Translations under genes and position numbers: made by a program | Part shown: piece by piece, positions 1 to 64,000 of the stretch | Layout of the letters: each line of letters opens with the position of its first letter | How positions within the stretch are numbered: position 1 is the stretch's first letter | Assembly (NCBI GenBank): GCA_902765855.1 | Contig: CACXBF010000002.1 | Coordinates: forward strand, 152,225 to 216,224 | Direction of reading: 5' to 3' | DNA: 64,000 nucleotides | DNA from: an uncultured Ruminococcus sp. | Lineage (GTDB): Bacteria; Bacillota; Clostridia; Oscillospirales; Acutalibacteraceae | Notes under the pieces: model-generated | The model's input: only the letters and a program-made list of their open reading frames with translations | Database searches by the model: none | What the model was told of the DNA's origin: nothing

Positions 1-460
1 AGCTTTCCTTTGGGATTCGACCAAAGTTTACATTGATAAATTTACAGGCGAAAAGCTTTTCCATATCAAGATTACTTCCTATAAAGTGGTTAAGCTCCTC
101 TTGGTTTTTTCTGCATTCATCAAGCTCGGCGTTAATTTTAAGCGTTTCGGTAGTAAATCTATCGAGCTTAGAAGAAACAAACTTGACATATTTTTTGATA
201 CCACTGTCGCTGACAGTGAATTTCTTTGTCTTGTGAAATTCGAGTGTCAGTCCGGCTGACTGAACCGAAGAGGTAAGCTCAGCCAATGGGTCTTGATAAG
301 GATTTCTCTCGTTTATCGGAACGAACTTTCCGGTATTCTCGTAGAAATTCATAGCGTCATCGGGGTGAAAGATTCCAGATTCTCCGCAATATCGCATAAC
401 CTTATCAAGCTCTGATGAAAGACCAATAATGCCGACCGCTTTCATAGGTCTTACGGACAC
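1..460 (-). CDS. ntpI: V-type ATP synthase subunit I, N-terminal part (truncated by window edge)
   Basis: Membrane stator subunit that would link the V1 motor to the ion-conducting V0 ring. Only the first ~153 codons are in the window and the frame is open to base 1. The start is a GTG at 460 (product begins MSVRPMKAVGIIGLSSELD), because the upstream in-register ATG reads straight into a stop. A GAGGTGA ribosome site lies 4 nt before it. The visible part fits the cytoplasmic N-terminal domain of subunit I, which carries coiled-coil segments. The call rests mainly on position directly after the subunit C gene (14 nt gap) and on this N-terminal pattern. Confidence 0.75.
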   Translation of the reverse strand, partial: MSVRPMKAVGIIGLSSELDKVMRYCGESGIFHPDDAMNFYENTGKFVPINERNPYQDPLAELTSSVQSAGLTLEFHKTKKFTVSDSGIKKYVKFVSSKLDRFTTETLKINAELDECRKNQEELNHFIGSNLDMEKLFACKFINVNFGRIPKES

Positions 461-474
461 ATAATCACCTCATT

Positions 475-1512
475 TCATCTCACGAGAAGTCTTGATTTTT
501 CTTCTTCGGAAAATCCGTATCGAGTGCCCTCAATGAGATTTATAATATTAGATAGTTCAATTTCCGAAAGCATAACATAAGAAAGCATAACTACCGAAGC
601 GTTTACAGAGAGTCTGATGTTTTTCTTGCAGTATATAGAATTAAGAGCAGTTATCATCTGGCTTTGAGTATTATATTCGGCTTTGTTGAGGGACTTTCCT
701 ATATAGGTAGCCTTCAGATTGTTCATAAGCTCATTAGAGCTTTCACATTCGAGCAAGGAGTTGATTTGAGCCTTGCTTAACCTTCCATAGGGAAGAAGCA
801 TACTTCTTGTATAGTCCTCAGAGGTATGATAGCTCATTTTCAGACGAGAAATTCTTACGAAATTTCTGAAATCAATAAAAGCATTGAGAAGAGCAAGAAG
901 TTCCTTTTTCTCTTTACCTCTTGTATTTTTGTTGATAGATTCAAACAAAGAATTGAAGTTGTAGGTATAAAGAGCGGTTTCAATTTTCGGAACATCAAGC
1001 TGTTCGTCACCCTGTGGAATGAAAGGCCTTATAATCTTAGCATACTTAGTATTGCCGAGAACATCACAAAGCTCACTAAGATTTGTTACCTCAGAGAAGG
1101 CTTTAAGATTGAGATTTGTGTGTTTCTCAAAGAAAACAGGCATTTCGTAGGCATATTCAGAAGCTCTTCCGATATTAAGAAGAGATATACATCTCATAAT
1201 TTGCTCAATTTCTGTACGATTTATGAAGAAAACCGAAAGAAATTTTTCTGAGTTCATATCAAATTTTGCGAGAGAAACCTTTTCATAGAAAATTTTCTTT
1301 CTGAGTAAGGTTTCAAGCTGGCCTCTATGAACATCATTTTCATTAAGACCTGAAAGAATTTCTGAATATACCGTTTCGTTTTTAAGATAGGTTGCAACCT
1401 CAGGAACGGTTTTGCAGGCGAGCAAATCCTCGTAATCCTTGTCTGTCAGTCTGCGTCCATACATAGTCCTTGCTTTAGCGAGGATAGCATTGGAAGACAT
1501 AGACGATAGCAT
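475..1512 (-). CDS. ntpC: V-type ATP synthase subunit C
   Basis: 345-residue protein of the AC39/subunit C family, which forms the central-stalk socket between the rotor shaft and the membrane ring of V/A-type ATPases. It is mostly helical with no membrane segment, and its length matches the bacterial family (~330-350). N-terminal residues ~10-30 (AKARTMYGRRLTDKDYEDLL) match the usual family opening. It starts 4 nt after the coiled-coil subunit gene and is followed after 14 nt by subunit I, so the three are co-transcribed. The catalytic subunits (A, B, D) lie outside the window. Confidence 0.85.
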   Translation of the reverse strand: MLSSMSSNAILAKARTMYGRRLTDKDYEDLLACKTVPEVATYLKNETVYSEILSGLNENDVHRGQLETLLRKKIFYEKVSLAKFDMNSEKFLSVFFINRTEIEQIMRCISLLNIGRASEYAYEMPVFFEKHTNLNLKAFSEVTNLSELCDVLGNTKYAKIIRPFIPQGDEQLDVPKIETALYTYNFNSLFESINKNTRGKEKKELLALLNAFIDFRNFVRISRLKMSYHTSEDYTRSMLLPYGRLSKAQINSLLECESSNELMNNLKATYIGKSLNKAEYNTQSQMITALNSIYCKKNIRLSVNASVVMLSYVMLSEIELSNIINLIEGTRYGFSEEEKSRLLVR

Positions 1513-1516
1513 AAAA

Positions 1517-1828
1517 TCACCCCGATATTACTCTCTTGAAGATTTCGTCAACCCAGCCGTCACAATTTGAGCCGTAGAGGTCATCAAGTTTTTTTTCGAT
1601 TTTGGCGTGAGCCTCACGAGTTTGAGCGAGTTCCTTTTCGGCAGCATCTCGTTCCGACTGTGCGTTGATTTGTACACGCTTTCTTGCTCGTTCAAGATAG
1701 TCTTTGATGATAGTTTGCTTAGCAACAGCAATCTCCTGTTCATAGTCGATTTTGCTTTTAAGAGCCTCGTCATTAAGTTCACGAGCCTTTTCGTCCATCT
1801 CGACTATTTTTGAAATCATATCTTGCAC
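1517..1828 (-). CDS. V-type ATPase peripheral stalk subunit (G/H-like coiled coil)
   Basis: 103-residue, highly charged, almost entirely alpha-helical protein with long Glu/Lys/Ala-rich heptads, typical of the subunit G/H (AhaH-like) peripheral-stalk partner of subunit E. The start is GTG at 1828, with AGGAGGT about 9 nt upstream; the internal ATG nine bases later has a worse spacing. It is the first gene of the operon, downstream of a promoter and a structured leader. The family is identified by length, composition and position, because coiled-coil sequence is poorly diagnostic. Confidence 0.7.
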   Translation of the reverse strand: MQDMISKIVEMDEKARELNDEALKSKIDYEQEIAVAKQTIIKDYLERARKRVQINAQSERDAAEKELAQTREAHAKIEKKLDDLYGSNCDGWVDEIFKRVISG

Positions 1829-1855
1829 CAGTTATACACCTCCTATAAATAAACA

Positions 1856-1914
1856 GGTGTGGAGAAACGAAATCTTTCTTAAGAAATATAAGTAAGATTA
1901 AGTCCCACCACACC
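1856..1914 (-). other. Leader hairpin upstream of V-ATPase operon
   Basis: GGTGTGG (1856-1862) and CCACACC (1908-1914) are exact complements enclosing ~45 nt, inside the transcribed leader of the V-ATPase genes and just before their ribosome site. It could be a structured 5' UTR regulating the operon. It does not match any switch class I can recognise. Confidence 0.35.
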
Positions 1915-1931
1915 CCCTTGTGTACCACATA

Positions 1932-1960
1932 ATAATATCACAGTTGGCGTTTAATATCAA
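1932..1960 (-). promoter_or_regulatory. Sigma-A promoter for V-ATPase operon
   Basis: On the minus strand TTGATA (1960-1955), a 17-nt spacer and TATTAT (1937-1932). It lies ~100 nt upstream of the first V-ATPase start codon. Confidence 0.55.
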
Positions 1961-2059
1961 GTCAAAAATTTCAAATTTAGACACGAAACTTCCCTTGTAT
2001 AATCAATTTGTTCAAATATATATTTTGTAATAAACTTGTTTAAAATATTGTTGATTTTT

Positions 2060-2526
2060 GCCATCGGCGGCGGAGTGCCTCCACTGTCAAGACGCGGTGC
2101 GTGACCGCACAGGACGAGACGCGGAATCGCTCGGCATTGCCTCGCTCGTAGTGAGTTAGAGAAGATTATGCACGCGGAAGACTAAACTACCGTTTAGTTA
2201 ATAAATTTCCCAAAGACAATTAAAGTTTAGGTCAATCCTTTTTAAAGGCTTGCGGATTCCAAAGGCAGAGCCTTTGGTGGGTTTTAAGGGCAACGCCCTT
2301 AACATTCTTTGCTCTCTAAGTGCGGACTTTGTCCGCACTTAAGGACTAATGTTGCTAACAAAAGAAAAAGCGGCGGATAAAATCCGCCGCTCAAAGAGCA
2401 ATGAATGTTGGGCTTCGCCCAAAGGTATTTCGCTCTCTGCGGAGAGCGACCAAAGGCTCTGCCTTTGGAATCTGCGAGCCTTTGAAAAGGCTCGAGCGAA
2501 ACTTTTAAGTTTCTTAGAGAAGTCTA
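2060..2526. repeat. Mosaic palindromic intergenic repeat, block 1
   Basis: Intergenic block made of short hairpins: CGGAG/CTCCG-like and GGC-ATT-GCC units near 2070-2145, CCAAAGGC-AGA-GCCTTTGG (~2257), TTAAGGGC-AAC-GCCCTTAA (~2283), TGCGGAC-TTT-GTCCGCA (~2321-2337), GCGGCGGAT-AAA-ATCCGCCGC (2370-2390), a second CCAAAGGC unit (~2450), and GAGCCTTT-GAAAAGGCTC (~2476). The same modules in similar order recur in eight other intergenic blocks. The 62-codon open frame across 2349-2537 is a by-product of these palindromes, not a gene. Confidence 0.9.
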
Positions 2527-3885
2527 TTAGTTTTTGAGGCTCTGGAGAGGAGCCGGAATTCTACCGCCTCTTGCAATGAGTTTTGCAGGAGATTTTGTAT
2601 TAACTTCCATAACAGGTCCGCCGCCGAGAAGTCCACCAAAGTTGAGTTCGTCACCGACTTTTTTGCCAATAGCAGGAATAAGACGAACAGCAGTGGTCTT
2701 TGTATTAACCATACCGATAGCAGCCTCGTCTGCAATAATTCCGGAAATAACATCGGCTGTTGTGTCGCCAGGAATAGCAATCATATCAAGTCCGACAGAG
2801 CAAACAGAAGTCATAGCCTCAAGCTTAACAATAGAAAGAGCCTTACTTCTTGCTGCTTCAATCATACCGGCGTCCTCAGTAACAGGAATAAATGCACCAG
2901 AAAGACCACCAACATGAGATGAAGCCATAGCTCCGCCTTTTTTAACAGCGTCATTGAGGAGAGCAAGGCAAGCAGTTGTGCCGTGAGCACCGCACTGCTC
3001 AAGACCCATTTCCTCAAGGATATAAGCAACAGAGTCACCAACAGCAGGTGTTGGTGCGAGTGAAAGGTCGAGTATACCAAAAGGAACGCAAAGTCTTTTT
3101 GCAGCTTCTTGAGCAACAAGCTGACCTGCACGAGTAATCTTAAATGCAGTACGCTTAACAATATCAGCAACCTCAGTGATATTGCAATCTCCAGCCTTAC
3201 TAAGAGCAGCTCTTACAACGCCAGGGCCGGAAACGCCAACATTGATAACGCAGTCAGGCTCACCTGTGCCATGAAAAGCACCTGCCATAAATGGGTTATC
3301 CTCAGGAGCATTACAGAAAACAACAAGTTTTGCTGCACCTATGCAATCTCTGTCCTTAGTTTCCTCAGCAGTAGCCTTGATGATGCGTCCCATCTTAGCA
3401 ACAGCGTCCATATTGATACCTGTCTTTGTGCTACCGACATTAACAGAAGAACAGACATTATCAGTAACAGAAAGAGCCTCAGGAATACTCTCAATAAGGG
3501 CATAGTCGCCAGGAGCAAAACCCTTATGTACGAGAGAAGAATATCCGCCAACGAAGTTTACGCCGACAGTTTTAGATGCTCTGTCGAGAGTTTTAGCAAA
3601 TTTAACAGGATTTTTTGTAGGGCAAGCAGCCGCAATAAGTGCGATAGGAGTAACAGCTATTCTCTTATGAATAATCGGAATACCATAATCCTTGCTTATG
3701 TCTTCACCTGTTTTAACAAGGTCTTTTGCGTATCTGCAAATCTTATCATAGATTTTATCGCAAGCTTTGTCGATATCAGAGTCGATACAATCGAGTAAGG
3801 AGATACCCATAGTAATTGTACGAACATCGAGATTTTCGTTATCAATCATACTGATGGTTTCAAGTATATCATGTGAATTTATCAT
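2527..3885 (-). CDS. PFL family protein, UPF0210 (DUF711)
   Basis: 452-residue soluble protein with the family's strongly conserved opening ([16 protein letters not shown] near residues 18-33) and glycine-rich central stretches. The family resembles the pyruvate formate-lyase fold in name only: I see no glycyl-radical motif, and its reaction is not established. Length is normal for the family. It follows the ACT-domain gene by 42 nt in the same direction, a pairing conserved in Firmicutes such as streptococci, which suggests the ACT protein regulates it. The ribosome site before the ATG is weak, but the start agrees with the family N-terminus. Confidence 0.88.
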
Positions 3886-3927
3886 TTTTAGAAAATCAAT
3901 CCCTTCAAATTATTCAGGTGTTAAATA

Positions 3928-4197
3928 TCAGACATGGTACATTGTGTTGAAAATATCCTCGTGCATAACATGAACCTTAAGTCCGAGGTCATCGCCGAGA
4001 GCAACAAGGTTATCTGAGAGTTCAGAATAAGGGATTTTAATATCTCCGATTTCAACAAACATAATCATAGCGAACATTTCTTGAAGAACGCTCTGAGTTA
4101 CCTCAATTATATTTGCACCAGCATCAGCACATACATTAGAAACCTTTGCAAGGATTCCGACATTATCCTTTCCGAGAACCGTAATAACAGCACGCAT
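3928..4197 (-). CDS. ACT domain protein (UPF0237)
   Basis: 89-residue single ACT domain (MRAVITVLGKDNVGILAKVS at the N-terminus, then the expected beta-alpha-beta-beta-alpha-beta pattern). ACT domains bind small ligands, usually amino acids, and act as regulatory dimers. It is first in a two-gene operon with the UPF0210 gene. A good ribosome site (AGGAGGAAT) precedes the ATG. Its ligand is unknown. Confidence 0.9.
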   Translation of the reverse strand: MRAVITVLGKDNVGILAKVSNVCADAGANIIEVTQSVLQEMFAMIMFVEIGDIKIPYSELSDNLVALGDDLGLKVHVMHEDIFNTMYHV

Positions 4198-4232
4198 TTT
4201 GTTATTCCTCCTAATTTATAAGTTTATATTAA

Positions 4233-4261
4233 ATTATCCAACATATTCCCCAACTTGTCAA
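4233..4261 (-). promoter_or_regulatory. Promoter for ACT/UPF0210 operon
   Basis: Minus strand TTGACA (4261-4256), 17-nt spacer, GATAAT (4238-4233), ~36 nt before the start codon. It lies in a ~280-nt divergent region. Confidence 0.65.
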
Positions 4262-4421
4262 GTCTTTTGATGATTAAATATAATTTTCTCGAGAAAGCAC
4301 AATATATAGAAAATACAATAGAAATATGTAAAATAAGTAAACAGTCGCAAACTTAATAATTTCCATCAATTCGATTATAGATATTTTTGTTAATATATCC
4401 GTATAAATTATTTTTTTAGTG

Positions 4422-4430
4422 TGTTATAAT
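4422..4430 (+). promoter_or_regulatory. Extended -10 promoter for PHP gene
   Basis: TGTTATAAT has the TG-N-TATAAT form of an extended -10 box. No good -35 is visible. It lies ~48 nt before the PHP-domain start codon. Confidence 0.5.
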
Positions 4431-4477
4431 CTATAATGGCAGATTAAGAACTGAAACATTGAAAGGGTATATGAAAT

Positions 4478-5290
4478 ATGAATAAGCGTTTTTTCTCAGA
4501 TAGCCATACCCACAGCAAACATTCTTTTGATGGAAACGACCCTGTTATAATGCTCTGTGAACAGGCAATAAAGCTTGGACTTTATAGCATTTCTATAACC
4601 GACCACTGCGAATGTAACGAATATTTTTCTAATAATGTAAGGAAAAGTATAGAGGCCTCTGTTATGGCTTCGGGCAAAGCAAGGGCAGGCTATGGCTCTA
4701 AAATCAAGGTATATACGGGTATAGAGCTTGGTCAGCCAACACAAAATAAGCTTGCCGCCGATGATGTACTTTCCTTGTGTGATTATGACTTTGTTATTGG
4801 CTCTCTGCATAATCTCAAAAATGAACAGGACTTCTATTTTCTTGAATATAATGATGATAATGTTAATGACCTGCTCGAGAGATATTTCACACAGCTTTAT
4901 GAACTTGCAGTAGATAACCGCTTTGATACGCTTGCACATATGACATACCCTTTGAGATATATAATTGGCAATGTTACCAAAGAAATTAAATACGATACAT
5001 ATAAAGAAATGATAGATGAGGTTTTGAAAGTTCTTGTCAGAAATAAGAAAGCCTTAGAGATAAATACATCTGGTTTAAGACAAAGAATAGGAATGACACT
5101 TCCGGGAGAAAATATAGTTTCACGCTTCAGAGAGCTTGGCGGAAAATATATTACAATCGGTTCAGATGCACATAGATGGGGAGATGTCGGCTCAGGCTTA
5201 GAGGAAGGATATAGACTTGCCCAAAGGTGCGGTTTCTCTTATGTAACAGTATTTGAAAAGCGTCAACCAGTTCTATTACCAATAGATTAG
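4478..5290 (+). CDS. PHP-domain phosphoesterase, histidinol-phosphatase (HisJ-like) family
   Basis: 270 residues, the usual HisJ size. Metal-binding PHP motifs are in order: DSHTHSKHS (~8-16), TDHCE (~41-45), E near 83 within TGIELG, GSLH (~107-110), HMTYP (~154-158) and GSDAHRWGDVG (~228-238). These would coordinate a trinuclear metal centre that hydrolyses a phosphomonoester, in HisJ the step from histidinol phosphate to histidinol. No other histidine gene is nearby, so a different phosphoester substrate is possible. Monocistronic; ends directly against a repeat block. Confidence 0.85.
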   Translation: MNKRFFSDSHTHSKHSFDGNDPVIMLCEQAIKLGLYSISITDHCECNEYFSNNVRKSIEASVMASGKARAGYGSKIKVYTGIELGQPTQNKLAADDVLSLCDYDFVIGSLHNLKNEQDFYFLEYNDDNVNDLLERYFTQLYELAVDNRFDTLAHMTYPLRYIIGNVTKEIKYDTYKEMIDEVLKVLVRNKKALEINTSGLRQRIGMTLPGENIVSRFRELGGKYITIGSDAHRWGDVGSGLEEGYRLAQRCGFSYVTVFEKRQPVLLPID

Positions 5291-5785
5291 TGGCGGAGTG
5301 CCTCCGCTGTCAAGACGCGGAATCGCTCGGCCTTGCCTCGCTCGTGGTGGATTAGGGAAGATAGTTGACGCGGTCGAGGAAATTCACAGTGAACTACCGA
5401 TAGGTTGAAAAAATCCTCAAAGGTACTTCAAAGTTTCGCTTGAGCCTTTAGTAATTCATTGGCAATTACTTTATACGCGACAATAAACCACTCTTGCAGA
5501 TGTCGAGGTTTTGCTTGCAAAACCGATTACGCGTTTTGGGTGCGGCGGCTCGCCGCTTAAGGGCAACGCCCTTAACATTCTTTGCCCCTAAAGGGCGGAC
5601 TTTGTCTGCCCTCATTGACTAATGTTGCTAACCAAAAGAAAAAGCGGCGGATTTTATCCGCCGCTCAAAGAGCAATGAATGTTGGGCTTCGCCCAAAAGT
5701 GTTTCGCTCTCTGCGGAGAGCGACAAGGGCTTTGCCCTTGACCTACAAGCTTTTGAAAAAGCTTGAGCAAAACTTTTAATTGTCT
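5291..5785. repeat. Mosaic palindromic intergenic repeat, block 2
   Basis: Begins at the stop codon of the PHP gene and runs to the ribosome site of dnaD. Visible hairpins include GGC-CTT-GCC (~5330), TTAAGGGC-AAC-GCCCTTAA (~5560), AGGGCGGAC-TTT-GTCTGCCCT (5592-5612), GCGGCGGAT-TTT-ATCCGCCGC (5644-5664), GGGCTTCGCCC (~5687), CAAGGGC-TTT-GCCCTTG (~5725) and CAAGCTTTTGAAAAAGCTTG (~5747). Compared with block 1, several stems have changed on both arms together. An open frame across 5582-5779 is not considered a gene. Confidence 0.9.
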
Positions 5786-5800
5786 TATGGGAGGCAAATA

Positions 5801-6859
5801 ATGAATTATAAAATGAATCTTGGTGCATGGAATAGCATTTTCGCTGTTCCATGCAGTGTTGTCGATGAACATATAAAACTTGCGGGAGCGGCTCAACTAA
5901 AGGTTTTGTTGTGGTTTTTGCGTCACGCAGGAGAAAATTTCTCCGATGAAGATATGGCGGCTGCACTCTCAATGAGTCCAGCCGATGCCCGTGACAGTAT
6001 GCAATACTGGATAGCAACAGGCATTATAACCATAGATAAAGAAAGTGGTTCAATAACTCCTTCTGTAAATGAAACTTCTGCACCATTTGGCTTTAAGCTT
6101 ACAGAAAAGCCTACTTTTACCGCTAAAATAGAGCCTAAGGTTAAAACTTTAAAAGCAGAACTAAAGCCTGTCGAACAGCCGATTGAAAAAAAGCAAAGCG
6201 AGCCTAAGAAACCACTTTCAAGACCACAAAAGCCGGATTCCGCACACCTTGCAGAAAGAATGATTGCTGACCCATCAATCGCATTTCTTATGCAAGAGGC
6301 AGATAATATTCTTGGCAGAATGACAAGTAATGCTGATAAATGTACCTTGCTTATGCTGAACGAATATTACGGACTTCCAGTTGAAGTTATAATAATGCTT
6401 TTGCAGTATCTTCAGGATATGGGCAAAACCAATATGAAATACATAGAAAAGGTTGCCGAAAGTTGGGGAGATAGCGAAATAACAACCGTTGACAGAGCCG
6501 AAAAGGAAATTATGCGTATGACCAATAGCAGAACTGCCTTTAGGCTGATAGTTCAGACGCTTGGTCTTGAGGAACATTCCCCGACAGATAAGGAACTCAA
6601 ACAAGCTGAGAGATGGGTAAACGAATGGCACTTCACAGCAGATATGATTCGTGAAGCATACGAAAGATGCGTTGATGCTAAGGGTAAGTATATTCCTAAT
6701 TATGTCGAATCCATACTTGACCGCTGGCATAAGGCTCAGATTACAACCTTAGAGCAGGCTAAGGCAGAAAAAAAGCCCAAAAGAGCCAAATTCTCAAGCG
6801 AATCAGAGGCGACATACGATTTGGACGCATATGAAAATTCAAGCATTTTTGACGAATAA
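5801..6859 (+). CDS. DnaD-domain primosome protein
   Basis: 352 residues. An N-terminal winged-helix-like region (~1-95) precedes a charged Lys/Glu/Pro linker (~100-145) and a C-terminal DnaD/DnaB_2 region ending in the signature YVESILDRW (~302-310). The family remodels origin DNA with DnaA and helps recruit the helicase loader. ATG at 5801 has GGGAGG 7 nt upstream; an earlier in-frame TTG lies inside the ribosome site and is rejected. The next gene, 13 nt downstream, encodes a DnaI-like loader, so this pair probably replaces the Bacillus DnaB/DnaD-DnaI set. Confidence 0.85.
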   Translation: MNYKMNLGAWNSIFAVPCSVVDEHIKLAGAAQLKVLLWFLRHAGENFSDEDMAAALSMSPADARDSMQYWIATGIITIDKESGSITPSVNETSAPFGFKLTEKPTFTAKIEPKVKTLKAELKPVEQPIEKKQSEPKKPLSRPQKPDSAHLAERMIADPSIAFLMQEADNILGRMTSNADKCTLLMLNEYYGLPVEVIIMLLQYLQDMGKTNMKYIEKVAESWGDSEITTVDRAEKEIMRMTNSRTAFRLIVQTLGLEEHSPTDKELKQAERWVNEWHFTADMIREAYERCVDAKGKYIPNYVESILDRWHKAQITTLEQAKAEKKPKRAKFSSESEATYDLDAYENSSIFDE

Positions 6860-6872
6860 GGTGATATAAACA

Positions 6873-7880
6873 ATGGGATATTCCAAAGATATATATGATG
6901 ACGCTTTGGAGGAACTGAAAGCGAGAAGAAATAAAGCAGAATATGATGCAATGGTAAAGCATTCAGAGCTTGTCAAAAAATTGCCGAGGGTACAGGAGAT
7001 AGAAGAAAGCCTTGCAAAAACAAGTACAATGGCGGCTCGTGCGGTATTTGCCGACAGAATAAGCGTAAGAGAAATGCTCGAAAAGCTCAAGACACAAAAT
7101 CTTGCCTTGCAAATGGAGCTTAAAACAATTTTAGAAAAAAATGGTTATCCGTCAGATTACCTCGACATACATTATAGTTGCAAAGAATGTAGCGATAAGG
7201 GATATATTGACGGAAAAATGTGTTTATGCTTAAAAAAGCTTTTGCGTGAAAAGGCATATGATAAGCTAAATAGCGTTTCTCCACTTTCACTTTCGGATTT
7301 CAAGACATTTTCGCTCGATTATTACAGTCGAGAGCCTATTCGTGAGGGTGAAAAAATGATTTCTCCATATGCAAGAATGGAGAAAATTCTTAATTTCTGC
7401 GAAAGCTATGCGGTAAACTTCACACCAAAATCAAGAAGTATTTTGTTTCAGGGCGGTTCGGGACTTGGAAAAACTCACCTTTCGCTTGCAATAGCAAAGG
7501 AAGTCATCGGCAACGGCTACGGTGTGGTCTATTCCTCTGCGCCTGATATTCTCTCAAGGCTTGAGAGCGAGAGATTCAACGATGATAAAACCACTGACGC
7601 AACAGAAAATCTTCTTAAAGAATGTGACCTTTTAATTATAGATGACCTCGGAACAGAATTTCTTACACAGTTTACATTGTCAAAAATTTATAATATAATA
7701 AATACAAGAATGCTGCTGAAAAAGCCAATAATAATAAGTACAAACCTTACGCTTAAAGAACTTGAAAAATCATATCATCAGAGATTGGTTTCAAGAATAA
7801 TAGGAGAGATGCTCAGGCTTAAATTTATTGGCAGGGATATTCGTCAGATGCAGTATAATGATACAATTAAGAAAGGGTGA
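6873..7880 (+). CDS. DnaI/DnaC-like replicative helicase loader (AAA+ ATPase)
   Basis: 335 residues. An N-terminal helical region precedes a Cys cluster (CKEC near 103-106, CLC near 117-119) that resembles the zinc-binding N-domain of DnaI. The AAA+ core has Walker A GGSGLGKTH (~192-200) and Walker B LLIIDDLGTE (~252-261), with sensor residues in STNLT (~291-295) and an arginine-rich R-L-V-S-R-I (~307-312). DnaI-type proteins load the ring helicase at origins and stalled forks. It sits directly after the DnaD-domain gene and its stop overlaps the region before degV. Confidence 0.88.
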   Translation: MGYSKDIYDDALEELKARRNKAEYDAMVKHSELVKKLPRVQEIEESLAKTSTMAARAVFADRISVREMLEKLKTQNLALQMELKTILEKNGYPSDYLDIHYSCKECSDKGYIDGKMCLCLKKLLREKAYDKLNSVSPLSLSDFKTFSLDYYSREPIREGEKMISPYARMEKILNFCESYAVNFTPKSRSILFQGGSGLGKTHLSLAIAKEVIGNGYGVVYSSAPDILSRLESERFNDDKTTDATENLLKECDLLIIDDLGTEFLTQFTLSKIYNIINTRMLLKKPIIISTNLTLKELEKSYHQRLVSRIIGEMLRLKFIGRDIRQMQYNDTIKKG

Positions 7881-7885
7881 TTTCT

Positions 7886-8740
7886 TTGGAAAGAAAGGTA
7901 TTGATAACGGCAGACAGCACTTGCGATTTGCCGGCAGAGATTAAAAAGAAATATAATATTTCAATATATCCGCTTCATATTATTCTTGGCAGAACAAGCT
8001 ACGATGATGGTGTGAATATAACACCTGATGAGATTTATAAGCACTTTAAGGCTTCAGGAACACTTCCAAAAACTTCGGCTGTCAATGTTCAGGAATACAT
8101 CGATGGATTTTCACCACTTGTAGAGCAAGGCTATGAGATAGTGCACATAAACTTGGGTTCAGCACTTTCTGCTTCATATAAGAATTGCTGCATTGCCGCA
8201 GAACAGCTTGGTAATGTTTATCCGGTCGATTCCTGCAATCTTTCAGGTGCGTCAGGACTTCTCGTTCTTGAAGCCGCTGAAATGGCTGAAAAGGGAATGT
8301 CCGGCAAGGAAATTGCAGAAAATGTTCGTGCATTAACTCCGAAAACTTATGGAAGTTTTGTTGTTGATAGGCTTGATTATCTTCGTGCAGGCGGAAGATG
8401 TTCAACTATTGCAATGCTTGGTGCAAATCTCCTCAGCCTAAAGCCAAGTATCATTGTAAATAATAAGGACGGTTCTATGACTGTTGGCAAAAAGTATAGA
8501 GGTAAACTCGAAAAGGTTTTGCCGCAATATATTGATGATAAGCTCTCAGAATTTGATGATATCAACCCGAAAAGAGCTTTTATAACACATTCAGGTATAT
8601 CTGATGAGCGTTTAAAGCTTGTTTATGACTATCTCAAGAGTAAGAATGTATTTAATGAAATTATTATTTCGAGAGCGGGCTGTACTATTTCATCGCATTG
8701 TGGTCCGAATACATTAGGAATTTTATTTATGACAAAGTGA
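7886..8740 (+). CDS. DegV family fatty-acid-binding protein
   Basis: Typical DegV protein (284 residues) with the opening VLITADSTCDLP, the TSAVNVQEY motif (~60-68) that lines the lipid-carboxylate site, and a C-terminal region ending SSHCGPNTLGILF. DegV/FakB proteins bind an acyl chain and present it to the kinase FakA; no FakA gene is in the window. TTG at 7886 is preferred because AAAGGGTGA ends 5 nt before it. The alternative GTG at 7877 lies inside that ribosome site. Probably co-transcribed with the primosome pair. Confidence 0.88.
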   Translation: MERKVLITADSTCDLPAEIKKKYNISIYPLHIILGRTSYDDGVNITPDEIYKHFKASGTLPKTSAVNVQEYIDGFSPLVEQGYEIVHINLGSALSASYKNCCIAAEQLGNVYPVDSCNLSGASGLLVLEAAEMAEKGMSGKEIAENVRALTPKTYGSFVVDRLDYLRAGGRCSTIAMLGANLLSLKPSIIVNNKDGSMTVGKKYRGKLEKVLPQYIDDKLSEFDDINPKRAFITHSGISDERLKLVYDYLKSKNVFNEIIISRAGCTISSHCGPNTLGILFMTK

Positions 8741-8763
8741 TTTAAAACACCAAAGGAGATTCT

Positions 8764-10860
8764 ATGAAACTAAAAACAAAGGATATTGTTCTTACAACCC
8801 TCCAAAAAGAAAACAGAGAGATTTCTCGTGATGAGCTTTTTAAGCTTTCAGGAATATCCAATAAGGCAAGCTATAATCTTGCTATTTCGGAACTTCAGGA
8901 GGACGGCGATATTATCCTTATAAAGAATAAAGATGTTGTGTTGAGTGAAGCAATGGGATATGTAAAGGCAACAATTCTCAGAAGCTCAAGATATTTTTCA
9001 TTTGCAAGACCGGCAGACGGTTCACCTGATATATTTATTCCTTGCGAAAAGATGAAGGACGCTATTCCCGGAGATGTTGTCCTTCTGCAAGATATTCGCC
9101 AAGAGGAAAAAGGTCCTTCCGCAGGAATTTTCCGTATAGTAAAAAAGGGCGACAGACTTATAACAGGTATGGTCGAGAGATATAAAAGTAAGCTTTCTGT
9201 TATTGCAGACGGTGGATTCGGATATAGTATTCCGATTGTAAGGGGCGGAGAGCTCAGATCCCGTGACGGCGATAAGGTTCGTGCTGCTCTTATGTATGAC
9301 CAGCACGAAAGAAAGCTTTATTGCCGAGTTTTGAGTATTTACGGCAAGGCAAACAGTGCAAAGATATGTGCTGATGCAATTATAGACAGATATGGTATTC
9401 CGAGCGAATTTTCAAAGGGACTTCGTGCAGAGGCAAAGAGAGTTTCGGAAGAACCTATCACAGCAGAAGAAATAGCAAAACGCAGAGATTTGCGTGATGA
9501 GGCAATCCTCACCATCGACAGTGCGGACGCAAAAGACCTTGACGATGCAATTTCCGTCAAGAAAACTGAAAACGGCTGGATACTCGGCGTACATATCGCC
9601 GATGTTTCGCATTATATCCGAGAGGGAAGTGAGCTTGATAAGGAAGCCTTTGAGCGTGGAACCTCCGTATATTTTGCAGATAGAGTTATTCCAATGCTAC
9701 CGGAGGAGCTTTCAAACGGCTGTTGTTCGCTTAATAGCGGAACAGATAAGTTGACCTTCTCTGCTATTATGAATATAGACCAAAAGGGAAATCTTTGCGA
9801 TTTTGAATTTTGCAAGAGCATTATCAATTCAAAGGTAAGAGGAGTTTATTCCGAGGTTAATGAGATTCTTGCAGGAACTGCTGATGATGAACTTATAAAA
9901 AAATATTCCCCAGTTGCACAAACTCTCAAAGACGGCGAAGAGCTTTATGCAGTTCTTAAGCAAAACGCTAAAGAGCGTGGTGAGCTTGAAATTGAAACAA
10001 CTGAACTTAAATTTGTCCTCAATGAAGCAGGCGTATGTATAGATGTTTCAACAAGAACTCGTGGCAAATCAGAAGAAATGATAGAGCAGTTTATGATTAT
10101 GGCAAATCAGGCTGCCGGTAAACTGGCTAAGGAAAAGAATATACCGTTTGTTTATCGTATTCACGCAAAGCCTGAGGCAGAGAGAATTGCAACACTTTCA
10201 GATTTAGCACAGGCTTGCGGTTTCAGAGTTAATAAGATAAAGCCGGGACTTACACAGCGTGATTTAGCAGAATTGCTTTCAGCGGCAAAGGGTACAAGAT
10301 ACGAAAAGCTTATGTCTATGCAGGTTCTCCGCACTATGGCAAAGGCACAGTATGACGATAAGCCAATCGGACACTTTGGTTTGTCGCTTGCAGATTACTG
10401 CCACTTTACATCTCCGATAAGGCGTTATCCGGATACATCAATCCACCGTATTCTTTCAGCTCTTGTCGGCGGAATGTCTGTTGAAGAAATCAGAAGAAAA
10501 TATGAAGATTTCGCAGAGGAATCCGCAAAGCAGTCATCAGAAAGAGAAGTCAGAGCAGTAAATGGTGAGCGTGATACAGAAAAGTGTTATGCGGCAGAAT
10601 ATATGACAGCACATATAGGCGAATGTTATGATGGCGTAGTTGAAGGTGTAACCGCAAAGGGAATATTCGTATCAATTCCTTGCGGAATAGAGGGTTTTGT
10701 AAACCTTTCAAGACTTGAAAATGCGTTTTTTGAATATAATGGCACAACAACTACAACCGATAAGCGTTCCGGAATAAGCTATTCTATTGGTGATAGTGTA
10801 AGAGTCAAGGTTACTGCCGCAACAGTAGCACTTGGCACGATAGATTATGAATTAGTATAG
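8764..10860 (+). CDS. rnr: Ribonuclease R (3'-5' exoribonuclease, RNB family)
   Basis: 698 residues, matching RNase R in Firmicutes (~700-770). It has an N-terminal winged helix (~1-60), cold-shock-like domains (~65-220), the RNB catalytic domain with LTIDSADAKDLDDAISV (~248-264; metal-binding Asp residues) and the HFTSPIRRYPD signature (~543-553), and a C-terminal S1 domain (~615-697). It degrades structured RNA. ATG follows AAAGGAGAT at good spacing. A repeat block starts immediately after the stop, possibly helping to end the transcript. Confidence 0.95.
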   Translation: MKLKTKDIVLTTLQKENREISRDELFKLSGISNKASYNLAISELQEDGDIILIKNKDVVLSEAMGYVKATILRSSRYFSFARPADGSPDIFIPCEKMKDAIPGDVVLLQDIRQEEKGPSAGIFRIVKKGDRLITGMVERYKSKLSVIADGGFGYSIPIVRGGELRSRDGDKVRAALMYDQHERKLYCRVLSIYGKANSAKICADAIIDRYGIPSEFSKGLRAEAKRVSEEPITAEEIAKRRDLRDEAILTIDSADAKDLDDAISVKKTENGWILGVHIADVSHYIREGSELDKEAFERGTSVYFADRVIPMLPEELSNGCCSLNSGTDKLTFSAIMNIDQKGNLCDFEFCKSIINSKVRGVYSEVNEILAGTADDELIKKYSPVAQTLKDGEELYAVLKQNAKERGELEIETTELKFVLNEAGVCIDVSTRTRGKSEEMIEQFMIMANQAAGKLAKEKNIPFVYRIHAKPEAERIATLSDLAQACGFRVNKIKPGLTQRDLAELLSAAKGTRYEKLMSMQVLRTMAKAQYDDKPIGHFGLSLADYCHFTSPIRRYPDTSIHRILSALVGGMSVEEIRRKYEDFAEESAKQSSEREVRAVNGERDTEKCYAAEYMTAHIGECYDGVVEGVTAKGIFVSIPCGIEGFVNLSRLENAFFEYNGTTTTTDKRSGISYSIGDSVRVKVTAATVALGTIDYELV

Positions 10861-10861
10861 T

Positions 10862-11397
10862 AAAGTCTAACAAACTTTCCTAAGACGCTTAAAAGTTTCG
10901 CTCGAGGCGGAGTGCCTCCGCCGTCAAGACGCGGAATCGCTCGACAAGTCTCGCTCGTAGTGAGTGAGGGAAGATAGTTGACACGGTTGGGGAATTTTCC
11001 AATGGACTACCGATTAGCTAACCAACTTTCCAAAGACAAATAAAAGTTTCGCGCGAGCCTTTGAAAAGGCTCGCGGTTTCCAAAGGCGGAGCCTTTGGTG
11101 GGTTTTAAGGGCGAAGCCCTTAACATCTCTTTCATCTCAAGCGGTGGACTATGTCCACCGCTTTTTTACTGATGTTATTTACAAGCCTCCGAATGGGTGA
11201 ATAAATTTTACCTTTACACTTAAACCCGATATTTATTACGGGCAAAAGAAAAAAGAGCGGACAAAGTCCGCTCTTTAGGAGCAAAGAATGTTAAGGGCGT
11301 TGCCCTTAAAACCCACGAGGGACTCCGTCCCTCGACCCTGCAAGCTTTTGAAAAAGCTTGAGCAAAACTTTTGAGTTTCTTAGGCGAATCTGCCAAT
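10862..11397. repeat. Mosaic palindromic intergenic repeat, block 3
   Basis: Fills the space between the convergent rnr and TIGR04086-like genes. Hairpins include GGAG-TGC-CTCC (~10912), GACAAGTC (~10943), GAGCCTTT-GAAAAGGCTC (~11074), CCAAAGGC-GGA-GCCTTTGG (~11080-11099), TTAAGGGC-GAA-GCCCTTAA (~11105), GCGGTGGAC-TAT-GTCCACCGC (11141-11161), AGAGCGGAC-AAA-GTCCGCTCT (11254-11274), GAGGGAC-TCC-GTCCCTC (~11318) and CAAGCTTTTGAAAAAGCTTG (~11341). The second half resembles the first half inverted, as expected for two abutting opposite copies. Confidence 0.9.
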
Positions 11398-11805
11398 TCA
11401 ACGGCGGCGAGGACGACGATTTACACCAAGTATTCCGCCAAATGAACCTGATAAAAGCATTGCGGCAAATCTCATAAGTGTATCAAGGTTTATTGAATCA
11501 GAGGAAAGTATAGTTCCTGTCAATAGAACAATGATGAATAAAAACAATGCCGATAAAGCACCTACTATAATTCCACGAGATTTAAGTATGCGTGAGGCGA
11601 GAAAGCCTGCTAAAAATGCCGATACACAAGAAGAAATAATCGCCGCCGCGAATACTGCCGTTTGTGATAGGGATTTCATTTTAAGCACGAAAAATGCACT
11701 TAAAAATAACATCAATATAAGTATCACGCCACCGAATAATCCGCCGAAAATTACAGCACGAGCCATAGACTTTATTGTGATTTGTTGCGATTTTTCGTTT
11801 CTCAC
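11398..11805 (-). CDS. TIGR04086-like four-helix membrane protein
   Basis: 135-residue membrane protein with four hydrophobic segments (roughly residues 12-36, 43-65, 72-93, 100-125) and an Arg-rich C-terminus. The family is common in Clostridia next to yajC and tgt and has no established function. The start is GTG at 11805, with GGGAGGG 7 nt upstream; a longer frame opening with TTG would read through the ribosome site. The ribosome site is in the 3' arm of the preceding terminator hairpin. Confidence 0.75.
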   Translation of the reverse strand: MRNEKSQQITIKSMARAVIFGGLFGGVILILMLFLSAFFVLKMKSLSQTAVFAAAIISSCVSAFLAGFLASRILKSRGIIVGALSALFLFIIVLLTGTILSSDSINLDTLMRFAAMLLSGSFGGILGVNRRPRRR

Positions 11806-11810
11806 ATAAA

Positions 11811-11857
11811 AACCCTCCCGAAACAATTATATTCTAATTGTATTCGGAAGGGTTTCT
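11811..11857 (-). terminator. yajC terminator overlapping the next gene's ribosome site
   Basis: On the minus strand a ~20-bp stem with few mismatches (5' arm AAACCCTTCCGAATACAATTA, written with its final A at the loop edge; 3' arm complementary) ends in GGGAGGGTTTTTA. The T-run follows the stem as in an intrinsic terminator. The GGGAGGG of the 3' arm is also the ribosome site of the downstream GTG start. Confidence 0.75.
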
Positions 11858-11886
11858 TAATATGATATTTTATTTTTGAGAAAAAA

Positions 11887-12309
11887 TCAATCCTCGTCCT
11901 TTTTGCCAAAGAATCTTTTCTTTTTCTTAGGCTCTTCATCTTTTAATAACTTAGGTTCTGCTTTTTTAGGCTCAGGATTCTTTTCTGTATCGATAGTAGA
12001 GATAGCCCATCTCTTGATTCTGAGTCTTGAACGGTCACTTGCTGTTTCGATAACAAGAGAGTCATCATCTTTAATAGAAACGACACGACCCATAATACCG
12101 CCGATGGTTGTAATATCATCGCCAATCTCAAGGCTGTTTTTCATTTCTTCCTCAGCCTTCTTTTTCTTCTTGTTAGGACGGAAGATAAAGAAATAAATAG
12201 CAAGAGCAAGAAGAGCATACATACCAAGAATCATCCATATTTGACCTGGACCTTGTTGTTGAGCTACATCTGCCGAAGAAGCAGCATTATCAAGTAAATT
12301 AAAGTTCAT
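11887..12309 (-). CDS. yajC: Preprotein translocase subunit YajC
   Basis: 140 residues: a short N-terminal segment, one membrane helix (~24-44) ending FFIFRPNKKKKK, then the conserved cytoplasmic YajC domain (SLEIGDDITTIGGIMGRVVSI, ~59-79). Accessory subunit of the SecDF-YajC complex. The highly charged Lys/Glu C-terminal tail (~107-140) is longer than in many YajC proteins. Gene order with tgt is the common bacterial one. It has its own promoter at 12384-12412. Confidence 0.93.
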   Translation of the reverse strand: MNFNLLDNAASSADVAQQQGPGQIWMILGMYALLALAIYFFIFRPNKKKKKAEEEMKNSLEIGDDITTIGGIMGRVVSIKDDDSLVIETASDRSRLRIKRWAISTIDTEKNPEPKKAEPKLLKDEEPKKKKRFFGKKDED

Positions 12310-12383
12310 TCTTTTTACATTCCTTTCAATTTCAAAAAGTCCAATGGAAGATTTTTCAAGTTTCCATAAAGACTAATAATGAT

Positions 12384-12412
12384 ATTATAGCAATTTAATC
12401 AGTAATATGCAA
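12384..12412 (-). promoter_or_regulatory. Promoter for yajC
   Basis: Minus strand TTGCAT (12412-12407), 17-nt spacer, TATAAT (12389-12384). It lies between the end of tgt and yajC. Confidence 0.6.
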
Positions 12413-12422
12413 GGGGAATGTG

Positions 12423-13553
12423 TCAGATTCGTCTACCTATAATTTCTGCATATTCATTATAAAATTTGTCAAATTCGTCATTTTTGAGTGCTTCACGAAT
12501 TTTCATCATAAGAGTATTATAGAAATAAATATTATGAATAACTGAAAGTCGCATAGCAAGCATTTCTCCGCTTTTGAAAAGATGTCTGAGATATGCACGA
12601 GAGAAATTTTTGCAAAGAGGGCAATCGCACTGTGAATCAACAGGCGAATCATCAAGAGTGTATTTTTCATTAAACATATTCATTCTACCGCTCCAAGTAA
12701 AGAGGTGAGCGTGGCGGGCATTTCTTGAAGGCATAACACAATCGAAAAGGTCAACTCCACGCCTTACAGCCTCAAGAATATTGAGCGGAGTTCCTACACC
12801 CATAAGATAGCGAACCTTATTTTTCGGAGCATAAGGCTCAACCGCCTCTATTATGCGGTACATTTCTTCTGCACTTTCACCGACAGCAAGACCGCCAATA
12901 GCATAACCGTCAAGGTCAAGCTCACTGATAGCCTTCATATGCTCAATTCTGATATCCTCATAGGTTGAACCCTGATTTATTCCAAAAAGCTGTTGTTGTT
13001 TGTTGATAGTGTCTTCTCTTGAATTAAGCTCTATCATTTTTTTCTTGCAACGAACAAGCCAGCGATAAGTTCTGTCGCAGGAATTTTTCGTATAATTATA
13101 TTCGGCAGGGTTTTCGATACATTCATCGAAAGCCATAGCAATATCAGAACCGAGATTGGACTGAATAGTCATACTTTCTTCAGGTCCCATAAAGATTCTG
13201 TGACCATCAATATGAGAAGAAAAGGTAACGCCTTCCTCAGTTATGTTTCTGAGCTTTGCGAGGGAAAAAACCTGAAATCCGCCACTATCTGTAAGGATAG
13301 GCCCATCCCAACGGGTAAATTTATGAAGTCCGCCAAGTTTTTTGATATTCTCATCACCAGGACGCAGGTGCAGATGATAAGTATTACATAGCTGAACCTG
13401 ACAGCGGAGTTCCTTTAAGTCGAGTGCAGATAAAGCACCTTTTATTGCACCGCAGGTGGCAACATTCATAAAGCCCGGTGTCTGAACTTCGCCGTGTGCA
13501 GTTGTAAAAGAGCCAAGTCTGGCAGAACCGTTTGTTTTAATAAGCTTATACAT
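12423..13553 (-). CDS. tgt: tRNA-guanine transglycosylase
   Basis: 376 residues, full length. Exchanges guanine-34 of GU(N) tRNAs for the queuosine precursor. Conserved features: DSGGFQVFSL (~90-99) with the catalytic-site Asp, GGLAVGE (~220-226), the second Asp in LFDCVMPSRNARHA (~270-283), and the zinc site CDCPLC (~308-313) followed by the His in RHL. No other queuosine genes lie nearby, so the organism may salvage or make the precursor elsewhere. It overlaps the upstream gene by 8 bp, indicating translational coupling. Confidence 0.95.
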   Translation of the reverse strand: MYKLIKTNGSARLGSFTTAHGEVQTPGFMNVATCGAIKGALSALDLKELRCQVQLCNTYHLHLRPGDENIKKLGGLHKFTRWDGPILTDSGGFQVFSLAKLRNITEEGVTFSSHIDGHRIFMGPEESMTIQSNLGSDIAMAFDECIENPAEYNYTKNSCDRTYRWLVRCKKKMIELNSREDTINKQQQLFGINQGSTYEDIRIEHMKAISELDLDGYAIGGLAVGESAEEMYRIIEAVEPYAPKNKVRYLMGVGTPLNILEAVRRGVDLFDCVMPSRNARHAHLFTWSGRMNMFNEKYTLDDSPVDSQCDCPLCKNFSRAYLRHLFKSGEMLAMRLSVIHNIYFYNTLMMKIREALKNDEFDKFYNEYAEIIGRRI

Positions 13554-14217
13554 TTGTTTCTGTTCTTCCTTTATTTTCGTTTCCGTCAGTAGAGAATTTA
13601 AGAGGATTATTGTCCTTGTCTACAAGTGCAGTCATCTTGTTGCCGTCGAAAACTGCAAGAGTACCAACCGGCATACAAAGAATACGGACAGCAAGCGGTC
13701 TGAACTTGAGAAGCTCACAGGTTTGAATTTCAGCGTAATCATCAGGTTCGTGCTGAGATTCGTCATCACCCATAACGCCGAGATACCAGCCGGAATCGTC
13801 CTCATTTTCAGGTTCAGAGCGTGAAAAATAAATGTCTTTTGCATTTAGAGCGTCTTTAAGTACAAGCATTTTATGCTTAAAAGTTATAGGCATAGTGCCT
13901 GGAACGACCTGAATACCTGCTGTGTGCATAGCTTCACTTTGAAGATTTTGCACCATAAGCGGAATTGTAAGATTGTTTGTTCTTGCATTATGTGGGTCAC
14001 GATGAAAGTCAGGAGCAAGAATATCCCAATAGTCTTCTTCTTGCTTGAAGTAATAATAGGACCAGCCTGCGCAGAGGGTAAATTCTTCATTGAAAATATC
14101 TTTTTGAGAATTTAGCTGAGCGATAACCTCAGCCAAAGAGCGAACAGCATTTTCGAGTTTTTCTTCACAGGTAAGATGTACTGTCTTATCAGCAATCTGT
14201 ACAATATAAGTTCTCAT
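13546..14217 (-). CDS. DUF2185/Imm33-like protein
   Basis: 223-residue soluble acidic protein. The C-terminal half (~140-205) has SGWYLGVMGDDESQ, then a Pro-Asp-Asp stretch and PVGTLAVFD, resembling the DUF2185 (Imm33) domain. The N-terminal ~130 residues are not recognised. Function unknown; in some genomes Imm33 proteins are predicted immunity proteins, but no toxin gene is next to this one. It is first in an operon with tgt. The domain call is by eye and moderate. Confidence 0.55.
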   Translation of the reverse strand: MRTYIVQIADKTVHLTCEEKLENAVRSLAEVIAQLNSQKDIFNEEFTLCAGWSYYYFKQEEDYWDILAPDFHRDPHNARTNNLTIPLMVQNLQSEAMHTAGIQVVPGTMPITFKHKMLVLKDALNAKDIYFSRSEPENEDDSGWYLGVMGDDESQHEPDDYAEIQTCELLKFRPLAVRILCMPVGTLAVFDGNKMTALVDKDNNPLKFSTDGNENKGRTETNV

Positions 14218-14288
14218 AATATAGGCATCTCATTTCTGTATAAATTTTATTCTGAAATTGTTTAATTTTCATTAGAATTTCACTTCTA

Positions 14289-14317
14289 AATATAACAAAT
14301 TGAATAGATAAAGTCAA
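14289..14317 (-). promoter_or_regulatory. Promoter for DUF2185-like/tgt operon
   Basis: Minus strand TTGACT (14317-14312), 17-nt spacer, TATATT (14294-14289), in the divergent region shared with enolase. Confidence 0.65.
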
Positions 14318-14390
14318 CCGCTGTCCAATAAAGTTTTTGCCTGATAAGTAAAAAAGATTATAAAAGGTATGTAAAAATTTTGAGTTAGGG

Positions 14391-14422
14391 TTGACAAACC
14401 AGAACAGAGGTGTTATTATAAT
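14391..14422 (+). promoter_or_regulatory. Promoter for enolase
   Basis: TTGACA (14391-14396), 17-nt spacer, TATTAT (14414-14419) overlapping TATAAT (14417-14422). It lies ~50 nt before the eno start. Confidence 0.7.
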
Positions 14423-14467
14423 TTTGGTTAGAATATGCTAACTTATCTGATGTTAAAGGAGATTTAA

Positions 14468-15766
<1,299 letters not shown>

Positions 15767-15806
15767 TAGATTAATCCTCTAATATACCTTCAATATATAA
15801 TAAGAA

Positions 15807-15845
15807 AACTCCGCTCGATATAGCTTTTGTCGAGCGGAGTTTTTC
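15807..15845 (+). terminator. Enolase intrinsic terminator
   Basis: ACTCCGCTCGA (15809-15819) pairs with TCGAGCGGAGT (15830-15840) and is followed by TTTT. Confidence 0.9.
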
Positions 15846-15862
15846 GATTCATATTAAAGTAA

Positions 15863-15893
15863 CAGCCACAACTCAGAAAAAGAGTTATGGCTG
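15863..15893. terminator. Hairpin between convergent eno and metY
   Basis: CAGCCACAACTC (15863-15874) pairs with GAGTTATGGCTG (15882-15893) except for one C-A mismatch. It lies 66 nt past the metY stop on the minus strand and is probably its terminator, although the following T-tract is weak. Confidence 0.5.
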
Positions 15894-15958
15894 CCATTTT
15901 ATAAAAGTTAATTTATAGATAAGTAACAAAATTTACTCATCTTAGGATAAAATTCAGA

Positions 15959-17242
15959 TTAGCATTTTTCAAGTGCCTGAGCCAAATCTGCAATCAAATC
16001 TTCTTTATCCTCTATTCCGCAGGAAATGCGGATAAGCTCAGCAGGAACACCGGCTGCTTTGAGTTGCTCATCATTCATTTGACGGTGTGTTGATGTAGCA
16101 GGATTAAGGCAACAAGTTCTTGCATCTGCAACATGAGTTTCGATTGCAGCGAGTTTCAGATTTTTCATGAATGCTTCTGCGGCTTTTCTGCCACCCTTCA
16201 AGCCGAAAGATACAACGCCACAGCCACCCTTAGGAAGATATTTTTGTGCAAGTGCATAATATTTATCACTTGGTAAGCCAGAATAATTAACATAAGCTAC
16301 CTTTGGGTGATTGAGCAAGAATTCTGCAACAGCCTGACCGTTTTCAACATGGCGCGGCATACGAACATGAAGAGATTCAAGACCTAAATTGAGGATAAAT
16401 GCGTTTTGTGGAGATTGAATACAACCGAAATCACGCATAAGCTGTGCTGTGCATTTTGTTATGAATGCACCTTCCTTGCCAAACTTTTCTGCATATGTAA
16501 TTCCGTGATAGGATTCATCAGGTGTGCATAAACCGGGGAATTTTTCTGCATGAGCCATCCAGTCAAATTTACCCGAATCAACAATAGCGCCGCCGACAGC
16601 TGCACCGTGTCCGTCCATATATTTTGTTGTTGAATGTGTGACAATATCTGCACCCCACTCAATAGGACGGCAATTTATCGGTGTAGGGAAGGTGTTATCA
16701 ACTATAAGAGGAACGCCGTGTGAATGTGCTGCCTTTGCAAATTTTTCAATATCAAGAACAGTAAGAGCAGGGTTTGCAATAGTTTCGCCAAAAACGGCAC
16801 GAGTGTTTTCCTGAAATGCTGCATTAAGTTCTTCTTCTGTGCAGTCAGGAGAAACGAATGTAGCGGTAATGCCCATCTTAGCCATTGTTACAGCAATAAG
16901 ATTGAATGTTCCGCCATAGATTGATGATGATGCAACTATATGACTTCCACACTCACAAATATTAAAAAGTGCAAAGAAATTTGCCGCTTGTCCGGAAGAT
17001 GTGAGCATAGCCGCAGTGCCACCCTCAAGCTCAGCTATTTTAGCTGCAACATGGTCATTTGTAGGATTCTGAAGTCTTGTATAGAAATATCCTGATTCTT
17101 CCAAATCAAAAAGCTTGCCCATAGCCTCGCTGGTATCATATTTAAATGTAGTTGATTGGATAATAGGTACTTGACGAGGTTCGCCATTGCCGGGTGTATA
17201 GCCACCCTGTACACATCTTGTATTGATTTTATATTCTGACAT
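15959..17242 (-). CDS. metY: O-acetylhomoserine sulfhydrylase (MetY, PLP-dependent)
   Basis: 427 residues, the MetY size (longer than MetB/MetC, ~380). The Cys/Met-metabolism PLP fold shows YTRLQNPT (~53-60), SSGQAANFFA (~82-91), VDNTFPTP (~180-187) and the Schiff-base lysine in THSTTKYMDGHG (~202-213). Makes homocysteine from O-acetylhomoserine and sulfide, or with thiol donors. Monocistronic with AAAGGAG before the ATG. The exact donor substrate cannot be fixed from sequence alone. Confidence 0.9.
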   Translation of the reverse strand: MSEYKINTRCVQGGYTPGNGEPRQVPIIQSTTFKYDTSEAMGKLFDLEESGYFYTRLQNPTNDHVAAKIAELEGGTAAMLTSSGQAANFFALFNICECGSHIVASSSIYGGTFNLIAVTMAKMGITATFVSPDCTEEELNAAFQENTRAVFGETIANPALTVLDIEKFAKAAHSHGVPLIVDNTFPTPINCRPIEWGADIVTHSTTKYMDGHGAAVGGAIVDSGKFDWMAHAEKFPGLCTPDESYHGITYAEKFGKEGAFITKCTAQLMRDFGCIQSPQNAFILNLGLESLHVRMPRHVENGQAVAEFLLNHPKVAYVNYSGLPSDKYYALAQKYLPKGGCGVVSFGLKGGRKAAEAFMKNLKLAAIETHVADARTCCLNPATSTHRQMNDEQLKAAGVPAELIRISCGIEDKEDLIADLAQALEKC

Positions 17243-17284
17243 TTTAAAAGCTCCTTTGATAAAATTTCAATAATTTCTTTTATA

Positions 17285-17312
17285 ATTATATCAGATAATT
17301 GAATAAAGTCAA
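17285..17312 (-). promoter_or_regulatory. Promoter for metY
   Basis: Minus strand TTGACT (17312-17307), 16-nt spacer, TATAAT (17290-17285). No SAM-riboswitch motif lies between it and the start codon. Bases ~17313-17466 hold nothing I recognise. Confidence 0.65.
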
Positions 17313-17466
17313 TAATTCCTCCTATTATGCTATGAGATTATTCTATAACCAAGTAAAAGTAATTCTTTAAGCTTTAATAGAGCAAACTATACAAGTAATT
17401 TACCGCTTTGACTCCAAAATTATGCTGTATATTGTGTTTTATGTACTAAAATTGTCGATATTTTCC

Positions 17467-17495
17467 TTGACTTAGATTGGATAAAATATTATAAT
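17467..17495 (+). promoter_or_regulatory. Promoter for zinc-ribbon/CBM26-like gene
   Basis: TTGACT (17467-17472), 17-nt spacer, TATAAT (17490-17495). Confidence 0.75.
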
Positions 17496-17507
17496 ATTAC
17501 CAACGAC

Positions 17508-17544
17508 AAAAAAGCAAAAAAGTTCGTTGATGTTTTTTGCTTTT
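17508..17544 (+). other. A/T leader hairpin
   Basis: AAAAGCAAAAAA (17510-17521) is the exact complement of TTTTTTGCTTTT (17533-17544). A second possible pairing is CAACGA with TCGTTG. The hairpin forms most of the short leader before the ribosome site. Confidence 0.4.
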
Positions 17545-17563
17545 ATATTAAGGAGTGTTTGTA

Positions 17564-18367
17564 ATGCAGCAAATAGTATGCCCAAAATGTAAAGCGTTAG
17601 CGGAAGCAGGTTTGAATTTCTGTCCGAGTTGCGGTGCTCCGCTTCCACTTCCAAGCTCTCGTGGCGGCCACGCCGGTGAGAATTTAACCCAGGTTAATCA
17701 ACAGCATGTCGCTAAGGCTATTCTTAACGAAGGCAAGAAGAAAGAAAATCCTAAAGTAGCTCTTGTTGTTGGGGTTGTTACAATCGTTTTGGTTATTGGT
17801 ATAATTGCGGCTTTGATTATTACTGCTGGTGTTTCTTCATCTACAACTCCGACAGTTGCAGATTCTATTGCTAATTCAGGCACTATAGAGTCTTCTGCTC
17901 CGGCTTCTGAGTCTTCTGTAGCAGCTGTTGTTACATCTGACGAAAGTTCAGAGGCTGAAAGCTCTGCTGAAGCAAGTGTAGAGAGTACAACAGAAGTTTC
18001 AACAGAGAGTTCTTCCGCTGAAAGTATTGCAGAGCCTGCAGCTTCTGAAATTGTCATCAAGGCAGAAAAGCCGGATGATTGGACTGATATGTATGCTTAT
18101 ATTTATACTGATGATATGTTCAAGAATGCTAACTGGCCTGGTGAAGCTATGACAGATAATGGTGACGGTACATATTCTTACACAATTCCAAACTCATTTG
18201 CTGATAAGAATACATTCGTTGTTTTCTCAACAAGTCAGCTTAATACAGGAGCTAAGTTATCAAAGCAATTCCCATATATGAATGATAATGGCTACAATAT
18301 CAGCGAAAAGTCTACATTCACAGTAAGTGACTTTAAGTCCTATGCAAGTGAAAAGGTTGCTCAGTAA
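17564..18367 (+). CDS. Zinc-ribbon, single-pass membrane protein with CBM26-like domain
   Basis: 267 residues. Residues 6-23 form a zinc ribbon (C-P-K-C and C-P-S-C). A membrane helix is at ~64-90, then a Ser/Glu/Ala-rich linker (~92-163). The C-terminal domain (~166-262) resembles the starch-binding module CBM26: DDWTDMYAYIYTDD, then NWPGEAM, GDGTYSYTIP and an FVVFS strand. The topology would place the ribbon in the cytosol and the carbohydrate module outside. No catalytic domain is present. A role in holding starch or sensing it is an inference. ATG at 17564 has AAGGAG 8 nt upstream. Confidence 0.7.
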   Translation: MQQIVCPKCKALAEAGLNFCPSCGAPLPLPSSRGGHAGENLTQVNQQHVAKAILNEGKKKENPKVALVVGVVTIVLVIGIIAALIITAGVSSSTTPTVADSIANSGTIESSAPASESSVAAVVTSDESSEAESSAEASVESTTEVSTESSSAESIAEPAASEIVIKAEKPDDWTDMYAYIYTDDMFKNANWPGEAMTDNGDGTYSYTIPNSFADKNTFVVFSTSQLNTGAKLSKQFPYMNDNGYNISEKSTFTVSDFKSYASEKVAQ

Positions 18368-18385
18368 AATATAAAAAGGGTATTT

Positions 18386-18418
18386 AAAGGCATAGTTCGT
18401 AAGAATTATGCCTTTTTA
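18386..18418 (+). terminator. Terminator after CBM26-like gene
   Basis: AAAGGCATA (18386-18394) pairs with TATGCCTTT (18407-18415), followed by T residues. Confidence 0.85.
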
Positions 18419-18523
18419 TGTTTTTGAAATAAAAAATAAAAAAATAAGGTATACTACTTCGCAAAATGCAAAAAATGGTGTATAATATAAATTATGGAAT
18501 CTATTATATAGAAGGAGTCTAAG

Positions 18524-19243
18524 ATGTTAGAATTAAAGAATATTTCCTTTTCGGCAGAAAATGACGAGGGGAAAAAAGAAATTATACACAATGTAAGTTT
18601 AAAGCTTAATGAACGTTTTATAGCATTGACAGGTCCTAACGGCGGAGGAAAATCCACTCTTGCAAAGATTATCGCAGGAATCTATACCCCGACAGACGGA
18701 CAGATTATATTTGACGGTATCGATATAACAGGAAAGAGTATCACAGAAAGAGCAAGAATGGGTATAAGCTTCGGTTTTCAGCAGCCGGTCCGTTTTAAAG
18801 GTATTACCGTTCAGGATTTAATCAATCTCGCGACAGGCAAAAAGCTCTCTGTTGCTCAGATTTGTGATTACCTTTCAGATGTCGGGCTTTGTGCAAGAGA
18901 ATATATAAATCGTGAGGTTAATGCAAGTCTTTCGGGTGGTGAGCTTAAAAGAATCGAAATAGCTATGGTTATGGCGAGAGGTACAAAGCTTACTATTTTT
19001 GATGAACCGGAAGCAGGAATAGACCTTTGGAGCTTTAGTAATCTTATTTCTGTATTCGAAAAAATGTATGAGAAAAAAGGCGGTACTATCCTTATAATAT
19101 CTCATCAGGAGCGTATCCTTAATATTGCGGATAGAATAATCGTTATTGCAAATGGTGAAATCGTTAAGGACGGCAAAAAAGAAGATGTTCTTGATGGACT
19201 TCTCACAGCAAAAACCTGTGCCGCACTCACAGATAAGATGTAA
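18524..19243 (+). CDS. sufC: SufC-type Fe-S assembly ATPase (SmsC-like)
   Basis: 239-residue ABC ATPase. Walker A GPNGGGKST (~37-45), Q-loop in FQQP, signature LSGGELKR (~138-145) and Walker B TIFDEPEAGID (~160-170). The extended P-E-A-G-I-D-L segment after Walker B is typical of SufC. It drives conformational change in the Suf scaffold during iron-sulfur cluster assembly. The next gene, 15 nt downstream, is the only scaffold protein; no sufS, sufU or sufD follows. A possible promoter has TATAAT at 18481-18486. Confidence 0.9.
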   Translation: MLELKNISFSAENDEGKKEIIHNVSLKLNERFIALTGPNGGGKSTLAKIIAGIYTPTDGQIIFDGIDITGKSITERARMGISFGFQQPVRFKGITVQDLINLATGKKLSVAQICDYLSDVGLCAREYINREVNASLSGGELKRIEIAMVMARGTKLTIFDEPEAGIDLWSFSNLISVFEKMYEKKGGTILIISHQERILNIADRIIVIANGEIVKDGKKEDVLDGLLTAKTCAALTDKM

Positions 19244-19258
19244 GGGAGGGAATATAAT

Positions 19259-20182
19259 ATGGCACTTGATAAAATCCAAATGAATTTACTTAAAGAAGTT
19301 GCAAATCTTGAATCCGTACCAGAGGGTGCATATAATATTCGCTCTAATGGTAAGCTTGAATCAAGAAACTGCACTGAAAATATAGAAATCGTTACAAAAA
19401 AGGATAAACCGGGCATAGATATTATAATTCGTCCAGGAACTAAAAACGAAAGAGTAGATATTCCTGTTATTCTTACGCAGACAGGACTTAATGACCTCGT
19501 TTATAATGATTTTTATATCGGAGAGGGAGCAGATGTTCTTGTTGTTGCCGGCTGTGGTATTCATAATGCAGGGGATAAGGATTCCGAACACGATGGCATA
19601 CATTCCTTCCATGTCGGAAAAAATGCTCGCCTTAAATATATAGAAAAGCATTATGGCGAGGGTGACGGCAACGGTTCAAGAATACTGAATCCTACAACAA
19701 TAGTTGAGATTGATGAAAACGGATATATGGAGATGGAAACAGCACAGATTAAGGGTGTTGATTCAACATATCGTCTTACAAAGGCTGTTCTTAAGGATAA
19801 GGCTACACTTGTTATCCACGAAAAGATTATGACTCACGGCAAGCAGACGGCTACCACAGAATTTCATGTAGACCTCAATGGTAAAAATAGCGGTACTCAT
19901 GTAGTTTCTCGTTCCGTTGCGAAGGGTGATTCTCACCAGAAATTTATATCTTGCGTCAATGGTAATAATCTTTGTAATGGTCATACTGAGTGTGACGCTA
20001 TTATTATGGATAACGGTAAAGTTACAGCTGTCCCGGAGATAACTGCAAATGATGAAAACGCAAGTCTTATTCATGAGGCGGCTATTGGTAAAATTGCAGG
20101 CGAACAGCTTATCAAGCTTATGACTCTCGGACTTACCGAAAAAGAGGCCGAGGAGGAAATCATCAACGGCTTCCTGAAATAA
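19259..20182 (+). CDS. sufB: SufB/SufD-family Fe-S scaffold (SmsB-like)
   Basis: 307 residues, much shorter than SufB (~470) or SufD (~420), but matching the compact SufB-like protein of two-gene SufBC (Sms) systems. It shows the SufBD beta-helix pattern, with AGCGIHNAG (~98-106), SEHDGIHSFHVG, CNGHTECDAIIMD (~241-253) and a C-terminal IHEAAIGKI (~272-280) matching the His/Glu region of SufB. It would probably act as a homodimer with SufC. No cysteine desulfurase is adjacent, so sulfur may come from sulfide or a distant enzyme. Followed by a long repeat block. Confidence 0.85.
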   Translation: MALDKIQMNLLKEVANLESVPEGAYNIRSNGKLESRNCTENIEIVTKKDKPGIDIIIRPGTKNERVDIPVILTQTGLNDLVYNDFYIGEGADVLVVAGCGIHNAGDKDSEHDGIHSFHVGKNARLKYIEKHYGEGDGNGSRILNPTTIVEIDENGYMEMETAQIKGVDSTYRLTKAVLKDKATLVIHEKIMTHGKQTATTEFHVDLNGKNSGTHVVSRSVAKGDSHQKFISCVNGNNLCNGHTECDAIIMDNGKVTAVPEITANDENASLIHEAAIGKIAGEQLIKLMTLGLTEKEAEEEIINGFLK

Positions 20183-20189
20183 TGCGTGA

Positions 20190-20790
20190 TAATCATTTTT
20201 GCTAACTCACTTTCCCAAGACACTTAAGCGGCGAACCGCCGCAGCCAAGACGCGTAATCGTTCGACAAGTCTCACTCGACACTCTTAATCGTCTTATGTT
20301 GTCGCAGTCGATGAAACTACCGATAAACTAACAGATTAAGTGTAGGGGCGCACTGTGTTCGCCCTTAAGAGGGCAAGATAGGTTAAGGGCGTTGCCCTTA
20401 AAACCCACCAAAGGCTCTGCCTTTGGAAACCGCGAGCCTTTTCAAAGGCTCGAGCGAAACTTTTATCTGTCTAAGGGAAGTGCGTTAGCTAATCGGTAGT
20501 TGATTGGAAAATTCCTCGACCGCGTCAACTATCTTCCCTAACTCACTACGAGCGAGACTTGTCGAGCGATTCCGCGTCTTGACAGCGGAGGCACTCCGCC
20601 TCGAGCGAAACTTTTATTTGTCTAAGGGAAGTGCGTTAGCTAATCGGTAGTTCATTGGAAAATTCCTCGACCGCGTCAACTATCTTCCTTCACTCACTAC
20701 GAGCGAGGCGAAGCCGAGCGATTCCGCGTCTTGACAGCGGAGGCACTCCGCCTCGAGCGAAACTTTTATCTGTATAAGGAAAGTGCGTTA
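20190..20790. repeat. Mosaic palindromic intergenic repeat, block 4 (largest)
   Basis: About 600 bp between sufB and the thi promoter. The first part is in one orientation (GACAAGTC ~20262, GGGCGCAC-TGT-GTTCGCCC ~20345-20364, TTAAGGGC-GTT-GCCCTTAA ~20393, CCAAAGGC-TCT-GCCTTTGG ~20408). After ~20450 it runs as the reverse complement of the modules that open blocks 2 and 3, in two tandem copies. No gene is visible. Confidence 0.9.
20452..20754. repeat. Tandem duplication of a ~151-bp repeat unit
   Basis: Unit copies start with GAGCGAAACTTTTAT at 20452 and 20603, and a third partial copy starts at 20755 (period 151-152). The copies differ at a few points. In one of these GACTTGTC (copy 1) is replaced by GGCGAAGCC (copy 2), which keeps a hairpin. 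Confidence 0.9.
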
Positions 20791-20828
20791 GCTCATTGAT
20801 AATTTTGTTAGTTAGTGCAGTAGCTAAC

Positions 20829-20857
20829 TTGACAATTCTTGTAAAATACGGTACTAT
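20829..20857 (+). promoter_or_regulatory. Promoter for thiamin operon
   Basis: TTGACA (20829-20834), 17-nt spacer, TACTAT (20852-20857), ~25 nt before the TPP riboswitch. Confidence 0.75.
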
Positions 20858-20881
20858 ATTTAATATAAAAACTGAATAAAT

Positions 20882-20966
20882 TATTTACGGGGGTATCGGA
20901 TAAGCGTCCGATTGAGAATTAAACCCTTTGAACCTGTCGGTTGATACCGTGGTAGGGAAGTAAATT
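20882..20966 (+). promoter_or_regulatory. TPP riboswitch (THI element)
   Basis: The basal stem ATTTAC/GTAAAT closes the element. Core segments present: GGGGGTATC near 20890, a hairpin ATCGG-ataagcgt-CCGAT, TGAGA (20933-20937), the THI-box ACCCTTTGAACCTG (20942-20955) and the closing GATACC with GTAGGGAAG. It binds thiamin pyrophosphate. A terminator follows at 21040, so control is by transcription termination. Confidence 0.93.
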
Positions 20967-21039
20967 TGTAGAAATTGAGATTTTTACTATCCTTAAATAT
21001 AAGCGGGATTATACCGCTTATTTTAGTTCTCAAGTTATT

Positions 21040-21067
21040 AAGCCTGCCGTTGTGCAGGCTTTTTTTA
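21040..21067 (+). terminator. Terminator of the TPP riboswitch
   Basis: AAGCCTGC (21040-21047) pairs with GCAGGCTT (21054-21061), followed by a run of T. An extra hairpin AAGCGG/CCGCTT (21001-21019) lies between aptamer and terminator. Confidence 0.88.
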
Positions 21068-21087
21068 TTTTTTAGGAGGTGGATTTT

Positions 21088-21888
21088 ATGAAAACAGCTT
21101 TGACTATTGCAGGCTCGGACTGCAGTGGTGGAGCAGGAATACAGGCAGATTTGAAAACCTTTTCAGCAAACGGTGTTTTCGGAATGAGTGTAATTGTTTC
21201 AGTTGTTGCAGAGAATACTTCTCGTGTAATATCAGTTGAAGATATTTCTCCGGAAATGATTAAGAATCAGATTGACGCTGTTTTTGAAGATATTGAAGTA
21301 GATGCTGTCAAGGTTGGTATGCTTTCATCAGAAGTTTGTATGAAAGCCGTCGCGGAAAAGCTCCGCCAGTATAAACCGAAATATACTGTTATAGACCCTG
21401 TTATGGTGGCAAAGGGCGGACACGCTCTTATGAAACCTGAAGCACTTGAAGCTTTAAAAACGGAAATTATTCCACTTGCATATGTTCTTACGCCGAATAT
21501 TCCAGAGGCAGAAACTATTACAGGAATGAGCATAGAAAGTCAAGAAGATGTGCAAGAGGCTGCAAAGAAGATATATTCGCTTGGTGCAAAAAATGTTTTG
21601 ATTAAGGGCGGACATCTTTCAGGTGATGCAATAGATTTACTCTATGACGGTAAATCGTTCTATACCTTTACAACAGAACGCATAAACACTAAAAATACTC
21701 ATGGAACAGGCTGTACATTTTCGTCAGCTATTGCCGCAAATCTTGCAAATGGCTTAAACTTAAATAAAGCTGTTGAAAAAGCAAAATCTTACATAACAAC
21801 AGCGATTGAACATTCACTTCCGATAGGAAAAGGACATGGACCGACAAATCATTTTTATGAATTATATACGAAAGGATTGCAATTATGA
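21088..21888 (+). CDS. thiD: Hydroxymethylpyrimidine (phosphate) kinase ThiD
   Basis: 266 residues, standard ThiD size. Ribokinase-fold enzyme that phosphorylates HMP and HMP-P for thiamin synthesis. [14 protein letters not shown] (~8-21) binds substrate, TPNIPEAE (~135-142) and [15 protein letters not shown] (~204-218; catalytic Asp/Gly/Cys region) are conserved. ATG at 21088 has AGGAGG 8 nt upstream; the earlier GTG belongs to the ribosome site. First gene of the TPP-controlled operon; overlaps thiC by 4 bp (ATGA). Confidence 0.95.
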
Positions 21889-23195
21889 ACTATAAAACAC
21901 AGATGGAAGCCGCTAAAAAGGGCATAGTCACAAAAGAAATGGAAACCGTTGCACAGAAAGAGCAGATGGATACTAAGGAGCTTATGGAGCTTGTTGCAAA
22001 GGGTACAGTTGCTATTCCTGCGAATATCAACCATAAATCTCTCAGTGCTGAGGGTATCGGTGACGGACTTAAAACAAAAATCAATGTCAATCTCGGAATT
22101 TCCGGCGACTGCAAGGACTATACTCTTGAGTTTGAAAAGGTAAAAATGGCTATCGACTTCGGAGCAGAGGCTATTATGGACTTAAGTAACTACGGCAAGA
22201 CAAACACTTTCCGTAAACAGCTTATTGAATATTCTCCTGCAATGATAGGTACAGTTCCTATGTATGACGCTATCGGTTATCTTGAAAAAGACCTCCTTGA
22301 TATAAAGGCAGAGGATTTCTTAAAGGTTGTAGAGGCTCATGCAAAAGAGGGCGTAGACTTTATGACAATTCACGCAGGTATTAACAAGAGAGCCGTTGAG
22401 TGTCTAAAGCGTGATAAGAGAAAGATGAATATTGTTTCTCGTGGCGGTTCATTGCTTTTTGCATGGATGGAAATGACAGGAAATGAAAATCCTTTCTATG
22501 AGCATTATGATGAAGTTCTTGATATTCTCAGAGAATATGACTGCACAATAAGTCTTGGTGACGCACTCAGACCAGGCTGTATTGACGACAGCACAGACGC
22601 AGGACAAATCAGCGAGCTTATAGAGCTTGGCGCATTGACAGAAAGAGCATGGCAAAAAGATGTTCAGGTTATGGTTGAGGGTCCAGGACATATGGCTATG
22701 AATGAAATTGCTGCAAATATGAAGATTCAGAAAAGAATCTGCCATAATGCACCTTTTTATGTTCTCGGACCGCTTGTTACAGATATTGCACCGGGTTATG
22801 ACCACATTACATCAGCAATCGGCGGAGCTATTGCCGCAAATAACGGTGCAAACTTCCTTTGCTATGTAACCCCGGCAGAACACCTTCGTTTGCCAGACCT
22901 CAGCGATGTTAAGGAGGGTATCATTGCTTCTAAGATTGCCGCACACGCAGCAGATATTGCAAACGGTATTAAGGGTGCAAGAGATATTGATAATAAAATG
23001 GCAGACGCAAGACACAAGCTTGATTGGGACGCTATGTTCGAGGTCGCTATTGATAAGGAAAAGGCTAAGAGATATTATGAGTCGACACCAGTAAGCGAGC
23101 GTCATACCTGCTCAATGTGCGGAAAGATGTGTGCTGTCAGAACTACAAATCTTATCCTTGAGGGCAAGGAAGTTAAGTTCTGCTCAGAACTCTAA
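21885..23195 (+). CDS. thiC: Phosphomethylpyrimidine synthase ThiC
   Basis: 436 residues, the compact bacterial form. Radical-SAM enzyme that rearranges aminoimidazole ribotide into HMP-P. The C-terminal CSMCGKMC (CX2CX4C) binds the 4Fe-4S cluster. SRGGS and [10 protein letters not shown] motifs belong to the active site. Operon position between thiD and thiE agrees with pyrimidine-branch synthesis. No thiazole-branch genes (thiG, thiH, thiS) are present here. Confidence 0.97.
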
Positions 23196-23210
23196 TTCAG
23201 CGGTGAGAGT

Positions 23211-23849
23211 ATGAAAACAAATTCAGAAATTTATCAGCTCTATCTTGTGACAAACCGAGAGCTTATGTCAACAAAAACTCTTGAAGAAGCTGTTGAAAAA
23301 GCCATTGATGGTGGCTGTACTATGGTTCAGTTAAGAGAGAAAAGCCTCTCGTCAAGAGATTTTTATAATACTGCAAAAGCTCTCAAGGAATTTTTGCAAA
23401 CTCGTGGAGTACCGCTTATTATAAATGATAGAGTTGATATTGCTCTTGCTGTCGGTGCAGACGGTGTACATATAGGTCAAAGCGACCTGCCTTTGCACGA
23501 GGCACGAAAAATTCTCGGCAACGAAAGAATCATCGGTGCAACCGCACCAACACTTCCGCTTGCACTTGTTGCGGAAAGAAATGGTGCTGATTATCTCGGC
23601 GTTGGTGCAGTTTTTGGTACAACTACCAAAAAAGACGCTAAGAAAAATACTATTGAAGTTCTCAGCGAGATTGCACATACAGTTAATATTCCCGTAGTCG
23701 CTATCGGTGGAATAAATGCCGATAATGTAGCCAAACTTGCCGGAAGTGGCATAAGCGGAGTAGCAGTTGTTTCGGGAATTATAGCACAAAAGAATATTAC
23801 AGAAGCTTCACGCAAAATTCTTAATATTCTAAAAAAGGAGGTACTATGA
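23211..23849 (+). CDS. thiE: Thiamin-phosphate synthase ThiE
   Basis: 212 residues, standard. TIM-barrel enzyme joining HMP-PP and thiazole phosphate to thiamin phosphate. Seen: YLVTNRELM (~8-16), GCTMVQLREK (~33-42), INDRVDIALAVGADGVHIGQSDLP (as separate motifs near 70 and 82), GVGAVFGTTTKKDA (~129-142) and VVAIGGINADN (~163-173). 15 nt after thiC; 4-bp overlap with the HAD gene. Confidence 0.95.
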   Translation: MKTNSEIYQLYLVTNRELMSTKTLEEAVEKAIDGGCTMVQLREKSLSSRDFYNTAKALKEFLQTRGVPLIINDRVDIALAVGADGVHIGQSDLPLHEARKILGNERIIGATAPTLPLALVAERNGADYLGVGAVFGTTTKKDAKKNTIEVLSEIAHTVNIPVVAIGGINADNVAKLAGSGISGVAVVSGIIAQKNITEASRKILNILKKEVL

Positions 23850-24487
23850 GCGAGATAAAGGGAGTAATTTTTGACCTTGACGGTACATTGATAGATTCTA
23901 TGTATGTTTGGCGTAAGATAGATGTAGATTTTCTTGCGGAAAGAGGTTTAGAAGTTCCGCCTGATTACGAACAGGCTATCAAGACTATGCACTTTGAAAC
24001 CGCCGCCGAATATACAATCGCAAGATTTGGGTTTAAGGAAAGCCCACAAGAAATTATGTCGATATGGCTTGGTATGGCATTAAATGAATATGCACATAAT
24101 GTCAGGCTCAAAGATAATGCCGAGGAGCTTTTGCAAAAGCTAAGAACGCTTGGTGTGAAAATCGGTATAGCCACCTCGTCAAAACCCATTCTTGCCGAAC
24201 CTGTCTTAAAAAATAATGGCGTTTATGATTACTTTGATACGATATGCTGTACCTCAGAAGTTGGTGTGGATAAGCGTCACCCCGATATATACCTCTTAAC
24301 CGCAAAAAAGCTTGGTGTCAAGCCCGAAGAATGTGTAGTTTTTGAAGATATAATTGACGGCATAAATGGTGCAAAGCTTGCGGGAATGAAAACCATTGCC
24401 GTATATGACGAGGGTTCGGCGGACGATGTTGAAATACTAAAATCCATAGCTGACAAATATATATATTCATTCACAGAATTGCTTTGA
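23846..24487 (+). CDS. HAD-family phosphatase in thiamin operon
   Basis: 213-residue HAD subfamily IA phosphatase (beta-phosphoglucomutase/phosphatase type). Motif I FDLDGTLIDS (~9-18), motif II ATSSKP (~112-117), motif III lysine near 142 and motif IV VVFEDIIDGI (~163-172). A helical cap lies between residues ~20 and ~80. Translational coupling to thiE suggests it dephosphorylates a thiamin intermediate such as thiamin phosphate, but the family is broad and this is an inference. Confidence 0.85.
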   Translation: MSEIKGVIFDLDGTLIDSMYVWRKIDVDFLAERGLEVPPDYEQAIKTMHFETAAEYTIARFGFKESPQEIMSIWLGMALNEYAHNVRLKDNAEELLQKLRTLGVKIGIATSSKPILAEPVLKNNGVYDYFDTICCTSEVGVDKRHPDIYLLTAKKLGVKPEECVVFEDIIDGINGAKLAGMKTIAVYDEGSADDVEILKSIADKYIYSFTELL

Positions 24488-24488
24488 T

Positions 24489-24536
24489 AAAGATTCTTGA
24501 TTAGGTGTTAAATGCACTTGGTCAAGAATCTTTCTT
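24489..24536 (+). terminator. Terminator of thi operon
   Basis: AAAGATTCTTGA (24489-24500) pairs with TCAAGAATCTTT (24522-24533), followed by CTTTT. Confidence 0.85.
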
Positions 24537-24677
24537 TTATAGAATTATTCGACAAAGTTTACCAGAAACCGTCAAATTTTACCACTTTGTAGAAATTTAT
24601 TAATTTGTATGATATAATTTATAGTAACTTATCTTTATTTATATTATTTTATATCAAATTTATTCATTATTTTTTAA

Positions 24678-24690
24678 AAATGTATATTTA
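24678..24690. promoter_or_regulatory. Upstream operator-like site of peptide cluster
   Basis: AAATGTATATTTA, just upstream of the -35 box. It differs by one base from the core of the palindrome at 24730-24742 and is exactly 52 bp from it. Confidence 0.4.
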
Positions 24691-24693
24691 ATA

Positions 24694-24721
24694 TTGACAT
24701 TCGCTAAAATTATGATATAAT
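24694..24721 (+). promoter_or_regulatory. Promoter of secreted-peptide/ABC cluster
   Basis: TTGACA (24694-24699), 16-nt spacer, TATAAT (24716-24721). It is flanked by two similar palindromic sites. Confidence 0.75.
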
Positions 24722-24726
24722 GTAAG

Positions 24727-24744
24727 TATAAATGTACATTTATA
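24727..24744. promoter_or_regulatory. Perfect 18-bp palindromic operator candidate
   Basis: TATAAATGTACATTTATA is its own reverse complement. It starts 6 nt after the -10 box, covering the expected transcription start, as for a repressor site. Confidence 0.55.
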
Positions 24745-24775
24745 AAATTAAACACAGAAAGGAAAGATAATTTTT

Positions 24776-25252
24776 ATGTTTAAAAAAATTATCGCAGCCG
24801 CATTGGCTGCACTAACACTCACAGTGGCAGGTAGTACTGCTTTTGCAGCAAGCAATGAAGGTTGGGTTAATGCAAAAGATAATCCAAATTCATACTATCA
24901 TTATTGTACCCCTGGTAGTTGTTTTCACGCAGTAGAAACAACTTATCTTGGAATGTCAGCGTGTGGAAGATGGGGATTTGTTTATTCTCCTAGTAAAGAC
25001 CATAAAGATAGTTATAAGTATATTTCTGTTACTACATATGGATATAATGAAGACACTAGATCTCATTATGTAAAAAAGACCGTAAATAATAGTGGAGTTA
25101 AGTCTGAAATTATATCACCAACTGCATATATTGATGGAAAAGTAAGCAAAGTTGTATATAATGGCCAAGTATTTCGTACTGCTGAAAAAAAATCTGGAAT
25201 TTTGAAAAAATATCTTATTGGTTCTTTTAGAACAGGCACACCAAGAAAGTAA
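24776..25252 (+). CDS. Secreted Cys-containing peptide, lactococcin 972-like candidate
   Basis: 158 residues with a clear signal peptide (MFKKIIAAALAALTLTVAGS, cleavage after TAFA near 24). The mature part has SYYHYCTPGSCFHAVE (~40-55), then ACGRWGF (~62-68), with three Cys. The Y-H ... H-A-x-V ... W spacing resembles the lactococcin 972 bacteriocin family, but the mature protein (~134 residues) is about twice that of lactococcin 972, and the last ~80 residues (basic, Tyr/Lys-rich) are unmatched. It is followed by two FtsX-like permeases and an ABC ATPase, the context known for that family. A different secreted effector is possible. Confidence 0.55.
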   Translation: MFKKIIAAALAALTLTVAGSTAFAASNEGWVNAKDNPNSYYHYCTPGSCFHAVETTYLGMSACGRWGFVYSPSKDHKDSYKYISVTTYGYNEDTRSHYVKKTVNNSGVKSEIISPTAYIDGKVSKVVYNGQVFRTAEKKSGILKKYLIGSFRTGTPRK

Positions 25253-25273
25253 AATATAATATAAATATGGTTC

Positions 25274-25320
25274 TGCCTATGGAAATTTTAATTTTAGTTT
25301 GCCATAGGCAAAATCATTTT
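25274..25320 (+). terminator. Intercistronic hairpin after peptide gene
   Basis: TGCCTATGG (25274-25282) is the exact complement of CCATAGGCA (25302-25310), followed by AAAATCATTTTT. Likely a leaky terminator giving more peptide than exporter transcript. The open frame that runs through it is not translated in my reading. Confidence 0.6.
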
Positions 25321-25341
25321 TATGAAAGAGAGGCGATAATC

Positions 25342-26544
25342 TTGACTTGGTTATCTTTAGTATTTAAAAATATCAAAAAATTCATACAGAATAAGCCGTT
25401 TTTATTTGCATTTTTAGTAATATCACAAATAATTTGTGCTATAATTATTTTTCTTGTGTGTGGTTTCATTGATAACGCTAATCGAGCAGAAAAGGTAGTT
25501 AATGAAGGCAGTAAACAATTTTATATTTCTCTTGTAATTGCTAATTCAGATGAAGCAAATAATTATTTTTTAGGGGAAGATGGCAAATATTATCAAGAAG
25601 ATGAAGATGGTAATTTAATTCCATATGATGAAAATACTCCTAGTTTTGAATATACTGAAGATTCTAATTTTGAAGTTCTTAAACCTAAAATAGATGAACT
25701 TATTAAATTTCTTGGCGATGATTTTAGTCGTTTTTCTTTGTTTGCAACAACAAATAAAAAAGATGGCTTATATTTTTCAACAGGTTATAGTGATATAGAT
25801 AGTTATGATAATGAGGATATAAAAAAATTTGAGATGTCAAACGAAAAGATAGTAGAAATAAATCCAAAAGATGATTATTACACAGAAAAATATGGAAAAT
25901 CACTTAATATTGGTGATAAAATTGATATAAACGGAGAAGAGTATACCATAGCTAAACATTCATCTGGTGAAACAATGAGTATTCCGTATAACTCTGTAGA
26001 TAAGTATTCTCTTGCTACGGGTATGTATGTTTCCACAAAAGAAGTTTGTTCACCTAAAAGATGTGAAGAAATAACAGAAAAAATGAAAGAACTTTTTGGT
26101 GATGAAAAAGAATTTTCTCCTCCAGAACCACGAGTTCTTGAGGAACTTCAAAATATACAGCTTGCTTATAGTATTACAGCCGCAGTTATTATTATGATTA
26201 TCCTGAATATAAGTAGAGTATATTCTTATGTTCTTACATATAGAAAGAAGCCTTTTGCCGTTATGAATATATGCGGTGCAAGTAAGGAAAAGATATTCTT
26301 GATTTATCTAACAGAACTTATGCTTACACTTATAGTTACTTTTGGCATAGCTTTACTAATTTTCCACACGCTTATATTACAGCCGATAGCGGTAAGCTAC
26401 CCGAATTTCTTATTAAGTATGACTCCACAAACATATCTTATAATCTTCGGATTATATTTTGTGATTTCAATTTTAATAATGTCGCTTACAATTTCGAGAT
26501 TTATAAACAAATCTGCTGTTGAGATGGAAAGGAGCGGTGACTAA
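25342..26544 (+). CDS. FtsX-like ABC permease 1 of peptide cluster
   Basis: 400 residues from a TTG start at 25342 (MTWLSLVFKNIKKF), which has GAGAGG 7 nt upstream. A longer frame from 25267 would cross the terminator hairpin and lacks a ribosome site. One membrane helix (~22-45) precedes a ~240-residue acidic extracytoplasmic domain rich in Asp/Glu/Tyr and three C-terminal helices (~295-318, ~340-362, ~372-395), the FtsX/MacB topology. Related proteins next to lactococcin 972 genes are annotated as bacteriocin-associated integral membrane or immunity proteins. The gene looks more AT-rich than its neighbours. Confidence 0.75.
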   Translation: MTWLSLVFKNIKKFIQNKPFLFAFLVISQIICAIIIFLVCGFIDNANRAEKVVNEGSKQFYISLVIANSDEANNYFLGEDGKYYQEDEDGNLIPYDENTPSFEYTEDSNFEVLKPKIDELIKFLGDDFSRFSLFATTNKKDGLYFSTGYSDIDSYDNEDIKKFEMSNEKIVEINPKDDYYTEKYGKSLNIGDKIDINGEEYTIAKHSSGETMSIPYNSVDKYSLATGMYVSTKEVCSPKRCEEITEKMKELFGDEKEFSPPEPRVLEELQNIQLAYSITAAVIIMIILNISRVYSYVLTYRKKPFAVMNICGASKEKIFLIYLTELMLTLIVTFGIALLIFHTLILQPIAVSYPNFLLSMTPQTYLIIFGLYFVISILIMSLTISRFINKSAVEMERSGD

Positions 26545-27779
26545 TGAAATATCTTAGATACGGCTGTCTTTCAATCAGCAAAAATGTGGTATTTACTCTT
26601 ATTATGGTGCTTGAGGTTATGGCGCTTCTTGTCACAACAAATGTTACAATAGGCTCTGCAAATAGTAAAATGGTATTGGTAAAACCCTTTTCAGATATTA
26701 TAAATAAAGAGGGCTATTATTGTGCCTTTGAGCCTATATGGGAAACATCAGAAGAGGCAGCTGAGTTTTATGGCTTGTTTAATAAGCTTAAATCAGCAAC
26801 TATTATTTCATCAGAGAATTTTGGTTCAAGTATAATTACAGATGATGATATATTTTTTAAATATAGTATGCCATTGCAGAGTGGTTCTTGGCCAAAAACT
26901 GCCGCAGATGAACAGGGCAGACCTTATGTAGTTGTATCGCCAGATTATATGAAAAACGTAGGCGAAACAATTACCGCTGACGGTGTAGGCGAATGTGTAG
27001 TTTCGGGCGTTCTCACTGAAGTTACATATATTCCGAATTTTTCTATTTATGACAATGAAAAGGATAATATAACCAGCTTTTATAGAAGTGCCGACTATAA
27101 AATGGCAATAGAAGCAATTAAGGCTGGCAGTTCAGATGAACTGAAATATAGCGATTCAGCAATTATTTTAGCTAAAAGTGCATATAAGGCTTTAAATGGC
27201 AATAAAGATGTGACATATCTTAGCTGTTTTATAGTATATGATGATAATATCTCAAAAGCCGATATAGAATATAATAAAGATATTATGCAAAAAATTACTG
27301 ATTTCCAAAAAGATAATACAGACCTTTTCCCAATGAAACCAGACTTTACACCACTTTCACAGATAAAGGCTGGCACAGATACATATATAACAAATAGTTA
27401 TATAGACATACTTCCAATAATACTTGTTGTTGCGGCAATAGTTCTTATCGGACTTATAGGCTCTGTTGCGATAAATACTGTAACTCAGATAAGAAACTAC
27501 GGAATATACTTCCTTTGCGGTTCAAAATGGAGCGATTGCTTTAAAATATCTCTTGCGAATATCTCAATAATACTGCTTTTCTCAGGAGTACTTTCGGGAA
27601 TATTTCTCTATTGCTCGAAATTTATCAATCTGAACTATCTTGTCGGACAGGTTTATGAGTGGAATAACCTCTATATTTCGCTTGGAATAATTTTTGCAAT
27701 GATACTTCTTTCATTGATTATCCCGTTTGGCATAATAAGGTTCACATCACCTGTCGAAGTCATAAAAGCAAAGAAGTAA
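26544..27779 (+). CDS. FtsX-like ABC permease 2 of peptide cluster
   Basis: 411 residues; ATG overlaps the previous stop by one base (TAATG) with AAAGGAG upstream. Topology: helix ~13-35, large external domain ~36-285, then three helices (~287-310, ~335-357, ~375-397). The external domain contains a MacB-like PLQSGSWP...VVVSPDYMKNVGE region (~110-145). Together the two permeases would make a heterodimeric FtsX-type transporter with the ATPase that follows. Such systems act by mechanotransmission or export rather than ordinary channel transport. Confidence 0.8.
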   Translation: MKYLRYGCLSISKNVVFTLIMVLEVMALLVTTNVTIGSANSKMVLVKPFSDIINKEGYYCAFEPIWETSEEAAEFYGLFNKLKSATIISSENFGSSIITDDDIFFKYSMPLQSGSWPKTAADEQGRPYVVVSPDYMKNVGETITADGVGECVVSGVLTEVTYIPNFSIYDNEKDNITSFYRSADYKMAIEAIKAGSSDELKYSDSAIILAKSAYKALNGNKDVTYLSCFIVYDDNISKADIEYNKDIMQKITDFQKDNTDLFPMKPDFTPLSQIKAGTDTYITNSYIDILPIILVVAAIVLIGLIGSVAINTVTQIRNYGIYFLCGSKWSDCFKISLANISIILLFSGVLSGIFLYCSKFINLNYLVGQVYEWNNLYISLGIIFAMILLSLIIPFGIIRFTSPVEVIKAKK

Positions 27780-27791
27780 GGAGTGGAAGAT

Positions 27792-28454
27792 ATGCTGAAA
27801 ATTGAAAATCTCACTAAAACATATAATTATAAAAAGTCTAATGCCTTTACAGCTCTGAAAGATGTTTCGCTTGAGGTGGCAGACGGAGAAATGCTTGCCA
27901 TTATCGGAAAATCTGGAGCAGGCAAAAGTACGCTTCTCCATATAATCGGTTGTATAGATAAATTCGAGAAAGGTAGTTATACAATAGACGGAACAGATGT
28001 ACATAGCCTTTCAGATAACAAGCTTGCGAAAATCCGCAATGAAAAAGTTGGTATAGTCATGCAGGATTTCGCCCTTGTTGATGAATATTCCGTTATCGAG
28101 AATGTTATGATTCCATTAAATTTCTCAAAGAAAAAGCTTGGCAAGCCAAAAGAACTTGCTATGAAAGCTCTCGAAAGAGTAGGTATATCAGACCTTGCTA
28201 AAAAGCCTGTTTCTAAGCTTTCGGGCGGTCAAAAGCAGAGAGCTGCCATTGCCAGGGCAATAGTCAATGACCCTTCTTTCATTCTTGCAGACGAACCGAC
28301 AGGTGCTTTAGACACCAAAACCTCGTCAGAAATAATGGAGCTTTTTACCGAGCTTAATAAATCTGGCAAGACCGTTATAATCATAACGCACGACCCAACA
28401 GTGGCTGATAAATGCAAACGCAAGGTAGAAATTAGCGACGGCAGAATAATCTGA
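27792..28454 (+). CDS. ABC transporter ATPase of peptide cluster (MacB/LolD type)
   Basis: 220 residues. Walker A GKSGAGKST (~39-47), Q-loop in VMQDFALV (~83-90), signature LSGGQKQR (~138-145), Walker B FILADEPTGALD (~158-169) and H-loop ITHD (~197-200). This subtype pairs with FtsX/MacB permeases. ATG at 27792 is chosen with AAGGAG 8 nt upstream over the GTG at 27783, which overlaps that site. Last gene of the cluster; no clear terminator, and the trp promoter follows 20 nt later. Confidence 0.9.
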   Translation: MLKIENLTKTYNYKKSNAFTALKDVSLEVADGEMLAIIGKSGAGKSTLLHIIGCIDKFEKGSYTIDGTDVHSLSDNKLAKIRNEKVGIVMQDFALVDEYSVIENVMIPLNFSKKKLGKPKELAMKALERVGISDLAKKPVSKLSGGQKQRAAIARAIVNDPSFILADEPTGALDTKTSSEIMELFTELNKSGKTVIIITHDPTVADKCKRKVEISDGRII

Positions 28455-28474
28455 ATAAATTTTTTGAAAAATTG

Positions 28475-28503
28475 TTGACTTTTGTAATTTTCGGTAGTAT
28501 AAT
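28475..28503 (+). promoter_or_regulatory. Promoter of trp operon
   Basis: TTGACT (28475-28480), 17-nt spacer, TATAAT (28498-28503). Confidence 0.75.
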
Positions 28504-28509
28504 CAAACT

Positions 28510-28815
28510 AAAGTTAATTGAATAAGTAAACCGTTGAACAAGAAGAGTAGAGTTTATCGAGCGTATTAAGAGAGCTGATGTTTGGTGCGAATCAGTTATG
28601 CAGATTTACTTGAATGGGCTTGCAAGGGCAGCAGGAAACCGAATTATTTCGGAAGTAATGGCTGACGGGAACTCTGTCCGTTATCAGTAGAGTGCGTATG
28701 AAGTACGCAAAATGAGTGGGTTTTTTTTATAAATAACCAATTTGGGTGGTACCGCAGAAGTTTCAAAGCTTTTGTCCCAAGGATTAAGTTCCTTGTGACG
28801 AAAGCTTTTTTTGAT
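28510..28815 (+). promoter_or_regulatory. T-box leader with tryptophan specifier
   Basis: Stem I carries the AGTA bulge (28546-28549), the AGAGAG and GGTG apical motifs (~28570-28587), and the specifier loop GAA-TGG-G, so TGG (28615-28617) reads as Trp. It is flanked by helices CAAG/CTTG below and GAGT/ACTT, ATC/GAT, GCGTA/TATGC above. The T-box GGGTGGTACCGC (28744-28755) would pair with uncharged tRNA-Trp. A terminator with AAAGCTTT repeated on both arms (28765-28810) ends in T's. Uncharged tRNA-Trp should turn the operon on. Confidence 0.93.
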
Positions 28816-28847
28816 TTTTAAAATACTGAAAAAGAGAGGTAATAACT

Positions 28848-30302
28848 ATGATTAAGCCGTCTTGTGACGAAATTATGGAGCTTGCAAAAAGCTACAACAC
28901 AATTCCTGTCTGTAAGGAAATTTTGGCTGATGTAATTACACCGATTACATTGCTCAGAAGAATAGCAGCTTCCAAGAAAAGATTTTTCTTGCTTGAAAGC
29001 ATCGAGGGCGGCGAAAAGTGGGGAAGATATTCCTTTATAGGTTATGACCCGATTATGCGTGTAAGCTGTAAAAATGCTGTTGTAACAATCGACCGCAATG
29101 GCAAAATGGAGAATATCGGAACTAAAAAACCTCTTGAGGTTTTGCGTTCAATACTCAAAGATTATAAGTCACCAAGCCTTAAAGAGCTTCCGCCGTTTAC
29201 AGGTGGTTTGGTTGGATATTTCGCTTATTCAATGATAGGCTATGCTGAACCAAAGCTTAAAATCAAGAGTGGAGATTTCAACGACTATGATGTAATGCTT
29301 TTCGATAAGGTTATTGCATATGACCACCTAAAGCAGAAAATCTGTGTTATAGTTAATATATCAACAGATAAAATTCTTGAAAATTACGGCAAGGCTACCG
29401 CAGAAATTGAGAAAATAATAAATCTTATAAATGACGCATCTCCTTTACCAGAGCTTAAAGGCAGAATGAAATCTGATTTTGAGTGCAATGTCAGCGAAAA
29501 AGAATATTGCGATATAGTTGAGAAAACAAAAGAATATATTCGTGACGGAGATATTTTTCAGGCAGTTATTTCACGAAAGTTTACTTGTAAATATGACGGC
29601 AGCTTAATAAATGCCTATCGCGTACTCAGAACGATAAATCCTTCACCTTATATGGTTTATATGAATATTGACGATGACGAGATTATCAGCACATCACCGG
29701 AAACTCTTGTCAGACTTCAGAATGGCAGACTTTATACTTTCCCGGTTGCCGGTTCAAGACCTCGTGGCAAGACCGATGAGGAGGATATAGCTCTTGAAAA
29801 GTCACTTCTCAGCGATGAAAAAGAGCTTTCTGAACATAATATGCTTGTTGACCTCGGCAGAAATGACCTTGGCAGAATTTCAAAGTATGATTCCGTAGAG
29901 GTTACTAAATATATGGTTATACACAGATATTCAAAGATTATGCACATATGCTCACAGGTTGAATCAAACATTCGAGATGATTGTGACGCTATGGACGCTA
30001 TTGAGTCCGTACTTCCGGCAGGAACACTTTCAGGAGCTCCAAAGATAAGAGCTTGTGAGATTATCGAGGAACAAGAGGCGCTTCCAAGAGATATTTATGG
30101 TGGTGCTTTGGGATATATGGATTTCACAGGAAACCTCGATACTTGCATAGCAATCCGTATGGCGTATAAAAAGGGCGAAAATGTATATGTTCAGGCTGGC
30201 GGCGGAATAGTTGCTGATAGCGTTCCGAAGAATGAATACGAAGAATCCGCAAATAAAGCGGCGGCTGTAATGAATGCCGTAAGAAATGCCGATGAGCTTT
30301 GA
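28848..30302 (+). CDS. trpE: Anthranilate synthase component I
   Basis: 484 residues, standard. Makes anthranilate from chorismate, with ammonia from TrpG. The N-terminal LLESIEGGEKWGRYSFIG region (~48-65) carries the LLES tryptophan feedback site. Catalytic-domain motifs: DGDIFQAVISRKF (~229-241), STSPETLVR, GSRPRGKT (~302-309), GTLSGAPKIRA (~388-398) and GGALGYMDFTGNLDTCIAIR (as two segments ~414-433). First gene after the T-box, with AGAGAGGT before the ATG. Confidence 0.97.
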   Translation: MIKPSCDEIMELAKSYNTIPVCKEILADVITPITLLRRIAASKKRFFLLESIEGGEKWGRYSFIGYDPIMRVSCKNAVVTIDRNGKMENIGTKKPLEVLRSILKDYKSPSLKELPPFTGGLVGYFAYSMIGYAEPKLKIKSGDFNDYDVMLFDKVIAYDHLKQKICVIVNISTDKILENYGKATAEIEKIINLINDASPLPELKGRMKSDFECNVSEKEYCDIVEKTKEYIRDGDIFQAVISRKFTCKYDGSLINAYRVLRTINPSPYMVYMNIDDDEIISTSPETLVRLQNGRLYTFPVAGSRPRGKTDEEDIALEKSLLSDEKELSEHNMLVDLGRNDLGRISKYDSVEVTKYMVIHRYSKIMHICSQVESNIRDDCDAMDAIESVLPAGTLSGAPKIRACEIIEEQEALPRDIYGGALGYMDFTGNLDTCIAIRMAYKKGENVYVQAGGGIVADSVPKNEYEESANKAAAVMNAVRNADEL

Positions 30303-30321
30303 TAAAGGGAGATGAATTAAA

Positions 30322-30885
30322 ATGGTACTTCTGATTGATAACTACGATAGCTTTTCATATAACCTTGTTCAGCTTGCAGGCTCAATCAATCCTGATATCA
30401 AGGTTATAAGAAATGATGAACTTACAGTTGATGAGATAAAGGCACTCAAGCCATCACATATCATACTTTCACCTGGTCCTTGCTATCCTAAGGACGCAGG
30501 AGTTTGCGAAGAAGTCGCAGTAAAGCTTGGAGATATTCCGATACTCGGTGTATGCTTAGGTCACCAGGCGATATGTGAAGCCTACGGCGGAAAAATCATT
30601 CACGCAAAACAGCTTATGCACGGTAAGATGAGTGTTGTTGATATTGATAATTCATGCGAGATATTCAAGGGCTTGCCTGAGAAAATCGAAGTTGCAAGAT
30701 ACCATTCGCTTATAGCAGAGACAGAAAGCTTGCCGGATTGTCTTGAGGTGGTTTCAAGAGATGCGATAGGTGAGATTATGGCGGTTAAGCATAAGGAAAA
30801 GAATATATTCGGAGTACAGTTTCACCCTGAATCAATCCTGACACCTCAAGGTAGAATTATAATGGAGAATTTCCTCGGCATATGA
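30322..30885 (+). CDS. trpG: Anthranilate synthase glutamine amidotransferase
   Basis: 187-residue class I glutamine amidotransferase. Motifs: LIDNYDSFSYNL (~4-15), ILSPGPCYP (~48-56), nucleophile Cys in LGVCLGHQAI (~75-84), and His/Glu of the triad in FGVQFHPESIL (~161-171). Size is that of a stand-alone TrpG. It could also serve PabB. Ends one base before a repeat block that separates it from trpD. Confidence 0.95.
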   Translation: MVLLIDNYDSFSYNLVQLAGSINPDIKVIRNDELTVDEIKALKPSHIILSPGPCYPKDAGVCEEVAVKLGDIPILGVCLGHQAICEAYGGKIIHAKQLMHGKMSVVDIDNSCEIFKGLPEKIEVARYHSLIAETESLPDCLEVVSRDAIGEIMAVKHKEKNIFGVQFHPESILTPQGRIIMENFLGI

Positions 30886-31215
30886 CCAATTAGTTAATAA
30901 ACTTCCCTAAGACACTTAAAGTTTAGGTCAAGCCTTTTTAAAGGCTTGCGGATTCCAAAGGCAGAGCCTTTGGTGGGTTTTAAGGGCGAAGCCCTTAACA
31001 TTCTTTACTTCTGAGTGCGGACGAAGTCCGCACTTGGTGACTAATGTTGTTAACAAAAGAAATTTTAGTGGCGAACAAAGTTCGCCACTAAAGAGGCAAG
31101 ATAAGTTAAGGGCGTTGCCCTTAAAACCTATGAGGGACTCCGTCCCTCAACCCTGCGAGCCTTTGAAAAGGCTCGAGCGAAACTTTTAGCTGTCTTGGGG
31201 CAGTGCAATAGCTTA
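30886..31215. repeat. Mosaic palindromic intergenic repeat, block 5, inside the trp operon
   Basis: Lies between trpG and trpD. Hairpins: CCAAAGGC-AGA-GCCTTTGG (~30954), TTAAGGGC-GAA-GCCCTTAA (~30980), AGTGCGGAC-GAA-GTCCGCACT (31014-31034), TTTAGTGGCGAAC (31064-31076) paired with GTTCGCCACTAAA (31080-31092), TTAAGGGC-GTT-GCCCTTAA (~31107), GAGGGAC-TCC-GTCCCTC (~31132) and GAGCCTTTGAAAAGGCTC (~31158). No new promoter with both boxes is evident before trpD. Confidence 0.9.
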
Positions 31216-31271
31216 TCAATGATAATTATTTTTAGTTTTAGATAAAACCTAATATAAGGAGTGAATTTTTT

Positions 31272-32285
31272 ATGATAAAGGAAGCAATTCATAAATTAGT
31301 ACTTGGAGAAAATCTTAGTACAGAAGAAACAGAAAAAGTTATGAGTGAGATTATGGGCGGAGAGGCTACAAACGCTCAGATTTCAGCATTTTTGACAGCA
31401 CTCAGAATCAAGGGCGAAACTGTTGATGAGATTACAGCTTGTGCAAAAGTTATGCGTGATATGGCAGTAAGACTCAAAACAAATGGAGATGTACTCGAAA
31501 TTGTCGGAACAGGCGGTGACGAAGTAGGAACTTTCAATATCTCAACTACTTCAGCATTCGTAATTGCGGCAGGCGGAGTTACTGTTGCAAAGCACGGAAA
31601 CAGAAGTGTTTCAAGTAAGAGTGGTGCTGCTGATGTTCTCGAAAAACTCGGTGCTAAAATCACCATCACAGCAGAACAGAATGAAAAGGTTCTTAATGAT
31701 TGCGGATTTGCATTTATGTTTGCACCAGGCTATCATTCATCTATGAAATATGCCGCACCTGTAAGAAAAGAAATCGGAATAAGAACAGTATTTAATGTTC
31801 TCGGACCTCTTACAAATCCTGCATTTGCTACAATGCAGCTTATGGGTGTATATGAAGATGCACTTGTAAAGCCGATGGCACAGGTACTTAAAAATCTTGG
31901 AATCAAGTCCGGAATGGTTGTTTGCGGTGACCATAAGCTTGATGAGGCTACTGTTACAGGAGATAACCTCGTTTGTGAGATTAAAAACGGCGAAATCAAG
32001 GAATACACAATCAATCCTGAAACACTTGGCTTTAAGAAAGCAAACCTTGAAGATATTATCGGAGGTACACCTGAGGAAAACGCACAAATTACTCGTGATA
32101 TTCTTTCAGGCAAGCTCACAGGTGCAAAGCGTGACACAGTTGTTCTCAATTCTGCACTTTGCTTCTATATTGCAGATAAAGCAGAAACTGTTGAGGACGG
32201 CATAAAGCTTGCAAATGAGCTTATTGACAGCGGAAAGGCATATGAACAGCTTGAAAAATATGTCAGCCTTACAAATAAGTATTGA
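31272..32285 (+). CDS. trpD: Anthranilate phosphoribosyltransferase
   Basis: 337 residues, stand-alone form. Transfers phosphoribose from PRPP to anthranilate. The PRPP site GTGGDEVGTFNIST (~79-92), KHGNRSVSSKSGAADVLE (~109-126) and the GPLTNPA motif (~175-181) are present. Good ribosome site (AAGGAGTGA) before the ATG. The 3' end overlaps the ribosome-site region of trpC. Confidence 0.97.
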   Translation: MIKEAIHKLVLGENLSTEETEKVMSEIMGGEATNAQISAFLTALRIKGETVDEITACAKVMRDMAVRLKTNGDVLEIVGTGGDEVGTFNISTTSAFVIAAGGVTVAKHGNRSVSSKSGAADVLEKLGAKITITAEQNEKVLNDCGFAFMFAPGYHSSMKYAAPVRKEIGIRTVFNVLGPLTNPAFATMQLMGVYEDALVKPMAQVLKNLGIKSGMVVCGDHKLDEATVTGDNLVCEIKNGEIKEYTINPETLGFKKANLEDIIGGTPEENAQITRDILSGKLTGAKRDTVVLNSALCFYIADKAETVEDGIKLANELIDSGKAYEQLEKYVSLTNKY

Positions 32286-32302
32286 TAACAGGGAGAGATA
32301 AA

Positions 32303-33079
32303 ATGATTCTCGATACATTAGCTGAATCTACAAGAAAGCGTGTTGAGGCAAGAAAGCTGATAACTCCTTTAGAAAAGATAAAGAGAAAAGCAAGCCTTGT
32401 TGGAATGGGCGGTTTTGAATTTGAGAACGCTCTCAAGAAGGACGATATGGCATTTATCTGCGAGGTTAAAAAGGCATCGCCTTCAAAGGGGATAATTGCA
32501 GAGCGTTTTCCTTATCTTGAGATTGCTTCAGAATATTACAGAGCCGGTGCAGACGCTATATCCGTTCTTACCGAGCCTGAATATTTTAAGGGCAGTGACG
32601 ATTTTCTTCACGAAATCAGCAAGACAGTTCCGACACCGCTTTTGCGTAAGGATTTTACGATTGATGAATATATGATTTATGAGGCAAGGCTTATGGGAGC
32701 GTCAGCGGTGCTTTTAATATGTGCCTTGCTTGATACAGAAACTCTCAAAAGCTATATCGAAATTTGCGATAGCTTAGGTCTTTCCGCTTTGGTAGAGGCT
32801 CATTCCGAGGAAGAAGTTGAATCTGCGCTTAATGCGGGAGCAAGAGTTATCGGTGTAAATAATCGTGACCTCAGAACCTTTGAAGTCGATATAGAAAATT
32901 GTATGCGTCTGCGTTCACTCGTTCCGAATGATATAATATTTGTTGCGGAGAGTGGAATTAAAACATCCGAGGATATAAACAGACTTCGTTCTGCAAATGT
33001 CAATGCAGTCCTTATCGGAGAAACTCTTATGAGAGCCGAAGATAAAAAGGCGGCACTTGATGCCCTCAAAGGACTTTGA
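32303..33079 (+). CDS. trpC: Indole-3-glycerol-phosphate synthase
   Basis: 258-residue TIM barrel. Motifs: FICEVKKASPSKGII (~50-64; catalytic Lys), TEPEYFKGS (~87-95), LRKDFTIDEYMIYEA (~112-126), ALVEAHSEEEV (~159-169), GVNNRDLRTFEVD (~182-194) and VAESGI (~213-218). ATG at 32303 has GGGAGAG 7 nt upstream; an earlier in-frame TTG has no such site. Confidence 0.97.
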   Translation: MILDTLAESTRKRVEARKLITPLEKIKRKASLVGMGGFEFENALKKDDMAFICEVKKASPSKGIIAERFPYLEIASEYYRAGADAISVLTEPEYFKGSDDFLHEISKTVPTPLLRKDFTIDEYMIYEARLMGASAVLLICALLDTETLKSYIEICDSLGLSALVEAHSEEEVESALNAGARVIGVNNRDLRTFEVDIENCMRLRSLVPNDIIFVAESGIKTSEDINRLRSANVNAVLIGETLMRAEDKKAALDALKGL

Positions 33080-33093
33080 AACGGGGTGATTAA

Positions 33094-33702
33094 ATGCCCA
33101 AGATAAAAATATGCGGGCTGAAAAGATTGGAAGATATTTATGCTGTGAATGAATATAAGCCAGATTATATCGGCTTTGTATTTGCGGGCAAAAAGCGTTG
33201 TATAAGTCCGGAACTTGCATATGAGCTTAAACAGAATTTAGATAACAGCATAAAAGCAGTCGGAGTTTTCGTAAATGCAGAGATTGAATTTATTCTCAAG
33301 CTTGTTGAGAGCGGAACCATAGATGTTATACAGCTTCACGGCGATGAGGATAACGCATATATACAAGAACTTCGCTCGAAAACTTCTGCACCGATAATCA
33401 AAGCAGTAAGGGTAAAATCCGCCGAAGATATTTTTGCGAACGAGAATATTCAATGCGATTATCTTTTGCTTGATACCTATGCTGATAATGTCTATGGCGG
33501 TACAGGTAAGGCTTTTAATTGGAATATAATTCCGAAAATAAGTAAGCCGTTTTTCTTGGCAGGTGGTCTTACACCTGAAAATATAGCTACTGCTGCAAAG
33601 GTAAATCCATATTGCCTTGATATAAGCAGTGGAGTAGAAACTGATGGCTTTAAGGATAAAACGAAAATAGAAAAGGCAATTAAAATTGTAAGGAGTGTTT
33701 AA
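33094..33702 (+). CDS. trpF: Phosphoribosylanthranilate isomerase
   Basis: 202-residue TIM barrel. [10 protein letters not shown] (~4-13) contains the catalytic Cys, then [13 protein letters not shown] (~28-40), VIQLHGDE (~81-88), LLLDTY (~126-131; catalytic Asp) and [13 protein letters not shown], with the C-terminal [11 protein letters not shown] (~176-186). Separate from trpC, unlike the enterobacterial fusion. Two-base gap to trpB. Confidence 0.96.
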
Positions 33703-33704
33703 AA

Positions 33705-34889
33705 ATGTCAAAAGGAAAGTTCGGCGTACACGGAGGACAATATATTCCTGAAACGCTGATGAATGCCGTAATCGAACTTGAGGAGGCATATAACAAATAT
33801 AAAAATGACCCTGAATTTAATGCAGAGCTTGAAAAACTTAACAGAGAATATACAGGCAGACCATCACTTCTTTATTATGCAGAGCATATGACCAAGGATT
33901 TAGGCGGTGCTAAGATTTATCTCAAGAGAGAGGATTTAAACCACACCGGTTCACACAAGATAAACAATGTTATCGGACAAATGCTTCTTGCAAAGAGAAT
34001 GGGCAAAACTCGCGTCATAGCTGAAACCGGCGCAGGACAGCACGGCGTTGCAACTGCGACTGTTGCCGCACTTATGGGTATGGAATGTGAAATCTATATG
34101 GGCGAAACAGATACAGAGCGTCAGGCACTCAATGTTTATCGTATGGAGCTTCTCGGAGCAAAGGTTCACCCTGTAACAAGCGGTACAAAGACTCTTAAAG
34201 ACGCTGTCAACGAAACTCTAAGAGAGTGGACAGCAAGAATAGAAGATACACATTATGTTCTCGGTTCGGTTATGGGACCACATCCATTCCCAACAATAGT
34301 TCGTGATTTCCAATCCGTAATAAGTAAGGAGATTAAGAGCCAGATACTCGAAAAAGAGGGCAGACTTCCTGATGTAGTTCTCGCTTGTGTAGGCGGCGGA
34401 AGTAATGCTATGGGTGCTTTCTATAACTTCATCGAAGATAAAGATGTTCGCCTTATTGGTTGTGAGGCTGCCGGCAGAGGTGTAGATACCGGACTTACTG
34501 CGGCAACAATAGCAAAAGGTACGCTTGGAATCTTCCACGGAATGAAATCCTATTTCTGTCAGGATGAATTTGGTCAGATTGCACCTGTTTATTCAATTTC
34601 AGCAGGTCTTGACTATCCTGGAATCGGCCCTGAACACGCACATCTCCACGATATTGGCAGAGCAGAATATGTTCCTGTTACAGATGATGAGGCTGTCGAT
34701 GCGTTTGAATATCTTTCAAGAATCGAAGGCATTATTCCTGCGATTGAAAGTGCTCACGCGGTTGCTTACGCAAAGAAACTTGCTCCAACACTCGGCAAGG
34801 ATAAGATTATGGTTATAAATATCTCAGGCAGAGGAGATAAAGATGTTGCAGCGATTGCAAGATATAGGGGGAAGGATATTCATGAATAA
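33705..34889 (+). CDS. trpB: Tryptophan synthase beta chain
   Basis: 394 residues, TrpB1 type. The PLP lysine is in [11 protein letters not shown] (~80-90), followed by [13 protein letters not shown] (~107-119) and the phosphate loop GGGSNAMG (~229-236). Joins indole and serine to make tryptophan. The 3' end overlaps trpA by 8 bp, in keeping with a coupled alpha2beta2 complex. Confidence 0.98.
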
Positions 34890-35658
34890 GCTAAGTAAAG
34901 CATTTGAAAAAGGAAAAGCATTTATACCTTTTGTTACAGCAGGCGACCCTGACCTTGAAACCACCGAGAAAGTAATTCTCGCTATGGCAGAGGTCGGTGC
35001 AGACCTTATAGAAATCGGAATACCATTTTCTGACCCTGTTGCAGAGGGACTTGTTATTCAAAAAGCTGATGAAAGAGCCTTGGCAAGCGGCACAACAACA
35101 GATAAGATTTTCGCTATGGTTAAATCTATCAGAACAAAGACAGATATTCCGCTTGCATTTATGACATATATAAATCCGATTTTCGTATATGGCAGTGAAC
35201 GCTTTATTAAAAATTCCAAGGAATGTGGAATTGATGCACTTATAGTTCCTGATTTACCATTTGAGGAGAAGGACGAGCTTTCAGAAATCTGCAAGGCTAA
35301 TGATGTTCGCCTTATATCTCTTGTTGCCCCGACATCTCACGAGAGAATAACTACAATCGCAAAAGAAGCTGAGGGCTTTGTGTATGTAGTATCATCACTT
35401 GGTGTTACAGGCGTAAGAAGTGAGATAAAGACAGATATAGGCGAAATGGTAAAGCTTATCAAACAAGCTAAGGATATTCCTTGTGCTGTTGGTTTTGGTA
35501 TTTCTACACCAGAACAAGCCGCAAATATGGCAAAGCTTTCAGACGGTGCAATCGTAGGAAGTGCAGTTGTCCGTATAATCGAGAAATATGGCAAGGATAG
35601 CGTAATGCCTGTTGCTGATTATGTCAAGGAAATGGCAGATGCAGTACATAATGTTTAA
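34882..35658 (+). CDS. trpA: Tryptophan synthase alpha chain
   Basis: 258 residues, standard. Cleaves indole-3-glycerol phosphate to indole. Catalytic Glu lies in [11 protein letters not shown] (~47-57). The usual catalytic Asp of the FSDPLADGP loop is Glu here ([12 protein letters not shown]), a substitution known in many Firmicutes-type alpha chains, and the following Pro is Leu. ATG at 34882 is preceded by a GGGGGAAGG ribosome site. Last gene of the trp operon. Confidence 0.96.
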
Positions 35659-35692
35659 AGCTTTTCGCTAATATAAAAATCAATATTAAATC

Positions 35693-35734
35693 AAATGCCA
35701 CAGCTCAAAGCAAAATGAGTTGTGGCATTTTTGT
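35693..35734 (+). terminator. Terminator of trp operon
   Basis: AAATGCCACAGCTCA (35693-35707) pairs with TGAGTTGTGGCATTT (35716-35730), followed by T's. Confidence 0.88.
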
Positions 35735-35851
35735 ATATAGGTGTCAACCTGACTACCAGTGATAAATCTTGCTTTTAATAAATTAGAGAAAATTGTTGAT
35801 ATATGTTATAATAGATAGTTTTTTAATAATATAAATAATAATTGGTAACTA

Positions 35852-35881
35852 TTGACCATAGTGTGACCTTAGTGATATAAT
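35852..35881 (+). promoter_or_regulatory. Promoter for esterase gene
   Basis: TTGACC (35852-35857), 18-nt spacer, TATAAT (35876-35881). Confidence 0.6.
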
Positions 35882-35922
35882 TTATATATTGAGATAGCTT
35901 ATAAAATCAGGAGGATATTTTT

Positions 35923-36753
35923 ATGAAAAGAACTATTTCTATAAATCCTACAAAACCTCAATATATTACTGTTACAAATCTAAGTTATGCACAGGTTGAC
36001 TATTGGTTCGGACACGCAAGAATGGACTTAAAGCTTGATATAACTTTCCCAGAAGAACATACCGAAAAGAAATATCCTTGCATTGTGTGGATATGTGGTG
36101 GTGGTTGGCTTTCTATGGACAAATCTGTTCATATGGCTTATCTTTCAAAACTTGCTTTAGAGGGCTTCGTTGTTGCAAGTGTTCAGTATAGAACAAGCAA
36201 TGAAACTTCATATCCATCTCAGATTCAAGATGTGAAAGCCGGTATAAGATATTTAAAAGCACATTCTGAAAGGTATCATATAGATATTGAAAGAATAGGC
36301 ATAATGGGAGATTCTGCTGGTGGTTATCTTACAGCTATGGCAGCGTTTGATAACGATAAATCACTTGATATTGGAGCTTATCTTGATTATTCAAGTGAAG
36401 TCAAGGCGGCTTGTATGTGGTATCCGCCGACAAATCTTGCTGAGTTTATGAATACAAATCCTACCTCTCCAGAAAAACTTATGCTTGGAGCAGAACTTTC
36501 AAATGAAAAATCTGCCTTAGAGTCATCGCCAGTAAATTTTGTAAGAGAGAATTTGCCACCAAGCCTTATTATTCATGGTACAAATGATAATACAGTGCCA
36601 TTTTCACAAGGTGAGGAACTTTATGAAAAATTAAATTCATTTGGTAATGATGTAGAGCTTATTGCGATTGACGGGGCAGACCATGCAGACGAGCATTTCT
36701 TTCAGGACGAGATCTGGTCAGAAATCCTATCATTCTTCAAAGCAAAGTTATAA
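35923..36753 (+). CDS. Alpha/beta hydrolase (esterase/lipase-like)
   Basis: 276 residues without a signal peptide, so cytosolic. Oxyanion-hole motif WICGGGWLSMD (~50-60), nucleophile elbow GDSAGG (~125-130), catalytic Asp in HGTNDNTVPF (~221-230) and His in DGADHADEHFF (~247-257). It resembles the BD-FAE/acetyl-esterase group that removes acyl groups from oligosaccharides; the substrate cannot be set. Its stop codon abuts the stop of the next convergent gene. Confidence 0.85.
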   Translation: MKRTISINPTKPQYITVTNLSYAQVDYWFGHARMDLKLDITFPEEHTEKKYPCIVWICGGGWLSMDKSVHMAYLSKLALEGFVVASVQYRTSNETSYPSQIQDVKAGIRYLKAHSERYHIDIERIGIMGDSAGGYLTAMAAFDNDKSLDIGAYLDYSSEVKAACMWYPPTNLAEFMNTNPTSPEKLMLGAELSNEKSALESSPVNFVRENLPPSLIIHGTNDNTVPFSQGEELYEKLNSFGNDVELIAIDGADHADEHFFQDEIWSEILSFFKAKL

Positions 36754-37641
36754 TTATCTATCATAGTAAGGTGTATTTTCATATCCATCCTTTTGTAGTC
36801 TGAAAACCATTTTATCCAGTCGTTTCTTCCAAAAAACCTTGAACCATTTTTGTTTCCCAAAGAGCTTAACTATTTTTGGGCTAATTTTATAATATGTTTT
36901 GATAAACAATCTTCCAGGAAAAGATTTGCTTAGCTTAAAATCTCTAAATCGTCTTAAAGTCCAAACCTGTGGGCAATCATATGAGCCATATACACAGGTT
37001 GCAACATAACAGCCACCTGAATTTTTCTGAGTTTTTTGACTGTTTTCTGTAGGCTTGCTGTGAGCAATTCTTTTTATAGGTAATTCCGAAAGAGTAGTAT
37101 CTATTCTTTTCTTGATATATTCTTTGTTTACACCATAAGATGTCCAAAGAGTGATTATTGGAATGCCTGCTTCATCACATATATTATGTACTTTTTGGTC
37201 ACGCTCTTTACGCTGGTTTGAACTATGAGATGAATCATTTATTTCAATAAATATAAGTGGCTTAAATTCAGAATCTGTAATTAAAAAATCTATGTTTCTG
37301 AAAAGTTCATTTTGAAAATGAGAAGAATCGTCATCTTTAGAAATGACAGCAGCGAGATTTATTTGTGGAAAAAGCAAGTAGTTATCGGGGATAAGCTCTT
37401 TAATAGCATTATAAAATCCTTTTTCTGTTTCAGTAATGAGCGACGGCTTAGGATTATAAATAAATTTTTGAGATTGTTGTGTATCATTACTTTGAGTTGA
37501 GGAACTTTCGCAATTTGAATTTGGACTATGCCATTTGCCACATTTTTCACACTTGATAAGTTTACCATCTTTAGAAAGATAATAGCATTTTTTACACAGA
37601 TTATATCTGCCACTATCTTCTCCGCAAGATTCGCAAATCAT
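36754..37641 (-). CDS. Zinc-ribbon/DUF2726 nuclease-like protein with CFI-box-type C-terminus
   Basis: 295 residues. N-terminal Cys pairs (CESC, CKKC, CEKC; residues ~3-45) suggest zinc ribbons. The middle (~75-185) matches DUF2726, a PD-(D/E)XK-like fold, with NIDFLITDSEFKPLIFIEIND (~123-143) giving the likely Asp and Glu. The C-terminal ~80 residues (CYVATCVYGSYDCPQVWTLR, then a Phe/Lys/Trp-rich stretch ending PYYDR) match a short conserved C-terminal domain of unknown role found on many unrelated bacterial proteins. Start ATG 37641 has AGGAGGG 6 nt upstream. Possible nucleic-acid-related function, unproven. Confidence 0.7.
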   Translation of the reverse strand: MICESCGEDSGRYNLCKKCYYLSKDGKLIKCEKCGKWHSPNSNCESSSTQSNDTQQSQKFIYNPKPSLITETEKGFYNAIKELIPDNYLLFPQINLAAVISKDDDSSHFQNELFRNIDFLITDSEFKPLIFIEINDSSHSSNQRKERDQKVHNICDEAGIPIITLWTSYGVNKEYIKKRIDTTLSELPIKRIAHSKPTENSQKTQKNSGGCYVATCVYGSYDCPQVWTLRRFRDFKLSKSFPGRLFIKTYYKISPKIVKLFGKQKWFKVFWKKRLDKMVFRLQKDGYENTPYYDR

Positions 37642-37785
37642 ATTAAACCCTCCTGAAATATACATTGTTTTTATTTAAGTGTATCATATTTGTAAAATTT
37701 TGTAAATAATATTGTACAAAATAAATCTTTAATTTTTACTATTTTATAATAGCAAAAACTTCTTTCTAAAGTTGCTTCAAAAAGG

Positions 37786-37814
37786 TTGACACAAAGTCGT
37801 ATAAATGATATATT
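37786..37814 (+). promoter_or_regulatory. Promoter of lysine-pathway operon
   Basis: TTGACA (37786-37791), 17-nt spacer, TATATT (37809-37814), ~27 nt before the riboswitch. Confidence 0.75.
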
Positions 37815-37840
37815 ATGAACTGTAAGAATTTTTAAATTCC

Positions 37841-38005
37841 GGGATAGAGGTGCGTTAATTCGTGTAGCAAGGAGGAGAGTTCCGAAATCTGAGATACCTT
37901 GCGAATAGAATTATCGCCGAAGCGTAGGGTTATGGTAAAACCTTTCGCTGGCCGTGTGGAACATCTCCATATGGCTGTCATCATACTTATGATGGAGAGC
38001 TATTC
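37841..38005 (+). promoter_or_regulatory. Lysine riboswitch (L box)
   Basis: The closing helix pairs GATAG (37843) with CTATT (38000). L-box segments in order: GATAGAGGTGCG, GTAGCAAGGAGGAGAG, CGCCGAAGCG (~37916), CGCTGG, GGCTGTCAT and GATGGAGAGCTATTC (37991-38005). It precedes a terminator and asd-dapA, so lysine should shut the operon off by termination. Confidence 0.9.
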
Positions 38006-38044
38006 TTTATATAATATAGAGGCAGCTTAATAATATCAGAAGTA

Positions 38045-38074
38045 TGAACCGGTTTTTATTGAACCGGTTTTTTG
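38045..38074 (+). terminator. Terminator of lysine riboswitch
   Basis: GAACCGG (38046-38052) pairs with CCGGTT (38064-38069), followed by TTTT. A long open frame that begins at 38044 would be read from this terminator and is not used. Confidence 0.8.
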
Positions 38075-38139
38075 TTGCTCTTTTATTCGGGATAACGAAA
38101 TTTTTTGCCATAAGGCAATGCAAAAGGAGTTTTTATATT

Positions 38140-39216
38140 ATGAAAAAGTACAATGTAGGTATTATCGGTGCTACAGGCATGGTCGGACAGCGTTTTGCTA
38201 CACTTCTTGAGAACCATCCTTGGTTCAATGTTGTTGCTCTCGCAGCAAGTGCTCGTTCAGCAGGCAAAACATATAAAGAAGCAGTCGCTAATCGTTGGGC
38301 TATGACAACACCTATTCCAAAAGCTATGGAAGATATGGTTATCCTTGATGCTGCAAATGTAGAAGAAGTTGCGTCTAAGGTTGATTTCGTATTCTGTGCT
38401 GTTGATATGAAGAAGGACGAAATCAAGGCTTTGGAAGAGGCTTATGCAAAGGCAGAGTGCCCGGTTGTTTCTAATAACAGTGCTAACCGTTTCACACCTG
38501 ATGTTCCTATGATTATCCCAGAAATCAATGACGAGCATCTTAAAATTATCGAGGCTCAGAGAAAGCGTCTTGGCACAAAGAAAGGCTTTGTTGCTGTTAA
38601 ATCTAACTGCTCACTTCAGAGCTATGTTCCTGCTATACACCCACTTCTCAAGTATGGTGTTAAGAAGGTTCTTGCTTGCACATATCAGGCAATTTCAGGT
38701 GCAGGAAAAACTTTCGAGCGTTGGCCTGAAATGGTAGATAACCTTATTCCATATATCGGCGGCGAGGAAGAGAAGTCCGAGCAAGAGCCACTCAAGATTT
38801 GGGGTAAAATCGAAAACGGCGAAATCGTTAAGACTAATACTCCTGCAATCACAGCTCAGTGCCTCCGTGTTCCTGTAAGTGACGGACACACAGCAGCAGT
38901 TTTTGTAGAACTTGAGCAAAAGCCATCAGTTGAGGAAATCATCGAAACTTGGGAATCTTATAGCGGTAAGCCACAAGAGCTTCAGCTTCCAAGTGCTCCA
39001 AAGCAATTCCTCCACTATTTCAGAGAGCCAGACCAACCACAGATTAAATCAGCAAGAACACTTGAAAATGGTATGGCTATTTCTGTTGGCAGACTCAGAG
39101 AGGATACTCAGTATACTTACAAGTTTGTTTGTATGTCACATAATACTCTCAGAGGTGCAGCAGGCGGTGCAGTTCTTCTTGCAGAACTTCTTGCAGCAGA
39201 AGGTTATTTTGACTAA
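38140..39216 (+). CDS. asd: Aspartate-semialdehyde dehydrogenase
   Basis: 358 residues, the longer archaeal/fungal-like class. Reduces aspartyl phosphate to aspartate semialdehyde, the branch point to lysine, threonine and methionine. NADP site GATGMVGQRF (~10-19), active-site Cys in SNCSLQSYVP (~148-157), SGAGKT (~184-189) and the His in SDGHTAAVFVEL (~246-257). Start at 38140 is set by AAAGGAG and by the family N-terminus. First gene after the lysine riboswitch. Confidence 0.95.
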   Translation: MKKYNVGIIGATGMVGQRFATLLENHPWFNVVALAASARSAGKTYKEAVANRWAMTTPIPKAMEDMVILDAANVEEVASKVDFVFCAVDMKKDEIKALEEAYAKAECPVVSNNSANRFTPDVPMIIPEINDEHLKIIEAQRKRLGTKKGFVAVKSNCSLQSYVPAIHPLLKYGVKKVLACTYQAISGAGKTFERWPEMVDNLIPYIGGEEEKSEQEPLKIWGKIENGEIVKTNTPAITAQCLRVPVSDGHTAAVFVELEQKPSVEEIIETWESYSGKPQELQLPSAPKQFLHYFREPDQPQIKSARTLENGMAISVGRLREDTQYTYKFVCMSHNTLRGAAGGAVLLAELLAAEGYFD

Positions 39217-39265
39217 TTAAATTCTAATCCTAATAAATCTAAAATCTATAAAACGGGGTGATACT

Positions 39266-40153
39266 ATGTCAGAACACATTTTTGAGGGTTCAGGCGTTGC
39301 TATTATTACACCTATGAATCCCGATGGCTCAGTAAACTTTGACGAGCTTGGACGAATTATCGATTTCCAAATCGAAAATGGTACTGATGCAATTATAACC
39401 TGTGGTACAACAGGTGAATCCGCAACTCTCAATAACGAGGAACATTGCGAGGTTATTGAGTACACTATCAAGAAGGTTGCACATCGTGTACCTGTTATTG
39501 CAGGTGCAGGAAGCAATGACACAAACTATGCAATAGGACTTTCAAAGCACGCTCAGGCTGTTGGTGCAGACGCTATTCTTTCCGTTACACCATATTATAA
39601 TAAGACCTCTCAGGCAGGACTTATCCGCCACTATACAGCTATTGCAGATAATGTTGATATTCCGATTATTCTTTATAATGTTCCGTCAAGAACAGGCTGT
39701 AACATTAAGCCGGAAACATATTACGAACTCTCCAAGCACCCGAATATCAAGGCTACTAAGGAAGCTAACGGCGATACATCAGCACTTGTACGCACAATGG
39801 CTCTTTGCGGAGATAACCTTGATGTATATTCAGGCGAGGATAGTCAGGCTTTCACAATTACTGCTATGGGCGGTAAGGGTGTTATTTCCGTATTTGCAAA
39901 TATATGCCCTAAGGAAAGCCACGAGCTTGTAGCTGCTGCACTTGCAGGTGATTTCAAGAAGTCATTTGAGATGCAGAAGAAGTATATCAAGCTTATGGAT
40001 ATGCTTTTCTCAGATGTCAACCCTATTCCGATTAAGGAAGCTATGAATATGTTCGGCTTCAACTGTGGAGACTGCCGTTTGCCACTTACTGCTATGAGCG
40101 AAAGCGGTCACGAGGCATTGAGAAAGACTCTCGTTGAATACGGCCTTATTTAA
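39266..40153 (+). CDS. dapA: 4-hydroxy-tetrahydrodipicolinate synthase
   Basis: 295 residues. Condenses pyruvate with aspartate semialdehyde. TIM-barrel motifs: CGTTGESATL (~46-55), the YNVPSRTGCN loop with catalytic Tyr (~137-146), and the Schiff-base Lys in IKATKEANGD (~160-169). Starts 49 nt after asd; ribosome site GGGGTGAT. A repeat block separates it from dapB. Confidence 0.96.
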   Translation: MSEHIFEGSGVAIITPMNPDGSVNFDELGRIIDFQIENGTDAIITCGTTGESATLNNEEHCEVIEYTIKKVAHRVPVIAGAGSNDTNYAIGLSKHAQAVGADAILSVTPYYNKTSQAGLIRHYTAIADNVDIPIILYNVPSRTGCNIKPETYYELSKHPNIKATKEANGDTSALVRTMALCGDNLDVYSGEDSQAFTITAMGGKGVISVFANICPKESHELVAAALAGDFKKSFEMQKKYIKLMDMLFSDVNPIPIKEAMNMFGFNCGDCRLPLTAMSESGHEALRKTLVEYGLI

Positions 40154-40355
40154 GCAGCGCTCCGCAGTCAAGACGCGGAATCGCTTAGCTAATGCACTGC
40201 CCCAAGAAACTTAGAAGTTTCGCTCGAGCCTTTTCTACACCAGCTTTGCTGGTGAAAGCTGCTCGCAGGGTTGAGGGACGGAGTCCCTCATGGGTTTTAA
40301 GGGCAACGCCCTTAACATCCTTTACTCTTGAGCGGCGGACTTTGTCCGCCGCTTA
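40154..40355. repeat. Mosaic palindromic intergenic repeat, block 6, between dapA and dapB
   Basis: Hairpins: a GAGCCTTTTC...GCTCG unit whose loop holds a nested ACCAGC-TTT-GCTGGT (~40231-40245), GAGGGAC-GGA-GTCCCTC (~40273-40289), TTAAGGGC-AAC-GCCCTTAA (~40297) and AGCGGCGGAC-TTT-GTCCGCCGCT (40331-40353). Confidence 0.88.
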
Positions 40356-40420
40356 ATTTCTTATGTTTTATATAAGTGTGTTAGCTTACTATGATTTTTA
40401 AATAAAAGGATGTGTAAACG

Positions 40421-41182
40421 ATGACAAAGATAGTTCTTTGTGGAGCTTGCGGAAAGATGGGAGCAGCTATCGCTGCTGCTGTTGATAATCGTTCCGATTG
40501 TGAAATTGTTGCAGGCGTTGATATTGCAAAAAAAGAAGGCTTAGGATTCCCGGTATACAGCAGTTTTGCAGAAATAGCAGAAACTGCCGATGTAGTAATC
40601 GACTTTTCTAATCCTGCTTGTCTCGATGATATGCTTGCATATTGCATTGAAAAGAAGTTGCCTGCTGTAATATGCACAACAGGTTATAGCCCTGAACAGG
40701 TTGCACAGATTAAGGAAGCTTCAAAGGAAATTGCTATTTTCTATTCAGGAAATATGTCACTCGGTATAAATCTTCTAATCGAGCTTTCCAAGAAAGCCGC
40801 TAAGGTATTTGGTGAAAGCTTTGATATAGAGATTATCGAAAAGCATCATAACCAAAAGCTCGATGCACCGAGCGGTACAGCACTTATGATAGCTGATGCA
40901 ATAACAGAGTACGCAAAAAATGACGCACAGTATGTTTATGACCGCCACGCATACAGAAAAAAGCGTGATAAGCGTGAAATCGGCATCCACGCTGTTCGTG
41001 GTGGAAATATTGTCGGCGAACACGAAGTACTTTTTGCAGGTACAGATGAGCTTTTCACAATAAGTCATTCTGCCCGTTCAAAGTCAGTTTTTGCAGTCGG
41101 AGCAGTTAATGCGGCAGTATATATGAACGGTCAGTCAGCCGGAATGTACGATATGAGCGACTTACTCTCCGCACAAAATTAA
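40421..41182 (+). CDS. dapB: 4-hydroxy-tetrahydrodipicolinate reductase
   Basis: 253 residues. N-terminal Rossmann GACGKMGAAIA (~7-17) and the catalytic region EKHHNQKLDAPSGTA (~142-156), with the conserved His pair and Lys; RGGNIVGEHEV (~194-204). Continues the lysine/diaminopimelate pathway. Ribosome site AAAAGGATG. It is downstream of dapA but across the repeat block, and followed by HIT after 18 nt. Confidence 0.95.
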   Translation: MTKIVLCGACGKMGAAIAAAVDNRSDCEIVAGVDIAKKEGLGFPVYSSFAEIAETADVVIDFSNPACLDDMLAYCIEKKLPAVICTTGYSPEQVAQIKEASKEIAIFYSGNMSLGINLLIELSKKAAKVFGESFDIEIIEKHHNQKLDAPSGTALMIADAITEYAKNDAQYVYDRHAYRKKRDKREIGIHAVRGGNIVGEHEVLFAGTDELFTISHSARSKSVFAVGAVNAAVYMNGQSAGMYDMSDLLSAQN

Positions 41183-41200
41183 AATTCTTAGGAGTTATTT

Positions 41201-41605
41201 ATGTGTGATTGTATTTTTTGTAAGATAATTAAAAATGAAATTCCAAGTTTGAAAATATATGAAAACTCGAATGTTCTTGTTATTTTGGATGTTGCAAAAG
41301 ATGTGAACGGGCATATGTTAGCAATTCCTAAAAAGCATATTAAAAATATTCTTGACTGTGATGAGGAAACGCTTCATCAACTGATTAGCACAGTTAAATT
41401 GGTGTCAGAACATTGTGTTAATGAGTGTGGATATGACGGCATAAACTTATTAAATGCGAATGAAGAAAGCGCTGGACAGTCTGTTCCGCATTTTCATATT
41501 CATATTATTCCAAGAAAGAATAACGATGATATAGACGCATGGCCACGCTTTAATGGTGCAACACTTTCAAATGAAATAGCATATGAAAGGCTGCATATTA
41601 AATAA
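41201..41605 (+). CDS. HIT-family nucleotide-binding hydrolase
   Basis: 134 residues with the histidine triad HFHIHIIPR (~98-106) and the N-terminal CIFCKIIKNEIPS (~4-16), which contains a C-x2-C zinc-site half. HIT proteins of this branch hydrolyse nucleoside phosphoramidates or dinucleotides. Physiological substrate unknown. Between dapB and an ACT protein, apparently in the same transcript. Confidence 0.9.
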   Translation: MCDCIFCKIIKNEIPSLKIYENSNVLVILDVAKDVNGHMLAIPKKHIKNILDCDEETLHQLISTVKLVSEHCVNECGYDGINLLNANEESAGQSVPHFHIHIIPRKNNDDIDAWPRFNGATLSNEIAYERLHIK

Positions 41606-41643
41606 AATAATAATATTTTATAACTTGAAAGGAGCTGTTTGTT

Positions 41644-42099
41644 TTGAGTAAATTTAACCCTGTTATTAAAACCTGTGAAGATGTCACATTGATTAAACTT
41701 ATGAATGTACCGAGTGATATGGCGTTTATAGGAGAGGTATTCGGAAAAATTGCAGAACTTTCTGTAGATGTAAATATGATTTCACTTTCAGAAAACAGTA
41801 ACCGTTCAGTTCTTGCTTTTACTGTCAAGGACGATGATTTTATTAAAACTGTGGAGTATACATCTAAGCTCAAAGATGGCTCTGTAAAGCCAATAGTTTC
41901 TAGCGGAAACTGCATTATTTCTATAGTTGATGTTGCTATGGAGAATGCCCCGGGTGTCGCTGCAAAGGTATTTAAGACCTTGGCTGAGGCAAATGTACAG
42001 ATTATGCTTATTACAACGAGTGAATCACAAATTTCTGTACTTGTAACTCGTGCAGACTTCGATGACGCAGTAGATAGTCTTAACCGCCAGTTTGCATAA
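41644..42099 (+). CDS. Tandem ACT-domain protein resembling aspartokinase regulatory region
   Basis: 151 residues from a TTG start (AAGGAGCTG upstream). Two ACT units: VTLIKLMNVPSDMAFIGEVF (~14-33) onward, and CIISIVDVAMENAPGVAAKV (~84-103) onward, ending SVLVTRADFDDAVDSL. This is the layout of the C-terminal lysine/threonine-sensing part of aspartokinase, here without the kinase domain. It could be a free allosteric subunit or an evolved sensor. Its place in the riboswitch-controlled lysine cluster supports an amino-acid-sensing role. Confidence 0.8.
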   Translation: MSKFNPVIKTCEDVTLIKLMNVPSDMAFIGEVFGKIAELSVDVNMISLSENSNRSVLAFTVKDDDFIKTVEYTSKLKDGSVKPIVSSGNCIISIVDVAMENAPGVAAKVFKTLAEANVQIMLITTSESQISVLVTRADFDDAVDSLNRQFA

Positions 42100-42148
42100 A
42101 ATAAAGGACGAATATTATTCGCCCATAAATTCAGAGGTATGATATACT

Positions 42149-42589
42149 GTGAAAAAGTTTTTTAGAGAATTTAAAGAATTTGCACTTCGTGGAAGTGTAA
42201 TGGACCTTGCAATCGGTGTTATCATAGGTGCGGCATTTCAAGCAATAGTTAATTCACTTGTAAAGGATATTATGTCGCCTTTGATAGGACTTGTCGCAAA
42301 AACAGATTTATCAGATTTGTCTGTTGAGATTTTCGGCGTAAGTGTGAAGTATGGTTCGTTTTTAACAGCGGTTATCAACTTCATCATTATGGCATTTGTC
42401 ATCTTTCTGCTTGTTAAGGGACTTAATGCTTTATCAAGACTCGGAAAGAAAAACAAGCCCGAGGAGACTGAAGAGCCTACCGTCAAGACTTGTCCTTTCT
42501 GTATGACAGAGATTGATATTAAGGCTACACGCTGTCCACACTGCACATCTCATCTTGATGAGGTTTTCGCAGATGCAGACAAGGATTAA
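42149..42589 (+). CDS. mscL: Large-conductance mechanosensitive channel MscL with C-terminal zinc ribbon
   Basis: 146 residues from GTG. N-terminal [26 protein letters not shown] (read as [13 protein letters not shown] and [12 protein letters not shown], ~4-31) is the classic MscL amphipathic helix and TM1; TM2 is ~70-92. Releases solutes under hypo-osmotic stress. The cytoplasmic tail (~110-146) is not the usual helical bundle alone but carries C-P-F-C ... C-P-H-C, a zinc ribbon. Confidence 0.92.
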
Positions 42590-42602
42590 GCCCAAAATTT
42601 AA

Positions 42603-42842
42603 TTATAACATAAAGTCTTCGGGAGAGTATTTCTGAAGCGGAGGAAGCCTATTTGGTTCACGCTTTAGAGGGTCATATTTAAATTTCTTACAGCCGCCCT
42701 CTTGAGGTGTTGAACCGCTGTAACAAAGAATAGTTCCGTCATCTTTAACTCGACCGAAACAGCAATATTCGCACTTTGGCTCAATATTGTTGCCGAAAAG
42801 TTTTTTCTGAAAAGGCAGCTTTATATTATTTAGGTTAATCAT
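42603..42842 (-). CDS. Small Cys-rich conserved hypothetical protein
   Basis: 79 residues. Contains CEYCCFGRVKDDGTILCYSG (~24-43) and GGCKKFKYDPLKREP (~49-63): five Cys that could bind a metal. I know of similar short proteins in Clostridia but no function. AAGGAATGATG precedes the ATG at usable spacing. Convergent with mscL (13 nt between stops) and divergent from pgeF. Confidence 0.7.
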   Translation of the reverse strand: MINLNNIKLPFQKKLFGNNIEPKCEYCCFGRVKDDGTILCYSGSTPQEGGCKKFKYDPLKREPNRLPPLQKYSPEDFML

Positions 42843-42951
42843 AAATCATCATTCCTTATCTTAAATAAACGCCGAAGTGCGTATTATTGTCTATCGACCT
42901 ATTATAACACTTTTTGCAAAATATTGCAAATATCGTATTAGGAGAATGAAT

Positions 42952-43785
42952 GTGATATTCAAGAGCGATAATACAAACTTAAATTTTGTCAACGGAGTTG
43001 GCTTTTTAACATTTCCTAATCTTTCAGAATTGGATTTTGTTAAGCACGCATTTTCTACACGCATTGGCGGTGTTAGTGATAACGAATTTAAGTCTATGAA
43101 CCTTGCATTTGGCAGAGGGGATTCTGACGAAAATGTCAGAGAGAATTATAAGCTTATGTGCGATGCAGTGGGTTTTGATTACTCAACGCTTGTAAGTTCT
43201 GCACAAGACCATCATACCTTTGTACGCAAGGTTACTTCTGCGGATTGCGGCATAGGAATTGAGCGTCCTAAGGATATACTCAGTGTAGACGGTCTTATGA
43301 CTAATGAGCCTAATGTTACGCTTGTGACGCATTATGCGGATTGTACGCCGCTTCTTTTTGCCGACCCAGAAAAGCGTGTTATAGCAACCTCACACGCCGG
43401 CTGGAGAGGCACAGCCAGCAGAATGGGGCAGGTTACGGTTGAGCGAATGACCGAAGAATATGGTTGTGACCCAGAGGATATTATAGCAGTTGTAGGTCCT
43501 GCGATAGGTGGTTGCTGTTATGAAGTCGATACACCTGTTTATGAGAAATTTGCCTCAATGATAGATTTGCGTCCGGCATATTTCACAAAATCACTTGGCA
43601 GGGGAAAGCATATTGTCGATTTAAAGGAAGTAAACCGCAGAACTTTGCTTAATGCGGGTTTATTGCCTGAAAATATTCTTGTCAGTGACCTTTGCACAAA
43701 ATGCAACAGTGACCTTCTATTTTCGCATAGAGCAACAAACGGTAAGCGTGGAGGCTTAAGTGCTTTCATTTCTATTGTTGAATAA
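42952..43785 (+). CDS. pgeF: YfiH/PgeF family polyphenol oxidase-like protein (laccase domain)
   Basis: 277 residues. The DUF152 fold shows FSTRIGGVS (~35-43), the metal-binding His in QDHHT (~84-88), THYADCTPLLFAD (~124-136), ATSHAGWRGT (~142-151) and GPAIGGCCYEV (~183-193). Members act as purine nucleoside phosphorylases/deaminases or edit peptidoglycan precursors. Start is GTG at 42952, with AGGAG 7 nt upstream; the ATG at 42946 is too close to that site. Confidence 0.88.
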   Translation: MIFKSDNTNLNFVNGVGFLTFPNLSELDFVKHAFSTRIGGVSDNEFKSMNLAFGRGDSDENVRENYKLMCDAVGFDYSTLVSSAQDHHTFVRKVTSADCGIGIERPKDILSVDGLMTNEPNVTLVTHYADCTPLLFADPEKRVIATSHAGWRGTASRMGQVTVERMTEEYGCDPEDIIAVVGPAIGGCCYEVDTPVYEKFASMIDLRPAYFTKSLGRGKHIVDLKEVNRRTLLNAGLLPENILVSDLCTKCNSDLLFSHRATNGKRGGLSAFISIVE

Positions 43786-43956
43786 TCATCAATATACAAT
43801 TATTAAATAAACTATATATATCAATGGTTTTAAATTTAAGATTTATTTTTTAAATTTCCTTGAAGTAAAATTATTTAGCAAAATTTGTTGTATAGTTATT
43901 TATGTTCGCATTTTGATTAGGGTACTCTACATTTTGTGGTTTATAAAAATTTGTTA

Positions 43957-43972
43957 AATCTATATATTGACA
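43957..43972. promoter_or_regulatory. NrdR box 1 (overlaps -35)
   Basis: AATCTATATATTGACA contains the NrdR-box core CTATATATTG (43960-43969). It overlaps the -35 TTGACA. Confidence 0.7.
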
Positions 43973-43995
43973 ACTTTTCCTAATAGTGCTACTAT
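43967..43995 (+). promoter_or_regulatory. Promoter of nrdD
   Basis: TTGACA (43967-43972), 17-nt spacer, TACTAT (43990-43995). Confidence 0.78.
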
Positions 43996-44004
43996 ATATT
44001 GTAT
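43989..44004. promoter_or_regulatory. NrdR box 2 (overlaps -10)
   Basis: CTACTATATATTGTAT matches the consensus ACACWATATATWGTGT at 13 of 16 positions, with the same core CTATATATTG (43992-44001). It is exactly 32 bp from box 1. Confidence 0.75.
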
Positions 44005-44006
44005 CA

Positions 44007-44066
44007 CAAACAGGAAAATATCTTAGCTTTATATTCTGAAAGCCTGTTTGCAAGCAGGCTTTTTTA
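44007..44066 (+). promoter_or_regulatory. Possible attenuator leader of nrdD
   Basis: AAGCCTG (44040-44046) and CAGGCTT (44055-44061) plus T-run form a terminator. CAAACAGG (44007-44014) is the exact complement of CCTGTTTG (44043-44050) and could form a competing antiterminator. Confidence 0.5.
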
Positions 44067-44093
44067 TTGCGATTTTTTAAGGGAGTATTTAAA

Positions 44094-46256
44094 ATGAAAA
44101 TTATTAAGCGTAATGGTACAGAAGTCGTTTTCGATATAACTAAAATTATTGCAGCAATTACAAAAGCAAATAATGCAGATGATTCCTCAAAAGAGCTTTC
44201 TCGTGAACAGATTGTCAGAATAGCTGCATCGGTTGAACAGAAATGCAACTCTATAAATCGTGCTCCAAGCGTCGAAGAAATTCAGGATATGGTTGAGCAG
44301 AAGATTATGGAGCAAGGAGCTTTTGAGGTTGCTAAACGATATATAAAGTATCGTTATAATCGTACTCTCGTAAGAAGAGCAAATACTACTGATAATCAGA
44401 TTCTTAGTCTTATCGAATGTAATAACGAAGAGGTTAAGCAAGAAAATTCAAATAAAAATCCAACTGTAAATAGCGTTCAGCGTGATTATATGGCAGGTGA
44501 GGTCAGCAAGGATATTTCAAAGCGTCTTCTTTTGCCAAGAGAGATTGTCAAGGCTCACGAGGAAGGTGTAATTCATTTTCACGATATGGATTACTACGCA
44601 CAACATATGCACAACTGCGACCTTGTCAACCTTGAGGATATGCTACAGAATGGAACAGTTATTTCCGGCACTCTCATCGAAAAACCACACAGTTTTTCAA
44701 CAGCTTGTAATATCGCAACACAGATTATAGCTCAGGTTGCAAGTAGTCAGTATGGTGGTCAGAGTATCAGTCTTGCACATCTTGCACCATTCGTACAGGT
44801 TTCAAGAAATAAGATTCGCAAAGATGTTATCAGAGAAGCAGAGGAACTTCACGGAGAACTTGATGAAGAAGTTGTTTCAAATATTGTCGAACGCAGACTT
44901 CGTGAAGAAATCAAGCGTGGTGTTCAGATTATTCAATATCAGGTTGTAACTCTTATGACCACAAACGGTCAGGCACCTTTTGTAACGGTATTTATGTATC
45001 TAAATGAGGCTAAGAACGCTACTGAAAGGCATGACCTCGCAATGATTATCGAGGAAACACTCCGTCAGCGTTATGAGGGTGTTAAGAATGAATCAGGAGT
45101 ATGGATTACACCTGCATTTCCAAAGCTTATATATGTCCTTGAGGAAGATAATATAGAGAAAGGTTCAGAATATTATTACCTCACAGAGCTTGCTGCGAAA
45201 TGCACGGCAAAGCGTCTTGTTCCTGATTATATTTCCGAAAAGAAGATGAAAGAGCTTAAAGAGGGTAACTGTTTTCCTGTTATGGGTTGTCGTTCTTGTC
45301 TTTCACCTTGGAAGGACGAAAACGGAAACTATAAGTTCTATGGTAGATTTAATCAGGGTGTTGTAACAATCAATCTCGTTGATGTAGCACTTTCATCAGG
45401 TGGAGATGTTGATAAATTCTGGGATATTTTCGATAAGCGTCTTCAACTCTGCTATGAAGCGCTTATGTGCCGTCATGAAAGATTAAAGGGTACGCTTTCA
45501 GACGCCGCACCTATTTTATGGCAGTATGGCGCGATTTCTCGTCTTAAAAAGGGAGAACCAATAGATAAGCTTTTATACGGCGGTTATTCTTCAATCTCTC
45601 TTGGCTATGCAGGACTTTGCGAGTGCGTAAGATATATGACAGGTAAATCTCACACAGACCCATCGGCAACTCCATTTGCGATAAAGATTATGGAGCATAT
45701 GAATGAAGCTTGTGAGCGTTGGAAGAAAGAAACAAATATCGGCTTTGGTATATATGGAACACCGCTCGAAAGCACAACATATAGATTTGCAAAATGCTTA
45801 CAAAAGCGTTTTGGAATTATTAAGGGCGTAACAGACAGAAACTATATCACAAATAGCTATCATGTTCATGTAACAGAAGATATAGATGCTTTCACAAAAC
45901 TTAGTTTTGAATCAAAGTTCCAAGCACTTTCAACAGGCGGTGCCATAAGCTATATTGAAGTTCCTAATATGCAGCAGAATATTGAGGCTGTTCTCGATGT
46001 TATTAAGTTCATCTATGATAATATTATGTATGCGGAATTAAATACAAAGAGTGATTATTGTCAGGTATGTGGTTTTGATGGAGAAATTCAGATTGTCACA
46101 GATGAGGACGGTAAGCTTATTTGGGAGTGTCCGCATTGTCATAATCGTGACCAAACTAAGATGAATGTTGCGAGAAGAACTTGTGGATACATAGGCACAC
46201 AATATTGGAATCAAGGTCGTACACAGGAGATTAAAGACCGTGTAATGCACTTATAA
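44094..46256 (+). CDS. nrdD: Anaerobic (class III) ribonucleoside-triphosphate reductase
   Basis: 720 residues, full length. Makes dNTPs without oxygen through a glycyl radical. An N-terminal ATP-cone (KIIKRNGTEVVFDITKI, ~2-18) is present. Active-site Cys lies in MGCRSCLSPW (~399-408). The C-terminal zinc site is CQVC...CPHC, and the glycyl-radical loop is RRTCGYIGTQYW (~697-708). The activase nrdG is not in this stretch, although it is usually adjacent. Expression probably depends on NrdR. ATG 44094 follows AAGGGAGT. Confidence 0.96.
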   Translation: MKIIKRNGTEVVFDITKIIAAITKANNADDSSKELSREQIVRIAASVEQKCNSINRAPSVEEIQDMVEQKIMEQGAFEVAKRYIKYRYNRTLVRRANTTDNQILSLIECNNEEVKQENSNKNPTVNSVQRDYMAGEVSKDISKRLLLPREIVKAHEEGVIHFHDMDYYAQHMHNCDLVNLEDMLQNGTVISGTLIEKPHSFSTACNIATQIIAQVASSQYGGQSISLAHLAPFVQVSRNKIRKDVIREAEELHGELDEEVVSNIVERRLREEIKRGVQIIQYQVVTLMTTNGQAPFVTVFMYLNEAKNATERHDLAMIIEETLRQRYEGVKNESGVWITPAFPKLIYVLEEDNIEKGSEYYYLTELAAKCTAKRLVPDYISEKKMKELKEGNCFPVMGCRSCLSPWKDENGNYKFYGRFNQGVVTINLVDVALSSGGDVDKFWDIFDKRLQLCYEALMCRHERLKGTLSDAAPILWQYGAISRLKKGEPIDKLLYGGYSSISLGYAGLCECVRYMTGKSHTDPSATPFAIKIMEHMNEACERWKKETNIGFGIYGTPLESTTYRFAKCLQKRFGIIKGVTDRNYITNSYHVHVTEDIDAFTKLSFESKFQALSTGGAISYIEVPNMQQNIEAVLDVIKFIYDNIMYAELNTKSDYCQVCGFDGEIQIVTDEDGKLIWECPHCHNRDQTKMNVARRTCGYIGTQYWNQGRTQEIKDRVMHL

Positions 46257-46257
46257 A

Positions 46258-46306
46258 AAATAGCTACGGTTGCTTTAGATTAAGCAAAAGCCGTAGCTAT
46301 TTTTGA
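46258..46306 (+). terminator. Terminator of nrdD
   Basis: AAATAGCTACGG (46258-46269) pairs with CCGTAGCTATTT (46291-46302), with an inner TTGCTT/AAGCAA stem; T's follow. Confidence 0.9.
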
Positions 46307-46327
46307 TTATGTTTGGTGGTGAATTCA

Positions 46328-47092
46328 ATGAATAAATCAATTTTCGTAGAAAAATCGAATCTTCCAACATCTGATGTTTCGGAGCTTATAGTTTCCGGTA
46401 GATATAAATTTGTTATAGATGAGCTTAAAAGGCTTGGAATTTCTCTAATAGAAGCTAATGAGCTTTCCAAAGTATGTGGTGCTGAAAAGTATCACGCCGA
46501 TATTTCGGCAATTCATTTGTGCAATGATAATTTGCTTGTTGCTAAAAATAATACTCTTCTTGCGGATAAATTAAGCTCTCTCGGTTATAATGTTTCGCTG
46601 TCGGGAAAAATAATTTCTGGCAAGTATCCAAGCTGTACGGCACTTAATGCAGTGCTTTTAGGAGATAAAATGATATGTCGTGCATTATCTATTGATGATA
46701 AGCTTATGGAATATTGCAAGACAAATTCTATTAAAATTATTTCAGTTAAGCAAGGCTATGCTCGCTGTTCAACTGCTGTTGTTGCTGAAAGTGCAGTTAT
46801 AACCTCAGATAGCGGAATATATAAGGCTTGTATTGAAAATAGCATTGACGTACTTAAAATAGAGAGTGGATATATCGAAATAGAAGGCTACGATTATGGT
46901 TTTATTGGTGGTTCTTGCGGAAAGCTTTCTAATGATATTCTTGCGTTTTGTGGCGATATAAAAGCTCATAAAAACTATAATAATATGAAAACTTTTGCTT
47001 TGAATTATGGTGTAAATCTAATTTCGCTTTCAAACAAAAATCTTTTTGATGTAGGTGGATTTATACCGACAAAGCAAGAGGAAACTTATTGA
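46328..47092 (+). CDS. DUF6873-like GME-fold protein
   Basis: 254-residue soluble protein. Contains VKQGYARCSTAVVAESAVITSD (in two parts, ~135-155) and YGFIGGSCGKL (~197-207), which recall the pentein/GME fold of amidinotransferase- and dimethylargininase-like proteins. I assign the DUF6873 group by pattern only; catalytic residues are not clear. ATG 46328 follows GGTGGTGA. No partner gene is evident. Confidence 0.55.
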   Translation: MNKSIFVEKSNLPTSDVSELIVSGRYKFVIDELKRLGISLIEANELSKVCGAEKYHADISAIHLCNDNLLVAKNNTLLADKLSSLGYNVSLSGKIISGKYPSCTALNAVLLGDKMICRALSIDDKLMEYCKTNSIKIISVKQGYARCSTAVVAESAVITSDSGIYKACIENSIDVLKIESGYIEIEGYDYGFIGGSCGKLSNDILAFCGDIKAHKNYNNMKTFALNYGVNLISLSNKNLFDVGGFIPTKQEETY

Positions 47093-47122
47093 TATAAATT
47101 AAAATCCTAAAAAATCTTATCA

Positions 47123-47151
47123 TTGACAACAAAATTCCGTTGTGATAAAAT
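47123..47151 (+). promoter_or_regulatory. Promoter upstream of EetA-like gene (distal)
   Basis: TTGACA (47123-47128), 17-nt spacer, TAAAAT (47146-47151), ~150 nt before the start codon. Confidence 0.6.
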
Positions 47152-47230
47152 AATCGGCGGACGGAATATATTACCATTGTGGCGAAATATATTGACCATA
47201 GGGGTAAATTATGTATTTCTGAAATATAAC

Positions 47231-47259
47231 TTTACTATTTAGGGAGAAATCCCTATATT
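47231..47259 (+). promoter_or_regulatory. Second promoter candidate before EetA-like gene
   Basis: TTTACT (47231-47236), 17-nt spacer, TATATT (47254-47259). The spacer and -10 include an inverted repeat TAGGGA-GAAA-TCCCTA followed by TATTTTTT, so the same bases could instead be a terminator of the distal transcript. Confidence 0.4.
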
Positions 47260-47271
47260 TTTTAAAGAATA

Positions 47272-47287
47272 GTTAATCAAAACTAAC
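47272..47287. promoter_or_regulatory. Shared palindromic operator, copy 1
   Basis: GTTAATCAAAACTAAC matches the perfect site at 51214 at 12 of 16 positions. Confidence 0.5.
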
Positions 47288-47298
47288 TAAAGTAAGAG

Positions 47299-47694
47299 GT
47301 GATAAGCATAAAAAGAAATATTATTTGTGTCATAATTTTTGTGCTGATACTAATAACTTCAACCGTTGCAGCACTTGCAATGAATAACAATGCAAAAAAT
47401 CAAGATGAAAAAATAGCTCGCATTTATCAGGATAAAAAACTTATCTATACAATAGATTTAAATTCTGTTAAGGAAACATATAGATTGACCATAGATGGTA
47501 AGGATAAATCTGAAAATATAGTAGAAGTACGAAATGGCAGTATAGGAATTATAAACGCAAGCTGTCCCGACCATATCTGTATAGACACAGGATTTATAGA
47601 CAATTCATCTGTACCTGTTGTTTGTTTGCCGAATAAAATTATCATAGAAATTTCGGATAATACAGATAATTCCATAGATGCAGTTGCGAATTAG
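47299..47694 (+). CDS. NusG-domain-II extracytoplasmic protein, EetA-like
   Basis: 131 residues: one N-terminal membrane anchor (~8-28), then a NusG II-type beta domain outside the cell with ASCPDHICIDTGFI (~90-103) and PVVCLPNKIIIEI (~109-121). The three Cys are conserved in this family. EetA of the Listeria extracellular electron-transfer locus has this architecture and is paired with EetB as here. The only canonical start, GTG 47299, lies inside the AGAGGTGA ribosome-like site; an ATA at 47308 has better spacing, so the start is uncertain. Confidence 0.75.
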   Translation: MISIKRNIICVIIFVLILITSTVAALAMNNNAKNQDEKIARIYQDKKLIYTIDLNSVKETYRLTIDGKDKSENIVEVRNGSIGIINASCPDHICIDTGFIDNSSVPVVCLPNKIIIEISDNTDNSIDAVAN

Positions 47695-47704
47695 GTGATG
47701 TGAA

Positions 47705-48274
47705 TTGAGAAAAAATAATAGCTTAAATATAAGAAAAATAGCGATGCTTTCAATGTTTGTTACAATATCATTGACAATATTCGTGCTTGAAAGTTTAATG
47801 CCGCCGGTAGTTAATATTCCCGGAATAAAGCCGGGCTTTGCAAATATAGTAACGCTGTTTTTGCTTGTAAATACTAATAAACGCTCTGCATTTACAGTTT
47901 TAATTGTAAGGGTAATTTTGGCTTCAATATTCGCCGGACAGATAATGTCTTTATTTTATAGCCTTTCGGGCGGTATACTTAGTTTACTTGCGATGAGTAT
48001 AGTTCTATACATAACAAAGAAAAAGACAGTGTGGTTTGCGAGTGTCGTAGGGGCAATTTTTCATAATATAGGACAAATTTTAGCCGCAGTTGTAGTTTTA
48101 GGCTCGTGGACGGTTATTGGGTATTTGCCTGTACTGTTGATTGCAGGCTGTATAACAGGCCTGATTACAGGTTTAATCACTGAATTTCTTGATAGGAGTC
48201 TTGCTAAGGGAACTTTTCTTAATAGACTTAATAAAATACTTTGTGTTAAAAAACAAGAAGTTGATATAAATTAA
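47705..48274 (+). CDS. Gx transporter family membrane protein, EetB-like
   Basis: 189 residues with about five membrane helices. It opens with IRKIAMLSMFVTISLTIFVLE (two parts, ~9-28) and has MPPVVNIPGIKPGFANIVTL (~32-51), the usual signature of the family once named heptaprenyl diphosphate synthase component I and now grouped with ECF-type S-component-like proteins. EetB in electron-transfer loci belongs here. TTG start with AGGTGATG upstream; 10 nt after the EetA-like gene, so co-transcribed. Confidence 0.8.
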   Translation: MRKNNSLNIRKIAMLSMFVTISLTIFVLESLMPPVVNIPGIKPGFANIVTLFLLVNTNKRSAFTVLIVRVILASIFAGQIMSLFYSLSGGILSLLAMSIVLYITKKKTVWFASVVGAIFHNIGQILAAVVVLGSWTVIGYLPVLLIAGCITGLITGLITEFLDRSLAKGTFLNRLNKILCVKKQEVDIN

Positions 48275-48279
48275 AAGTC

Positions 48280-48330
48280 TTGCTCAAGACGCATAATTGC
48301 TCGACAAGTTTCGTTCTAGCCTTTTCAAAG
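48280..48330. repeat. Short remnant of the mosaic repeat, block 7
   Basis: CTCAAGACGCATAATTGCTC and the following TTTCGTTCTAGCCTTTTCAAAG are degraded pieces of the module with TCAAGACGCGGAATCGCTCG and the GCCTTTTCAAAGG hairpin. Confidence 0.6.
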
Positions 48331-48340
48331 CACAGGAGGT

Positions 48341-48369
48341 AGAAAAACATTCCAATGGAATGTTTTTCT
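48341..48369. terminator. Bidirectional hairpin terminator after EetB-like gene
   Basis: AGAAAAACATTCC (48341-48353) and GGAATGTTTTTCT (48357-48369) are exact complements around a 3-nt loop. Confidence 0.8.
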
Positions 48370-48437
48370 GTAGGGAACTCTTGTAGGGGGCTAAAAGGTA
48401 AATGTCGGCTAAAACTTTAAATTTAATAGTTTTTAAA

Positions 48438-48453
48438 GTTAGTTAATACTAAT
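48438..48453. promoter_or_regulatory. Shared palindromic operator, copy 2
   Basis: GTTAGTTAATACTAAT, with exact TTAGT/ACTAA arms, differs from the site at 51214 only in the two central bases. I see no clear promoter boxes near it. Confidence 0.6.
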
Positions 48454-48549
48454 TCAAAAGGTGGGAATTTATTTAATGCTTATAGGGAAGATTTTGTCGG
48501 GATTTTTGTAGCATAAATTTCGGCAAAAATAAAAAATGGAGGGATAATA

Positions 48550-50067
48550 ATGCTGCTTATAATTTCACTTGTGCTTGCAGTAGCTTTTGTATTTTTATGT
48601 GGAAAAGCTCTCAAAAAGCACCCAAATTTATTTTACATCGGAGCAGGAATAATAACTGCTGTATTGGCACTCATTCCGTTTGACGGCGTACCCGATTTTG
48701 TCAATAATTACATTCTTGCTTTATTCAGGAGAGGTTCTCTTGCAACAGCAATTTTCATCATTGTTATGTATACAGGAGCGTTAAAAAATGGTTCTGCAAT
48801 AATGAAAAAGCTGATTGTCATTCGCGGAGAACTTTCGATTATGGCTTCAATAATGATACTTTGCCATAATATTTTCTTTGGGAAAACCTATTTTGTAAGA
48901 CTTTTCACATCAGCTTCAACAATGCCTGTAACACAGCTTCTTGCCGCTATTGCATCATTGCTAATGCTTGTGATTATGATACCACTTGCAATAATGTCAT
49001 TCCCAAAAGTAAGAAAGAAAATGAAACCAAAGCTTTGGAAAAAACTTCAGCGTTTTGCATATGCTTTTTATGCTTTGATTTATATTCATATCTTCCTTTT
49101 GACATATTCAAGTGCACAGGCTCGTCGAGGAGATTATGCACTTAGCCTTATTCTTTATACAATAGTTTTTGGTGTATACCTTGTAATGCGTGTCAGAAAA
49201 TATCTTCTTAAAAAGAACTCAAATATCAAACTTGCTCTTAATGCAGGTTCAGGCGTTTGTGCAGCAGGAATTGTCGGAGCGGTTTGCCTTTTTGTATTCT
49301 TAGGCAATGGAAATACCGCAACACCTGCAAGAACACCGGTCAGGACTTTTGCGTATTCTGCAGAAAGTTCCGCTGCTACTGCTGATAATTCCAATTCGGA
49401 AAGCCAGCTTCCTGTTGAAACCTCAGAAGTAAGCCAGACATCAGAAACAACCTCAACCGAAAACAAAGAAGAATCTAAATCAACAACTTCTGAAAGCTCA
49501 AAGACTTCATCAAAAGTAGAAAGTAAGTCAACAAAGAGAGAAACATCAAAGAGCAATTCTCAAAGCAGTCAAGTTGCAACAAAGAGCAGTAACACTTCTA
49601 ATAACAATAACACACAAAACAGTAAACCGTCTACTTCAAATAACAACAACAGCTCATCAAGTAAAAATAATACAAGTTCAAAGCCATCAACTTCTAAGCC
49701 AAGCCAATCTACAAATAAGCCGTCAAATAGTGGTAATACTGTTTCAAAGCCTGAAAAGTCAGCACAAGAAACATCAAAAGCACCTGTTGTACAAAATAAA
49801 TATAAGGACGGAAAGTTCAGCGGTTCAGCCTATGGTTATGATGGGAATATCTATGTAACAATCACAATTAAGGATGATAAAATCACAAATATAGAGGCAA
49901 CATCAGATGAAAGCGACCCTTGGTATTTTGAGAGCTGTGTTCAGAATGTAACATCACAAATTATCTCAAACCAAAGTACGAATGTTGACGCAACAAGCGG
50001 TGCTACATACTCCTCAGAGGGTATTATGGCAGCGGTTGAACAGGCTTTGAACAGTGCGAAGAATTGA
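48550..50067 (+). CDS. Heme/FMN membrane protein: ferric-reductase-like TM domain fused to FMN-binding domain
   Basis: 505 residues. About eight membrane helices (~1-252), with His106 (ILCHNIFF) and His180 (LIYIHIFLL) in helices as possible heme ligands, as in ferric-reductase-like TM proteins. Residues ~260-415 are a Ser/Thr/Asn/Lys low-complexity linker likely outside the membrane. The C-terminal FMN-binding domain (~418-504) ends with NVDATSGATYSS (~478-489), the site that ApbE modifies with FMN on Thr486. The ApbE gene follows directly. It would pass electrons from the membrane to a tethered flavin. Confidence 0.8.
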   Translation: MLLIISLVLAVAFVFLCGKALKKHPNLFYIGAGIITAVLALIPFDGVPDFVNNYILALFRRGSLATAIFIIVMYTGALKNGSAIMKKLIVIRGELSIMASIMILCHNIFFGKTYFVRLFTSASTMPVTQLLAAIASLLMLVIMIPLAIMSFPKVRKKMKPKLWKKLQRFAYAFYALIYIHIFLLTYSSAQARRGDYALSLILYTIVFGVYLVMRVRKYLLKKNSNIKLALNAGSGVCAAGIVGAVCLFVFLGNGNTATPARTPVRTFAYSAESSAATADNSNSESQLPVETSEVSQTSETTSTENKEESKSTTSESSKTSSKVESKSTKRETSKSNSQSSQVATKSSNTSNNNNTQNSKPSTSNNNNSSSSKNNTSSKPSTSKPSQSTNKPSNSGNTVSKPEKSAQETSKAPVVQNKYKDGKFSGSAYGYDGNIYVTITIKDDKITNIEATSDESDPWYFESCVQNVTSQIISNQSTNVDATSGATYSSEGIMAAVEQALNSAKN

Positions 50068-50068
50068 T

Positions 50069-51139
50069 ATGAAAAAACAAATTTTAGCTTTAATAATGGT
50101 AACTCTTTCTTTGAGCCTTACAGCTTGTAATAATTCAAACGGAGAAACCTCATCAGTTTATGAAATTTCTCTTGGCAGTGATTATGATGATAGCAACGAG
50201 AAAAGCCTGTCATTTTTCGCAATGGACACATATATGAATTTTAAGGCTTATGGAGAAAACGCAAAGGCTGCTGTAAACGAGGCGTCAACTATTGTAGAAG
50301 ATTTGGAGAATAAGCTTTCTGTAACAAACCCTGAAAGCGAAATTTCAAAGATAAATTCTTCAGCAAATAATGCGATAAAGGTTTCAGAAGATACGCTTAC
50401 ACTTATATCGACCGCTCTTGATGTCAATAAAAAAAGCGATGGTGCGTTTGATATTACAATCTATCCGATAGTTAAGCTTTGGGGTTTTACAACAGGGAAG
50501 TATAAAGTTCCGAGTAGGGAAGAGCTTTCAAAAAATCTTGAATATGTTGATAGTTCAAAGATTACGCTTGACGAAAAAGCGAGTACGGTAACCGTTCCAA
50601 AGAATATCGAAATAGACCTTGGCGGAATTGCAAAGGGCTATGCCGGTAAGAAAGCCGCAGATAAAATTCGTTCTATGGGAATAGAGAGTGCCTTGCTTAA
50701 TCTTGGCGGAAATATTCAAACAATAGGTTCAAAACCCGATGGCAGTGCGTGGGGAGTTTCTATATGTAATCCGGAGGATTCCTCAAAACAGCTTTGTCGT
50801 ATTGAAGTAGTAGATAAGGCAGTTGTAACATCTGGTGGCTATCAGAGATATTTTGAGGAAAACGGTAAGAGTTATCATCATATAATAGACCCTAAGAGCG
50901 GATACCCGGCAGAAAATGGCTTGGTTTCTGTAACGATTGTCGATGAAGATGGTATGCTTTGCGACGCACTTTCAACAACGCTTTTTGTCTTAGGTAAGGA
51001 CAAGGCTCTTGAATATTGCGAAAAATACGGTATAGAAGCTATCCTTATAACCGATGATAAGAAAATTTATGTCACAGATGAATTAAAAGAAAGCTTTTCT
51101 ATAATTTACCAATCATCAGGCTATTCTCTTGCAAAATAA
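50069..51139 (+). CDS. apbE: FAD:protein FMN transferase (lipoprotein)
   Basis: 356 residues. Lipoprotein signal MKKQILALIMVTLSLSLTAC with Cys20 as lipid anchor. ApbE-domain motifs: MDTYMNFKAYG (~52-62), GAFDITIYPIVKLWGF (~129-144), IDLGGIAKGYAGKKAAD (~188-204), LLNLGGNIQTIG (~215-226) and HHIIDPKSGYPAENGL (~275-290), with the Mg-binding Asp/Thr near CDALSTTLFVLG. Transfers FMN to Thr in FMN-binding proteins outside the membrane. ATG 50069 starts 2 nt after the stop of the gene it serves. Confidence 0.93.
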   Translation: MKKQILALIMVTLSLSLTACNNSNGETSSVYEISLGSDYDDSNEKSLSFFAMDTYMNFKAYGENAKAAVNEASTIVEDLENKLSVTNPESEISKINSSANNAIKVSEDTLTLISTALDVNKKSDGAFDITIYPIVKLWGFTTGKYKVPSREELSKNLEYVDSSKITLDEKASTVTVPKNIEIDLGGIAKGYAGKKAADKIRSMGIESALLNLGGNIQTIGSKPDGSAWGVSICNPEDSSKQLCRIEVVDKAVVTSGGYQRYFEENGKSYHHIIDPKSGYPAENGLVSVTIVDEDGMLCDALSTTLFVLGKDKALEYCEKYGIEAILITDDKKIYVTDELKESFSIIYQSSGYSLAK

Positions 51140-51177
51140 TTTACTCATAAAAATTAGAAATTTTTTATTTTGCTTTA

Positions 51178-51206
51178 TTGACTTTTGGAAAAAATAGGTA
51201 TAAAAT
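51178..51206 (+). promoter_or_regulatory. Promoter of Tp47-like gene
   Basis: TTGACT (51178-51183), 17-nt spacer, TAAAAT (51201-51206). Two operator-like palindromes follow immediately. Confidence 0.75.
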
Positions 51207-51213
51207 AAAGGTA

Positions 51214-51229
51214 GTTAGTTATAACTAAT
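51214..51229. promoter_or_regulatory. Shared palindromic operator, copy 3
   Basis: GTTAGTTATAACTAAT contains the perfect palindrome TTAGTTATAACTAA and covers the expected start of transcription. Confidence 0.65.
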
Positions 51230-51234
51230 CAAAG

Positions 51235-51250
51235 GTTAGTAAAAGCTAAC
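51235..51250. promoter_or_regulatory. Second palindrome in Tp47-like leader
   Basis: GTTAG-taaaag-CTAAC, 21 bp downstream (two helical turns) from copy 3. Confidence 0.5.
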
Positions 51251-51274
51251 TAAAATATTTTCGGGAGGTTCGTT

Positions 51275-52978
51275 ATGAACAGCAAAAAAACAGTTTCAAC
51301 TGTTTTGGCGGCAGCACTGGTTCTTAGTGTGACATCAAGTGCTGCATTTGCGTCAAACAGCAGTAAAAATTCCGCAGACTATGTTTACGGTACAATGAAG
51401 ATTTCGTATCACGATTTCTATTTAGGAGAAAATGTTGATACAACAAAAGGTGTTACAAGCACTGATTATGTTGATGCAGTAAGCTCTGCTACTATGAATA
51501 AGTATAAAAATCAAAGCCTCAATGCAGGTACATATACTTCAGAAAATGCAGATAACACAATGGGATATATCAACGGTGTTATTTTCCCCGTAAAAGTTTC
51601 AGCAGAAGATTATGCAGAACTTAAATCAGCAAGCAATTTTGACGAGCTTGGCTTTACAGAACTTACAGAAGCTCCGGCAGTATATAAGGAACTTACAGTA
51701 GATAATGGTGTTCTTTCCTTTGGTGAAGCAGAAGGAAAAACAGAAACTGTAGATGCAAGCTATACATTCTCAACAAACTCAAGATATGGTGACTATCAGA
51801 TTTCCTTTAGTGATGTAAACAATATTTTCAATGATAATGTTGTTTATGGCGTAGTTCTTGAAACAGCAGAAGGCGATGATTACGGTCTTTATTCACAGGA
51901 GAATATCTGGAGAAATACCGAGCTTGCATGGTCAACAGGTTTTACAACAGAAGCACATGGTTGCCCACTTCGTTCAGAACCTTATGAAGCAATTATGGGT
52001 GAAACTCTTGATAATGTACAGTATATCACAGCTAACGGCATCTATAATTTCACAATGAATCAATATGTTGCAATCAAGCACAATGGTAACATTAATGTTA
52101 ATGATGCTTATATTACAGACGGTTCAACAAGTTGCCTTATAAGCGATATTCCAAACGATTTTGAACCACAGGTTACAGTCGAGGGACTTGATTGCACATA
52201 TAGCAACGATAAACTCAATTTCACAAATGCAATCCCTAATAAGTATACAGCAGTTTTGTCTGATGCAAAGGGCAAATATGCAAGTGTTTCAACAGATTTC
52301 ACACTCAAGACAACCGCTCAGGCATCACTCAAAGACGGTCAACTTCTTCTTGATAATAAGACAGACGGTGTTGCAGATTATATCTCAGCATTCACATCTA
52401 TTGCTATAACTGACCCTAATGGCGATGTTATTAAGTATATCGAAAAAGAAAGAGGCAAGCCTACTTACACAGCGGATATATTTGATGCAAATGGTGTTAT
52501 AGATGTTGATGCACAGTATACAGCTGCTACAACAACCGGTAAAGGTCCAAGTGCTGTAACAACTTACGAATACGGCCCTGTATTCGGTATAGACGGAGAA
52601 TATCAGATTGTTATTCAGGCGAATGGTTATGATACTGCTACACTTTCTTATACAGTAAACAGAGAACCATCTGCTCCTGAATCATCAGAGGAATCTTCAA
52701 ACAATGAGCCTTCAAACGAAGATTCAAATGTTGTTTCTGACGAGTCATCAAATGAGCCATCAGAGCCAAGTGATGTTGAAAGCTCAGAAGAGTCATCAAA
52801 GAATGAGCCTTCCGAAGTAAATAGCAATGCAGATGATACAAATAGCACAAATACATCTAACGGCAAAGACGCTGGAACAGTTGCAACAGGAGCAAGCGAA
52901 ACAGCTGCGGGAATTGCACTTGTCTTTATCGTAGCTGCATTGGTCGCATCAATTCTTTACAGATTTAATAAATCTTAA
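51275..52978 (+). CDS. Surface-anchored Tp47-domain-like protein in the flavin locus
   Basis: 567 residues. Signal peptide ~1-27 (ending AAFA). Residues ~35-120 contain YGTMKISYHDFYLGE and VDAVSSATMNKYKN, resembling the penicillin-binding Tp47 lipoprotein domain of Treponema and relatives in Clostridia; two or three beta domains follow (~120-455). A Ser/Glu/Asn-rich stalk (~460-535) and C-terminal membrane helix (~541-562) with short basic tail anchor it to the surface. Sortase use is unclear. Regulated by the same operator as the FMN protein. Function is not known; penicillin binding is not implied. Confidence 0.65.
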   Translation: MNSKKTVSTVLAAALVLSVTSSAAFASNSSKNSADYVYGTMKISYHDFYLGENVDTTKGVTSTDYVDAVSSATMNKYKNQSLNAGTYTSENADNTMGYINGVIFPVKVSAEDYAELKSASNFDELGFTELTEAPAVYKELTVDNGVLSFGEAEGKTETVDASYTFSTNSRYGDYQISFSDVNNIFNDNVVYGVVLETAEGDDYGLYSQENIWRNTELAWSTGFTTEAHGCPLRSEPYEAIMGETLDNVQYITANGIYNFTMNQYVAIKHNGNINVNDAYITDGSTSCLISDIPNDFEPQVTVEGLDCTYSNDKLNFTNAIPNKYTAVLSDAKGKYASVSTDFTLKTTAQASLKDGQLLLDNKTDGVADYISAFTSIAITDPNGDVIKYIEKERGKPTYTADIFDANGVIDVDAQYTAATTTGKGPSAVTTYEYGPVFGIDGEYQIVIQANGYDTATLSYTVNREPSAPESSEESSNNEPSNEDSNVVSDESSNEPSEPSDVESSEESSKNEPSEVNSNADDTNSTNTSNGKDAGTVATGASETAAGIALVFIVAALVASILYRFNKS

Positions 52979-53008
52979 ATTTTAAAATTTAACCATAATC
53001 TATGAAAT

Positions 53009-53044
53009 AAAACTGGCATCGTTTTTCGGTGCCAGTTTTATTTT
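53009..53044 (+). terminator. Terminator of Tp47-like gene
   Basis: AAAACTGGCA (53009-53018) pairs with TGCCAGTTTT (53030-53039), then ATTTT. Confidence 0.88.
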
Positions 53045-53045
53045 A

Positions 53046-53398
53046 TTGCGAGCCGCCGTTCCCAAAACAATTAAAAGTTTTGCTCAAACTTTTTCAAAAG
53101 CTTGCAAGGTCGAGGGACGGAGTCACTCGTGGGTTTTAAGGGCGAAGCCCTTAAGCGACGAGCCGCCGCGACCAAGACGCGTAATCGCTCGGCTTTGCCT
53201 CACTCGCAGTTTATTAGATAAGATTGTTGCCGCGGTCGATGAAACTACCGATAAACTAACAGATTAAGTGTAGGGGCGAAAAGAGCAATAAATGTTTGGA
53301 CTTCGCCCTTAAAAACCACCAAAGGCTTTGCCGTAGGTAACTACCTTTGGAATCCGCAAGCCTTTAAAAAAGCTTGACCTAAACTTTAAGTGTCTTTT
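53046..53398. repeat. Mosaic palindromic intergenic repeat, block 8 (degenerate)
   Basis: Contains GAGGGACGGAGTCACTC with a broken stem (~53112), TTAAGGGC-GAA-GCCCTTAA (~53137), GGC-TTT-GCC (~53190), and a CCAAAGGC unit whose second arm is interrupted by extra bases (CCAAAGGCTTTGCC then TACCTTTGG, ~53319-53351). An open frame at 53046-53267 is produced by these repeats. Confidence 0.85.
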
Positions 53399-53442
53399 AG
53401 TAATTTTATAAGTAAATAAGTATTTATCTGTTATATTTTTTG

Positions 53443-53451
53443 TGATATAAT
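53443..53451 (+). promoter_or_regulatory. Extended -10 promoter of DUF5682 operon
   Basis: TGATATAAT (TG-N-TATAAT) with no clear -35, ~40 nt before the start codon. Confidence 0.55.
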
Positions 53452-53490
53452 TATTGTATTACTTTATGCCATAATTGAGGTTGCTGACAT

Positions 53491-55899
53491 ATGGAAGAAA
53501 TTTTGCGTAATAAAGATATATTTAAAATAATCCCGTTTGATTATGAACAAAATATTTTGTTTTTTCCGATAAGGCATCATAGCCCCGCTTGTTCTTATCA
53601 CTTAATAAAAACAATAGAAAAATATAAGCCTGATTGTATTCTTGTTGAAGGTCCGCAAAACGCAAACCGACTGATTCCGATATTAACTGATGAAGATACG
53701 AATATGCCGGTTGCATTTTATTATTTCTATAAGGACAAGGGGAAGTTGATTGATGAAAATGCTGATAGTTATAAATGTTACTATCCATTTTTGAATACGT
53801 CACCTGAATATAACGCACTGTTAGAAGCGAAAAGGCTAAATATCACAGGTAGTTTTATAGATTTGCCATATGGCGAAATTTTGATAAACACAAAAGCTGA
53901 TACAGGAATACGCAAAGAAAGTGAAATTCCAAACTATAATGACGATTATTATTTATCAGAAAATAAAGTTTTTGATGCTATATGCGAAAAAACTCATATG
54001 CGTAGCTTTGAGGAATTTTGGGAGAAATTCTTTGAGATAGACGCATTGTTTATGGATACAGAAGATTTCGTTGCGAGAATGATGTCATATTGCTATCTTA
54101 CCAGACAGAATACCCCTAAAAATATTATGGAAAACGATGGATGTTTGGTTCGTGAAAGCTTTATGGCTAAAAATATCCTTGAAGCTGCAAAAATTCATAA
54201 AAAAGTTTTGGTAGTAACAGGCGGATTTCATAGCTATGGACTTTATAGTCTTATCAATTCCGAAAAGGAAATCAAGTCGCCAAGACTGCACCATTTTGAC
54301 GAAAAACAGCAGAATGTATACGCTATGGCGTATACACTTGAGGCGGCAGACGCTCTGAACGGTTATGCGTCAGGTATGCAAAATCCCGGATTTTATGAAA
54401 GTGTATGGAAGAAAATTAAAACCAATTCGGATTCTATAGAAACTGTCTATGAAAATACAGTTTTTGATATTTTGCTCAAAACCGCAAAACAAGCAAGCAA
54501 AGAAAAATTGCTAATCACAATGTCGGATATACTCTCCGCCGTAACAATGTATAACGGACTTCGCCTTATAAGAGATAAAAAATCCGTTGGACTTTATGAG
54601 CTATACGATTCTGTACAAAGCTGTTTTATAAAAGGTGAAGTTAATTCTGCAAGTGACTTGCCATTAAGAATACTAAGCAAAATTGCTACTGGTTCGGGAA
54701 TAGGCAAGCTTTGTCAGACAGAAGATAAAATTCCGCTTATAGCTGATTTTGAGGAACAATGCAAAAAATATCGCCTGAAAGTGAATATTGCTATTGAGCA
54801 GAAAGTAGAGCTTGATATTTTTGCAAAGAAAAATCATATGGAGATAAGTCGATTTTTCTATCGTATGAATTTCTTAAAGACAGGTTTTGCAAAGCGTTTG
54901 AAGGGTTCAGATATCGTAAATAATGTTGATAGAAGTCGTGTAAGAGAGATATGGACATATGCAAGAAATATAGCTACAGATACAGCCTTAATTGATTCAA
55001 GTGCTTATGGTGCGACTATTGAGGAAGCTTGTAGAATTATTGCTGCAAGGCAGTTGAGAAGTGAACAACGATGCAGTGAATCAGCAAAGCTATATGTAGA
55101 ATGTTTTCTTATGGGGATAGATATTTCAGCGGAATTTGCTGAACATATGAATGATATTATCATAAATGATGGCGACTTTTTCTCAATAGGAAAGGCTATT
55201 TATTACTTTAATATGCTTATTTCTCTAAAAAAACTATATGGCATTGATAATTCCGAAAGTGAATATTTCCTTGAAAAGTGCTTTAGTCGAATTGTAATTA
55301 TGCTCCCCTCGATAATAAATATAAATTCCGATAGGGCAGAGGAGTGTATTAAGATTTGCAGAATATTATACAATCTTTCTTGTGAGGGAATATTGTCAGA
55401 CAGATTTCCTGAACTAATTCAAGCGTTCAAGGATATGATTGAAAAGGATAATCCGGAACCGGCTTTATATGGTGCTGTTCTTGGCTTACTTTATGGATAT
55501 GATGCGAATTATAAGTCAGAAATCAGTAATGCACTTTTTGGTTATCTTACAGGAAGTGATGAGCTTAAAAAGCAAGGAGCGATATTTCTGCGAGGAGCTT
55601 TTTCAACAGCAAGAGATATAGTTCTTGTTGGCTATGAATTTATAAAGATGATAGATAGCCTTATAAATTCACTTTTAATAAATGACTTTATGGAGGTTAT
55701 GCCGGAATTAAGACTTGCGTTCAGTAAATTTACCCCCTCAGAAACAGATAAAATTGCAGAAAAAGCAGCGTCACTTTATGAAAAATCAAGTTCAGATTTG
55801 AAAAAAGACTTTGTAATCTATGATGATATTTATGCACTTGGAGTTGAACTTGATAAGCAAATTTGTGAAGATATTTCTACGGAGGAAAAATATGTCTGA
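53491..55899 (+). CDS. DUF5682 family protein
   Basis: 802-residue soluble protein. The N-terminal domain (~18-260) has FFPIRHHSPACSYHL (~25-39), CILVEGPQNANRL (~50-62) and VVTGGFHSYGL (~241-251), the DUF5682 pattern that recalls TraB/ChaN-type folds. The remainder is helical. DUF5682 genes occur with VWA, SWIM and MoxR genes in predicted NTP-dependent protein complexes of unknown role. Its end overlaps the VWA gene by 8 bp. The ribosome site before the ATG is weak (GAGG at long spacing). Confidence 0.82.
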   Translation: MEEILRNKDIFKIIPFDYEQNILFFPIRHHSPACSYHLIKTIEKYKPDCILVEGPQNANRLIPILTDEDTNMPVAFYYFYKDKGKLIDENADSYKCYYPFLNTSPEYNALLEAKRLNITGSFIDLPYGEILINTKADTGIRKESEIPNYNDDYYLSENKVFDAICEKTHMRSFEEFWEKFFEIDALFMDTEDFVARMMSYCYLTRQNTPKNIMENDGCLVRESFMAKNILEAAKIHKKVLVVTGGFHSYGLYSLINSEKEIKSPRLHHFDEKQQNVYAMAYTLEAADALNGYASGMQNPGFYESVWKKIKTNSDSIETVYENTVFDILLKTAKQASKEKLLITMSDILSAVTMYNGLRLIRDKKSVGLYELYDSVQSCFIKGEVNSASDLPLRILSKIATGSGIGKLCQTEDKIPLIADFEEQCKKYRLKVNIAIEQKVELDIFAKKNHMEISRFFYRMNFLKTGFAKRLKGSDIVNNVDRSRVREIWTYARNIATDTALIDSSAYGATIEEACRIIAARQLRSEQRCSESAKLYVECFLMGIDISAEFAEHMNDIIINDGDFFSIGKAIYYFNMLISLKKLYGIDNSESEYFLEKCFSRIVIMLPSIININSDRAEECIKICRILYNLSCEGILSDRFPELIQAFKDMIEKDNPEPALYGAVLGLLYGYDANYKSEISNALFGYLTGSDELKKQGAIFLRGAFSTARDIVLVGYEFIKMIDSLINSLLINDFMEVMPELRLAFSKFTPSETDKIAEKAASLYEKSSSDLKKDFVIYDDIYALGVELDKQICEDISTEEKYV

Positions 55900-57025
55900 A
55901 AATTACGATAAAAATCAAAGTTTAAATAGATGGCGTCTTATACTCGGCAAAAATTCCGAAAACCATATAGATTTTTCAGGCTCATATAGCGATGATATTT
56001 CCTACGAGGATATGGAAAATACACTTGATTTTCTCTATTCAATGGAGTTTGGCGATGAGCTTATGCGTATTGGTGGTAATGGTCCGTCAAGACTTTATAC
56101 AGCGGATTGGATAGCAAAGGTAAGAAAGATTTTTCCGAAAAAGACAGTAGAAATTTTGGAAAAGCAAGCAATAGAGCATTTCAATCTTACAGAAATGCTT
56201 ACTGATAAAGAAGTTCTCAAGAAAATGGAACCTAATACAGATTTATTAAAGGTTATCTTGCAATTTAAACATATGATGAAAAGTGATGTCATAGACGAAG
56301 CAAAACGAATTATAAAAAAGGTTGTAGACGAGATAAGCGAGAAACTTAATCAGGATATAAGAAAGTCCTTACTCGGAAAACTTAACCGCAATATGCCTTC
56401 AAATGTCAAGTCTATGAGAAATTTTGATTTTAAGCGTACTATCCAAAGAAATCTTAAAAACTATGATACAAAAAATAATCAACTTGTTCTAAAGAATGTA
56501 TATTTCAATAGCCGTACAAAACGCTTTAATAAATGGAGCATAATAATTGCAGTTGATGAGAGCGGTTCTATGCTTGATTCTGTTATTTATAGTGCGGTTA
56601 TGGCTGGAATTTTCGCTAAACTACCAATGATAGATACAAAACTGATAATTTTCGATACAGAAATAGTTGATTTAAGCGGATATGTAGAAGACCCTGTTGA
56701 AGTCCTTATGGGTATGCAGCTTGGCGGTGGCACAGATATAGCAAAGGCATTAACTTACTGTCAGAGCCTTTGCAGTAATCCTCATAGAACGATTTTTGTT
56801 ACGGTTACGGATTTATATGAGGGCGGTAGCGTAAATACCCTGTTACATACTGCCGCAAATATTATCGGCGGAGGCAGTAAGATGATATTTCTTACCGCCC
56901 TCGATAAGCAGGCAAACCCCGATTACGACAGAAATATCGGACAGAAATTAGCTAATTTAGGGGCATTTGTCGGAGCCATGACTCCTGAACAGCTTGGCGA
57001 TTATATCGGAAAAATGATTAGCTGA
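55892..57025 (+). CDS. VWA (CoxE-like) domain protein
   Basis: 377 residues from ATG 55892 with GGAGG at good spacing; a longer frame into the upstream gene is rejected. The C-terminal von Willebrand A domain (~205-377) has an intact MIDAS: AVDESGSMLDS (~214-224), Thr in GGGTDIAKAL (~279-288) and Asp in VTVTDLYEGG (~303-312). The N-terminal half is helical. VWA proteins of this class normally work with a MoxR AAA+ ATPase as metal-dependent chaperone partners; that ATPase is not in this operon. Confidence 0.88.
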   Translation: MSENYDKNQSLNRWRLILGKNSENHIDFSGSYSDDISYEDMENTLDFLYSMEFGDELMRIGGNGPSRLYTADWIAKVRKIFPKKTVEILEKQAIEHFNLTEMLTDKEVLKKMEPNTDLLKVILQFKHMMKSDVIDEAKRIIKKVVDEISEKLNQDIRKSLLGKLNRNMPSNVKSMRNFDFKRTIQRNLKNYDTKNNQLVLKNVYFNSRTKRFNKWSIIIAVDESGSMLDSVIYSAVMAGIFAKLPMIDTKLIIFDTEIVDLSGYVEDPVEVLMGMQLGGGTDIAKALTYCQSLCSNPHRTIFVTVTDLYEGGSVNTLLHTAANIIGGGSKMIFLTALDKQANPDYDRNIGQKLANLGAFVGAMTPEQLGDYIGKMIS

Positions 57026-57038
57026 GAGAGGGTGAAGT

Positions 57039-59078
57039 ATGTCAGAATTAAATAATATAATCAGTACAACCGATGATGATTACCTTATCGGTCTTACAAA
57101 TAAAGGTACTCTTAAAAGAGCCTATAAGGACTTGGAAGAGGCTGAAATTTCCGCAGAATATAGCGACTCGAAAATAGAAGTAAGTGTTGCTGACCAGAAA
57201 TGCAGTATTGTATCTCCGCTTGGAGAAAGCAAATGTACTTGCCCGTCAAGAAGTATTTGCAGACACATTATAACCGCTATTCTTTGGCTGAAAAATAATC
57301 TTTCAGAAAGTAGTACTGAAGAAGTAAAAAAAACTCCCGAACCTGAAGTATCTACAATAAACAAAGAACTTATAGCAGAACTTTCTGAATATCCGCTCAA
57401 GCTGATTAAAAGTGCTATGAAAAAGCAGTATTTAGCTAAATTTCTTAAAAATGCCCAAAATGGAAAGTTTCCACAGCTTGAAGAAGCAAGTATGATTACA
57501 GGTGTTCTTAATGATGAGGGAATTATGGTTAAACTGATTTCTCCACTCAAATATTCCGCTTGTAGTTGTCATAGTAAGGAATTATGTAAGCATAAAGCGG
57601 CTGTAATTCTTGCGTGGCAGATTAAGAATAAAATTGTTTCGCTTGATGAGCTTGCCGACTCAAAGGACGAAAACGCTTTTGATGTCCCTGCTGTTCATAA
57701 GACCGCAAAGGAAGTCGAAAAGTTTCTTTATGATATATTTTCAAATGGACTTGTGCGAGTTTCTGACGATATTCATGAACACGCCGAGGCTATGGCTGTT
57801 ATGTGTCATAGTGCAAAAATGGCTGATTCTGAGCGTCTTATGCGTGAAATAGGCAACAGGTTAAAAGGCTATGTAATCCGTTCTCCTGAATTTGATGTTC
57901 AGATACTTTTCAGCCAGCTTATGGAGGCTTTAATTTCTATAAGAAAAATTCTTAACAGCAATTCAGAAAGCACACTTGCCGAATATATGGGTGAGTTCAA
58001 GCAAGCGTATTCAGATTCAGAAACGCTTGAGCTTATTCCGCTTGCGGTACGAAATATTTCATCAGTGTCAGGCTATGCGGGCGAAATCTATTATTTCTTG
58101 AATAAGAATACCGATAGCGAAAATAAATATCTTACATATTCAAGCGTCAGACCAACTTTTTATGAAAGTAAAAGAAATAGGGTTCAATATTCTGCACCGT
58201 GGGGACTTACGGGAAATCTCAAACAGGCTATGTCTTGTGAATTAAGATTGAAGAATCCGAAGCTTTCGGGTAATAAAATTTCCTCCTCATCAGATACCCA
58301 CGCCGAAACTCTCAGCAAGGTAAATTTAAATCAAAAGCTTGTTATAGATAGTGTTTATCGTAATTTCCGAAAAATGATAGATGAAGTTCTTGTCGGCAAA
58401 ATGACCTCAAAAGAAAATTTGGTTATGGTGACATTTGAGAAATGTATAGACTCCTTTACAGACGAAATAAGCCAAACTCACAGCATTATAGTAGAAGATT
58501 ATCTCGGACAAAGGCTTACTATAAAAGCGAGATATAAGAATGCAGGCAAGGAATTTTTTGAAATTCTGGTTAAAGTCGGCGAAATTATGAAAAATGCTTC
58601 CGAAAATCAGTATACAATTCTTGCTAATGCGTATATCAGCAATGGTGAATGTATTCTTTATCCAATAGCTATTTATGATGAAATTCATTTTTCTAAGATA
58701 AATGATAGTTCAGAGAGTCGAAATATCAATGCAAAGTCCAATTTTGGGAACTATGAATTTTTCTCTCGACTTTTTGGTGAGATTTTACAGTCTTTATGTG
58801 ATATAATTCAAAGTGGAATCAATTCCTACGATTTATACAACTGCATATATGATTTTTCTAAGGAGTGTGAGCGTTCAGGCTTGAACACGCTCTGCAGTAA
58901 AATTCTTGAGCTTTATAATATGCTAAAGAATAAAAATCATACATACAATACGGATAATACAAAGATTATCTTAAAGCTTGCAGAAATATATAATTATATT
59001 TCTGTCGGAATAGAAAAAACAGCTTTCAAACAAGCTATTTATAATTTAACAAAGGAGAATGAAGATGAATTTACTTGA
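57039..59078 (+). CDS. Protein with two SWIM zinc fingers
   Basis: 679 residues. Two CxC-x5-CxH SWIM motifs: CTCPSRSICRH (~67-77) and CSCHSKELCKH (~177-187). The rest is mainly helical with no recognised domain. SWIM fingers bind nucleic acid or protein. The double finger in an N-terminal module is the form seen in DUF5682/VWA cassettes. 13 nt after the VWA gene; its end overlaps the DUF4132 gene by 14 bp. Confidence 0.85.
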   Translation: MSELNNIISTTDDDYLIGLTNKGTLKRAYKDLEEAEISAEYSDSKIEVSVADQKCSIVSPLGESKCTCPSRSICRHIITAILWLKNNLSESSTEEVKKTPEPEVSTINKELIAELSEYPLKLIKSAMKKQYLAKFLKNAQNGKFPQLEEASMITGVLNDEGIMVKLISPLKYSACSCHSKELCKHKAAVILAWQIKNKIVSLDELADSKDENAFDVPAVHKTAKEVEKFLYDIFSNGLVRVSDDIHEHAEAMAVMCHSAKMADSERLMREIGNRLKGYVIRSPEFDVQILFSQLMEALISIRKILNSNSESTLAEYMGEFKQAYSDSETLELIPLAVRNISSVSGYAGEIYYFLNKNTDSENKYLTYSSVRPTFYESKRNRVQYSAPWGLTGNLKQAMSCELRLKNPKLSGNKISSSSDTHAETLSKVNLNQKLVIDSVYRNFRKMIDEVLVGKMTSKENLVMVTFEKCIDSFTDEISQTHSIIVEDYLGQRLTIKARYKNAGKEFFEILVKVGEIMKNASENQYTILANAYISNGECILYPIAIYDEIHFSKINDSSESRNINAKSNFGNYEFFSRLFGEILQSLCDIIQSGINSYDLYNCIYDFSKECERSGLNTLCSKILELYNMLKNKNHTYNTDNTKIILKLAEIYNYISVGIEKTAFKQAIYNLTKENEDEFT

Positions 59079-62000
59079 TAAGAACAGCCTCAAGGGTGAA
59101 GAAGGTAAGCTTTATAAGAAGATGATTGATGTTTTAATCAGTGCGGGTACTGATGATAATAACTTAAAGCTTGCCTCAGAATTTCTCAATTTTGATAATG
59201 AGATTGATTTCTCACTTCTAAAAGAAATACAAACACAGAAAAATGTCAGGCATATATCATCTGATATAGCGTGGCATTCAAAAGATATTGTTGTAAAATT
59301 TATTGAGGGCAGAACAAGCCTTGACAGAGATTATATAGATAGATATATCTTAGTAGCTAATGCTATTTTTGGTTCTGCTGCCGGATACATACTTTGGTAT
59401 TATTTGAGGTCTGATATTATAGATTTCTTTATACAATCCTTATGCAAGTATTACAGCAAGGAAGAAAGCATAGGCAGACTTATAGCAATGGCAGTAAATG
59501 ATGAAAATTATGATACTGGAGTGTCTTTAGGTTTATCCACCTTGCTTAATAGCAATGCAAAATCTTACTTTAATGCTGTAAATTATCTTAATTACAGATA
59601 TGAAGCTTCGGAATATACTATTTATTCCTTAGGTTTTTTGAATTTAAATTCTGATGAGCTTGAAGCTGATGATGAGCTTGCAAAGCAAGTAAAGACTGCG
59701 TGTTTAGAAATCTTTTCTGAAATGAGCAAATCAACCCCTTCTAAGAATTTCAAGAAATTTAAGTTTATGATGACTGTTGCTTTTATTGCCTCAAAGTTCT
59801 CTAAAAATATAGAAATAAAGCTAAGCAATATGGCTAAAGGTGAAGAGAGCGGCGTTCTTGTAGGAATTTTTAATAGTATGAGAATAAATGGATATATAGA
59901 AAATAATATAGATAGGCTCTTTAATATTCTTAACTTAAAAGATAGTAATGAAAAGACTGTAAAGGAGTGTATAGCGGTTGCAGCAAGATTTATATTTAAC
60001 GATGCAACAAGATTTGCATTTAACGGTGCAATAGGCTTTGCATATAATAAAGGTTATTATTCTACTTGTGGAGTAGAATTTTTACAAAATTGTGCTGTTG
60101 ACTTTCCTGATGAATATATCTCTCTTATATGCTCAGAATCATTCAGTCAGACAGATATATGCGGTTATTTCCCATCACTTTATAATATATTAAAAAGTCA
60201 AAATCCAGAGTCTCTCGAAAAAGCTGAAATCAATCGTTCAGAAGTATTAAGGAGATTGAGCATAGGGGTCATAACTAAATTTTTAGATGTTCCGAATGAT
60301 TGTTACTTAGCAGTAAGAGATTACTTATCCGGCAAAGATGAACTCTCTAAATTAGAGCCATATTTTGATAAGCTAAATAACAAATTGAAAATGTACGAGT
60401 TTGCGATATTAGGCAGGGCTGATTTGATAAATGAAGCCGCTAAAGCTGATTCTGATTTTGCAAAAAGATATTATGTACTTTTAGGTCTTACTCATGCTTC
60501 ATTACTTGCTAATTATCAAAACATCAATCGTGAAGATACAGACGCAACAATCAGAATACTCAGAAAGTATATTACAGCCTTTAAAGAGGAAGGACTTCCG
60601 CTAAAGTACCGCTTCAAGGCATATGAGTGCATACTTGAATGGGACGAATTAAAGCCTTTTATCAATATATTTGCTAAAGAAATGACAGGCGATTTTGAGG
60701 AATACAAGGTTTGCAAGAAAATGGGCGTTAAATCAAGACTGATTTATGTAGAATATCTTCACAAACGAATAAAAGCTCATATAAATGAAGACGCTTGCAG
60801 AGAAGAACTTTTCAGTATGTTCGGTGACGCTTCATCAGAAGTAAGAACCCATATTGTAGAAATCGTAGCAAAAGACAAGAGCGAAGAGAACAAAGAAAAG
60901 GTTTTGAATATGCTTTCTGCAAAAAAGGCAGCCGCAAGAGATACTGCACTTTGCATTATTGAAGCATGGGGAGCAGAGAATTTCCGGGATATTCTACTTG
61001 AAATGATAGAGCGTGAAAAGACCGCTAAGGTTATAGATAAGATTCATTCTATGCTTGCGATTAGTTCAAGCAGTTCAAATTCGGAAGAAGAAGCTAGTCC
61101 AACTATGATTGTAGATAATCTTCATAAGGGTGGCAGAAACAAAAAAGTTCTTTGGCTCTTTGAAACACCGAATAGCCCTGTTCATTTCAATAACGGAAAT
61201 TTGGCAGACGATAGATACTTACAGGCAATTCTGCTTTGCTATTCAAATATGACAAATTTCTGCATAAGCAAAGAAGCAAATATCCTTGCCGAAAATCTTA
61301 ATAAAATAGAGCTTGAAAATTTTGCTCTTGAAATTTTCATCAAGTGGATTCAAGGCAATGCTGAAGCTAAGAAAAAGTGGATTCTTTATTTTGCAAGTAT
61401 ATATGGCGGTTTCAATATGATAGAGTTTTTCCAGAAATATATCAAGGAATGGTCGGAGGCAGCTCGTGGAGCTATTGCCGCAGAGGCTGTTATGGCTCTT
61501 GCATTGAACGGAAGTTCAGACGCACTTATGGCTGTTGATAATATCGCCCATAAATTCAAACATAAGCAGGTTAAATCTGCCGCAAACCAAGCTTTACAAA
61601 ATGCCGCTGATATACTCGGCATTACAAAAGAAGAGCTTGGCGACAAAATTGTTCCAAATCTCGGCTTTGACGAAAATATGGAGCGTATTTTTGATTACGG
61701 AACAAGAAAGTTCAAAGTTTATCTGAATACAGCACTTGAGCTTGAAGTTTATGACGAAAAGGATAAGAAGCTTAAAACACTTCCAACCGTTGGTGCAAAG
61801 GATACAGAGGATATTGCAAAGGCATCGAATGCAGAGTTTAAGCAAATGAAGAAACAGCTTAAAAATGTTGTCAAAATACAGAAACTTCGTCTTGAAACGG
61901 CTATGCTTGCAGATAGACGCTGGACAGTTGATGCGTGGGAAAGCCTTTTCGTTAAGAATCCTGTTATGCATAAATTTGCTATGGGTTTGATATGGATAGC

Positions 62001-62640
62001 TTATGAAGATGATAAAGCCGTTCAGAGCTTCAGATATATGGAGGACGGCACATTCAATACAAGCGATGAGGACGAATACGAGCTTCCAAAGACTTGCACA
62101 ATCGGTTTGGCACACCCTATTGATTTAGACGAAGAAACACTTTTGGCTTGGAAAGAGCAACTCAGCGATTATGAAATTATCCAACCAATGGAACAGCTTG
62201 AAAAGAAAGTCTATACTGTTGATGACACTGAAAAGGGCAAACTTGATTTATTAAGATTTAATGATAGAGAATTGAATGGTTATACACTTCTTAACAGAAT
62301 GACCAAAATGGGTTGGTATAAGGGTTCTGTTCAGGACGCAGGTTGTTTCTATACATTCTATCGTGAAGATATTACAAAGCGTATTGATATGGGCAACGGT
62401 GTAATCAAGTATGAGGGCAATGCTGTTGAGCTTACTTTCTCAGGAATGTATGTTGCAGGTGATGACGAAAATGTCAGCATTGAAAAGGTCAGATTCTATG
62501 AGCCGGGAACAGTAGAGCGTGGAAGCTATGTTTATGATGAAGTCGATGATAAAAAATCTTTCAAACTTGATGAAGTAAATCCGAGATATTTCAGCGAGAT
62601 TGTAGCACAGCTTGAAGTTATTCTTAAAACAAATGAATAA
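59065..62640 (+). CDS. Large HEAT-like/DUF4132 protein
   Basis: 1191 residues from ATG 59065 (AAAGGAG 7 nt upstream; the ATG at 59059 is one base from that site). Residues ~100-880 are helical, with HEAT-like repeat character (for example EVRTHIVEIVAKDKSEENKE near 595, and AARGAIAAEAVMALALNGSS near 805). The C-terminal ~300 residues match DUF4132, with RRWTVDAWESLF (~950-961) and MHKFAMGLIWIAYE. No Walker motif is seen. It is the last and largest member of the four-gene operon, followed by a strong terminator. Confidence 0.82.
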   Translation: MNLLDKNSLKGEEGKLYKKMIDVLISAGTDDNNLKLASEFLNFDNEIDFSLLKEIQTQKNVRHISSDIAWHSKDIVVKFIEGRTSLDRDYIDRYILVANAIFGSAAGYILWYYLRSDIIDFFIQSLCKYYSKEESIGRLIAMAVNDENYDTGVSLGLSTLLNSNAKSYFNAVNYLNYRYEASEYTIYSLGFLNLNSDELEADDELAKQVKTACLEIFSEMSKSTPSKNFKKFKFMMTVAFIASKFSKNIEIKLSNMAKGEESGVLVGIFNSMRINGYIENNIDRLFNILNLKDSNEKTVKECIAVAARFIFNDATRFAFNGAIGFAYNKGYYSTCGVEFLQNCAVDFPDEYISLICSESFSQTDICGYFPSLYNILKSQNPESLEKAEINRSEVLRRLSIGVITKFLDVPNDCYLAVRDYLSGKDELSKLEPYFDKLNNKLKMYEFAILGRADLINEAAKADSDFAKRYYVLLGLTHASLLANYQNINREDTDATIRILRKYITAFKEEGLPLKYRFKAYECILEWDELKPFINIFAKEMTGDFEEYKVCKKMGVKSRLIYVEYLHKRIKAHINEDACREELFSMFGDASSEVRTHIVEIVAKDKSEENKEKVLNMLSAKKAAARDTALCIIEAWGAENFRDILLEMIEREKTAKVIDKIHSMLAISSSSSNSEEEASPTMIVDNLHKGGRNKKVLWLFETPNSPVHFNNGNLADDRYLQAILLCYSNMTNFCISKEANILAENLNKIELENFALEIFIKWIQGNAEAKKKWILYFASIYGGFNMIEFFQKYIKEWSEAARGAIAAEAVMALALNGSSDALMAVDNIAHKFKHKQVKSAANQALQNAADILGITKEELGDKIVPNLGFDENMERIFDYGTRKFKVYLNTALELEVYDEKDKKLKTLPTVGAKDTEDIAKASNAEFKQMKKQLKNVVKIQKLRLETAMLADRRWTVDAWESLFVKNPVMHKFAMGLIWIAYEDDKAVQSFRYMEDGTFNTSDEDEYELPKTCTIGLAHPIDLDEETLLAWKEQLSDYEIIQPMEQLEKKVYTVDDTEKGKLDLLRFNDRELNGYTLLNRMTKMGWYKGSVQDAGCFYTFYREDITKRIDMGNGVIKYEGNAVELTFSGMYVAGDDENVSIEKVRFYEPGTVERGSYVYDEVDDKKSFKLDEVNPRYFSEIVAQLEVILKTNE

Positions 62641-62653
62641 AAAACAATAATAC

Positions 62654-62693
62654 AAAAACGGTGCAGTTCCGAAAAGGTTCTGCACCGTTTTTG
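62654..62693 (+). terminator. Terminator of DUF5682 operon
   Basis: AAAAACGGTGCAG (62654-62666) pairs exactly with CTGCACCGTTTTT (62680-62692). Confidence 0.92.
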
Positions 62694-62715
62694 TGTGTTA
62701 AGCTTGTATAATGTT

Positions 62716-62850
62716 AGTTCGACAGAAATTAAAAGTTTCGCTCAAGCCTTTTCAAAGGCTTGCGGATTCCAAAGGCAGAGCCTTTGGTGGGTTTTAAGGG
62801 CAAAGCCCTTAACATTCTTTACCCAACGGGCGAACTGCGTTCGCCCCTAC
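62716..62850. repeat. Mosaic palindromic intergenic repeat, block 9
   Basis: CAAGCCTTTTCAAAGGCTTG (~62743-62762), CCAAAGGC-AGA-GCCTTTGG (~62769-62787), TTAAGGGC-AAA-GCCCTTAA (~62794) and GGGCGAAC-TGC-GTTCGCCC (62828-62846), between convergent genes. Confidence 0.9.
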
Positions 62851-62892
62851 TATAAATATTATTATTAACTAAGAATATTTATCGAACTCATA

Positions 62893-63633
62893 TTATATAG
62901 AAATTCCGGTATATTCATAATCAAGCTTGTACCCAAGCCATTCTGCAAGATGTAGGGAAACCTCGTGAGCAGCGTCCCAAGAGGGCAACTTGCCTTGTTT
63001 CATACTTTCCTTAATAAACTCATATGAAGCGATTCTTGCAAGTCCACGCTTGCGGAAATCTGGATTAGTAGCGATTATAACCTCATATCCGCCACTATAA
63101 TAGCTAAAAGAAGTAGCACCACAAACTAATTTATTATTGTATGTTATGCCAAAACCCAAACCATTTTTTAGAAAATCATCACAGCCATTGAAATTATTGC
63201 AGAAACCGTCTGCCCAATTTTCATTCATAGCTTGATTGTATAAATTTTCATCAAAGCGTTTGAGAGCAAAACCATCGGTTAGTTTGTATGAATATTCAGG
63301 CAAGTTAGGAAGTTCTTTGATAGTTTCAAAGCGTCTTTGAATATGTACCTTTTCGCCGTAATGCTTTATTATTTCCTCACGAATTTCTTTATTATCTGAA
63401 ATAAAGACTAAGTGTCCATCTCCGATAAAATTCATAAATTCATTAAGAAATGCTTTATCAAGAACACCGCCGATATAGATATAGCCAAGAACAGCGATTG
63501 CCATTTTAGGATTTTCGCTTTCGCCATATACATCTCCCATAAGGCCCTCAAGACAGCTTGTAAGGGCGGTATCACTTATACCTTTAAAGAGATGTGCAGA
63601 ATTTTTAATTTGTTGTTGATTAAGTTTTATCAT
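62893..63633 (-). CDS. GNAT-family N-acetyltransferase
   Basis: 246 residues. The C-terminal half has the acetyl-CoA signature IATNPDFRKRGLARIASYEF (~184-203). The N-terminal half resembles the ZmaR-type two-domain GNAT group. Substrate unknown. ATG 63633 has GGAG 10 nt upstream; a longer frame would overlap the HD gene. It starts one base after the stop of the HD-domain gene, so the two are coupled. Confidence 0.82.
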   Translation of the reverse strand: MIKLNQQQIKNSAHLFKGISDTALTSCLEGLMGDVYGESENPKMAIAVLGYIYIGGVLDKAFLNEFMNFIGDGHLVFISDNKEIREEIIKHYGEKVHIQRRFETIKELPNLPEYSYKLTDGFALKRFDENLYNQAMNENWADGFCNNFNGCDDFLKNGLGFGITYNNKLVCGATSFSYYSGGYEVIIATNPDFRKRGLARIASYEFIKESMKQGKLPSWDAAHEVSLHLAEWLGYKLDYEYTGISI

Positions 63634-63634
63634 T

Positions 63635-64000
63635 TTAATTATTCTCCAATGCAAAAATATCATTAAGCATTTTTATTGCAGTTTTAGTTTTAAAGAGCTT
63701 GTTTCTTACATTTACGATTGCATCTTTTGAGAGATTATCTTCATAGGCATTAACAAGGAAATCCGCCTCAACGAGTATCTGATAATCAAGACCGTCAATC
63801 ATATTATAGGTGTGATGATGTCCGACAAGAAAGCATACACGCTCTATTATTTTTTCATCAATACCAAGCTTGTTAAGTAGCTTTTCAGCTTCGTCAGGAC
63901 CAAGCATTTCCTGATATTTTCCTGAAGAACTACCGTAGATTTCCTCGCCTTTCTTTATACCAATATCATGTACCGCTGCTGCAATTTCAAGAATTTCTTG
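63635..64000 (-). CDS. HD-domain phosphohydrolase, C-terminal part (truncated by window edge)
   Basis: The last 121 codons of a gene that continues past base 64000. The visible part starts QEILEIAAAVHDIGIKKGEE, with the HD metal pair (HDIG), and later LVGHHHTYNMIDGLDYQILVEADFLVN, typical of small HD hydrolases. An ATG at 63907 is internal: the frame stays open and matches the family upstream of it. Substrate unknown. Confidence 0.82.
   Translation of the reverse strand, partial: QEILEIAAAVHDIGIKKGEEIYGSSSGKYQEMLGPDEAEKLLNKLGIDEKIIERVCFLVGHHHTYNMIDGLDYQILVEADFLVNAYEDNLSKDAIVNVRNKLFKTKTAIKMLNDIFALENN

Follow-up and report, generated by a model that had tools for sequence, protein, structure and literature searches.

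Gene content of the locus

By combining an ORF list with a Pfam search, we located five gene types on the + strand between positions 47123 and 52978 of the window, the 64,000-nucleotide stretch of DNA that was analyzed. The first two encode an EetA-like protein (NusG_II, PF07009; 47299–47694, Pfam E 8.6e-30) and an EetB-like protein (PF07456; 47705–48274, E 3.4e-38), the latter belonging to the family that includes the ECF S subunit for FAD export in Listeria (PMC9973259). These are followed by a gene for a fusion protein (48550–50067), wherein a STEAP/MsrQ-like membrane part (residues 1–252) is joined through a disordered linker to an FMN_bind domain (residues 429–501), by a gene for an ApbE flavin transferase that is a lipoprotein (50069–51139, E 2.9e-91), and by a gene for a Tp47-like surface protein (51275–52978). 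Reading of the sequence indicates that the ApbE start at 50069 is likelier than that of the listed ORF at 50054, since it yields a lipoprotein signal. An Rfam search found neither an FMN riboswitch nor any other Rfam family at the locus. The same search gave one snoRNA match (E 0.06), far under the cut-off, which we took as chance.

The original prediction that these five gene types occur together is thereby confirmed. Its further claim that the composition is novel did not hold, as 17 of the 67 sequence sets, that of the window among them, contain all five, and the accessible text of PMC11334425 and PMC9973259 already describes MsrQ/FMN single chains as well as EetB adjacent to MsrQ-like systems. 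The fusion is present in 54 of 66 related loci. A Tp47-like gene occurs in 47 of the 67 sequence sets; in 45, it is the gene immediately upstream of that for the membrane/fusion protein. The Tp47-like domain and the membrane part are encoded in the same genome in 7 cases versus 0.63 expected; among 12 sampled genomes carrying the Tp47-like domain without such a membrane part, FMN_bind was found in the same protein or the retrieved stretch in 10.

The fusion and Tp47-like proteins

A domain search of 48550–50067, the check put forward with the original prediction, returned FMN_bind (E 7.1e-15) and, below threshold, PF01794 Ferric_reduct in the membrane part (E 2e-5; 25.1 bits, just under the Pfam cut-off of 28). 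In the AlphaFold model of the fusion, roughly eight helices span the membrane, and a disordered stretch links them to a domain with the FMN_bind fold. In fold comparisons, the FMN domain matched CbFMN4 (TM 0.83 by target, E 2.8e-3), and the membrane helices matched STEAP2, SpNOX, and STEAP1 with probabilities of 0.97–0.99 but E values of 0.27–0.58. In these models, the membrane part resembles the ferric-reductase (STEAP/NOX/MsrQ) fold. It carries a single conserved histidine pair, H106 (codon at 48865–48867, + strand) and H180 (49087–49089, + strand), which is invariant in 55 of 55 fusions and provides putative heme ligands. This fold agrees with the original reading of the membrane part, whereas the PF01794 match stays short of the cut-off. 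STEAP ferric reductases, which hold a single heme, share the membrane fold and the single conserved histidine pair; in contrast, the fusion lacks their cytosolic NADPH/FAD domain and has an added extracellular FMN domain.

The FMN_bind domain includes the sequence DATSGAT (residues 480–486; 49987–50007, + strand), which matches the ApbE target motif D-x-x-[S/T]-G-A-[S/T] (PMC12052999), and ApbE is also encoded at the locus. Linker length varies with the type of surface partner: linkers of 55–66 residues accompany lipoprotein Tp47-like partners (4), versus 95–210 residues for Tp47-like partners with a wall or membrane tail at the C terminus (38), a difference with a one-sided p of 6e-4. As at the present locus, ApbE and FMN_bind occur in MsrQ-like flavinylation systems, together with a membrane protein of the PF01794 type, which the present membrane part matches only below the cut-off; in the accessible text of the sources, an MsrQ/FMN_bind single chain is modeled (PMC11334425 Fig. 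5B; also PMC8238504), and assimilatory iron reduction is suggested for some of these systems. They are described there as occurring broadly in Actinobacteria and infrequently elsewhere (PMC8238504, PMC11334425), whereas the locus reported here is from Clostridia, has a Tp47-like protein as its surface partner, and is further distinguished by EetA/EetB and by DtxR-type boxes.

The Tp47-like protein consists, in order, of a signal peptide, a Tp47-fold N domain, an Ig-like domain, a segment (about 52310–52657) alignable to the HID region of relatives, a low-complexity stem, and a C-terminal transmembrane anchor. It has no Pfam match at E 0.1 and matches neither PBP-Tp47_a nor Tp47_c. The best PDB match to its predicted fold is Tp47 of Treponema pallidum (1o75; E 5.8e-9, TM 0.47 by target, rmsd 8.9 over the whole chain), and therefore the name Tp47-like is correct at the level of fold. 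Sequence searches of the PDB with this protein or with family profiles did not recover Tp47; the link was found only by fold comparison and through a bridging relative, and one relative carries authentic Tp47 domains and FMN_bind in the same polypeptide. The surface protein also contains a conserved motif, DAVSSAT (residues 67–73; 51473–51493, + strand), which may be a new ApbE site. The form DA[VI][ST]SAT is present in 35 of 37 Tp47-like proteins and departs from the established ApbE motif by having S in place of G.

T. pallidum Tp47, identified as TP0574 in the accessible text of PMC11100446 and PMC12417408, shares both the fold and a DAVS(S/R)AT motif with the window protein, although the latter falls below the Pfam Tp47 models. 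The accessible text of PMC6351036 presents Tp47 as a protein that binds penicillin and has weak beta-lactamase activity. TPASS_0572 is annotated as an FMN-binding domain (Ferric reductase) in the portion consulted of the corrected table (PMC5951579), which was used in place of the uncorrected version with shifted rows (PMC4403809). On the basis of these papers, a gene for an FMN-binding (Ferric reductase) protein lies two locus tags from that for Tp47. A literature search, which covered mostly papers outside subscription, found no text joining Tp47 with flavinylation or TP0572; in the accessible text of PMC6399405, the terms "flavinylation" and "Tp47" appear in unrelated places. The same search found no earlier report of the iron control, the Tp47 link, or the DAVSSAT motif.

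DtxR-type boxes and genomic context

DtxR/IdeR-type palindromes lie upstream of three genes of the locus. A weaker box, TTAATCAAAACTAA, with one mismatch precedes EetA (47273–47286), and TTAGTTAATACTAA is located upstream of the fusion gene (48439–48452). Before the Tp47-like gene, TTAGTTATAACTAA (51215–51228) lies 8 bp behind the −10 element of a sigma-70-like promoter, TTGACT-17-TAAAAT (51178–51206, + strand), and is followed by a second box, TTAGTAAAAGCTAA (51236–51249). The promoter is assigned by pattern only (10/12), and this pattern yields 30 sites in the region versus 22.3 in shuffles. Compared with the 14-bp IdeR consensus TTAGGNNNNCCTAA (PMC8464063), the boxes have equal TTAG/CTAA arms and spacing but a different fifth arm base; the box of one relative (L054) fits the consensus exactly.

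Among Tp47-like genes, 20 of 43 have the sequence TTAGN6CTAA upstream, the exact box being missing from the other 23; among other genes, the figure is 32 of 530, a difference with a p of 7.5e-12. Boxes occur in 32 of 112 upstream segments versus 1.2 expected from shuffles, and in all five stand-alone relatives retrieved, the box is positioned just behind promoter-like sequence. No box was found at the loci of R. flavefaciens isolates. Elsewhere in the same genome as the window, boxes are present at feoA-feoB, ZIP, DUF2325, DUF3793, and nifS/nifU, and a candidate regulator is encoded by one gene that combines the two DtxR domains of Pfam. Overrepresentation of the box across this genome was not borne out, with 29 box-like sites versus 39 for a reversed-pattern control, and one perfect palindrome precedes an unrelated gene (L107).

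When genes neighboring the 67 sequence sets were grouped into clusters, each named by one example, the counts were 23 for FeoB, 23 for DUF3793, 17 for flavodoxin, 16 for DUF2325, and 15 for P-type ATPase. No iron transporter adjoins the locus in the window, and feoAB is carried on another contig. The conserved context, comprising DtxR-type boxes, feoAB, flavodoxin, and DUF2325, is that of iron uptake.

Proposed function and alternatives

Given this context, we consider it somewhat probable that the locus encodes a surface reductase regulated by iron starvation. From the gene content, predicted folds, motifs, boxes, and context, we infer flavinylation, heme, electron donor and acceptor, direction of flow, and regulator as follows. 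EetB, together with the ECF machinery of the cell, would export FAD, and the lipoprotein ApbE would attach FMN to the fusion at T486 and perhaps also to the Tp47-like protein at T73. A donor in the cytosol, which would be flavodoxin, flavin, or NAD(P)H but not menaquinol, would pass electrons to the STEAP/MsrQ-like part; they would then reach the FMN domain via a single heme in the outer leaflet, with H106 and H180 as its ligands. On its long flexible linker, this domain could swing to the Tp47-like protein at the cell surface, where ferric or heme iron would be reduced so that Fe(II) enters through FeoAB. A DtxR-family repressor would silence the genes when iron is plentiful.

The source of heme bears on one alternative. 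No ferrochelatase was found in 25 genomes (that of the window and 24 other carriers of the membrane part), so any heme must come from uptake, or the protein may use none. This would suit a system for heme acquisition, wherein the HID-like region binds heme or hemoproteins and the fusion provides the electrons for reducing or releasing heme, which would also serve as the cofactor of the fusion. Relatives of the surface protein likewise point in this direction, 34 of 37 matching PF07550 Shr-like_HID (E up to 1; best 4.2e-11), whereas the window protein has no PF07550 match even at E 1. Two papers indexed under DUF1533, the former name of this domain, appear to deal with plant polysaccharide degradation, not heme. 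Overall, we regard heme acquisition as unlikely.

Slightly less likely still is respiratory extracellular electron transfer, in which the chain would serve energy or redox balance by disposing of excess electrons to acceptors outside the cell. The Listeria system (Ndh2, EetA, EetB, FmnA, FmnB, PplA) has EetA, EetB, and a lipoprotein ApbE/FmnB in common with the locus, and some relatives (L034, L043, L066) have S-layer-anchored partners with several FMN_bind domains that look like long-range carriers. However, the sole FMN_bind match in the whole genome is the fusion, and thus a PplA-like protein is absent genome-wide; Ndh2 is likewise missing among the genes of the locus. The absence of PplA and Ndh2 originally noted for the locus is thereby extended to the genome for PplA. 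Moreover, the UbiA family (PF01040) was not detected in this genome, whereas 14 of 14 controls were positive, and it is missing from 15 of the 24 carriers. The lack of this family implies that no demethylmenaquinone is made by the known route. Plain Listeria-type transfer was rejected on the lack of both PplA and UbiA, the ferric-reductase-like fusion being present instead. Of the original reading as a Listeria-like locus, the EetA/EetB/ApbE content, the single membrane/FMN protein, and the lack of PplA stand, but the respiratory route is disfavored by the missing UbiA family, the DtxR-type boxes, and the iron-gene surroundings. An MsrPQ-like role in the redox repair of surface proteins is highly improbable: the membrane part may be related to MsrQ-like proteins, given its PF01794 match below the cut-off, but the locus has no MsrP-like gene and lies in an iron-gene context.

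More tentatively, Tp47-type proteins, T. pallidum Tp47 included, could possibly be a new class of surface redox carriers that take FMN from ApbE at the DxV[ST]xAT loop and serve in iron acquisition as terminal partners of a STEAP-like reductase (TP0572 in Treponema), although we hold this to be doubtful. If true, the surface reductase would provide a molecular route for surface iron reduction in gut Clostridia that do without the usual quinone and heme genes, and the wider proposal would suggest a new function to consider for Tp47, the major syphilis antigen to which penicillin binding has so far been ascribed.

The fusion protein and its locus

The original prediction, which had proposed an EET-like locus of EetA, EetB, a membrane/FMN_bind fusion, a lipoprotein ApbE, and a Tp47-like surface protein, was borne out by gene calls and Pfam searches as to its genes, all five of which lie on the + strand at the coordinates it gave. 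In the fusion (48550–50067), FMN_bind is significant (7.1e-15) and the Ferric_reduct match (2e-5) falls slightly below the Pfam cut-off. AlphaFold models the protein as approximately eight helices connected by a disordered linker to an FMN_bind fold (mean pLDDT 75; confident except in the linker). In a Foldseek comparison, the FMN domain matched CbFMN4 and SaFMN3 domains and the membrane part matched STEAP2, SpNOX, STEAP1, and NOX5 (E 0.27–0.84; probabilities 0.97–0.99, but 0.69 for NOX5). By reading under the positive-inside rule, both termini are predicted to lie outside and H106 and H180 in the outward-facing half of the membrane, the position that one putative heme on that side would need. 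The source genome (2.39 Mb, 99.99% complete), which is close to Pseudoruminococcus massiliensis (membrane part 96% identical), encodes the fusion as its sole FMN_bind protein in a whole-genome search.

A scan of genomes of named species yielded 66 related loci, the remotest of which (L074, E 3e-5) is probably a chance match; with the window stretch, these make 67 sequence sets. They hold 68 membrane-part matches, 55 of them joined to FMN_bind (window and 54 loci), and the other 13 include fragments truncated at contig ends. H106 and H180 are the only histidines kept throughout the fusions (55/55), and a pattern expression found a clear D-x-x-[S/T]-G-A-T motif in 49 fusions, with 6 missing it. 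Ferrochelatase was found in 0/25 genomes (the source genome and 24 membrane-part carriers; the L029 genome lies outside this set), and heme is therefore scavenged or absent. UbiA was not found in the source genome or in 15 of the 24 carriers, which argues against quinol as the electron donor.

Upstream of EetA (47123–47255), a near-perfect extended promoter-like site is followed by a terminator-like hairpin; this region belongs to no Rfam family and is perhaps an attenuation element. Rfam searches found no family at the locus and, elsewhere in the window, a T-box leader (28525–28782), a lysine riboswitch (37837–38010), and a borderline TPP riboswitch (20879–20976); no tRNA was found within the window. 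A gene run at 53491–59078 encodes DUF5682, VWA_CoxE, and SWIM zinc-finger proteins (Pfam search) and resembles MoxR/VWA/SWIM systems.

The Tp47-like surface partner

For the Tp47-like protein (51275–52978), the top PDB match of the predicted structure is Treponema pallidum Tp47 (1o75). Its gene is present in 47/67 sets, and in 45 it lies immediately 5′ of the membrane/fusion gene; in the other two, the window and its sister locus L009, it sits 3′ of apbE. All five gene types occur together in 17/67 sets, a count affected by contig ends that cut many loci. An alignment covered 37 of 48 matches (11 were omitted for size, including one fragment). Of these, 34/37 match PF07550 (Shr-like_HID) with E values of 1 or below (the best being 4.2e-11); the window protein gives no match at that threshold. 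D67, A68, S71, and T73 are conserved in 37/37 and DA[VI][ST]SAT in 35/37, which differs from the ApbE target rule D-x-x-[S/T]-G-A-[S/T] by S instead of G; a G-to-A change reportedly retains about half of flavinylation (PMC12052999). At locus L024, the Tp47-like part is joined to two FMN_bind domains in one protein.

Measured from the boundaries of domain matches, the linker spans 193 residues in the window fusion and 39–210 among the 55 fusions (median 133). It is 55–66 residues at the four loci whose partner is, by reading, a lipoprotein (L055 and the closely related L063–L065) and 95–210 at the 38 loci whose partner carries a wall or membrane tail at its C-terminus, part of these with degenerate sortase motifs (one-sided p 6e-4). 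This comparison excluded 12 fusions whose stretch holds no Tp47-like gene, and also L024, where that gene is incomplete. The pattern is consistent with an FMN domain having to extend to its partner. Three loci that lack a Tp47-like gene have, next to the fusion/membrane gene, S-layer-anchored proteins carrying two to five FMN_bind domains (L034:11560–14223, L043:11562–14231, and L066:3620–8200), which apparently take the place of the surface partner.

DtxR/IdeR-type boxes and gene neighbors

Exact DtxR/IdeR-type boxes (TTAGN6CTAA) number seven in the whole window (1.9 expected); three are at the locus, one of them 8 bp downstream of a promoter-like TTGACT-17-TAAAAT. The published IdeR core is TTAGGNNNNCCTAA (PMC8464063). 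A box lies within 250 bases upstream of 20/43 Tp47-like genes versus 32/530 other genes, several of the latter being feoB, DUF3793, or ABC exporter genes; the corresponding counts are 5/65 for membrane/fusion genes, 1/28 for ApbE, 0/21 for EetA, and 0/22 for EetB. Boxes occur in 32/112 upstream stretches versus 1.2 expected from shuffled ones, and no exact box was found at the R. flavefaciens isolate loci. The source genome carries one gene with both Pfam DtxR domains and has boxes at feoA-feoB, ZIP transporter, DUF2325, DUF3793, and nifS/nifU genes, and also before unrelated genes, with no excess in number over a reversed-pattern control.

Gene neighbors among the 67 sets, counted as protein clusters with one example per cluster identified by Pfam, include FeoB (23), DUF3793 (23), flavodoxin (17), DUF2325 (16), and heavy-metal P-type ATPase (15). 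DUF3793 and DUF2325 genes recur near feoB and DtxR-type boxes (L104, L108, and loci such as L010, L012, L027, and L054) and may be unrecognized members of the iron regulon.

Co-occurrence and authentic Tp47

In an evenly drawn, order-wide sample of 394 genomes, 19 carry the Tp47-like domain and 13 the membrane part, with 7 having both (0.63 expected; p 2.6e-7, for genomes that are related and hence not independent). Six genomes have the membrane part without the Tp47-like domain, and in 5/5 of their fetched stretches a box directly follows a promoter-like sequence, as judged by reading. Twelve have the domain without the membrane part; FMN_bind is in the same protein or fetched stretch in 10 of these, all but L167 and L170. 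At two such loci (L164 and L169) there is a Fer4_5 (NapH-type) membrane protein.

A 1569-residue S-layer protein at L160 contains two window-type domains, HID, FMN_bind (7e-6), and authentic PBP-Tp47_a (3e-51) and Tp47_c (6e-68), and adjoins EetA, EetB, ApbE, and a five-FMN protein. The Tp47 portion of the S-layer protein matches 1o75 (3e-16), with FDAVSRAT common to both, and profile comparison aligns this motif with the DAVSSAT motif in the family of the window protein (for this one pair, hhalign gives E 1.9e-4 but a probability of only 47%). T. pallidum Tp47 is TP0574 (PMC11100446, PMC12417408), and a corrected table annotates TPASS_0572 as an FMN-binding domain (Ferric reductase) protein (PMC5951579). 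PMC6351036 describes Tp47 as a penicillin-binding protein that has weak beta-lactamase activity, and PMC5956850 lists it among proteins whose function came from structure.

MsrQ-like flavinylation systems and MsrQ/FMN single chains are already published (PMC8238504, PMC11334425), as is EetB beside MsrQ-like systems (PMC9973259). Text searches of PMC8238504 gave no mention of Tp47 or Treponema, and those of PMC11334425 none of Tp47, Treponema, FeoB, or DtxR. The system is genuine and conserved, and it is most likely a surface reductase under iron control. The findings on ferrochelatase, on UbiA, and on box numbers in the source genome count against this reading. The link to Tp47 is unexpected and testable.
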